NCBI GenBank assembly: GCA_016193365.1
Contig: JACPSI010000001.1
Location: 1-34,855, forward strand
Reading direction: 5' to 3'
Length of the DNA stretch: 34,855 nt
Source: Ignavibacteriales bacterium
GTDB taxonomy: Bacteria > Bacteroidota > Ignavibacteria > UBA10030
Below, in pieces: positions 1-34,855 of this stretch. The position numbers and the translations under genes are program-made. Under the pieces are notes generated by a model, which made no database searches, was not told the origin of the DNA, and saw only the letters and a program-made list of their open reading frames with translations. Each line of letters begins with the position of its first letter. Position 1 is the stretch's first letter.

Positions 1-1167
1 CTTCTGAATGAACAGGTGAGCATTCAGGATTACATCAATAATTTTCTGAGACGAAGAGTTCACGGAATGGAGTCGCTCGCCGTCGTCGACCGCTTTGGCA
101 AAATCATAGCACACGCGGAAATGGAAAATGTCGAGCGCACGATTACAGCGCAGCGGTTCGATGAAATCAGCCGTGCAGACTCCGCTCTGCTGGTCGAGAC
201 TCCCACGCACTACAGATTTGTTCAGGCTGTCTACACCTTCAACAAACGGCGAATCTTTCTCGGCGGCTGTTCTGTGAGTTTTTCCAAGGCTGTCCTCCTT
301 ACCCCGATCGAGGAAATGAGGCGTCAGATTGTCCTTACGAGCCTCGCGGTCTCCTGTCTGGCAATTCTCATCGTCTATGTCGTTTCAAAGAAACTCGTCC
401 GCATTATTATTGTCCTGTCGGATGCGGCGCGTAAAGTCGGTGCGGGGAACCTCAAGGTCACCGTTATTACACGGATCAAAGATGAGGTCGGAAGCCTGGC
501 GAAAGAATTTAACTACATGGTCATGCAGTTGCGCGAGAAAATGGAAATGCAGAAATTTGTCTCCCGCTCAACGGTGCAACTCTTGTCCGGAGGCAAAGAA
601 GCCACTCTGGGCGGAACGCGCCGCGTCATCACTGCCATGTTTACGGACATCCGAAACTTTACGTCCGTCTCTGAAAGCAAATGGCCTGAAGAAGTTGTCG
701 AGACTTTGAACCATTACCTTGACCTGCAGACGCGCGTGATCCACGACCACAAAGGAATCGTCGATAAATTCCTTGGAGACGGGATTATGAGCATCTTCAC
801 CGGCGACAAAATGGTGCATAATGCTGTGACCGCCGCTGTGGAACTTCAACGCAGCGTCGCCAAGATGAACAAGCAAAGAGAAAAGAACCAGGAAATTGTC
901 CTGGAAATCGGCATTGGCCTCGCTACGGGCGTTGCCGTTCTCGGCAGCATTGGTTCTCACGACCGCATGGATTACACGGCCATCGGCGATACAGTCAACC
1001 TCGCTTCCCGGCTCTGCGGGATAGCGGGACCGAAGCAGATTCTTGCGAACGAGGATTTTATCAAACGCCTGAACGGCGAATTCAAAGTAAAATCTGAAGG
1101 AAAAATCGCTATCAAGGGTAAACAAGATCGAGTCCCTGTACATGAGATTTCGTATTCTCTCTCATGA
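1..1167 (+). CDS. Membrane-bound class III adenylate cyclase, 5' partial
   Basis: Probably makes cAMP from ATP at the inner membrane. The frame is open from base 1 through a GTG at 16, so the true start lies before the window; residues below count from that GTG. An extracytoplasmic sensor part is followed by a membrane helix (about 105-123), a HAMP linker (about 125-178) and a cyclase domain (about 200-380). Metal-binding aspartates are D211 (FTDIRNF) and D255 (KFLGDG). K251 and T321 (DYTAIGDTVN) sit at the purine-selecting positions, and N328/R332 are the transition-state residues. Thr in place of Asp at 321 is the class IIIb pattern, a group that includes bicarbonate-responsive cyclases. 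All catalytic residues are present, so it should be active. The end overlaps the next gene by 26 bases. Adenylate rather than guanylate specificity is inferred from the Lys/Thr pair. Confidence 0.9.
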   Translation, partial: LLNEQVSIQDYINNFLRRRVHGMESLAVVDRFGKIIAHAEMENVERTITAQRFDEISRADSALLVETPTHYRFVQAVYTFNKRRIFLGGCSVSFSKAVLLTPIEEMRRQIVLTSLAVSCLAILIVYVVSKKLVRIIIVLSDAARKVGAGNLKVTVITRIKDEVGSLAKEFNYMVMQLREKMEMQKFVSRSTVQLLSGGKEATLGGTRRVITAMFTDIRNFTSVSESKWPEEVVETLNHYLDLQTRVIHDHKGIVDKFLGDGIMSIFTGDKMVHNAVTAAVELQRSVAKMNKQREKNQEIVLEIGIGLATGVAVLGSIGSHDRMDYTAIGDTVNLASRLCGIAGPKQILANEDFIKRLNGEFKVKSEGKIAIKGKQDRVPVHEISYSLS

Positions 1168-2863
1168 CGCTCAGCGGACAGCAGCCGCCCTCCTGCTGCC
1201 CATTCTGATCCCCCTCTCCGCTTTCTCTCAAATCACCGGCAGCAGAGATTATGCGCTTGGCGGCTCGTCCGTTATGTGGTATCCTCGTGCTTCTGCGCTG
1301 TACCGCAACCCCGCCGAGTTGGGGCGCATTCACCAGTCGGAGTTCTTTCTCACGACAAACCGGTGGTCCAACCTCTCGTCGATGACCGGTACGCATTTTG
1401 AACCTTACGTAGGGACGTTCGCGGCAGGAATAGCCCGGCTTTCTTCAACGACGCAGTACAGCGTGGGCTACAGCGGAATTTTTCTTGGGCAGCACGGGGT
1501 AGGGACAGCCGTCAACATCAACCCCGATGCAAACCCGAGTGTTTCTCTTGCCTTTGGGGTCTCGGTCCATCTTCCGGATTCCACTTCACAGAATTCCGGT
1601 TTTCATGGCGGGTTGACTGTCGCAAATCTGAAACCCGGCGCCAGGCCCGAACAACTCGGCTTGAGTGCGGGGGCGGCATACTGGCCCATCCGAAACCGGC
1701 TGCGCATTCAAGCTTCCTTTTTACAAGGTGACGAACCACTCGGCCTCCTTGGTGCGGAAGTCTTTCCCTTCTCGTGGTTCTCTCTGCAACTCGGGACAGA
1801 ATCATTCAAGAAAATTTTCGCGGGCGTGTCCGTTCCTTTCCAGTATGTCCAGGCTGAGTTTGCGGCGGGCAAAGAAGGTGTATCTCTTTCGTTCAACTTC
1901 CGCATCGGCGAGCCCGCCGTGGAACAGAGGGCAAGGCACTACGACCTCGGCGTGAAAGCCTACAACGAACAACGGTATTCTGAAGCCCGCCGCTCGTTGT
2001 TGACAGCCCTTCAATACGACGAAGCTTTTTTCCCCGCGCGCTCACTGGCGGATCAGGCTACCGTTTCGCTGGAGGAACATTCAGCCAAAAACCTCGAAGA
2101 AGGAAAGAATCTGGAGAGCAAGGGAAACGACGTCGAAGCTGAAAAAAGGTATGCCCAAATCCTCAGGATGGATCCGCACCATGCGGAGGCTCAGACTCTC
2201 TGGACCGCAGTCAGGTCACGAACGCAGGCATACGTGAAGCAGCTTATTGCGACGGGCGACAGCCTCATGGACAAGAAAAACTACGAGCGGGCACAACTGC
2301 TGTACGAACAGGCGCTTGAAATCGACCCGGACAATGAAACCATCAGCCCACGTTTGGAGGACCTTGCGGTGCTGCTGAAATACTCGGCGCAGGCAAGCCT
2401 TACGCGAGCCAAATCGTTCCTCGAGCGCAACCAGCTTGACGATGCTCAGCGCGAATTTGAACGCGTCCTGGCCTCCGAACCAAGGAATGCGCGGGCTCGC
2501 ACCGGGATTGAGACCATACGAGTACGCCGGCTGGACGAAATAGTGGAGCGCGGTAAAACCGCATTCAACGAAAGAAACTATTTTGAGGCACTGAGTATTT
2601 TTTCAGAAGTCCTGCAGCGCGACGAAAAACATCTGGATGCGAAGACGTTGTATGAGAAAACCCGCGAGGCGCTTCAGCCTGAGCTCGATAAATATTTCAA
2701 AACCGGTCTGCAGTTCTACGTAAAGGAACACTACAAAGCGGCGATCGAATCGTGGGACAAAGCCCTCCTTATCCAGCCTCAACACCAGGCAACCCTCGAA
2801 TATTACAAAAGGGCTCAGGAAAAGCAAAAGGCCATCGAGAAGCTCGAAAAAGAAAACCGATGA
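1142..2863 (+). CDS. Secreted PorV/UPF0164-like barrel domain fused to TPR repeats
   Basis: Function unknown; an envelope protein of 573 residues. A signal peptide covers about residues 1-29 (basic stretch, then a leucine-rich core ending in AFSQ). Residues about 30-256 resemble PorV/PorQ-type outer-membrane barrels: an early GG-rich segment, an RNPAEL motif near 55-60 where these families carry a NPAGL-like motif, and alternating strands ending near FNFRIGEP. From about 263 to 560 there are repeated TPR-like helices, and the end is a charged coiled coil. The ATG at 1142 lies inside the cyclase gene, but it is the only start that keeps the signal peptide. Translational coupling to the cyclase is likely. 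The TPRs would face the periplasm if the barrel sits in the outer membrane; that topology is inference. Confidence 0.8.
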   Translation: MRFRILSHDAQRTAAALLLPILIPLSAFSQITGSRDYALGGSSVMWYPRASALYRNPAELGRIHQSEFFLTTNRWSNLSSMTGTHFEPYVGTFAAGIARLSSTTQYSVGYSGIFLGQHGVGTAVNINPDANPSVSLAFGVSVHLPDSTSQNSGFHGGLTVANLKPGARPEQLGLSAGAAYWPIRNRLRIQASFLQGDEPLGLLGAEVFPFSWFSLQLGTESFKKIFAGVSVPFQYVQAEFAAGKEGVSLSFNFRIGEPAVEQRARHYDLGVKAYNEQRYSEARRSLLTALQYDEAFFPARSLADQATVSLEEHSAKNLEEGKNLESKGNDVEAEKRYAQILRMDPHHAEAQTLWTAVRSRTQAYVKQLIATGDSLMDKKNYERAQLLYEQALEIDPDNETISPRLEDLAVLLKYSAQASLTRAKSFLERNQLDDAQREFERVLASEPRNARARTGIETIRVRRLDEIVERGKTAFNERNYFEALSIFSEVLQRDEKHLDAKTLYEKTREALQPELDKYFKTGLQFYVKEHYKAAIESWDKALLIQPQHQATLEYYKRAQEKQKAIEKLEKENR

Positions 2864-2867
2864 ACCA

Positions 2868-2905
2868 CATCCGGAATCTGCTGTAACGGCCGAATTGTCC
2901 GGATG
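2868..2905. repeat. 8-bp inverted repeat between the TPR gene and the next gene
   Basis: CATCCGGA at 2868-2875 is matched by TCCGGATG at 2898-2905, with 22 bases between that include CGGCCG. No T-run follows, so it is not a classical intrinsic terminator. It may be an mRNA stem or a protein-binding site. Confidence 0.4.
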
Positions 2906-2943
2906 GGTTTCACATCAAGAGAACTAATGAAGGGGGAAGTTTC

Positions 2944-3378
2944 ATGGAATCTTACAAGATCTATAAAGCCTTGTTCTTTATCGGGAGCGGATGGAATTTT
3001 GCCATCGCGGGCTCTCTCTTCATCCTCACACCGTGGCTCCACACGATCATCGGCATCGAGCCGCCCCGTTACCCGGTGTTCATCCAGTTCAACCTGATGT
3101 CTGTTTTCTTTTTTGGCTGCATGCAGTGGATGGCGGCTCGTGACCTTCACGGCAACAGAGGCGTGATCAAACTCCTGGCGTGGGCAAAACTTGCCATGGG
3201 AGGCATCTTCGTTTCTTCGCTGTTCCTTCACGACCCGCCGAAAGCGTTGGTTGTCTTTCTCTTGCCGGGAATGATTCTCGACGTTGCCTTCGGGCTGATA
3301 TTTTGGCGGTATGTGATATTCAGCCGGTCAACGGCGCGTGGTGTCGGGAAGGCAGATGGCGCCCTGACCACACGCTGA
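2944..3378 (+). CDS. Small integral membrane protein, function unknown
   Basis: I do not recognise a named family. The 144-residue protein is mostly hydrophobic, with about four membrane helices (roughly residues 8-30, 40-60, 75-95 and 100-122) and a short basic cytoplasmic-looking tail. The helices carry several aromatic residues. The start is supported by a purine-rich ribosome site (GAAGGGGGAAG) 5 bases upstream of the ATG at 2944. It lies 80 bases after the TPR gene on the same strand and ends 5 bases before the convergent ferritin gene, with no room for a terminator. It could be co-transcribed with the cyclase and TPR genes, but nothing in its sequence ties it to their function. Confidence 0.75.
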   Translation: MESYKIYKALFFIGSGWNFAIAGSLFILTPWLHTIIGIEPPRYPVFIQFNLMSVFFFGCMQWMAARDLHGNRGVIKLLAWAKLAMGGIFVSSLFLHDPPKALVVFLLPGMILDVAFGLIFWRYVIFSRSTARGVGKADGALTTR

Positions 3379-3383
3379 TCGGT

Positions 3384-3878
3384 TCACTCCGCTTTTCGTG
3401 CCGCCAGCTGACGATCCAGCATGATCAAGCCCGCGGGAGCGTCGCCCACCTGCTTCAACAAGTGAATAACCTCGTTGGCGCTCTTTTCTTCCTCAACCTG
3501 CTCTTCAATAAACCACTGCAACATTACCTGAGCCGGGTAGTCTTTTTCCTTGATGGCCAGCTCATACAGGCCATGAATGAGCGAAGTGACCTTCTGCTCA
3601 TGCTCCAACACTTTCTTCATAACATCAAGAGGGCTCCTGTAGTCCATCTTTGGCTTGGCGATGGCTTCAAGCTCCACTTTTCCTCCCCGCTCGATGATGT
3701 GCTTGTAGAGTTTTAATGCGTGGCCGTATTCTTCCTGGCTCTGGATCATCATCCAATTCGCAAAGCCCGGGAGATTTGTGCTCTGAAAGTACGCAGACAT
3801 GGAGAGATACTGGTATGAGGAAAAAAATTCATGCGTAACTTGCTCGTTGATTGCATCCAGTACTTTTTTTGAAATCAT
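3384..3878 (-). CDS. ftnA: Bacterial non-haem ferritin
   Basis: Cytoplasmic iron store that oxidises Fe(II) and holds the mineral in a 24-subunit shell. The 164 residues match the family's usual length. The ferroxidase residues sit at the same numbers as in E. coli FtnA: E17, E50, H53, E94, E126, Q127 and E130. There is no bacterioferritin-type haem signature. A clear ribosome site (AAGGAG) lies 8 bases before the ATG at 3878. The gene follows dctM on the same strand after 46 bases with no visible terminator, so read-through from the TRAP operon is possible. Separate iron-dependent control is equally plausible; I could not identify a Fur-like box. Family assignment is firm; shared transcription is inference. 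Confidence 0.95.
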   Translation of the reverse strand: MISKKVLDAINEQVTHEFFSSYQYLSMSAYFQSTNLPGFANWMMIQSQEEYGHALKLYKHIIERGGKVELEAIAKPKMDYRSPLDVMKKVLEHEQKVTSLIHGLYELAIKEKDYPAQVMLQWFIEEQVEEEKSANEVIHLLKQVGDAPAGLIMLDRQLAARKAE

Positions 3879-3924
3879 GGTAGACGCTCCTTATGTAAGA
3901 TGTGATGAAAATTCATGGCGGTCC

Positions 3925-5199
3925 TCAATTCGCAGCATTTACGATGAACAAGCTCAGTTCCGGGACGTACGTTATCACCATCAACGCGATGAGCTCCAGC
4001 ACGATGAAGATGAGCACCGACCGCGTAATGTGCAGAATGGGTTTATGAAACCGCAAGCCGGAAAGGAAAAGGTTTAATCCCACGGGAGGCGTGAGATAAC
4101 CGATTTCGAGGTTTGTCAGGAATATGATGCCCAGATGAATCGGGTCGACCTCAAACTGCATCGCCACGGGGAGAATGAGAGGGACGACAACGAGGATCGC
4201 CGAAAAAATATCCATCATCATCCCGACGATAATCAGAAAACCGTTGAGGATAAGAAGGAACGTCACCTGGCTTGTGACATTTGCCTTCACGACTTCAAAA
4301 AGTTTCTGCGGGACTTCCGCGTCGATCAAATAGTTCGTCAACCCCAGTGCCGTTCCCACAATGGCAAGGATCGCCCCGACGAGCAGCATGCTTTCTTTCA
4401 TGACCCGCGGCACATCGGTAAACAGCTTAAGGTCTTTATAAATGAAGACCTCCACCACAAGGACGTAAAACGCGGTGACCGCAGCGGCTTCCGTTGCGGT
4501 GAACACGCCTCCATAGATCCCTCCGATGATGATGAGCGGCAGCGGAATCTCCCACGCCGCTCCCTTTACAGCAGAGATGATATTCTGATAGCCAAAGGAA
4601 ACCCGCGGGACCTTTGCCGACACACTTACGCCGACGCTATACACGGATAAAAATGCAATCAGAAGAATTCCAGGGAAAAGGCCGGCCAGAAAAAGCTTGT
4701 CAATTTCAGCTTTTGAGATGACGCCGTACAGAATGATGGGCAGGCTCGGCGGAAACAGCAGCCCTATACTCCCCGATGCCGTCACCAGTCCAAGAGAGAA
4801 CTGTTCGGGGTATTTCTCTTTCAACAAAACAGGATAGAGAAGGCCTCCCAGGGCTACGATCGTAACTCCTGAAGCTCCCGTAAAAGCCGTAAAAAATGCA
4901 CAGGCAACAAGAACGACAATCGCGAGGCCACCGGGCATCCACCCAAAAATCGCCTGGGCCACGTGCACGAGACGTTTCGGCGAGTTGCTCTCCGCCAGAA
5001 CATATCCGGCAAACGTGAACAACGGTATCGCAATCAAAACCGGGTTTTCGGCAATGGAATACAGGTTGATGATGACGGCAGAGCTGTCGATATCCGCCGA
5101 GGCAAAAGCGTACAACGCAAACGCGCCGATGACGGCAAACAGCGGTGCACCAAGCAAGGCCAGAAGACTAATAAGTGCGACAACGAACCATACATTCAC
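3925..5199 (-). CDS. dctM: TRAP transporter large permease subunit
   Basis: Large membrane subunit of a TRAP (tripartite ATP-independent periplasmic) secondary importer, which moves the solute using a sodium or proton gradient. The 424-residue product has about 12 hydrophobic segments and the family's glycine/proline-rich loops, for example in the stretch reading GASGVTIVALGGLLYPVLL and in the LTPPVGLNLF motif near the end. I place the start at the GTG at 5199 rather than the longer open frame to 5307. The GTG has an AAGGAG site about 7 bases upstream, overlaps the dctQ stop by 3 bases, and gives the family's normal N-terminus. Upstream of it the reading frame overlaps dctQ and does not look like protein. 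Fourth and last transporter gene of the operon. Substrate unknown. Confidence 0.93.
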   Translation of the reverse strand: MNVWFVVALISLLALLGAPLFAVIGAFALYAFASADIDSSAVIINLYSIAENPVLIAIPLFTFAGYVLAESNSPKRLVHVAQAIFGWMPGGLAIVVLVACAFFTAFTGASGVTIVALGGLLYPVLLKEKYPEQFSLGLVTASGSIGLLFPPSLPIILYGVISKAEIDKLFLAGLFPGILLIAFLSVYSVGVSVSAKVPRVSFGYQNIISAVKGAAWEIPLPLIIIGGIYGGVFTATEAAAVTAFYVLVVEVFIYKDLKLFTDVPRVMKESMLLVGAILAIVGTALGLTNYLIDAEVPQKLFEVVKANVTSQVTFLLILNGFLIIVGMMMDIFSAILVVVPLILPVAMQFEVDPIHLGIIFLTNLEIGYLTPPVGLNLFLSGLRFHKPILHITRSVLIFIVLELIALMVITYVPELSLFIVNAAN

Positions 5200-5693
5200 G
5201 AAGCGCTCTCCTTCTCCATAAAGGAACGCACATTGAGGAGAGCCCGCACCAGGAAATGAATCATGAGCAACGCAAAACCGGACGGAATGATGATTTCCGA
5301 GTACCATGCAGGAATGTCATGATAGAGCGTGGCGTTTACCGAAAGCTCGTTCTGCACAAAAACAACCGACGCGCGGAAAAGAAAGTAGCAAGTCACCACA
5401 GCAAAAAGATGCGTGAACACACCAACGAGCAGGCGAGCTTTCGGCCTGATGAATCTGGTGAAAGCGTCAATAGAGATGTGACGGTCGTTGCTTGTGGCGA
5501 GCGCTGCACCAAGAAACCCGATCCACAGGACGAGATGTCTCAGAAGGATATCGACCCAGATGATGGTGCTGTTGAAACCATTCCGCAGCACAACCTGGAG
5601 AAATGCCATGAGAATCATGGCTGAAAGAAAGAGGACGAGGAGAACCCCTTCGGCTTTATTGAGGAAGGCGTCAAACTTTCGCAGAAAACTCAT
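5196..5693 (-). CDS. dctQ: TRAP transporter small permease subunit
   Basis: Small membrane subunit that pairs with DctM in TRAP importers. The 165 residues contain four membrane helices (about 15-37, 50-68, 88-110 and 128-150). The loop after helix 2 has the typical DctQ region with a conserved tryptophan and the sequence RHISID. Its ATG at 5693 overlaps the dctP stop in an ATGA arrangement, and its TGA overlaps the dctM GTG, so the three genes are translationally coupled. Length and layout match separate (not fused) DctQ proteins. Confidence 0.92.
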   Translation of the reverse strand: MSFLRKFDAFLNKAEGVLLVLFLSAMILMAFLQVVLRNGFNSTIIWVDILLRHLVLWIGFLGAALATSNDRHISIDAFTRFIRPKARLLVGVFTHLFAVVTCYFLFRASVVFVQNELSVNATLYHDIPAWYSEIIIPSGFALLMIHFLVRALLNVRSFMEKESAS

Positions 5694-6709
5694 TGAGCGG
5701 CTTTGTTGTTCTTCCGGAATTCTGCAAGAGCACTTTCCACATTGTTCAATAACTCTTCAGAATAGAGTTTACCAACAAGCATTCTTCGCGCTTTTCTGCC
5801 GGTTTCAAGGTAATGGGCGAGGTCTTTGGGGTCGACTGTCAGGAACTTCATCCCGGATTTCCTGAGAGTCTCCAGGGATTTTTGATTGTCCTCCCGGCTG
5901 AGCTTGGTCAGTTTGCTCATATACAGCCGTCCATTTCTCAGGAGGATTTCCTGCAGGTCTTTTGGTAAGCCGTCAAAGTATTTTTTTGAAATAAGCACGG
6001 CTCCAGCGGCGTTCGTCAGCGGCACGTCGATGACATATTTCGCCTGTGTATGCCATTGCAGGCTGATGGCAGCAAGCGGCGACGTGTAGAACGCATCAAT
6101 GAGTCCCGTCTGGAGCGAAGTCCGAACATTGTCGAGCGACAGGGCAATTGGGTTAATCCCCAGCATTTTGAAAGCAATCTCAGGCATGGCATCTCCTTCC
6201 CATGTCCAGATTCTTATCGACTTCAGGTCGTCCGGCTTTCGGATTTCCGTTTTGGTAAACACATAAACAAAGCCAACGTCCGTCATGCCCAAAAGGACGT
6301 ACCCGCCATCCTCAAACGCCTTTTCAAACTCTTTGCCAAATCGTTCCAGAAGATAATCTGTCTCCCGTGCGTTTTGTACGAGAAACGGCGCCTCCAAAAC
6401 ACGAACAGAGGGAGCTACTTCACCCATGCCAACCCCCGTCACTCCCACTGAATGGATTTGCCCGATTTTCACCTTTCTCAGGTACTGCTGCTCTGTTCCC
6501 TGTGAACCTCCAAAGTAAATCTTAAACCCCATGCGCCCGCCGCTTTCTTTTCGCACGGCAGCATCATATTCACGCATCACATTAATCCACGCCGTTCCTT
6601 CGGGCGCCACGGTGGCAAATTTGACCGTAAACTCCTGTGACCATGCCAAGGTACAAGCGCTCGACATCAGCCACAGTATAGTTCTCAAGAATTTCAATTT
6701 CTTTTCCAT
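5690..6709 (-). CDS. dctP: TRAP transporter periplasmic substrate-binding protein (TatP/DctP type)
   Basis: Periplasmic receptor that delivers substrate to the DctQM permease. 339 residues: a signal peptide (about 1-24, ending LAWSQ) and a DctP fold. R166 in the motif SIRIW occupies the position of the family arginine that normally binds a carboxylate ligand, and the segment ALSLDNVRTSLQTGLIDAF is the conserved hinge region. The flanking residues (RIWTWEG) differ from the usual C4-dicarboxylate binders, and the upstream neighbour encodes a TatT lipoprotein. It therefore fits the receptor of a TPR-associated TRAP system better than a malate/succinate importer. Starts 3 bases after tatT. The ligand cannot be named from sequence. 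Confidence 0.92.
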   Translation of the reverse strand: MEKKLKFLRTILWLMSSACTLAWSQEFTVKFATVAPEGTAWINVMREYDAAVRKESGGRMGFKIYFGGSQGTEQQYLRKVKIGQIHSVGVTGVGMGEVAPSVRVLEAPFLVQNARETDYLLERFGKEFEKAFEDGGYVLLGMTDVGFVYVFTKTEIRKPDDLKSIRIWTWEGDAMPEIAFKMLGINPIALSLDNVRTSLQTGLIDAFYTSPLAAISLQWHTQAKYVIDVPLTNAAGAVLISKKYFDGLPKDLQEILLRNGRLYMSKLTKLSREDNQKSLETLRKSGMKFLTVDPKDLAHYLETGRKARRMLVGKLYSEELLNNVESALAEFRKNNKAAQ

Positions 6710-6712
6710 TCG

Positions 6713-7585
6713 TCAAAAATATTCATTTGTGTTTGCCAACAGCCGTTGAGCCTTTTGTTTTGCCACCGCATTCGGAAACGTGGCAGCCGGGAGGATATCC
6801 GAAGGCGCTTCTATCACTTTTTTCAGGAGAGATTCATACAATTCCTGATCCTGCACTTGAACTGCGTATGTTTTTGCATAGAACACCTGGGTCATCAAAA
6901 ACTTCCCTTTGTTGACAGCAAGACAGCGTTCGAAATAATCCCTGGCTTTTTCCGGCTTACCACCCAACGCCGGAGGCAGGCTGCCTTCTATGCTCCCGAA
7001 AAACAGCAAGGCGCCTCCATGATAGTACGTCGAGTCGTTTGTCCTGACGAAACCCATGAGTGCTTCCACCTTCGGGAGATCGATCAGAGCATCGGGGTCA
7101 GTGCGCGTAATATTGACATAACTTCCCCATGCAAATGCAGCCCAGAACGCCGCCGGCACATCCTCCCGAGATAAAGAACCCACAGATTTTGAAAAAGTTT
7201 CAAAGTCCCCATTCATGCCAGAACGGAATCCGTCCTTTTGGCCCAGAATCCTCAACGCAAAATCACGCGCACGAAGATACAACGACCTGGCCCTTTCGAG
7301 GCTGTCGTCCTCGACGAACGCGAGCGAGTAGGCGTTGTAGCCTTGAGCCGCAAAGAGCAAGAGCTTTTCATTCTCCGGGTCGCCTTTTATGAGCGCCTCG
7401 ATGAGTTTCAGATTTGCCCCCAGCGCCTCCCGTGCGAGCTCGGTGTCGGATTCTTCATTGAAAGCCTCAAAACCATAGTCCATAATGCCGGCCATGGTCC
7501 GAATGGCAATCGTTTGAAAACAGCCGGAGAAAAGAATTGCGACAAACAGCAGCGTCGTTTTTGTGGGGAACGTCGAGGTCGTCAT
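6713..7585 (-). CDS. tatT: TatT-like TPR lipoprotein of a TRAP transporter
   Basis: Likely periplasmic T component of a TPR-associated TRAP transporter, the family of Treponema pallidum Tp0956, where TatT forms a trimer that docks with the substrate-binding protein. From the ATG at 7585 the product has 290 residues. A lipobox (LFSGC, Cys22) predicts a lipid-anchored mature protein, followed by helical TPR-like repeats. Features shared with the family are an early AxxxMAG-like helix, an AFAWGSYVNITRTDP segment near the middle, and a final helical segment with FLMTQVFYAKTYAVQVQD. A longer open frame reaches 7717, but that extension would bury the lipobox and runs through the promoter. There is no Shine-Dalgarno site; the promoter places the transcript start next to the ATG. 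First gene of tatT-dctPQM. Confidence 0.85.
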   Translation of the reverse strand: MTTSTFPTKTTLLFVAILFSGCFQTIAIRTMAGIMDYGFEAFNEESDTELAREALGANLKLIEALIKGDPENEKLLLFAAQGYNAYSLAFVEDDSLERARSLYLRARDFALRILGQKDGFRSGMNGDFETFSKSVGSLSREDVPAAFWAAFAWGSYVNITRTDPDALIDLPKVEALMGFVRTNDSTYYHGGALLFFGSIEGSLPPALGGKPEKARDYFERCLAVNKGKFLMTQVFYAKTYAVQVQDQELYESLLKKVIEAPSDILPAATFPNAVAKQKAQRLLANTNEYF

Positions 7586-7592
7586 TCGCAAA

Positions 7593-7621
7593 AATATAGG
7601 GAAATAAAGAATGTGATTCAA
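7593..7621 (-). promoter_or_regulatory. Sigma70-like promoter for tatT-dctPQM
   Basis: On the minus strand TTGAAT (7621-7616), a 17-base spacer and TATATT (7598-7593). Only 7 bases separate the -10 box from the tatT ATG at 7585, so transcription would begin at or within a base or two of the start codon. This agrees with the lack of a ribosome-binding site. Confidence 0.6.
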
Positions 7622-7655
7622 AACAAACCTGTGTTTCCAGAGTACACACATTGAT

Positions 7656-7684
7656 TTGACTGTGATTTGATAATCGAGTACTTT
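7656..7684 (+). promoter_or_regulatory. Possible promoter for the two-component genes
   Basis: TTGACT at 7656-7661, 17 bases, then TACTTT at 7679-7684, a weak -10. It lies about 50 bases before the response-regulator ATG at 7735, and the tandem repeat at 7685-7708 begins directly after it. Confidence 0.4.
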
Positions 7685-7708
7685 CGAATTGGCGAATTGG
7701 CGAATTGG
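7685..7708 (+). repeat. Three perfect tandem copies of an 8-bp unit
   Basis: CGAATTGG occurs three times without a break at 7685-7692, 7693-7700 and 7701-7708. It sits in the leader of the response-regulator gene, just after its possible -10 box. It could be a binding site for the regulator itself or a simple slippage repeat. Confidence 0.85.
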
Positions 7709-7734
7709 TCGAACCATTTCCGAACGATGAGCGT

Positions 7735-8424
7735 ATGAGAATTCTGTTGGTAGAAGATGAGTTGAAGGTCGCGCGGTTCATTCGGCAAGGCCTCGAGGCG
7801 GAGGGTTATGAAGTCGACGTTGCTGCTGACGGACAAACGGGCGAACACAAAGCGACCGGCGAACAGTTTGACCTTGTCATCCTCGATGTTCTCCTTCCGA
7901 AGAAAAACGGCTTCGACATCCTCAACTCGTTGCGCCATGACGGCATCAAAGTTCCGGTGTTGATGCTCACTGCGCGCAGTGGGACCGAAGATATCATCAA
8001 AGGGCTCGACACCGGCGCCGATGATTATCTGACAAAGCCGTTCGCTTTTGACGAACTTCTTGCACGTGTACGTTCGCTCCTCCGACGCGGATCGGAAGCG
8101 AAAAGAGTTTTAAAGGCCGCCGACCTCGAACTCGATACCTTATCCCGGAAGGCAATACGCAAAGGAAGGCACATCGAGTTAACCACGCGGGAGTACACGT
8201 TACTGGAATTCTTGATGCGCAAACTGGGGCGGCTTGTCACGCGTGACCAGCTCGCCAAGGAAGTGTGGGGACTCAATTTTGACCCCGGAACGAACATTGT
8301 CGATGTCTACATCAACCACCTGCGAAAAAAAATCGACCAGGGCGCTGAAACAAAACTTATCCACACAGAGCGGGGAAAAGGCTATTTCATCTCGGACAAG
8401 AACAGTGCTGCGGCAAAACGATGA
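7735..8424 (+). CDS. OmpR/PhoB-family response regulator
   Basis: Cytoplasmic DNA-binding regulator activated by phosphorylation from the next gene's kinase. 229 residues from the ATG at 7735. The receiver domain (1-120) has acidic residues E8/D9, phospho-acceptor D51 (LDVLLP), T79 and K101 (TKPF). The winged-helix output domain (about 128-222) ends with the typical VDVYINHLRKKID and RGKGYFI motifs. The frame extends upstream to a GTG at 7705, but that start would include part of the repeat and non-conserved residues; MRILLVEDE is the normal start. The stop overlaps the kinase start in an ATGA arrangement. Sequence resembles the CusR/CopR branch, but no metal role can be shown. Confidence 0.94.
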   Translation: MRILLVEDELKVARFIRQGLEAEGYEVDVAADGQTGEHKATGEQFDLVILDVLLPKKNGFDILNSLRHDGIKVPVLMLTARSGTEDIIKGLDTGADDYLTKPFAFDELLARVRSLLRRGSEAKRVLKAADLELDTLSRKAIRKGRHIELTTREYTLLEFLMRKLGRLVTRDQLAKEVWGLNFDPGTNIVDVYINHLRKKIDQGAETKLIHTERGKGYFISDKNSAAAKR

Positions 8425-9920
8425 CTTTTTTTCATTCCATTCGAACCAGACTGACCCTCTGGTATACCGCGTGGCTTGGCGCCACGCTGCTCGCCTTCGG
8501 AGCCATATCGTATTTCGTCACCCGACAGGTTCTAATTGAAAACCTCGACCGCTCGCTCCATAGTGAGGTGAAATGGGTCAACGAATTCATTGAGCCGAAA
8601 GCGAAAAAAGTCCGTCTTAAACGCGCAGCCGTCCGTGAACTGCAGGAACTGAAAAAATCCGCCTCGACGTCAACTCCGACGGAAGCGGAATTGAAAGCGA
8701 CGGAAGAGGAGTTGAAAGCGGCTGAAGAGCGTGCCGAGGTTGACGAGATGTGGAACCACACCCTGCTCACGCCGCGGCGTCATTTCATTCAGATCCTGGA
8801 CAGAAATAACGACCTGCTGTACAAGTCGCCGAACCTCGCCAAATCGCAAATCACATTTGACGATATCCCGTACGGGAATGTCCATGTCGAGACCGTTCAA
8901 ATCCCCGAGCTCCAGTTTTTGCGCCTGGCGGTCATGCAGAACGATTACGTCAAGATTTTCGTGGCATTTCCTCTGGAGCCTGTTACCGAAGTGCTGGACA
9001 GTCTCTTCGCCAACTTTGCGATTATCGCTCCCATTGCCCTGCTGCTGTCAATTATCGGAGGGTGGTTTCTGGCGCATAAATCCTTGAAACCGGTTGACGC
9101 CCTTACCCGGGCAGCGCGGGAGATCACAGCGCAGAATCTCAGCCGGCGTTTACCCGCTTATAACGTCGACGACGAAATCGGCAGGCTCACCGCCCAGTTC
9201 AACGACATGATTGGCCGCCTCCAAGCTTCGTTTTCTCAGGTTCGGCAGTTTTCAGCAGATGCCTCGCACGAGCTCCGCACTCCCCTGACGATCATGCGCG
9301 GTGAAATTGAGGTTGCACTCCGAGGTCAAAAGCTGAATGAGCAAACAAGGACGCTCCTCGAGAGTATCCACGATGAGCTCGTGCGTCTTTCCAACATCGT
9401 GGAAAGCCTCATGTCCCTTGTGAAATCGGATTCAGGAACGCCAGTGTTCAATTTCCAGGAAATCTCGCTGACGCAAATTATTGAACAGATTGTAACGGAT
9501 GCCCGGTTGCTTGCCGAACGCAAAAGCATTTCTGTGACCGTCGGGCCGCTTGACCAGATTAGCGTCAACGGCGATGCCACGAGATTGCGTCAGCTGTTTC
9601 TAAACCTGGTCGACAATGCCGTCAAATACACGCCGCAGAATGGCAGCATCGGTTTTTCCGTTCATCGGAACAACGGAAACGCCGTCATCCGTGTCCAGGA
9701 CACCGGCATGGGGATACGCCGCAAAGACCTCGGCAAGATCTTCGACCGATTTTATCGCGGAGATCATACACGGGACGGCGAACATTCCGGGAGCGGGCTT
9801 GGACTGTCCATTGCCAAATGGATTGTCGAGTCGCATCACGGCACAATCGAAGTGACGAGTCGGGAAAGAAAAGGGAGTACGTTCACGGTCACGCTCCCGC
9901 TTGCGACGAATAACCACTGA
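8421..9920 (+). CDS. Sensor histidine kinase, HAMP/HisKA/HATPase
   Basis: Inner-membrane sensor that phosphorylates the regulator encoded just upstream. 499 residues: first membrane helix about 12-33, periplasmic sensor 35-195, second helix about 197-217, HAMP 218-270, HisKA with H283 in ASHELRTP, and an ATPase domain with N399 (N box), DTGMG at 427-431 and GSGLGL at 457-462. All kinase motifs are intact. The sensor contains a highly charged helical stretch (about 58-108, rich in Lys, Glu and Ala) likely to form a coiled coil. It includes a doubled heptad encoded by the tandem repeat at 8689-8730. Architecture matches CusS-like heavy-metal sensors, but the sensor lacks obvious His/Cys metal clusters, so the signal is unknown. 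Confidence 0.94.
   Translation: MTFFHSIRTRLTLWYTAWLGATLLAFGAISYFVTRQVLIENLDRSLHSEVKWVNEFIEPKAKKVRLKRAAVRELQELKKSASTSTPTEAELKATEEELKAAEERAEVDEMWNHTLLTPRRHFIQILDRNNDLLYKSPNLAKSQITFDDIPYGNVHVETVQIPELQFLRLAVMQNDYVKIFVAFPLEPVTEVLDSLFANFAIIAPIALLLSIIGGWFLAHKSLKPVDALTRAAREITAQNLSRRLPAYNVDDEIGRLTAQFNDMIGRLQASFSQVRQFSADASHELRTPLTIMRGEIEVALRGQKLNEQTRTLLESIHDELVRLSNIVESLMSLVKSDSGTPVFNFQEISLTQIIEQIVTDARLLAERKSISVTVGPLDQISVNGDATRLRQLFLNLVDNAVKYTPQNGSIGFSVHRNNGNAVIRVQDTGMGIRRKDLGKIFDRFYRGDHTRDGEHSGSGLGLSIAKWIVESHHGTIEVTSRERKGSTFTVTLPLATNNH
8689..8730 (+). repeat. 21-bp tandem duplication inside the kinase sensor domain
   Basis: Two adjacent 21-base units (8689-8709 and 8710-8730) match at 18 of 21 positions. 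They encode the heptads ELKATEE and ELKAAEE, so the duplication keeps frame and lengthens a coiled coil by one heptad. Confidence 0.8.
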
Positions 9921-9958
9921 CAGTAACGTTTTCCTCTCCCGCCGCGCAGAAACCAATC

Positions 9959-9987
9959 TTGCATTTCCCTCTTTTTTTCCCTATCTA
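9959..9987 (+). promoter_or_regulatory. Weak promoter candidate before the lpxH-like gene
   Basis: TTGCAT at 9959-9964, 17 bases, then TATCTA at 9982-9987. The -10 match is poor. It lies 22 bases before the ATG at 10010, between the kinase and phosphatase genes. Confidence 0.3.
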
Positions 9988-10009
9988 AGACAGAGATTCG
10001 AATCCATTG

Positions 10010-10765
10010 ATGGCCTCATCCCGCCGCGCATCAAGACGCAAAACGTACTTTTTTTCCGACGCTCACCTGGGCCTGGGTTCGAGAGAAGAGGAACGCGAGA
10101 AAGAACAAAGGGTCGTCGATTTTCTCTCATTGGTACTACAAGACGCAGAGCAGCTGTTCATCGTCGGCGATTTGTTTGATTTCTGGTTTGAATACAAGTC
10201 CGTCGTCCCAAAAGGGTATTTTCGTCTTTTCTCGAAGATCGCTGAACTTCGCGATGCTGGCGTAAGGGTTTCGTTCCTCGCCGGCAATCACGATTTTTGG
10301 CTGAAGGGATATTTTCGAGACGAACTCGGCATGCAGGTTTTTCTTGAACCGATAGAGCGGGTTATCCGCGGGAAACGCTTCCTTATCCATCATGGCGATG
10401 GCCTGCTCAAAAACGATACGGGCTACAAAATTCTGAAAAGCATTCTCCGCAACAGAGTGAACATGTTTTTGTTTTCGCTGGTGCATCCCGACATCGCGGG
10501 AGCGATCGCACGCTGGTCCTCCCGAAAGAGCCGGCAGCATACGAGCAAGCGTCCTCTCGAGGAGGGAGACATGATCCACCACGCAGGGCAAAAAATTGGC
10601 GAGGGATTCGACTATGTCGTTATGGGGCACAACCACCTGCCTCAGTTTCGCAAGATTGGCAACGGAGTGTATGTGAACCTTGGGGATTGGATTTCTGAAA
10701 ACACCTACGCTGTATTTGACGGCAAGAAACTGGAATTAAAAAAATGGAGCCCGCGTCCACGATAG
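10010..10765 (+). CDS. lpxH: UDP-2,3-diacylglucosamine diphosphatase-like metallophosphoesterase
   Basis: Likely the lipid A pathway enzyme that splits UDP-2,3-diacylglucosamine into lipid X and UMP at the inner membrane face. 251 residues from the ATG at 10010; a TTG directly before it is a less likely start. The five metallophosphoesterase blocks are in order: D17/H19 (SDAHLG), D54 (GDLFDFW), GNHD at 92-95, H128/D130 (HHGDG) and GHNH at 206-209. The amphipathic segment between blocks 4 and 5 (about 140-185) corresponds to the helical cap that binds acyl chains in LpxH. GNHD replaces the GNRD of E. coli LpxH. It follows the two-component genes and precedes a penicillin-binding protein. A related phosphoesterase with another substrate cannot be excluded. 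Confidence 0.8.
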   Translation: MASSRRASRRKTYFFSDAHLGLGSREEEREKEQRVVDFLSLVLQDAEQLFIVGDLFDFWFEYKSVVPKGYFRLFSKIAELRDAGVRVSFLAGNHDFWLKGYFRDELGMQVFLEPIERVIRGKRFLIHHGDGLLKNDTGYKILKSILRNRVNMFLFSLVHPDIAGAIARWSSRKSRQHTSKRPLEEGDMIHHAGQKIGEGFDYVVMGHNHLPQFRKIGNGVYVNLGDWISENTYAVFDGKKLELKKWSPRPR

Positions 10766-10810
10766 GAATCGGGAACGGTTCAAGGCTCACAAGGTGTTGA
10801 TAAAAGGACT

Positions 10811-13105
10811 ATGGCAAAAGAGAATTACAGCTCCGAAAAGATGAATCGTTATTTTAACGACCCGCTGTACCGTCAAAGCCTCCTGCAACAAGGGCGCGGA
10901 TTTTTCAAAGACCGTCGTAACGTTGTCATCATTCTCACCGTTGCTCTTGCCATTCTCGGCATCGCGTTCACCTTCCACGTTGTCTCCGGGATGCCGTCAC
11001 TCGAGAAACTCGAAAATCCCCAGCCAGAGCTTGCGACGAAGATCATAGCGGAGGATGGGGAAATACTTGACCAGCTTTTTTACAAGAATCGAACCCGCGT
11101 TTCGCTCAATCAGCTCCCCCGGGGCCTCGTCGAGGCTCTCATTGCAACAGAGGACAAACAGTACTACAACCACTGGGGAATACACCTCGAACGCGTGTTG
11201 AAGGCTGCGGTGAAAAACATTCTCTCCTTTAGCCTTCGGGAGGGCGCCAGCACGATTACGCAGCAACTTTCACGCAATTTGTATCTGAAGCCGGACCGTC
11301 ATGTCTTTGACAAGATAACTCGAAAATTTCGAGAACTCCTTTCGTCAATTCAAATCGAACGCAACTTCACGAAGGACGAGATCCTCGAATTGTATCTGAA
11401 CGTGAGTTACTTTGGCCGCCAGGCATATGGGATCGAAGCCGCGGCACAAACATACTTCGGCAAACCTGCTTCGAAACTTGAACCGGCAGAATACACGCTT
11501 CTCATCGGAATACTGAAAGGTCCGTCTTACTACGACCCTCTCAACCACTTGGACCGTGCGATGAACCGCAGGGACATTGTCATCGGCCAGATGGTGAAAG
11601 ACGGCCTCGTGACGGCCGAATCAGCCGAGCTCATTCGAGCGGAAGTTCCGGTTATTAAAGAGCCGGAAGCGGAATACCGGACGGGGATCGCGCCGCACTT
11701 CGTTGAAATGATCAGGAGGGAACTTGTCCGGAAGCAGCAACAATACGGGTTCGACGCTCTCCGTGACGGACTTCGCGTCTACACAACGATCGACAGCCGG
11801 ATGCAAAAACACGCTATACAGGCAATCGAGGATCACCTCAACTATTTTCAGACTGCTTTCGATTCGGCATGGAACTGGAAGAGATATCCTGAAATCTTGA
11901 AAGACAACATCGACAAAACCATCAAGGAATCCGAACAATACAAGAAGCTGAAAACACACGAAAGCCGCGATAGCCTGTTGCAGGTGATGCGCGCCGATTC
12001 TGCCCTCATCGACACCGTGAAGCAACTTGCAAAAACAATAGAAGTCGGCTTTGTTGCCATCAACCCTCACAACGGCCATGTTCTTGCAATGGTGGGCGGT
12101 AAGAACTTCCGGTCGTTCAAGTACGGGTTGAATCACGTCACGCAGATTCGCCGACAGCCGGGGTCGGCATTCAAACCTTTTGTTTACACCGTTGCGCTCG
12201 ACAATGGCTATCCCGCATGCTACGAGCTGTTGAACCAGCCGGTAACGATTCCCATGCCCGACGGCACTCGCTGGACTCCCTCGAATTACGATTTGTCCAT
12301 TGGCGGGAAATACACGCTTCGGGAAGCGCTCAAAAAATCGATCAATCTTGTGACTGTCCGGGCAATCCTCGAAATCGCTCCTGCAAAGCAGGTTGCCCAG
12401 TATGCGAAGCGCATGGGCATCAGGTCACGAATCCCGGCATACGAATCCATCGCCCTGGGTTCAGTTGAAGTTTCGCCATTGGAACTGACCTCATCGTACT
12501 GTGTATTTCCAAACGAGGGTGTTCATGTCGAGCCAATCTCCATCCTGCGCATTGAAGACAAAGACGGAAATGTCATTGAAGAAAACCGTCCGGAAAAAAG
12601 AGAAGTGCTGAGCAAGGAAACGGCTTACCTCATGACAAACCTTATGGAAGGAGCCGTCAACGAAGGCACGGGGACAGCAATACGAAGATATTTTTATTTG
12701 CCTGCTGCGGGAAAAACAGGCACAACCAATGACTATGGCGACGCGTGGTTTGTAGGCTTCACGCCCCAGGTTGTTGCCGGCGTCTGGGTCGGTTTCGACG
12801 ATGGACGAATCAAATTCGGCACATCAGACGGTCAGGGCGGCAGAGCGGCAGCGCCCATCATCGGCAAATTCTTCCAGCAAACATATGAGAACCCGGATTT
12901 AGACCTGCCAGTCGAATATTTTAACAGGCCTGACGGAATCGTCCAGGATACGATTTGCGTCGACACGAAGAAAAAAGCGCGTGAGTGGTGCCCGCAAAAA
13001 ATGACCGAGCTGTTTAACGCCAAGTATCCTATCGGGCTGTGCGACAAACACACAAGCGCATTGTGGAACGAAGGAAGGGAAACGCCGAGCAAAATCAACT
13101 GGTGA
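10811..13105 (+). CDS. mrcA: Class A penicillin-binding protein (transglycosylase/transpeptidase)
   Basis: Polymerises and cross-links peptidoglycan in the periplasm. 764 residues: short cytoplasmic tail, membrane helix about 37-58, GT51 glycosyltransferase (about 75-250) with catalytic E114 in ATEDKQYYNHWGI and the REGASTITQQL motif, a linker, then a transpeptidase (about 410-690). Transpeptidase motifs are S452-x-x-K455 (GSAFKPF), S510-I-N512 and K635-T-G (GKTGTTNDYGDAWF). All active-site residues are present. A helical, lysine/glutamate-rich insert (about 335-405) separates the two domains. The start at 10811 has an AAAGGA site 5 to 6 bases upstream. Overall layout is PBP1A-like. It ends 119 bases before the convergent T9SS gene. 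Confidence 0.95.
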   Translation: MAKENYSSEKMNRYFNDPLYRQSLLQQGRGFFKDRRNVVIILTVALAILGIAFTFHVVSGMPSLEKLENPQPELATKIIAEDGEILDQLFYKNRTRVSLNQLPRGLVEALIATEDKQYYNHWGIHLERVLKAAVKNILSFSLREGASTITQQLSRNLYLKPDRHVFDKITRKFRELLSSIQIERNFTKDEILELYLNVSYFGRQAYGIEAAAQTYFGKPASKLEPAEYTLLIGILKGPSYYDPLNHLDRAMNRRDIVIGQMVKDGLVTAESAELIRAEVPVIKEPEAEYRTGIAPHFVEMIRRELVRKQQQYGFDALRDGLRVYTTIDSRMQKHAIQAIEDHLNYFQTAFDSAWNWKRYPEILKDNIDKTIKESEQYKKLKTHESRDSLLQVMRADSALIDTVKQLAKTIEVGFVAINPHNGHVLAMVGGKNFRSFKYGLNHVTQIRRQPGSAFKPFVYTVALDNGYPACYELLNQPVTIPMPDGTRWTPSNYDLSIGGKYTLREALKKSINLVTVRAILEIAPAKQVAQYAKRMGIRSRIPAYESIALGSVEVSPLELTSSYCVFPNEGVHVEPISILRIEDKDGNVIEENRPEKREVLSKETAYLMTNLMEGAVNEGTGTAIRRYFYLPAAGKTGTTNDYGDAWFVGFTPQVVAGVWVGFDDGRIKFGTSDGQGGRAAAPIIGKFFQQTYENPDLDLPVEYFNRPDGIVQDTICVDTKKKAREWCPQKMTELFNAKYPIGLCDKHTSALWNEGRETPSKINW

Positions 13106-13154
13106 ATGGCCTGGATTGTCGCATTCATTACGGCACTTAGCACTGTGCGTCAAT

Positions 13155-13214
13155 ACCGCCATTCCGCCACAAAAACTGCGGACAAGTAAGATTGGCGGTC
13201 AGGAAAGATTGGCG
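13155..13214. repeat. Nested inverted repeat plus direct repeat in a convergent gap
   Basis: ACCGCCA (13155-13161) pairs with TGGCGGT (13193-13199), and inside it TCCGC (13163-13167) pairs with GCGGA (13178-13182). A 10-base direct repeat AAGATTGGCG occurs at 13188-13197 and 13205-13214. The gap lies between two genes that end toward each other. The structure may help stop transcription, but there is no T-run. Confidence 0.45.
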
Positions 13215-13224
13215 CACACAAGGC

Positions 13225-14580
13225 TTATTTCACGATTACCATTTTTCGCGTTGCTGTAAAATCGCCTGTCCTGAGGGTGTAAAAATACACTCCTGCGGAT
13301 AACCGTCCAGCGTCCACCTGAATCCGATGCTTACCTCCTGAGTACACGCCTTCGGCGAGCGTGCGAATCTCTTGCCCCAACGCGTTGAAAAGCGCTATCC
13401 TCACATATGTCTCTTTTCGTAGCTCGAAATCTATAGCCGTTCTCGGATTAAACGGATTCGGGAAATTCTGGCCAAGCGAGTTCGACGTTGGAGGGTTGAC
13501 GGACGACTCTACATTCGTGATTACCGACCCGGCAAAATAAATGACAAAGAGCCCTGCTTCGATGTCAGAAGCGAGCACCTTTCCTGAATTGAAGAAAGGA
13601 AATGCCCCCCAATCTCCATGAAAATCGCCTGAAAGCCCGCCTACATATGTGTTATAGTAACCGACCTCAGTAGGACTGTCGGGATTAAGAATGTCCACAA
13701 TCCGTAGTCCATCCTTATAATGAGAGATATAGGCGTATCGCCCCTTTATGTGCGTGTTGTGGGCTAGTCCCATGGGAGCAAGATATTCGCCCTTCAATTT
13801 CGCCGAATCGAGATCGCTGATATCGAAGAGTTTTACAGTTTGCCCAGGTGTTTCTTCTGTGGTCATCAAAAAGTTACCGTCATCCGAAAGCCATGCGTTG
13901 TGTGCGTATCCTCGGAAAGGTGTATAGAACCTCTTGAGTACCACAGGAGCAGAGGAATCCGAAACATCCCAAATTGAGTATGAACCAGTCGACCCCTCTG
14001 AGACATATGCTCGGTTTCCTCGGGCGTAAATATCATGAACTGATTGGTTCAAGGGGCCAAAGGTTGACACCTGGACAGGGTTTGCGGGGTCGGAAAGACT
14101 CCATACCCTCACCGGCGCTGAAGCAAGTCCTTCAATGTATAAGAGGGCTCGCGCCGTATCAATGTAGATATTGTGCGACGTTTTGAAAATTGTGGAATCG
14201 GTTTTGACGAGTACCGGAGCGTTTGGCAACGGTGAAAGATCGATGACCTGGAGACCCACCCCTGCGCCGTCGGTGACGACATATGCATAGTTTTTGTACG
14301 TTTTGATATCCTTCCAGGCTGTCAGCGGGCTTGGAATGAAAGTCACTTCTGTGAGCGTGGGAGCATTGGTAATGTCGATAATGCTCGTTCCGCTTCTCAC
14401 ACCGAGTAAAGCATACTCTCTCCCGTCAGGTGCTGTGTATCCCCAACAATCGTTGTAGAGGGTTGCTGAATAGTTGTTGTAGTTCCCGAGGAACTGGACG
14501 TTTGAACTTCCCTGGGAGATCGCGTGAGTCTTGAGACTACCAAGCAGAGTAAACAGGATAATTGCCGAACGTTTTTTCAT
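13225..14580 (-). CDS. T9SS-exported LVIVD-repeat protein (choice-of-anchor B type)
   Basis: Predicted cell-surface or secreted protein of unknown role. 451 residues: signal peptide (about 1-22), then a repeated beta-propeller-like region (about 30-345) with motifs such as IIDITN, VIDLSP, IWDVSD, LFDISD and RIVDILNPDSP, typical of LVIVD repeats in 'choice-of-anchor B' proteins. The C-terminal 83 residues are a type A type IX secretion sorting domain: NFPNPFNP at 372-379, a V-x-I-x-L-F-N-A-x-G-x-E-I strand, and an ending of GVYFYTL...TRKMVIVK. An AAGGG site lies 5 bases before the ATG at 14580. Last gene of the ppiD-aroB run, but 54 bases from aroB, and its content suggests its own control. 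Confidence 0.9.
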   Translation of the reverse strand: MKKRSAIILFTLLGSLKTHAISQGSSNVQFLGNYNNYSATLYNDCWGYTAPDGREYALLGVRSGTSIIDITNAPTLTEVTFIPSPLTAWKDIKTYKNYAYVVTDGAGVGLQVIDLSPLPNAPVLVKTDSTIFKTSHNIYIDTARALLYIEGLASAPVRVWSLSDPANPVQVSTFGPLNQSVHDIYARGNRAYVSEGSTGSYSIWDVSDSSAPVVLKRFYTPFRGYAHNAWLSDDGNFLMTTEETPGQTVKLFDISDLDSAKLKGEYLAPMGLAHNTHIKGRYAYISHYKDGLRIVDILNPDSPTEVGYYNTYVGGLSGDFHGDWGAFPFFNSGKVLASDIEAGLFVIYFAGSVITNVESSVNPPTSNSLGQNFPNPFNPRTAIDFELRKETYVRIALFNALGQEIRTLAEGVYSGGKHRIQVDAGRLSAGVYFYTLRTGDFTATRKMVIVK

Positions 14581-14634
14581 TTTTCCCTTCGATTGGTTTG
14601 AAGAAGGCTCAAGTTGTGGTCGGGTGCAATTGTT

Positions 14635-15732
14635 TTAAGATTGCTGTGTCGTAATGCCCTCGATCGATTCCAAGATTAGTCGTTGGCTTATTCCCTCCAC
14701 TACTTTTACTTGCCCTATTTTCGTTGGTAGCACAAATCGCTTCTCTCCAGCTGCTGATTTTTTGTCATGGCTCATAGCTTTGAGAATTCTTGCTGATTTG
14801 AGAAGCCTCAGGTTCGCCTTGACCGGAACACGGCGGATCAACGTAGCTATGATCTTGAAAACAGCGCTGTCAATCATTCCAAGTTCCTTCGCAATGAAAC
14901 TCTCCGCTATCATCCCAAGGAGAACGGCCTCGCCATGTTTAAGCACTTTGAATCCTCCCGCAGCCTCCAGCCCATGTCCAACGGTGTGGCCAAAATTAAG
15001 AATGACGCGGACACCCGATTCACGCTCATCCTGCGACACGAGCCCGGCTTTGATTGTACTGCATCTCGCTTGCACGTGAAGCACTGCCTCCTGTTCGAGA
15101 CGTAGCACGTTCTCAACGTTGTTTTCAAGGTAGGAAAAGAGCTCCGCGTCAGAAATGATTCCGTATTTGATGATTTCGCCAAGGCCGCAGACAACTTCCC
15201 GCTGAGGAAGCGTTTTCAGGCATTCAATGTCAGCCCACACAAACTTCGGTTGATAGAACGCGCCAACCATGTTTTTGCCGAGCGGATGATTGACGGCCGT
15301 TTTTCCTCCGATAGAGCTGTCAACTTGAGAAAGGAGAGTCGTTGGAATCTGCACCAGTGGAACACCCCGGTGATACGTAGCTGCCACAAACCCGGCAAGA
15401 TCTCCAATAACACCGCCGCCAAGGGCAATGACGGTAGTCTTCCTCCCGACCCTGGATTTTAACATCGTGGTGAAAATCGAATTTGCGCGTGCGAGGCTTT
15501 TCTGATGCTCGCCTGGAGGAATGACGATCGCTGCACTCTGATAACCGAAGTGATGGAGGTTTTTTTGCAGAGGCTTCATGTAAAGCTTCGAAACCGTCGA
15601 ATCCGTAATGATGACGGCATTTTTTGAAAGCCCGTGCTTGTCACATGTTGCTGCAAAGGAGGAGACCATATCCGACCCGACGTAAATCGGATAGCTGCGT
15701 TCGCCCAGCGACACGTCAACCTGGTGGTTCAT
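14635..15732 (-). CDS. aroB: 3-dehydroquinate synthase
   Basis: Second step of the shikimate pathway: turns DAHP into 3-dehydroquinate using NAD and a divalent metal in the cytoplasm. 365 residues from the ATG at 15732; a GTG directly before it is a possible alternative. GGGVIGDLAGF forms the nucleotide-binding loop, and the DSSIGGKTAVNHP and KNMVGAFYQP segments bind substrate. Metal ligands are E186 (GLGEIIKYG), H249 (NFGHTVGHGLE) and H266 (KHGEAV). It starts 12 bases after aroK, with a GAGGGG ribosome site formed at the aroK stop. The pair forms the common aroKB arrangement. Confidence 0.97.
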   Translation of the reverse strand: MNHQVDVSLGERSYPIYVGSDMVSSFAATCDKHGLSKNAVIITDSTVSKLYMKPLQKNLHHFGYQSAAIVIPPGEHQKSLARANSIFTTMLKSRVGRKTTVIALGGGVIGDLAGFVAATYHRGVPLVQIPTTLLSQVDSSIGGKTAVNHPLGKNMVGAFYQPKFVWADIECLKTLPQREVVCGLGEIIKYGIISDAELFSYLENNVENVLRLEQEAVLHVQARCSTIKAGLVSQDERESGVRVILNFGHTVGHGLEAAGGFKVLKHGEAVLLGMIAESFIAKELGMIDSAVFKIIATLIRRVPVKANLRLLKSARILKAMSHDKKSAAGEKRFVLPTKIGQVKVVEGISQRLILESIEGITTQQS

Positions 15733-15744
15733 CACACATTCCCC

Positions 15745-16305
15745 TCAGACCAGTCCTTTGAGTCTTCTGACGATTTCGTCAACCGTTGCGCCGACTTTTT
15801 TCTTGTCCGCGGGGACGATAATATCAGCCCGCGAGTAGAATTGTTCTCGGATGTTCAGGAGTTCGCGAATTCGAGCGTCAAGTTCGGCGCCGTTGAGGAG
15901 ATTTCCTTTGGAATCCTTCAACAAGGGCCGGTCGGTTCGTCGATGCACACGCTGCAGAATCTCCTCGGGCGAGAGCTGCAAATACACAATCACGCCGTGG
16001 TTGTGAATGAGCTCAAAATTCTCATCGTTCGCGATCGTGCCGCCGCCGAGTGAAACAACAGCGGCATCCAGGGATGATACTTCCTGAAGTGTCTGTCGCT
16101 CAACGTCCCGGAAGGTCCGTTCCCCGGCCTCGGCAAAAATATCGATAATTCTCTTGTCCGTTTTTTTCTCGATGAGCCTGTCAACATCCACGTATTCAAA
16201 CCCGATGGTATTAGCAAGAATGGGGCCAATGGTACTTTTCCCGCTTCCCATGAATCCAGTCAAAAAAACCAGCTTCTTTTTTGCCGAAGGAATTTTGGGG
16301 TTCAC
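15745..16305 (-). CDS. aroK: Shikimate kinase
   Basis: Fifth step of the shikimate pathway, ATP-dependent phosphorylation of shikimate in the cytoplasm. 186 residues, GTG start at 16305. P-loop GFMGSGKST at 17-25, DVD at 40-42 for metal and shikimate binding, R63/R66 in the FAEAGERTFRDVE motif, LGGGT for shikimate, and the lid arginine in RTDRPLL. It sits directly after an intrinsic terminator that follows the barrel-protein gene, so it needs read-through or a weak local promoter. I could not find a convincing -35/-10 pair. Confidence 0.96.
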   Translation of the reverse strand: MNPKIPSAKKKLVFLTGFMGSGKSTIGPILANTIGFEYVDVDRLIEKKTDKRIIDIFAEAGERTFRDVERQTLQEVSSLDAAVVSLGGGTIANDENFELIHNHGVIVYLQLSPEEILQRVHRRTDRPLLKDSKGNLLNGAELDARIRELLNIREQFYSRADIIVPADKKKVGATVDEIVRRLKGLV

Positions 16306-16315
16306 TAGACTCTCT

Positions 16316-16350
16316 GAAAAACAAAAAAAGCGCCCCGACCTTCAGGCGCT
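16316..16350 (-). terminator. Intrinsic terminator between the barrel gene and aroK
   Basis: Read on the minus strand, AGCGCC (16350-16345) and GGCGCT (16334-16329) form a 6-bp stem with a 10-base loop, followed by a run of T to 16323. It lies 20 bases after the barrel gene stop and 11 bases before the aroK start, so it may act as a partial stop within the cluster. Confidence 0.75.
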
Positions 16351-16370
16351 CTCTCCATTGAGAAAAACGG

Positions 16371-17102
16371 TCAGAACAATTCCACCATGATACCGAGCGA
16401 AAGGCTCAGCCCGTCCACCTGAATTTTCGTGCGAAACGGGTCCTGGGGAAACGGGATGGTTGAGCCGTTATAGTTTGCTGTCGGACGTTCGTACACGCCT
16501 TCATTCACGATCTCAGGATCCCGGAACTTCATCTCCATGCGAATTGACATGTCAGACGCAACTTTATACTCTACACCGGTTTCAATGTGGATGCCATATC
16601 CGACGGGCGTCGACGAGAGGCTGACGCCAACGCCGGCAATCGTCAGAGTACGCCACGCGTAATAACTTCCCGCCCCGCCGCCCATCGTGAGCCGGACAAC
16701 GTCCGAGCCTATGGGCACATACGTGTGAACGCCGAATTCCACGGGAATGAATTTCATCCCCTCGGTTGCCGGGACAAGCCGCAAGACGTTTTGATCGTCT
16801 GCAATCAGCTGATTTTCATCACGGGCTTTTGTGACGTAGTCAAGGGAAAGGGTGAGAAACATTTTCTCTCCCGGGATTCTGTAGCGTACTTCCAGGCCGC
16901 CACCCAGCATATTTTCTACGTGAATGCATTGGCCGCGGAGTGCGTCTGTTGTGGCATCGGGATGAGAAAAAATTTTAGAAGAAGAAATATAATTGCCGCG
17001 TGCGAGAATGGAGATATCCCACGGCCCCTGTCGTGCTTTTGAGACATGCGCCACGAGTCCAACACAAAGAAGAATCCACATGCGCTTCATCCCTGCGTGC
17101 AT
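16371..17102 (-). CDS. Outer-membrane beta-barrel protein, function unknown
   Basis: Not recognised as a named family. 243 residues with a signal peptide (hydrophobic core about residues 8-19) and then alternating polar/hydrophobic strands typical of an 8- to 10-strand barrel. It ends in ...GLSLSLGIMVELF, with the terminal aromatic residue that marks proteins handled by the BAM machinery. Two starts are possible: ATG at 17102, 3 bases after the ppiD-like stop, or ATG at 17090 with a GCAGGG site close upstream; both keep the signal peptide. The close link to the periplasmic chaperone gene suggests co-expression. The terminator after it ends the transcript at least in part before aroK. Confidence 0.75.
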   Translation of the reverse strand: MHAGMKRMWILLCVGLVAHVSKARQGPWDISILARGNYISSSKIFSHPDATTDALRGQCIHVENMLGGGLEVRYRIPGEKMFLTLSLDYVTKARDENQLIADDQNVLRLVPATEGMKFIPVEFGVHTYVPIGSDVVRLTMGGGAGSYYAWRTLTIAGVGVSLSSTPVGYGIHIETGVEYKVASDMSIRMEMKFRDPEIVNEGVYERPTANYNGSTIPFPQDPFRTKIQVDGLSLSLGIMVELF

Positions 17103-17105
17103 GGA

Positions 17106-19208
17106 TCACCGATAGAATCTGTCCCTGTTGTCTTCAATGTCCGCCGCCTGCCGCAAGCTGACAATCCACTCCGAGACAATCCTGTTTCGTTTCTCCTGGA
17201 GGATCTGTTCGCGCAACGAGGATCGCTCGGCGGAGTATCTTGTCGAGTCAAAATCTGTTTTCGAGATGAGCTTCATGAGATAAAAACCGCGCTGGCCCTC
17301 GAAAGGCTCCGAAAGTTCGCCGGGTTTCAAGGCAAGAGATTTGCCGATGAATCGTGGGTCACGGCCGATTCCCACCGGAAAATCCGTCGCCTTAAAGGAA
17401 CCCGTCTTTTGCGCCGTGACATTTGCGATTGATTTCGCCGCGTTCAGAAGGTCTGTGGAAGGCGTCAACGTCTTGTAGAATGCGTCAGCGTGTTCGCGTA
17501 ATTTGGCCATTTTCGCATCTTTCATCGCCAATGACCGGGCAATGTTCTTCACATCCTGAAAAGGCCGAACACCATCTTCAGTGATTCCCGAGATCTTGAA
17601 AACAGCAACCCCGCCCGCAACGGAAATCGGCTCGCTGACCTGTCCGAGTTTCCCTTTAAATGCGAAACTCATGACTGCGTCGTTAATGCCGATGCCCGGA
17701 ACCATGGAAGCCTTCGAGAATTCGGGAGTTTCCCTCACCTCGTATTGGCTTACTTCGGCCGACTTCTCAAAGCCTTCTTCGGTGGCAAGGTACGAAAAGT
17801 CATTTGCGCGTTGGAGAGCTTCGTCGACTGTTTGCGCACTCGATTTCACTCTCATAACTATATCGATGATTTTTACTTCTCGTTTGTCTTTGCCGGTGAC
17901 TTTAATGATATGCCAACCGAATTGCGTTCGAACGGGACCCATAATCTCGTTGGTCCTTGCGCGGAAAGCAGCTTCTTCGAATTCCTTCACCCATCCGCCT
18001 TTCCCCGTCCACCCCAGCTCACCCCCAACCTGCGCCGACCCGAAATCCTGACTGTTCTCGCGTGCAAGTGCAGCAAAGTCTTCTCCCGCACGAGCGCGTC
18101 TGGCCAAATCTCTCGCTTTTTGAATTACCTTGGCACTGTCCGGACCAGGGACGGACCTCAGGAGAATGTGACTTGCCTTCACAAACTCGTCTTTCCCCTG
18201 GCGTTCATCCGCGAGCTTTATTAAATGGTACCCGTCAAAATCCTTAACAGGGCCTACGATTTGCCCTTTCCTGGCGGAGAAAACCACGCTTTCTTTTTCT
18301 CGGGTGAGCTCCCCATGTTTAAAGTAAGCATCCGTGATCGGGACCTCTGAGTACGTTCTTGCGAGATCCTCAAAATCCATGCCTGAGGTTGACTGGCTTT
18401 GAAGTCGCGTCATTTCGTTCCAGACGGCGGCAGAATCAGCCGCAGACGGCAGCTGGTTGAAGACCACATATTTCAGGCGTCGGGCCGCCTTCACCTTGAA
18501 TTCATCAGGATGCGCCCTGTAGAACTTCTCAACTTCGTCGTCGGTGAGAACCACGGATGAGTCCGGAACGATACGGTTGGGGTCAAAGAGCACATAGTCG
18601 GCCTCCATAGCGATATTCCTGTCGGAGAACCTCTGGTAGACCTCGCCTTCCGTCACATGCACAGAGGCGAAAAGGAGGCTCTGGACCTTCTGGCGTTTGA
18701 GTTGTTGCCTTATGATCTCCTCAACCTGAACCATCGCCTGTTTGTTCTCGGGAGCCATGATCGCCTGAAGATACTCTTCCCTGTGAAAAGTCCCCGCTGA
18801 GTCACGAAACCGCTGAACAAGGAATTCAGGCGGATTCGGTCCTCTGATAACGTCAACAATCTCCTCGTCTGTAACGAAAATTCCCAGGCGGTCAATTTCC
18901 TGCTCCAAAAGGGTTTCGTCAACGAGTGCGTTCCACACCTGCCCTCGCAGTTGCCGTTCCGTTTCTTCATCGACCTCCGTTTTTATTTGCTCGCGTCGCT
19001 GCTCCACTTCTCTCCGGAGGCGTTCGGAAAAGTCCCGATACGAGACTTCCCTGCCGTTGATCATACCAAGCACATCTGCGTTTGCGCCCTGTCCCCGAGT
19101 GCCCGTGTAATCCATGCCCCAGTCAAAAACAATAAGAATTATGAACAACACTGCCAGCACTGCAAAGAGTGTGGTCATGCTGTCGCGAATCTGCGTCATC
19201 AAAGCCAT
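17106..19208 (-). CDS. ppiD: PpiD/SurA-like membrane-anchored peptidyl-prolyl isomerase
   Basis: Periplasmic folding helper tethered to the inner membrane near the Sec exit. 700 residues: one membrane helix (about 12-31), a SurA_N-type helical chaperone region (about 45-240), then parvulin domains. The first (about 240-345) is degenerate. The second (about 352-456) is canonical, with ASHILLR, a GGELGWTGKGGWV motif and FGWHIIKVTG. A third, weaker parvulin-like region (about 515-565) is possible. E. coli PpiD has 623 residues and one parvulin domain, so this is longer. A GAGGAG site lies about 11 bases before the ATG at 19208. It is transcribed divergently from secD, which encodes the translocase part acting at the same place. 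Confidence 0.88.
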   Translation of the reverse strand: MALMTQIRDSMTTLFAVLAVLFIILIVFDWGMDYTGTRGQGANADVLGMINGREVSYRDFSERLRREVEQRREQIKTEVDEETERQLRGQVWNALVDETLLEQEIDRLGIFVTDEEIVDVIRGPNPPEFLVQRFRDSAGTFHREEYLQAIMAPENKQAMVQVEEIIRQQLKRQKVQSLLFASVHVTEGEVYQRFSDRNIAMEADYVLFDPNRIVPDSSVVLTDDEVEKFYRAHPDEFKVKAARRLKYVVFNQLPSAADSAAVWNEMTRLQSQSTSGMDFEDLARTYSEVPITDAYFKHGELTREKESVVFSARKGQIVGPVKDFDGYHLIKLADERQGKDEFVKASHILLRSVPGPDSAKVIQKARDLARRARAGEDFAALARENSQDFGSAQVGGELGWTGKGGWVKEFEEAAFRARTNEIMGPVRTQFGWHIIKVTGKDKREVKIIDIVMRVKSSAQTVDEALQRANDFSYLATEEGFEKSAEVSQYEVRETPEFSKASMVPGIGINDAVMSFAFKGKLGQVSEPISVAGGVAVFKISGITEDGVRPFQDVKNIARSLAMKDAKMAKLREHADAFYKTLTPSTDLLNAAKSIANVTAQKTGSFKATDFPVGIGRDPRFIGKSLALKPGELSEPFEGQRGFYLMKLISKTDFDSTRYSAERSSLREQILQEKRNRIVSEWIVSLRQAADIEDNRDRFYR

Positions 19209-19258
19209 AACACAAAAAGCTCCTCAGAAATCAGAAATTCTTGATGCAATTTTTTTTT

Positions 19259-19287
19259 AATATAGCCGTGAATCGGCTGAAATGCAA
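19259..19287 (-). promoter_or_regulatory. Sigma70-like promoter for the ppiD cluster
   Basis: Minus strand TTGCAT (19287-19282), 17 bases, TATATT (19264-19259). The predicted transcript starts near 19252, about 44 bases before the ppiD ATG. An inverted repeat AGCCG-N5-CGGCT (19264-19278) lies in the spacer. Confidence 0.65.
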
Positions 19288-19297
19288 CGGTTTTTTG

Positions 19298-19326
19298 TTG
19301 ACTTTCGAGGCACATTGGAGTATATT
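19298..19326 (+). promoter_or_regulatory. Sigma70-like promoter for secDF
   Basis: TTGACT (19298-19303), 17 bases, TATATT (19321-19326). The predicted transcript starts near 19333, giving a leader of about 98 bases before the secD GTG. The -35 box is only 10 bases from that of the divergent ppiD promoter. Confidence 0.7.
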
Positions 19327-19430
19327 TTTTGTTGCTTTTTCCACGAAGAGCATTTCGTAAACACATTTCGGCGTTGATCTGCTCTCACCCAACTCGTAAC
19401 CAAATCAGATTCTAGCGTGGAGATATTTTT

Positions 19431-21308
19431 GTGAGAAACCAATTGACCCGTCTTCTCTTGATCGCCTGTGCTGTCATTCTCGCCGTCTATTCGTTGTGGC
19501 CTACGTATCAGGATTATCGATTTCGAAAAACACTCGAATCGCTTTCGGGCCCGGACAGCATGAGCTATTTCGAAAAAAACGAAGGCGATATTTTGACGGC
19601 AAAAGAAAAGCGCGTGAAGCTGGGTCTCGACCTCCAGGGAGGAATGCGCGTCGTGCTCGAGGTGGACATCCTGCAGCTCGTTGATGACCTGGCGAAGAAC
19701 AAAGATGAGAATTTCAGGCGGATCATTTCGGAAGTACGGTCCCAGGCAACCCAAACCGACGTGTCCGTTATTCCTGTGTTTGCGAAAAGATTCCAGGACG
19801 ACGGCATCCGCTTGAGCCGGTTTTACCGCAACATACGCGATGACGATGCCACCATCATTAGTTGGCTTGATTCCGAAGCTGAAAAAGCCGTCGACCGTGC
19901 CATCGAGATCGTACGAAACAGAGTTGACCAATACAGGGTTTCTGAGCCAAATATTCAGAAACAAGGCGGCCGGCGCATTATCGTTGAGCTCCCTGGCGTC
20001 AAAGATGAAAACGAAGTTCGACAATTGCTTCAGGGAACAGCCAAGCTCGAATTCCGAATGATGAAAGACCCCGATATCTCTTTCAAAGTTCTGGAATCCA
20101 TCGACAAATCCCTTGCGGGGAAAGCCACAGAGGCCCCTGCTTCGGCTGCAAAAACGCCGGAAAAACCTGAGGAAAAACCGCAGGACGCGCTTTCGGAGCT
20201 TCTTGGAGGAACTCAGTTGCCTGCTGCTACTGACACGACCGAGGAAACGAAAGTCCTAAGAGAACATCCCTTTCTTTCGTACCTGAGGTTTGACCAGCGT
20301 TCGGGCGAAGCATTTGTGCGTGATAAAGACCGCGACAGGATCACAAGGTTGCTTACAAGAAGCGATATTCAAAACCTGCTCCCTCCCGATTTTGAGTTTC
20401 TTTGGTCGGCGAAGACACTCACCTTTGCAGACGGTTACAAGTATTACACCATTTTCGCCCTCAAGAAAGCTCCGGAGTTAACCGGCGGAGTCATCGTCGA
20501 CGCACGCGCGAGCGTCAACCCCGAGGATAATCGCCCGGTAGTCAACATGGAAATGAACAGCGAAGGGGCTCGCGAGTGGTCACGAATTACGGGGGCAAAT
20601 ATTGGAAAAAGAGTGGCTATCGTTCTCGACAATGCTGTTTTTTCCGCTCCAACGATCATAGGGAAAATCCCCGGCGGCCGCTCTCAAATCACTGGAATTG
20701 ATTCGCCCAATGAAGCGCGACTGTTGGAAATTGTTTTGAGAGCCGGTGCCCTTCCAGCGCCGGTGACGATCATCGAACAAAGATCTGTCGGACCCTCCCT
20801 TGGTGAAGATTCCATTCGCTCCGGTATTTCAGCTTCATTGATTGCCTTCGCTTTCACAATCTTGTTCATGACACTCTATTACAGCAACGCGGGGATTGTG
20901 GCCGACATCGCCCTGCTGTTTAACATGCTCTTCCTGCTCGGGGTCATGGCTGGATTCAAGGCAACGCTGACACTTCCCGGCATCGCGGGCGTCGTCCTCA
21001 CAATCGGCATGGCGGTCGATGCGAACGTTCTGATCAATGAGCGCATCCGCGAAGAATTAGCGACCGGGAAAACTCTCCGTGCAGCTGTTGATGCAGGTTA
21101 CGTCAAAGCCTTTTCCGCAATCTTTGATTCCAACATTACAACTTTTTTGACCGGCTTGATCCTTTACCAATTCGGTACTGGGCCTGTCCAGGGATTCGCT
21201 TTGACACTCATGATCGGTATTGCCGCAAGTATGTTCAGCGCTATCATCATCACCCGGGTCACCTTCAACCTGATGATTGACCGGGGGATTCAACCGAATT
21301 TCGGATAA
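19431..21308 (+). CDS. secD: Protein translocase subunit SecD
   Basis: Inner-membrane accessory of the Sec channel that uses the ion gradient to pull proteins into the periplasm. 625 residues: membrane helix about 7-22, a large periplasmic region (about 25-455) with the SecD signature KLGLDLQGG near 63 and the pair VRNRVDQYRVSEPNIQKQG, then five membrane helices with GMAVDANVLINERIREE and the GTGPVQGFALTLMIGI end motif. An Ala/Pro/Glu/Lys-rich linker (about 234-252) lies inside the periplasmic part. GTG start at 19431, preceded by GTGGAG about 9 bases upstream. Separate from SecF, unlike the fused SecDF of many Bacteroidia. Confidence 0.97.
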   Translation: MRNQLTRLLLIACAVILAVYSLWPTYQDYRFRKTLESLSGPDSMSYFEKNEGDILTAKEKRVKLGLDLQGGMRVVLEVDILQLVDDLAKNKDENFRRIISEVRSQATQTDVSVIPVFAKRFQDDGIRLSRFYRNIRDDDATIISWLDSEAEKAVDRAIEIVRNRVDQYRVSEPNIQKQGGRRIIVELPGVKDENEVRQLLQGTAKLEFRMMKDPDISFKVLESIDKSLAGKATEAPASAAKTPEKPEEKPQDALSELLGGTQLPAATDTTEETKVLREHPFLSYLRFDQRSGEAFVRDKDRDRITRLLTRSDIQNLLPPDFEFLWSAKTLTFADGYKYYTIFALKKAPELTGGVIVDARASVNPEDNRPVVNMEMNSEGAREWSRITGANIGKRVAIVLDNAVFSAPTIIGKIPGGRSQITGIDSPNEARLLEIVLRAGALPAPVTIIEQRSVGPSLGEDSIRSGISASLIAFAFTILFMTLYYSNAGIVADIALLFNMLFLLGVMAGFKATLTLPGIAGVVLTIGMAVDANVLINERIREELATGKTLRAAVDAGYVKAFSAIFDSNITTFLTGLILYQFGTGPVQGFALTLMIGIAASMFSAIIITRVTFNLMIDRGIQPNFG

Positions 21309-21362
21309 TCATGGAACGCTATTCACTCTTGCGGACGGAATGTAAAAGGAGACAGTTTTACC

Positions 21363-22274
21363 ATGCGCTTTTTTAGGAAAACCAATATAGATTTTCTCGG
21401 TGTTCGTCGCCGGTGGTACCTTGTTTCCGGGACGGTCATCCTTGCGGGCATGATTTCCCTTGTGGTCAAGGGGATAGACTATGGAATCGATTTCCGTGGA
21501 GGCACGGAAGTCCTGTTTTCTTTCAGCAGAAAACTCGATGTCGCCGAAATCAGGGGATCCTTAACAACTGTGGGACTCGGTAATAGCGAGATTAAATCAT
21601 ACGGAACTGAAGGCAACATGCTGATCAGAACAACCGAACAGGCGGAAGGCAACATTGTGGGCGACAGAATACGGCAGGCCATACAGCAGAGCTTTCCCGA
21701 CGTCCGGTTTGAAGTTCTCAAAGAGTACAGGATATGGCCCAAAATCGGTGCCGAGCTCCGTCGCGACGCTCTCTACGCCATCATCGCCTCTCTGGTGGCT
21801 ATTCTCCTGTACATTGCGATCCGGTTTCAATTTATCTACGGTGTCGGCGCCGTCATGTCGCTGTTCCATGACGTGCTTGTGACACTCGGCGTTCTCTCCC
21901 TCCTTGATGGCGTCATACCTGTCAACCTCGAGATTACGCAGGAGGTGATAGCCGCCTTTCTGACGCTGGTCGGTGTTTCCGTCAATGATACAGTTGTCGT
22001 TTTTGACCGAATTCGGGAGAACCTTAAGATTTACCGAAGCCTCTCGCTGTTTGAGGTCATGAACAGGAGCCTCAACGACACGCTCAGCCGCACAATTATC
22101 ACCAACGGAAGTATTTTGCTCGTCGTCATCATCCTGCTTCTTTTTGGCGGAGAGTCTACCAGAGGTTTTGCGTTTGCCCTTATGATTGGACAAATCAGCG
22201 GCACATATTCATCGATTTACATCGCCAGCGCCGTTGTGCTGGATTCGTCTCTCCGCAAGAAAAGGCTTGCGTGA
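21363..22274 (+). CDS. secF: Protein translocase subunit SecF
   Basis: Partner of SecD in the translocase. 303 residues, six membrane helices, with the signature IDYGIDFRGGTEV after the first helix, the periplasmic part up to about 130, and VGVSVNDTVVVFDRIREN in the fourth-to-fifth helix region. The end motif GGESTRGFAFALMIGQISGTY is complete. It starts 54 bases after secD with an AAAGGAG site. Length matches typical SecF. Confidence 0.97.
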   Translation: MRFFRKTNIDFLGVRRRWYLVSGTVILAGMISLVVKGIDYGIDFRGGTEVLFSFSRKLDVAEIRGSLTTVGLGNSEIKSYGTEGNMLIRTTEQAEGNIVGDRIRQAIQQSFPDVRFEVLKEYRIWPKIGAELRRDALYAIIASLVAILLYIAIRFQFIYGVGAVMSLFHDVLVTLGVLSLLDGVIPVNLEITQEVIAAFLTLVGVSVNDTVVVFDRIRENLKIYRSLSLFEVMNRSLNDTLSRTIITNGSILLVVIILLLFGGESTRGFAFALMIGQISGTYSSIYIASAVVLDSSLRKKRLA

Positions 22275-22307
22275 GCGCCCCGCAAACTCCAGAACGAAGG
22301 AGAAACC

Positions 22308-22646
22308 ATGAAATTTAAGAGCAAAGAAGTGAAAGGGATCATGATCATCGAGTTGACCGGTAATGTTATGGGAGGCCCGGACGCAACTGCACTCAATGAG
22401 CAGATTCACACGCTTCTCGGCGACAAGAAAAAAAGAATTGTCATAGACCTGAGCGACGTAAAATTTATCAACAGCTCAGGCCTTGCCATGCTGATCGGCG
22501 GGCTCAACACCATGCGCAAATCCGGGGGAGAAATGAAACTCGCCCGTGCATCGGAAAAAATCGAAACATTGCTGCAAATGACGAAACTCAATACCGTTTT
22601 CGACATCCACAAAACAGTGAACGAAGCGGTAGCGGCCTTCAAGTAG
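22308..22646 (+). CDS. STAS-domain anti-sigma factor antagonist
   Basis: Small cytoplasmic switch protein of the SpoIIAA/RsbV type. 112 residues form one STAS domain. The phosphorylation motif INSSGLAML is present, with S57 at the position of the SpoIIAA phosphoserine (S56 adjacent). A strong AAGGAG site precedes the ATG at 22308, 33 bases after secF, so it is likely co-transcribed with secDF. No HPK-type kinase (RsbW-like), PP2C phosphatase or alternative sigma of that pathway is encoded nearby, so its partner must lie elsewhere. It has no obvious functional link to Sec. Confidence 0.93.
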   Translation: MKFKSKEVKGIMIIELTGNVMGGPDATALNEQIHTLLGDKKKRIVIDLSDVKFINSSGLAMLIGGLNTMRKSGGEMKLARASEKIETLLQMTKLNTVFDIHKTVNEAVAAFK

Positions 22647-22714
22647 CTGCTGTTGTCGCTCTCCCGCCCGAAAAGGGATCACGTTCAGTTCATTGACTAC
22701 TGTTCACGCCCGCC

Positions 22715-23362
22715 ATGCCTCTCCATTCAAACCCACTTTTCATCGCAGTTGCCGGAAACATCGGGGCCGGGAAATCCTCTCTCACAAAACTCCTTGGTGA
22801 ACGGTTCAAGTGGAAACCATACTACGAATCCGTTGACGACAACCCCTACCTGTCGGATTTCTACGGAGACATGAACCGATGGTCGTTCCATCTCCAGATC
22901 TACTTCCTGGCTCACCGGTTCAAGTACCACAAGGAAATCGTCGAGTCCGGACAATCAGTGATTCAGGACCGGTCAATTTACGAGGATGCGGAAATTTTTG
23001 CGAGGAACCTTTTTGAAATCGGCAAGATGGAAAAGAGGGACTACGAAAATTACGTTTCGCTTTTCCATGTCATGATGGAATACCTGAAACCGCCGGACCT
23101 GATGGTCTATTTACAGGCGTCCGTGAATACCTTGATGACGCAAATTGCAAAACGAGGGCGGGAGTACGAACAGAGCATCCAGCGCTCGTACCTGGAGCAG
23201 CTGAACCGTCATTATGAAGATTGGATTGCGCGCTACAAGGTGGGCCCCCTCCTCATCGTCCCGACAGACAATCTGGATTTTGTCCACAAGAGCAAGGATT
23301 TCGACCACATTGCCGGGCTTGTCAAAAAAGCCCTGCCTCAGCTTCAGTTGTTCGAACCCTAA
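22715..23362 (+). CDS. Deoxynucleoside kinase (dGK/dAK/dCK family)
   Basis: Salvage enzyme that phosphorylates a deoxynucleoside in the cytoplasm. 215 residues: P-loop GNIGAGKSS at 14-22, the YESVDDNPYL segment with the catalytic glutamate, QDRSIYEDAEIFA with the DRS motif, and a lid KRGREYEQSI. It is of normal length for the bacterial dNK group. The exact base preference cannot be read from sequence. No good ribosome site precedes the ATG; translation may depend on read-through from the STAS gene 68 bases upstream. It ends 9 bases from the convergent ctpA gene. Confidence 0.92.
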   Translation: MPLHSNPLFIAVAGNIGAGKSSLTKLLGERFKWKPYYESVDDNPYLSDFYGDMNRWSFHLQIYFLAHRFKYHKEIVESGQSVIQDRSIYEDAEIFARNLFEIGKMEKRDYENYVSLFHVMMEYLKPPDLMVYLQASVNTLMTQIAKRGREYEQSIQRSYLEQLNRHYEDWIARYKVGPLLIVPTDNLDFVHKSKDFDHIAGLVKKALPQLQLFEP

Positions 23363-23371
23363 CCATGTTCG

Positions 23372-25054
23372 CTACCTGACCTTCCCCGCAAGAATCCGGT
23401 CGTATGCTCTTTTGTTTTTGAGCAGACTGACTGCAACGTGCAGCTGGGTGTCGTTTTCAAACGTCGTTGCGATCTTCGCTTTCTCACCTTTCATCTTTCC
23501 AACAATTTCGGTTTTCAATGCGCTTTTCAGTTCTTTCGTATAGCGTTCCATCAAGCGCCCTTTTTCAGCTTTGATGAGGTTGCTCATTTTTTGAGTCTGC
23601 TCAAAGAACTCTGGCCCATACCGCGATTTTTCGGCGAGCTCGCGGAGGTCCTTCAGTTTCAGCTCCGTTTCCTCCTGGTGTTCAAACTTTCGCTCCTTTA
23701 GAAATTTTTCAAAATCAGCGACGACTTCGTCTTTCACCACAAGCGGCTCCGGGAGGACTTTATGCTCGGCCGAATACCTGTTTGCATACTTGAAAAACAT
23801 TGCTTTGCGGTCAAGGTCGGCAAAGAGTTTACTGTACTCTTCCTCAGGTACAACCGTGTCAGGGTCGACGCCGCCTCCTTCAAGGACTCTCCGATTATGG
23901 GACGTACGAAATTCCTTCTTGAGGCTGTCCACAAAGACTGGGAACATGCCGTCTTTGGTGCGATGAGAATAGTCGATTTCCTGGATGCTGCGCCCGCTCG
24001 GTGTGTAGTACCTCGCAGTCGTAACCTTCAGCGATGTGTTGTCGGAAAGCCTGGTAACAGTCTGCACAAGCCCTTTCCCAAACGTGCGCGTCCCAACGAT
24101 GACACCTCTGTCAAGATCTTGAATGGCGCCCGTGACAATTTCGCTCGCACTTGCGCTGCCTCGGTTCACCAGGACAGCCAGGGGGACCTCAGCAACCATC
24201 GGCTTTTCCGTGGAATAATATTTACGGTCTGCATCGCTTTTGCGTCCTCTCGTGCTTACGACGAGGCTGCTTTCAGGTAGGAATTTCGCGGAGACCTCCA
24301 CGGCAATGTCGAGAAGCCCCCCCGGATTATCTCTCAGGTCGAGAATAAGCCCCTTCATATCGCCGGTCGATTTCAGCTCCCTGATCGCAGAACGTATGTC
24401 GTCCCCAGCCGTGCGGGAGAATCGTTCCAGTCTTACATACCCGATACCTTTCTCCAGGTATCCGACGTAGGTGACATTTCTCACGGGAATTTCTTCACGA
24501 ACGAGAATAAATTCAATCGGGTCGGCCACGGCTTCACGCTCGACTTTCATTCTCACTTCTGTGCCCGGCGCACCTCTCACCAGCTGGCGCACATCCTCAA
24601 GCGAAGCCCCGACAACGCTCTTCCCGTCTACTTCCAAAATGCGATCCCCGATCTCAACACCTTGCTTTGCCGCTGAAAACCCTTCAAGCAAGTTGATGAT
24701 GGTAATCAGCCCGTCCCTCGTGCCAATGGTGACTCCGATGCCTCCGTATTTTCCGTTCGTGACCAAATCGATTTCGTCGCCCTCTTTCTCACCGATGTAC
24801 ACAGTGTAGGGGTCGAGCGTTTTCAGCATACCGTCAATCCCGGCACGGATAAACCTCTCCGGGTCGACTGCATCTACATAGTTCATGGTGATTTCTTTGT
24901 ACACCTTGCCGAACACGTCGATACCACGGTTGATCTTGAAAAACAGTTCCCCCTGCGGTATTCCGACAAACCCGAGAGTCAGAATGCACACAACAGCCGC
25001 TCCGCCGAAAAGGATTTTGAGTTTCTTTGAGTTCATGTTTCGTTCTTTCTTCAT
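23372..25054 (-). CDS. ctpA: S41-family C-terminal processing protease
   Basis: Periplasmic serine protease that trims or degrades proteins from their C-termini. 560 residues: signal anchor (about 11-31), helical N-terminal part, PDZ domain (about 100-180) with GIGVTIG, and a protease core with the Ser/Lys pair S302 (GSASASEI) and K327 (TFGKGLVQ), exactly 25 residues apart as in Prc and CtpA. A long helical, Lys/Glu-rich tail (about 410-530) follows the core; such tails occur in Bacteroidota/Chlorobi CTPs. The ATG at 25054 directly follows the tmk TAA; an ATG at 25036 would also work. Likely co-transcribed with tmk. Confidence 0.94.
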   Translation of the reverse strand: MKKERNMNSKKLKILFGGAAVVCILTLGFVGIPQGELFFKINRGIDVFGKVYKEITMNYVDAVDPERFIRAGIDGMLKTLDPYTVYIGEKEGDEIDLVTNGKYGGIGVTIGTRDGLITIINLLEGFSAAKQGVEIGDRILEVDGKSVVGASLEDVRQLVRGAPGTEVRMKVEREAVADPIEFILVREEIPVRNVTYVGYLEKGIGYVRLERFSRTAGDDIRSAIRELKSTGDMKGLILDLRDNPGGLLDIAVEVSAKFLPESSLVVSTRGRKSDADRKYYSTEKPMVAEVPLAVLVNRGSASASEIVTGAIQDLDRGVIVGTRTFGKGLVQTVTRLSDNTSLKVTTARYYTPSGRSIQEIDYSHRTKDGMFPVFVDSLKKEFRTSHNRRVLEGGGVDPDTVVPEEEYSKLFADLDRKAMFFKYANRYSAEHKVLPEPLVVKDEVVADFEKFLKERKFEHQEETELKLKDLRELAEKSRYGPEFFEQTQKMSNLIKAEKGRLMERYTKELKSALKTEIVGKMKGEKAKIATTFENDTQLHVAVSLLKNKRAYDRILAGKVR

Positions 25055-25678
25055 TTATTTTGCTTTTTGGGCGGCCATATGTTCCACCTTCTGCCAGACG
25101 GCTTCATGGATCTCTTCGATGGACTTGATTGCATCTATGACGACGAACCGTTTTTCTTTTCGTGCGAGTGAGAGATAGCACTCACGGACTTTCTCGTAGA
25201 ACCCTTGCCCGTTTGATTCCATGCGATCCTTTCCGGATTTTGACCGCAGCATTCTTTTCTCCAGCTCGGGCAGGGTAAGGTCCAGAAAAAATGTCACGTC
25301 GGGCACTAACCCAGCGGTCGCGAATGTGTTGATGACGTTGATCGCTTCCTCAGAAAGACCGCGCCCCGAACCCTGGTACGCAGTTGTGGAGTCGTAAAAG
25401 CGGTCGCACACGACAATCATACTCCCTTCCAACGCCGGTTTAATGACTTCCTCAACGAGCTGTGAACGGCTTGCGGAAAACAAAAACAACTCACTTGTAT
25501 CCGTCATGCCGGACGTCTGCTTGTCCAGCAAAATGGATCGGATTTTTTCTCCGATTTCCGTTCCGCCGGGTTCACGGAGAACGAGCACGTTGAAATTCTC
25601 TTGGGAAAGCCGTTCGGAGAGAAGTCGAGCCTGAGTGGACTTGCCGGAGAAATCTAAACCTTCGAAGGTGATAAACAT
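25055..25678 (-). CDS. tmk: Thymidylate kinase
   Basis: Phosphorylates dTMP to dTDP, needed for DNA synthesis. 207 residues: EGLDFSGKST P-loop (residues 6-15), REPGGTEIGEKIR, CDRFYDSTTAYQGSGRG (the DR motif and base-binding region), and a short LID around SGKDRMES. Most TMKs have an EGxDGxGKS-type P-loop; here FS replaces GA, a mild variation. The stop is directly joined to the ctpA start. A deoxynucleoside kinase lies 2.3 kb away on the other strand. Confidence 0.96.
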   Translation of the reverse strand: MFITFEGLDFSGKSTQARLLSERLSQENFNVLVLREPGGTEIGEKIRSILLDKQTSGMTDTSELFLFSASRSQLVEEVIKPALEGSMIVVCDRFYDSTTAYQGSGRGLSEEAINVINTFATAGLVPDVTFFLDLTLPELEKRMLRSKSGKDRMESNGQGFYEKVRECYLSLARKEKRFVVIDAIKSIEEIHEAVWQKVEHMAAQKAK

Positions 25679-25790
25679 TGCAACGGGTCTGCTACACGAA
25701 CTCCATCGTTTGAGCCAAAGTAACTAATTTCACTCTCTTTTGCAAACCATCCCACATAGACAGGAAGGCTTTGTTTTCGAGGATGATTTG

Positions 25791-25819
25791 TTGCGCGTCT
25801 GCCTTTTTTTGCCTAATTT
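25791..25819 (+). promoter_or_regulatory. Possible promoter for the ECF sigma gene
   Basis: TTGCGC at 25791-25796, 17 bases, TAATTT at 25814-25819. A transcript starting near 25826 would exclude the upstream TTG at 25740 and supports the ATG at 25860. Confidence 0.45.
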
Positions 25820-25859
25820 TTGTTGCCGACGATGCAAGCTACCGCGATCCGTCGTAAGG

Positions 25860-26522
25860 ATGCCCAAGGCCAGAAAGAAACATACCCCGCCCAAAACGAC
25901 AGCGGCATCCTCCTTTCCCGGCATTGTTGATAAAAAACGTTTTGAATCCCGCGAGGAAGACGCGCACCTGATTATCCGGGCTCTCAAAGGGGATCAATCG
26001 GCTTTCAAAAGACTTCGCCAGAAGTACCATGATGCCATCTATAACCTGATTTATCGCATCGTGCGCGACAAGGAAGAAGTCGAAGACCTGACGCAAGAGG
26101 CTTTTATTAAAGCCTTTACTTCGCTGAACAGCTTCAACGAAGAGTACGCCTTTTCAACCTGGTTGTATAAAATTGCGACCAACAATTCCATCGATTACAT
26201 TCGCAGGAAGAAGCTTCAAACCTTTTCCATCGACAAACCCATCGAATCGAAGGACAGCGATTATAGCTTTGAGCTCCCGGATCTTTCCCGGGGCGCGGAC
26301 CAGGAAATGATGTCCTTGCAAAGAAAAAAGATGATCGATGAAGCTATCAATGACCTTCCCGCAAAGTACAGGCAAGTGATTCTTCTACGTCATGTAGAGG
26401 AAAAGGACTATCAGGAGATCGCAAAGACGCTTCACCTCCCGTTGGGAACGGTGAAAGCGCACATTTTTCGGGCTCGTGAAATGTTGTACCGGGCTCTACG
26501 CAAGAAAATGCGCCATTTTTAG
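25860..26522 (+). CDS. ECF-family RNA polymerase sigma factor
   Basis: Directs RNA polymerase to a special promoter set. 220 residues from the ATG at 25860: a basic N-terminal tail (about 1-30, MPKARKKHTPPK), sigma region 2 (about 45-112) with EEVEDLTQEAFIKAF and the FSTWLYKIATNNSIDYIRRK helix, a linker, and region 4 (about 158-212) with LPAKYRQVILLRHVEEKDYQEIAKTL and GTVKAHIFRARE. The open frame reaches a TTG at 25740, but that part reads unlike protein and contains the likely promoter. No anti-sigma factor with a zinc or membrane domain follows; the next gene is a secreted toastrack-like protein 65 bases downstream. Confidence 0.93.
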   Translation: MPKARKKHTPPKTTAASSFPGIVDKKRFESREEDAHLIIRALKGDQSAFKRLRQKYHDAIYNLIYRIVRDKEEVEDLTQEAFIKAFTSLNSFNEEYAFSTWLYKIATNNSIDYIRRKKLQTFSIDKPIESKDSDYSFELPDLSRGADQEMMSLQRKKMIDEAINDLPAKYRQVILLRHVEEKDYQEIAKTLHLPLGTVKAHIFRAREMLYRALRKKMRHF

Positions 26523-26587
26523 TGATTCTGTGAAACAACGGGCCGATTTCCCACGTAAACGATAGAAGCGCGACATGCGCCGTGCAC

Positions 26588-27448
26588 ATGAAAAAACATG
26601 AATTGACATCGTTTTCGCTGATTCTCGTTTGTTTGCTGATTTCTCTGTCCGGCGTTGCCTCGGCACAATCCCAGCATCGCGAAATCAACCGGGGAAAAGA
26701 GCGGGAGCTTTCGGTTTTTATGGACATTGCTTTTGGCAGTATCATTCTGGAGCGGGGTGAAAAAGACAAGATCGCAATCCTTGACTACGAAGAAGAGGAA
26801 GAGGATCGACGCCGATTCGAAGTGTCCTACGATGTCGAAGGGGGAAAGGGAAAACTGAGGATCAAGCTCAAAAAGACCAAATCGATTTGGCGTGACAATG
26901 AAGAAAACAATTACCGAATATTGACCGTGAAACTCACGGATGCCCTCCCCGTTTCCCTGGAACTTGAGCTTGGTGCCGGAAAGGGTGACATCGACCTTTC
27001 GGGGATCCAAATCAGAGACTTGAAAATCTCCTCGGGAGCGAGTAGTGTCGAACTCCGGTGCGACCAGCCGAATCTCATTACGACGGAAATGATCCGCATT
27101 GAATCGGGCGTCAGCAAGTTTACTGCGACAAACCTGTGCAATACCAATTTCAAGAAATTGAAATTTTCCGGCGGCGTTGGAGCGTATAAGCTCGATTTTG
27201 GAGGCACGCTCAGACACGATGCAGATGCAAAAGTTGAAGTCGGGCTTGGTTCGATCGTGGTGTACGTGCCGAGAGAAGTGGCTACCAGGATCCTGTACGA
27301 CGACAGCTGGTTCTCGAGCTTTGACGTCGACCGGGAATTCAGGAAACGCAAGAGCGGGGTTTATGAAACAGCATTCGATGATTCTGAGAAAAGGCTCACG
27401 ATTGAGATTGAATCTGGGCTTGGGAGCGTGCGTGTAAAGAGAAAATAG
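26588..27448 (+). CDS. Secreted toastrack/DUF4097-like protein
   Basis: Function unknown. From the ATG at 26588 the product has 286 residues; a GTG at 26582 is an in-frame alternative. A signal peptide (about 1-26, ending ASAQ) is followed by a right-handed beta-helix-like run of short strands, with repeated patterns LELELGAGKGDIDLSG, LKISSGASSVEL, IRIESGVSKFTA and LKFSGGVGAYKLDFGG, typical of the toastrack fold found in LiaF- and DUF4097-type envelope stress proteins. The final strand IEIESGLGSVRVKRK closes the helix. It lies 65 bases after the ECF sigma gene and ends just before an intrinsic terminator, so the two form an operon. A role in envelope stress is inference from the fold and partner. 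Confidence 0.8.
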   Translation: MKKHELTSFSLILVCLLISLSGVASAQSQHREINRGKERELSVFMDIAFGSIILERGEKDKIAILDYEEEEEDRRRFEVSYDVEGGKGKLRIKLKKTKSIWRDNEENNYRILTVKLTDALPVSLELELGAGKGDIDLSGIQIRDLKISSGASSVELRCDQPNLITTEMIRIESGVSKFTATNLCNTNFKKLKFSGGVGAYKLDFGGTLRHDADAKVEVGLGSIVVYVPREVATRILYDDSWFSSFDVDREFRKRKSGVYETAFDDSEKRLTIEIESGLGSVRVKRK

Positions 27449-27488
27449 CCGTCGTTGAGGTCGGCCAGCGGCCACGAAATTGAACAAT

Positions 27489-27521
27489 CCCGATGAACTG
27501 ACCGTTCGCCGGGTTTTTTTT
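27489..27521 (+). terminator. Intrinsic terminator of the sigma/toastrack operon
   Basis: CCCGATGAAC (27489-27498) pairs with GTTCGCCGGG (27504-27513) in a 10-bp stem with one mismatch and one G-T pair, a 5-base loop, then eight T. The T-run touches the stop of the convergent CHAT gene. Confidence 0.8.
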
Positions 27522-30148
27522 CATCCTACCCCAAAATGAAAGAATTGCCCCCAGGAGCGGGGATGGCTCACCTCTCTCGTGCGGATGAGATTCAGCAGGG
27601 CCTGCCGGTAGGCATCCCCCGGCGCAAGCCCGTTGGCAAGATGCGTGTAAAAAAATTCACTGAAAAATTTTGATGCTTTCCGGTCGGCAGACCACGAGTT
27701 AAGAAACACATCCGATGTGCCGTTGAGTCGAAGCAGGTATGCATGGGCCGAAGACAAGCCAACTCCCTGACCGTATTGATTCGAAAGGAGAATGACGGGG
27801 AAAGGATTGAGTTCCGTCAGCTTCTCGAACGGCACATGCTCTGTCTGTTCCAGCATGCTTCCCAGCGAGAGCATTATTTCACCAAGTGGCGACGAGCCGC
27901 GGCCGTACACAAACTCCGTTGAAAGCTGCAACACATCCCCGTGATACTCTCGCAAGTTCTTCCATGAAGCTTCCTGACCGAGGAGCACGGTGGTGCTCTT
28001 GAGAAAACTCCTGACATCGCGGAGCTCATAGTCGACGGACCAGTTTCTTCCACTCGGATTGCCGACCGCGATGATTTCACGAATTCGCGAAACGCCCGCC
28101 GTTTTAAACTTCAATGACGAAAGGGAGGCAAGATAGTCGACCGTCGTCCGTTCGATCAAGTATTGAACATTCCCGGCCCGGTCCTGCCGTTCGAGAGCGT
28201 GGAACGGAAACGCCTCTGTGTCTTTGCTCAAAACAATGACCAGATTGCGGTCAAGGAGGTCGTCGACAGGACGAAGGAGAAGGTCATACAGTAACGTGGA
28301 GAGCCGCGCAAAGCGCGTCATGACAGGGACGCTTTCTTCACCCCCGATGCCGGCATAGACGCCCGGATCTTGCATCAGCCGACGGTATTCAGACATGAGT
28401 TTGAGAAGGGTGTCCTGCCGGACAACTTTCTCGCGCACTTCAAACTTCCTTGCAGAGATCGCAAACAGATAGAGCTTGTGTTCCGTTGGAAGAAACGTGA
28501 GAACAAGTGTCCCCGGCGGAACCAGTGCAGAAACTTCGGACACCTTGACGGAACCCGGCTGAATCAGCGGCTCATAATTGGGATATTGTGCGGCGATCCT
28601 GCCAGCGTTCACCGTCACGCGCTGCCTGAGGCCGATCATTTCCGAACGAAGCTTATTCACCTTTTGAAGATCCTTCGAGCGTTGCCGATTTCCCAGCAAA
28701 TTGGATAACTCGAGCTCAAGAATCTTCAGTTGTTGAATGTCCTTTCGTGTTTCGACGATCTGTTGCTGAATCTGGGAATTGCGGATTCCGGGGTCGATAC
28801 CTCCTAAAAGGTCGAACAGAGATTTGTTCTGCCCCATCTCGACGGCTGAAAGCGCCTCACCATATTTGCCAAGCTGTAACAGGAGGCTCGCGTAACGATA
28901 GTACCATTCCTCATTCCGACGCCTGACATTCAATTCCTGCAGGAACGGTTCGTGCAACTCCTTGTCAATAAACTCTCCCAGACTTGATTCGTCAAGGCCG
29001 ACTGCGGTTTTGTACATTTCTTCGGCCTTCTGAAGATTTCCCTGTTCTTCATAGAGTTTCCCAATTTCCGTCCACAAAAAAGCTTCCCCAGTCCGGTGTG
29101 CTGTTTCTCGAAATCGTTTCGCAATTTGCTCGTACGATTGTTGCACGCGGTGAACGCTCGTTGCCCTTTGGCCGGGCGTCATGAGGCTCAGATTCGTCCT
29201 GATAACAAACACGTAAAGGTAGTTTTCAGAAACCCTGTCCCCGAGAGCCTGGGCAATCTTAAGAGCTGACTCGAAATATCGCTTTGCGTCCGCATACCTT
29301 GCGCTGTTGAAATAGATGGAACCTATGTGAAAGAGAAAAAGGCCTTCGTATTCTTTCCCAACTCTCTTTATCCTCAAAATGTTCGTTGCATCTCTGAAGT
29401 CCACCAATGCTGTATTCAGGTCTCCCTCGGCGCGGTGAATAAGCGCGAGGTCCATATGCAGCTTCGCCGCAAGAAGGGGATCCTCGTTTTCCTGAATAGT
29501 CTCGAGAGCTTGTTGAATCGAATTCAACGCTTCGACGTATTGCCCGATGCGTTGGTACAGCTTTGCCAGGCCGCGCAGTGACAGTGCGACGTTCCGATGA
29601 TCTCGCTGTTGTCTGAACAACGAGACGGATCGGCGAAACCCTTCGAGGGATTCCTCAAGCTCGCCTGATTCCAGCAAAGTCGTCGCCAGTTTAAGCTCGG
29701 ATTCAGCGCGCTTCCCTTCGTCATTGATTAACGAAACGAGAAGGAGTGCTGACCGATAATACCGGATCGCATGATTGTATTCACGGATCGTGCTGTAGAC
29801 ATCTCCAAGGAGGATGGTCAAATGAGTTTCGGCACGAAAGTCCCCGAGCTTCTTCGCCCACGCGACCGCTGCCTGAAGGTTCCCGATGGAAAGCCTGATG
29901 TCGCCCTGAGCAAGGTTTGTCTGCGCGAGGTAGCTGTACCCTTCAAGGATCCTGTCCGACGCCTGCAGTTGTTCAAACATCGGAACTGCCCGTTCAAACA
30001 GCGCGCGCGCCTGGGTGTAGGATTTTTCCTTGTATAACTCTACTGCCTTTTCGTACATCTCTTCAGGGTCGGTGAGCGGCTGGTCCCAGACATCGCAGCC
30101 GAGAAGAACGAGGAACAAGAGCAAGGAAAGAGCTTTGCGGGCGTGCAT
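27521..30148 (-). CDS. TPR lipoprotein with a CHAT domain lacking catalytic residues
   Basis: Function unknown. From the ATG at 30148 it has 875 residues; a longer frame to 30229 would hide the lipobox. Lipobox LLGC (Cys18) predicts a lipid anchor. TPR repeats fill about 25-450, a coiled-coil link follows (about 470-540), and a CHAT caspase-like domain forms the end (about 560-875). CHAT landmarks are recognisable: LVLTFLPTEHKLYLFAI, VIVLSKDTEAFPFHAL, a LNSWSADRKAS strand where active families have SLWPVDD, and the closing HPRSWGQFFHFG. But the His of the usual HFATHG box is E745 (LQLSTEF) and the Cys of the usual LSAC box is Q791 (LLSNQYG). It therefore looks like a non-proteolytic CHAT protein, perhaps a scaffold. 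Confidence 0.87.
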   Translation of the reverse strand: MHARKALSLLLFLVLLGCDVWDQPLTDPEEMYEKAVELYKEKSYTQARALFERAVPMFEQLQASDRILEGYSYLAQTNLAQGDIRLSIGNLQAAVAWAKKLGDFRAETHLTILLGDVYSTIREYNHAIRYYRSALLLVSLINDEGKRAESELKLATTLLESGELEESLEGFRRSVSLFRQQRDHRNVALSLRGLAKLYQRIGQYVEALNSIQQALETIQENEDPLLAAKLHMDLALIHRAEGDLNTALVDFRDATNILRIKRVGKEYEGLFLFHIGSIYFNSARYADAKRYFESALKIAQALGDRVSENYLYVFVIRTNLSLMTPGQRATSVHRVQQSYEQIAKRFRETAHRTGEAFLWTEIGKLYEEQGNLQKAEEMYKTAVGLDESSLGEFIDKELHEPFLQELNVRRRNEEWYYRYASLLLQLGKYGEALSAVEMGQNKSLFDLLGGIDPGIRNSQIQQQIVETRKDIQQLKILELELSNLLGNRQRSKDLQKVNKLRSEMIGLRQRVTVNAGRIAAQYPNYEPLIQPGSVKVSEVSALVPPGTLVLTFLPTEHKLYLFAISARKFEVREKVVRQDTLLKLMSEYRRLMQDPGVYAGIGGEESVPVMTRFARLSTLLYDLLLRPVDDLLDRNLVIVLSKDTEAFPFHALERQDRAGNVQYLIERTTVDYLASLSSLKFKTAGVSRIREIIAVGNPSGRNWSVDYELRDVRSFLKSTTVLLGQEASWKNLREYHGDVLQLSTEFVYGRGSSPLGEIMLSLGSMLEQTEHVPFEKLTELNPFPVILLSNQYGQGVGLSSAHAYLLRLNGTSDVFLNSWSADRKASKFFSEFFYTHLANGLAPGDAYRQALLNLIRTREVSHPRSWGQFFHFGVG

Positions 30149-30160
30149 CAGTAGTTGACG

Positions 30161-30199
30161 AAATAAAAATCCCGTCTCAACACTTTGCTGAGACGGGAT
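30161..30199 (-). terminator. Intrinsic terminator after the DUF6588-like gene
   Basis: An 11-bp perfect stem, ATCCCGTCTCA with TGAGACGGGAT (30169-30179 and 30189-30199), a 9-base loop, and TTTTTATTT on the minus strand. It separates the barrel gene from the CHAT lipoprotein gene, which begins 13 bases further on. Confidence 0.9.
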
Positions 30200-30241
30200 G
30201 AATATAACAAACCTGTGCTCGGACTGCAACAGATTGCGCTG

Positions 30242-31129
30242 TCAGCGGAACGTAATACCGACTCCTGCCGTAGCCACGGGGTGCGGCGCCAGAGAATAAT
30301 CTGCGTGAATGTTGAGGAAGAGCAACAGAAACCGCGCTCCGACATGCACACGAGACTTATTCTTGCCAGTAAACGAGAGACCTGATACTGTCTGAGTGTT
30401 CGCTGGGTTCGTTGGATCAGTGAAAGTGTAGGACTCGACCTCCCAACTTGAACTTTCGATTTGGAATCCGCCATACAGAGTGAAAATAATCAGACTCTTG
30501 CTCACTTCTGCTCCAAAAGCTGTCCCACTTGCCGACATAATCTTTTTATCATTCTTGTCATTGAAAGTCAACTTCTGTGTCATGAAATGAACGGCGATAT
30601 CAAGAGGGAGTAATGGAATATACTGATCAATATCGTGCCTCAGCCCAAACCCAACAAAACTCACCTTTCCCGCATCGCCTGCGCTTACACTTGGAACGAA
30701 CCTCCCTGTGACTTCAAGACCAAACGGTAATCCGATAGAAGCCTGCGGAATAACGAGAGGGACAAACTTCAGGTCGAACCCTTTCGGTTGACTGGAACTT
30801 CCGCTTGTTGAGCTTCCCACGACGGTTGGAGATTTGGTTGTTGTTCCATCAGGGAAACGAAAATCGAATTCCTTGTCTTCGTCTTTGACAGGAACTAACA
30901 TGGCCTTGATTCCAACGTCAAAACCCAATGCACTATGGAGATCCGCCGAATGATAGAACCCGCTGTTCATCGCCGCACCAAAGCTTGAAAGAAGAGGATT
31001 GAGATATCCTTCTGCATTCTCTTTTGCCACTTTCTTTAGTTGTTCCGCAAGATCGCCTGACTGGGCAATAGCGGCAGAAGAAACTAGAGCCATGGCAACC
31101 AAAATTCGCACTAGATTTGTTTTCTTCAT
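30242..31129 (-). CDS. DUF6588-like outer-membrane barrel protein
   Basis: Function unknown. 295 residues with a signal peptide (about 1-22, ending AIAQ), a short helical stretch, then the motif LNPLLSSFGAAMNSGFYHSA followed by LGFDVGIKAM, which I associate with the DUF6588 family of Bacteroidota. The rest alternates strands of a barrel, with a Ser/Thr/Gly-rich loop (about 95-115), and ends in VGITFR. A strong AGGAGG site lies 5 bases before the ATG at 31129. A possible promoter (TTGAAA, 17 bases, CATCAT on the minus strand) overlaps the end of the upstream gene. It has its own terminator, so it is probably a single-gene transcript. Family assignment is from memory of the motif and moderate. 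Confidence 0.75.
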   Translation of the reverse strand: MKKTNLVRILVAMALVSSAAIAQSGDLAEQLKKVAKENAEGYLNPLLSSFGAAMNSGFYHSADLHSALGFDVGIKAMLVPVKDEDKEFDFRFPDGTTTKSPTVVGSSTSGSSSQPKGFDLKFVPLVIPQASIGLPFGLEVTGRFVPSVSAGDAGKVSFVGFGLRHDIDQYIPLLPLDIAVHFMTQKLTFNDKNDKKIMSASGTAFGAEVSKSLIIFTLYGGFQIESSSWEVESYTFTDPTNPANTQTVSGLSFTGKNKSRVHVGARFLLLFLNIHADYSLAPHPVATAGVGITFR

Positions 31130-31183
31130 GAAGCCTCCTGATTGGTTATTGTTTTCATATGATGCAATATCATCAAACCTCTT

Positions 31184-31981
31184 TCAAGAATCAACGGATA
31201 CCTTGTAGCTTTTGACAATCGTCACAATATCGTCGGCGTTGTCTGACAAAATGCCGTCAACCCCCAATTCCAACATTTTTCGAACGTCTTCGAGCGAATT
31301 CAGGGTGTAGACATAGACGGCGATGCCGCTGCTGTGGGCATCTCGTATCATTTTTTTTCTTAACTCTTGTTTGGCGCAGACGAACACCGATGCATTGGCG
31401 CGGGCGGCAAGTGTGGATGGTAGTTTCCCGAAGTCGCGATAAAGATTATACAGCACGCCGGTGCAAGAATCCGGACTTATTCGTTTCAGGTTTGTTATCA
31501 TCACGTGATCGAAGGAAGAGAACATCACGTGCTGCTCCATGCCGCATTCACGGACAATTCGCAAAACGTGCGACTCGAGCACACCTGCGCGTTCACGACG
31601 AACGAATCCGGATTTCAGCTCTATGTTCACCCACCGTTTTCCACGCACGAGCTCAAGCACAGATTTGAGTGTTGGGATTCTCTCTGAAGAAAACGACGGG
31701 TGAAACCACGAGCCTGCATCGAACTTCTGAATCTCTTCGTAAAGATAATTTCGGGCCGCTCCGTTTCCGGTGGACGTTCTTTGCAGCGTTCGGTCGTGGA
31801 GTACGATAACTTCCTCATCACGAGACAACCGGACGTCAAGCTCAATCATGTCGATTCCGGGGTTCTTAGCGGCAAGTGTAAATGAAGCAAGCGTATTTTC
31901 GGGCGACTTCCCCGAGATTCCACGATGGGCGATGACGTAGGGAGGCGATCCCGGACCCGGCCGGGGATGAAACTGCTGCAT
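31184..31981 (-). CDS. ugpQ: Glycerophosphodiester phosphodiesterase
   Basis: Splits glycerophosphodiesters into glycerol-3-phosphate and an alcohol. 265 residues with the GDPD pattern: H19-R20 (AHRG), E28-N29 (PENT), E47-D49 (IELDVRLSRD) and H62 (VLHD), covering both catalytic histidines and the metal ligands, with further motifs NIELKSG and the final GVDGILSDN. No signal peptide is seen, so it is probably cytoplasmic (UgpQ type rather than periplasmic GlpQ). It starts 3 bases after adk, so it is likely in the same transcript as adk. Confidence 0.92.
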   Translation of the reverse strand: MQQFHPRPGPGSPPYVIAHRGISGKSPENTLASFTLAAKNPGIDMIELDVRLSRDEEVIVLHDRTLQRTSTGNGAARNYLYEEIQKFDAGSWFHPSFSSERIPTLKSVLELVRGKRWVNIELKSGFVRRERAGVLESHVLRIVRECGMEQHVMFSSFDHVMITNLKRISPDSCTGVLYNLYRDFGKLPSTLAARANASVFVCAKQELRKKMIRDAHSSGIAVYVYTLNSLEDVRKMLELGVDGILSDNADDIVTIVKSYKVSVDS

Positions 31982-31984
31982 GAA

Positions 31985-32641
31985 TCAGTGATGGTTGCGG
32001 TTCTTGTAAATGATATCGAGGATCTGTTTGTGGACGTAGCCGATCTCCTGCATGCCGTCGATTTGAATGAACCGGCCGGTCTGGCGATAGAAATCCTTGA
32101 GCGGTTTGGTCTGATTGAGGTAGACATCCAGGCGGTGTCTCACTGTTTCCGGCTTGTCGTCGTCGCGGTGGTAGAGCTCCCCTCCACAATTCTTGCAACG
32201 GTCCATGTCTCCATTGAGTTGGTCGAGGTTGTAAATGCGCCCACACGTGCGGCACATGCGCCTGTTGCCGAGTCGCCTGATGACTTCGTCGTGCTCAACG
32301 CGCAAGCTAATCACGGCATCCAACGCGATCCCCATTTTCTCAAACATCCGGTCGAGCGCTTTGGCCTGGGCAACAGTTCTGGGGAATCCGTCCAGAATGA
32401 AGCTCCTTTGGGCTTTCTCCGATTTCAGGACTTCCTCGATGAGGCCGATCATGACTTCATCCGGTACGAGGTTTCCAGCATCCATATATTCTTTGGCTTT
32501 CTTGCCGAGGGGCGTCATGTTTTTTACCGCCTCGCGCAGAAGATCGCCCGTCGAGATATGGGCCGAATTGAATTCCTCCGTGAGGAGCTTGGCTTGCGTG
32601 CCTTTTCCCACGCCCGGAGGCCCAAAGAGGATTATACGCAT
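31985..32641 (-). CDS. adk: Adenylate kinase, long form with zinc-binding LID
   Basis: Balances AMP, ADP and ATP. 218 residues: P-loop GPPGVGKGT at 7-15, STGDLLRE and FILDGFPRT for AMP binding, and a LID domain carrying four cysteines C130, C133, C149 and C152 that form a structural zinc site. The cysteine type of LID is common in Gram-positives and several diderm phyla; E. coli Adk lacks it. The gene lies 36 bases after rlmN on the same strand and 3 bases before the GDPD gene. Confidence 0.97.
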   Translation of the reverse strand: MRIILFGPPGVGKGTQAKLLTEEFNSAHISTGDLLREAVKNMTPLGKKAKEYMDAGNLVPDEVMIGLIEEVLKSEKAQRSFILDGFPRTVAQAKALDRMFEKMGIALDAVISLRVEHDEVIRRLGNRRMCRTCGRIYNLDQLNGDMDRCKNCGGELYHRDDDKPETVRHRLDVYLNQTKPLKDFYRQTGRFIQIDGMQEIGYVHKQILDIIYKNRNHH

Positions 32642-32677
32642 GGAATCGATTTCACTTTCTTGGACTGAGTGTGGAGA

Positions 32678-33811
32678 TTACGTAGCATAGCTGGCGGGGA
32701 GCTGTCGCGATGAGCTTGGAACCTGTGACAGACCTTCTCGTCCGATCGCCAGAACGGCAAGCTGGCCGCAGGCCGCATTGATGTCCGCGCCGGCGCTGCT
32801 GCGAACCATGACGGTGATGTTCTCACGTCGAAGGGCATTGGCAAAATCATCGATGCGGGAGCGTCCCGAAGGCTTCAATGTCGAAGCAAAACCGGAGGGG
32901 TTCGTGAATTCAATGGAATGGAACGGAATGAGGTTCACCTTGCACGGAATGCGCTTCGAAAGCTGGACCATCTTTTTTACATCGCTTGCCGTATCGTTGA
33001 AGCCATCGATCATGATGTATTCGAACGTCGGGCGGCGTTTTGTTTTGCGGTAATAATACTCCATCGCATCCAGCAGCTCATCCACGCTGAATTTTTTGGT
33101 AATCGGCATGAGCCTTGTTCGTTTTTCATTGTCGAGGGAGTGCAGCGAAAGAGCCAGCTTGACCTTTCGGCCCTCATCCGCCATTCGTCGGATCCTGTCG
33201 GCATATCCGGCTGTGGAAATAGTAATGTGCTTTGCGCCGATGTTGAGCGAACGGTCATCCGTCAGAATATCCACTGATTTTATGACATTCTCATAGTTCA
33301 GCATCGGTTCTCCCATTCCCATGTAGACGACGTTGGTTATCCGTCGTGAAGCATGTTTCTGGGCCTGGATGACCTGGTCCACAATCTCGCCTGCTGTGAG
33401 GTTGCGCGTGAAGCCCATCGTTCCCGTTGCACAGAATTTGCAGTCCAAAGGACAGCCGACCTGCGTTGAAATACAGAGCGTTAGTCTTTTTCCAGCGTCC
33501 GGTGACGTTCTCTCGGGCGGAATCAAGACGCTTTCAACGACAAGCCCATCCGCGAGGCAAAACAGGAATTTCGTTGTTCCGTCTTTCGGAGATCTACGTG
33601 CGGCCACAACTTCAAGCGTCTGTATTTCAGCCGATTTCGCCAAGAGATCTCGAAATCCCTTCGAAATATCCGACATTTCTTCAAAGGAGCTGGCTCCTTT
33701 AGCGTACATCCAGGAAAAGACCTGGCCACCCCGGTATTTCCTTTCACCGATTGACAGGACGAAATCCTGAAGCTCGGCCACGGTCATTCCTTTGAGATTC
33801 TGCCTGCTCAT
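32678..33811 (-). CDS. rlmN: Dual-specificity 23S rRNA A2503 / tRNA A37 C2-methyltransferase
   Basis: Radical SAM enzyme that methylates C2 of adenine 2503 in 23S rRNA and A37 of some tRNAs. 377 residues. Iron-sulfur cysteines are C120, C124 and C127 (CPLDCKFC). The methyl-carrying and resolving cysteines correspond to C348 (AACGQL) and C113 (TLCIST), placed as in E. coli RlmN (C355 and C118). MGMGEPMLNYENV is the SAM-binding region. About 20 residues trail after the last core motif and are low-complexity. The gene lies 0.7 kb from a 23S rRNA gene, its substrate class, though the target base is outside the visible part. Confidence 0.97.
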   Translation of the reverse strand: MSRQNLKGMTVAELQDFVLSIGERKYRGGQVFSWMYAKGASSFEEMSDISKGFRDLLAKSAEIQTLEVVAARRSPKDGTTKFLFCLADGLVVESVLIPPERTSPDAGKRLTLCISTQVGCPLDCKFCATGTMGFTRNLTAGEIVDQVIQAQKHASRRITNVVYMGMGEPMLNYENVIKSVDILTDDRSLNIGAKHITISTAGYADRIRRMADEGRKVKLALSLHSLDNEKRTRLMPITKKFSVDELLDAMEYYYRKTKRRPTFEYIMIDGFNDTASDVKKMVQLSKRIPCKVNLIPFHSIEFTNPSGFASTLKPSGRSRIDDFANALRRENITVMVRSSAGADINAACGQLAVLAIGREGLSQVPSSSRQLPASYAT

Positions 33812-33950
33812 AGGGGAGAAAAGTTACGCAAATATCAAACTGAGAGCAAGATGAAACAAGACTTTAATCGCCCTTCTCTTTGCGGGCATATTCCACATCC
33901 TGTGTCTTATCCTCGTCGGAATTGCCATCTATCAGTTTGTTCGTACGGCC

Positions 33951-34265
33951 GTGCAGCCGGAGACAGAGTTGATCTCGGCTGTCATTCGGTCGATCAACAC
34001 GCTGGTCATCTCGTTAGCGATGTACGAGCTTGGCGCCGGCATTGGGAAGGAATACACCGCAGGTGAGGGGGAAAGCATTTTCCAGAACATGAGGCGCATG
34101 ATCACGAGATTTGTTGGAACGGTGTGTATCACGCTTGTGCTCGAAGCGCTCATCATGATTATCAAATACAGCCAGTTGGACATGGCCGGGAACTTCTACT
34201 ATCCTGTCAGCATTATCATCGCCTCGGGGTGCTCTTGGTTTCTCTGGGCGGGTTTCTTTCGTTGA
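33951..34265 (+). CDS. Small membrane protein, N-terminus apparently frameshifted
   Basis: Unrecognised small membrane protein. The uninterrupted frame from the GTG at 33951 gives 104 residues with about three membrane helices. But the same frame stays open back to 33855 and there encodes another strongly hydrophobic helix (ALLFAGIFHILCLILVGIAI), with no ATG, GTG or TTG to start it. An ATG at 33851 is one base out of frame, within ATGAAACAAG. Removing one A would give MNKTLIALL and join it to the whole protein of about 137 residues. So the gene is either broken, carries a sequencing error, or starts unusually. The gene is transcribed away from rlmN, 39 bases upstream of the ATG. Confidence 0.6.
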   Translation: MQPETELISAVIRSINTLVISLAMYELGAGIGKEYTAGEGESIFQNMRRMITRFVGTVCITLVLEALIMIIKYSQLDMAGNFYYPVSIIIASGCSWFLWAGFFR

Positions 34266-34290
34266 CAAAGTAGAATAAGCAATGATGTGC

Positions 34291-34331
34291 ATAAAAAGTG
34301 AAAGCCCGATTCGTACTGGAATCGGGCTTTC
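34291..34331 (-). terminator. Terminator of the rRNA operon
   Basis: A 12-bp perfect stem, GAAAGCCCGATT (34300-34311) with AATCGGGCTTTC (34320-34331), and an 8-base loop. On the minus strand it is followed by ACTTTTTA. It lies 9 bases past the 5S gene. The symmetric stem could also stop the small membrane gene from the other side, though without a T-run there. Confidence 0.88.
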
Positions 34332-34339
34332 AAAATAAT

Positions 34340-34455
<116 letters not shown>

Positions 34456-34540
34456 AATTCAATTGGGAAGAAAATCTTGCCATAACATTATTGATGCACC
34501 CATCCGTTCGGAATGGCTGAATCAATGGTCAACAAAAAAT

Positions 34541-34855
<315 letters not shown>

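Follow-up and report, generated by a model that had tools for sequence, protein, structure and literature searches.

TPATs, a rare type of TRAP transporter that works with a TPR protein as partner, were first reported from the syphilis spirochaete. Descriptions of the Treponema pallidum system give both the pore of TatT and the cleft of the receptor as hydrophobic and place a linear hydrophobic molecule in the pore, and TPATs outside the spirochaetes have already been published (PMC5812351). In TRAP receptors, a conserved arginine imposes carboxylate selectivity and is retained in 96.8% of 6142 DctP-family sequences (PMC4646407). The receptor Tp0957 has Ala at this position and a hydrophobic pocket; the small Arg-less group is suggested to bind hydrophobic ligands, and Csal_0678, an Arg-less DctP, binds ethanolamine (PMC4646407). 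BstC of Methylococcus capsulatus, a member of the T-component superfamily, binds sterols (PMC10942540). The passages on TPATs in PMC4646407 and PMC5812351 leave the TPAT ligand open. To judge from its listings, our literature search gave no paper on TPATs in Ignavibacteria and none on Trp at the TRAP arginine position. Here, we describe a TPAT locus in a window of 34,855 nucleotides, the whole stretch of DNA analysed (contig JACPSI010000001.1 of an Ignavibacteriales bacterium, assembly GCA_016193365.1).

The tatT-dctPQM locus and its distribution

The features of the locus are as follows.

7585-6713, minus strand: tatT, 290 aa, lipobox ...FSGC with Cys22; Pfam TAtT, 251 bits
7520-7522, minus strand: codon of the TatT lipobox Cys22; G21 and C22 conserved in at least 90% of 37 aligned TatTs
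6709-5690, minus strand: dctP, substrate receptor, 339 aa, with signal peptide; Pfam DctP, 134.8 bits
6206-6208, minus strand: Trp168 codon in dctP; in alignments, it takes the place of the arginine that binds carboxylates in TRAP receptors (SiaP Arg147)
5693-5196, minus strand: dctQ, small membrane subunit, 165 aa; Pfam DctQ, 88 bits
5199-3925, minus strand: dctM, large membrane subunit, 424 aa, GTG start overlapping the dctQ stop; Pfam DctM, 262.2 bits
3878-3384, minus strand: ferritin gene, 164 aa; Pfam Ferritin, 150 bits
7735-8424, plus strand: OmpR-type response regulator, divergent, candidate regulator; Pfam Response_reg and Trans_reg_C
8421-9920, plus strand: sensor histidine kinase, presumed partner of the regulator; Pfam HisKA and HATPase_c

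The tight coupling of the four transporter genes that had been claimed is borne out by a gap of 3 bases between tatT and dctP and overlaps of 4 bases each at dctP/dctQ and dctQ/dctM, all on the minus strand, and judged from this spacing tatT-dctPQM is a real operon. The ferritin gene starts 46 bases past dctM, as noted originally; a scan of this gap found no terminator-like site, and ferritin is possibly the last gene of the transcript. The regulator and kinase genes overlap by 4 bases. A promoter scan returned 5 sites, which carries no information given the 3.3 expected by chance. DctM scores 355.3 bits against NCBIfam dctM (cut-off, 268.45). The window TatT is the sole TAtT match of this genome, and a search of the genome revealed no other DctP or DctM matches.

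TatT covers the entire Pfam TAtT profile (1-263 of 263) and far exceeds its cut-off of 26.5 bits. Its AlphaFold2 model (pLDDT, 92.3) matches 4di3_A (Z, 30.2), 3u64 (Z, 29.6), and 8g52_A (Z, 29.6). This profile match and the predicted fold, which matches that of T. pallidum TatT at a Z of about 30, identify the 290-residue protein as a genuine TRAP T-component, in agreement with the original prediction. The predicted lipid anchor is supported by the conserved lipobox residues G21 and C22, and TatT is thus a putative lipoprotein.

TAtT is present in 38 of the 41 genomes of the order, whereas in our sample of the phylum it exceeds the cut-off in only one family outside the order; weak matches below the cut-off (G302, G172, G282, and G054) were not counted as TatT. 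All four genes occur in the same order at 34 of 36 loci of the order (L040-L075; one exception is a contig end) and at all 5 further loci (L095-L099). In G036 (L072), tatT-dctP has no adjacent dctQ or dctM by tblastn (limit, 1e-6), a search that very divergent copies may escape. Genome G038 has no TatT match, which is probably an artefact because only 7 bases separate the start of its dctP match from a contig end; in G012 and G014, neither a TatT nor a DctP match was found. Another genome, G004, has two tatT operons, one with a Trp-type receptor (see below) and a second, divergent tatT-dctPQM operon (L076). A search for T-components on plasmids with the window TatT or the L076 TatT as query gave no match. 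Locus L077, in which tatT is cut by a contig end, was left out of the alignments, L137 was removed before residues were counted as a duplicate of L142, and L031-L037, which in part duplicate contigs of the compared genomes, were left uncounted.

A response-regulator relative is divergent from tatT within 2.1 kb at 21 of the 36 loci of the order. Envelope genes are also among the conserved neighbors. Of the rest, a peptidase/beta-propeller protein, an amino acid permease, an oxidoreductase, and a phosphoesterase were each confined to single groups, and no recurrent functional theme was seen among them.

The receptor and its arginine position

The receptor belongs to the DctP family (PF03480) by its profile score and predicted fold. 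It scores 281 bits against NCBIfam TRAP_S1, and its model (pLDDT, 94.0) has the fold of DctP, the 50 listed matching chains lying at Z 33.3 to 36.1. A comparison of the N termini of its relatives revealed no common lipobox cysteine, and the receptor is therefore probably soluble.

The original prediction held that the receptor keeps the family arginine as R166. This proved wrong. The stretch around DLKSIRIW, of the window receptor or of the family profile, pairs without gaps with DLKGxKIR-type stretches in the nine HMMER alignments displayed, which cover five distinct solved DctP chains; in them, W168 lies opposite the family arginine and R166 opposite a lysine. At position 166, 41 of the 43 receptors of the clade have Lys and just 2 have Arg (that of the window and that of L060, from a genome of the same family). 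These alignments and residue counts rule out R166 as the family arginine. The unusual RIWTWEG neighborhood that had also been noted is real and clade-wide, with W168, W170, G172, and D173 present in 43/43 receptors.

Three positions separate the clade from other DctPs. Position 168 is Trp in 43/43 clade receptors versus Arg in 33/33 controls; position 148 is V in 42/43 versus Arg in 33/33; and position 209 is T or S in 38/43 versus Asn in 33/33. The 33 controls comprise 30 loci of best-scoring matches plus L103, L135, and L136, and because they were drawn mostly from best-scoring matches, they lean toward ordinary high-scoring receptors. Two of them (L131 and L132) are identical, three (L128, L135, and L136) belong to genomes with an additional receptor of the Trp type, and the absence of a TatT beside the controls was checked in 30 of the 33 loci. 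The L076 receptor, which was kept apart from both groups, retains Arg168, Arg148, and Asn209. Charged residues beside W168 are conserved in the clade as well (D173, and at position 171 E in 40 and D in 3 of the 43 receptors), which speaks against a hydrophobic reading of the site.

Judged from its residues, the receptor would not be a carboxylate-type DctP, which has an arginine at the SiaP Arg147 position, and would side with the Arg-less T. pallidum type. Nor does it, by sequence, fall squarely in the C4-dicarboxylate DctP group, an outcome that had been named as evidence against the original prediction: it has no carboxylate arginine and scores 87.5 bits against the NCBIfam dctP subfamily, under the cut-off of 175.05, though ordinary DctP chains are its closest relatives among solved structures (4p47, 1e-24). 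Overall, the TatT membership and the tatT-dctPQM architecture of the original prediction stand, on the basis of profile and structure searches, while its arginine statement does not.

Candidate ligands and mechanism

We consider it somewhat probable that the operon encodes a TPAT uptake system in which TatT passes a ligand to DctP for delivery to the DctQ/DctM permease. TatT, a putative lipoprotein whose helical fold is ring-like, would pick up the ligand in the periplasm or at the outer membrane and hand it to the soluble receptor, DctP would deliver it to the ion-driven permease, and the divergent two-component system may control the operon. Because the receptor has lost the acid-holding arginine, it probably takes up something other than acids, and we infer that the ligand would not be a simple carboxylate and would be at least partly hydrophobic or aromatic compatible. 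The correction of the arginine claim, with W168 in place of arginine, thus strengthens the idea of an unusual ligand, and it is in keeping with the small group of Arg-less receptors for which hydrophobic ligands have been suggested. Toluene_X/FadL-family porins (E < 1e-60) are present in 28 of the 41 genomes, including this one; however, the TatT-less genomes G012 and G014 also have them, which weakens this evidence. Hopanoid or sterol synthesis as a ligand source was rejected, since there were only partial, low-scoring matches: the cyclase domain PF13243 matched in part, with at most 34.2 bits, in 5 of the 41 genomes, including this one (4 over the cut-off).

Two other types of ligand have to be weighed. 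Small amines or zwitterions of the ethanolamine, choline, or betaine type, held in an aromatic cage (W168, W170, Y208, and W219) with acidic E171/D173, appear unlikely, although all four aromatic residues and D173 are present in 43/43 clade receptors and the ethanolamine-binding Csal_0678 also lacks the arginine. TatT would then be a docking or buffering protein and not a lipid carrier, which is at odds with the hydrophobic pore, pore-bound molecule, and receptor cleft described for T. pallidum. Still less likely, the operon encodes a normal TRAP importer of organic acids whose carboxylate binding has passed to a different basic residue, with TatT only raising the efficiency of capture. Candidate residues exist, as R78, R103, R272, and R308 show no variation across the 37-sequence receptor alignment, and ordinary DctPs are the nearest solved chains. 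Moreover, L076 shows a T-component alongside intact carboxylate-site residues, and a T-component thus does not require a non-carboxylate ligand. However, the three polar positions that are invariant in 33/33 controls were lost together, and the family as a whole rarely gives up the arginine (PMC4646407).

It is very unlikely, in our estimate, that the system serves iron/redox metabolism, for instance by importing a hydrophobic compound linked to iron, and that the divergent two-component system governs its co-expression with ferritin. The window and 10 of 21 same-family relatives do carry a ferritin gene immediately after the operon in the same orientation; by chance, such adjacency would be expected about 0.011 times among 34 loci, a rough, post hoc value that treats loci as independent. 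In L059 and L068, a different ferritin subfamily occupies this place. PF00210 has no match in this genome other than the window ferritin, and the regulator and kinase are similar, with scores under the respective cut-offs, to the heavy-metal subfamilies cztR_silR_copR and cztS_silS_copS. On the other hand, L059 aside, 10 of the 21 relatives have no ferritin-type gene there, and among 15 loci of other families, 12 have none, 1 (L068) has one, and 2 have no dctM in the stretch. Several genomes without the adjacency (e.g., G005, G008, and G013) have ferritin genes elsewhere, and the adjacency may reflect shared descent. The ferritin link recurs but is not general.

Returning to uptake of a non-acid ligand through TatT, we propose a more specific version only tentatively, as a doubtful possibility: that a clade-defining Ignavibacteria TPAT, the sole TRAP system of DctP type in the genome, abandoned the carboxylate filter entirely (R148 to V, R168 to W, and N209 to T/S) and takes up a hydrophobic compound that is not an acid, with a possible tie to iron storage. 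T-component, receptor, and permease are kept together across many genera, with a fixed Trp replacing the acid-restricting arginine, and the proteins of this clade are therefore a good set for finding the cargo of T-components. With Trp-type and arginine-keeping tatT operons in one genome, G004 offers a built-in comparison.

Comparison with known systems

The best solved-structure match of the TatT profile is 8G52, a "bacterial TPAT family transporter" (E, 1e-25; Z, 29.6), for which a literature search under this code found no paper. Its identity with BstC was rejected, as BstC is 7T1S according to its sequence and the data statement (PMC10942540). BstC is a more distant relative with a similar ring-like helical fold (Z, 19.6 over 220 residues to the TatT model). 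Unlike TatT, it was studied together with two proteins outside the TRAP families, BstA and BstB, and its genes sit with sterol synthesis genes (PMC10942540).

With ordinary DctP-TRAP systems of the SiaPQM type, the locus shares the receptor fold and the DctQ/DctM permease. It differs in that their conserved arginine for carboxylates is replaced by Trp here and in its T-component, which is no part of the classical system as described in PMC5812351.

The T. pallidum TPAT (Tp0956 TatT and Tp0957 receptor) has a T-component of the same family and fold (Z, about 30), likewise encoded in one operon. However, TatQM is fused there (PMC5812351), whereas dctQ and dctM are separate here, and the receptor here has no lipobox shared by its relatives and is probably soluble. 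In sequence, it is nearer to ordinary DctPs than to Tp0957, which ranks 11th in a solved-structure search with the receptor family profile and is absent from the 50 structural matches listed for the receptor model. Common to both systems is a TRAP receptor without the carboxylate arginine, with Ala in its place in T. pallidum (PMC4646407) and Trp here.

The tatT-dctPQM operon and its neighbors

The transporter locus consists of the following genes.

7585-6713, minus strand: tatT (Pfam TAtT, 251 bits across the full profile length)
6709-5690, minus strand: dctP (Pfam DctP, 134.8 bits)
5693-5196, minus strand: dctQ (Pfam DctQ, 88 bits)
5199-3925, minus strand: dctM (Pfam DctM, 262.2 bits)
3878-3384, downstream of dctM after 46 bases: ferritin gene (Pfam Ferritin, 150 bits)
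7735-8424 and 8421-9920, divergent from tatT: two-component pair, candidate regulator

The original prediction of a tightly coupled tatT-dctPQM operon with a ferritin gene 46 bases beyond it is confirmed: the four minus-strand genes run head to tail, with a gap of 3 bases between tatT and dctP and overlaps of 4 bases each at the dctP/dctQ and dctQ/dctM junctions. No second TAtT, DctP, or DctM was found in this genome (completeness, 97.06%).

Among loci of the same family, 10 of 21 have a ferritin gene immediately downstream; among those of other families, none of 15 does. In L059 (a locus of the same family; 10547-10987) and L068 (a locus of another family; 4448-4864), this position is taken, in the same orientation, by a ferritin-type gene that belongs to another subfamily. 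These two score 80.3 and 70.3 bits, respectively, against Pfam Ferritin; they share 53% identity with each other and 25.95% and 22.7% with the window ferritin. By a rough, post hoc estimate, 0.011 chance adjacencies are expected among 34 loci. The scan listed no terminator-like site in the 46-base gap, and a putative single transcript reaching the ferritin gene is plausible.

A regulator relative, divergent and within 2.1 kb of tatT, is present in 14 of the 21 loci from the same family and in 7 of the 15 from other families of the order; the divergent two-component system recurs in four of the order's families. The pair resembles heavy-metal families but scores below their cut-offs (261.8 versus 279.2 and 269 versus 292.55). 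Positions 10007-13105 encode an LpxH-like phosphoesterase (scoring below the curated cut-offs) together with a transglycosylase/transpeptidase penicillin-binding protein, and each of the two genes turns up near tatT in many loci of the same family. Positions 16-2863 hold an adenylate/guanylate cyclase-type gene, then one whose 573-residue product carries tetratricopeptide repeats in the C-terminal half; in L040, a locus of a congener, matches to both lie next to the operon.

TatT family membership and distribution

The 290-residue protein was rightly assigned to the TatT family, as its TAtT score and predicted fold agree. An AlphaFold2 model from 37 family members (mean pLDDT, 92.3), which was also run through Foldseek, matches Treponema pallidum TatT alone (3u64, Z 29.6) and in complex (4di3_A, Z 30.2; 2.2 Å over 255 residues), as well as another T-component of a TPR-protein-associated TRAP transporter (TPAT) (8g52_A, Z 29.6). 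The next structural match is sterol-binding BstC (7t1s_B, Z 19.6), with other TPR proteins below Z 18. Likewise, only 8g52 (1e-25) and Tp0956, the T. pallidum TatT (1.5e-23), matched the family profile at E ≤1 among sequences of solved structures. The lipobox Gly-Cys is conserved in at least 90% of the 37 sequences.

TAtT was found in 38 of 41 genomes (the window's own plus 40 relatives from its genus, family, and order). Of the three without a match, one (G038) has a contig end 7 bases from its dctP match, and two (G012 and G014) lack a DctP match too. Of 395 genomes drawn from the phylum, 23 had a TAtT match, 19 of them above the cut-off and the remaining 4 weak; the 19 comprise 16 of the same order, counting the window's own, and 3 from a single other family in the class. 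DctP occurs in 134 of 395 genomes in a similar draw. The order tatT-dctP-dctQ-dctM is complete in 34 of 36 loci of the order and in all five of L095 to L099 (three of that other family, two of the order). In one exception (L063), a contig end falls inside dctQ; in the other (L072, 7154-9027 on G036:C19), tatT-dctP has no adjoining dctQ/dctM match though the contig runs on.

The receptor's arginine position

The DctP-family arginine (SiaP Arg147) binds the ligand's carboxylate and is kept in 5,943 of 6,142 sequences (96.8%), with Phe as the commonest replacement; Tp0957, the T. pallidum receptor, has Ala there, and Csal_0678, a receptor without the arginine, binds ethanolamine (PMC4646407). R166 had been taken for this residue; instead, the arginine pairs with W168 in nine displayed HMMER alignments (query, the window receptor or its family profile) covering five distinct solved DctP chains.

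Aligned jointly with 33 other DctPs from the phylum, the 43 receptors of this clade all have Trp at position 168, where the 33 all have Arg, and all have Tyr at position 208, where the 33 all have Glu. Position 148 is Val (42) or Ile (1) versus Arg (33/33), position 209 is mostly Thr (30) or Ser (8) versus Asn (33/33), and position 166 is Lys (41) or Arg (2) versus Lys (33/33). The special feature is the receptor: three polar positions typical of the ordinary receptors in the comparison are lost, and a fixed set of aromatic residues has been gained. Because residues 167-170 form a strand in the DctP model, W168 and W170 should face the same side; judging from the arginine's place in relatives, they may line the pocket. 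A tree built from 78 rows (76 different) places the Trp receptors together on one side of a very long branch (support, 100/99).

Genome G004 has three DctP genes: a Trp-type receptor within the main tatT operon (C24), an ordinary DctP with no TAtT there among the matches listed (C13), and one that belongs to a divergent second tatT-dctPQM operon (L076, 4593-8266 on C17; TAtT, 100 bits). The L076 receptor, a long row of unsure placement in the tree, keeps Arg148, Arg168, and Asn209 and has ordinary DctP chains of solved structure as its nearest sequence relatives (4p9k, 1.9e-45). Thus, T-component presence and carboxylate-site loss are not strictly linked.

Proposed transport and comparison with known TPATs

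The most likely reading of the sequences is a non-carboxylate, probably partly hydrophobic ligand. The published TPAT scheme is best supported and, with such a ligand, somewhat more likely than not: TatT would capture the ligand and hand it over to DctP for import through DctQ/DctM. Toluene_X/FadL-family porins (E <1e-60) occur in 28 of 41 genomes of the order set. Hydrophobic compounds could therefore enter through the outer membrane, but this evidence is weak because the TatT-less G012 and G014 have such porins too.

Among the papers listed in a literature search, none addresses a TPAT in Ignavibacteria or a Trp at the TRAP arginine position. T. pallidum TatT and its receptor are both described as lipoproteins (PMC5812351), whereas here the DctP N-termini of relatives resemble ordinary signal peptides without a common cysteine; the window DctP has its own Cys19, absent from theirs. 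TPATs outside spirochaetes are already published (PMC5812351), and the system described here is a variant with Trp at the receptor's arginine position.
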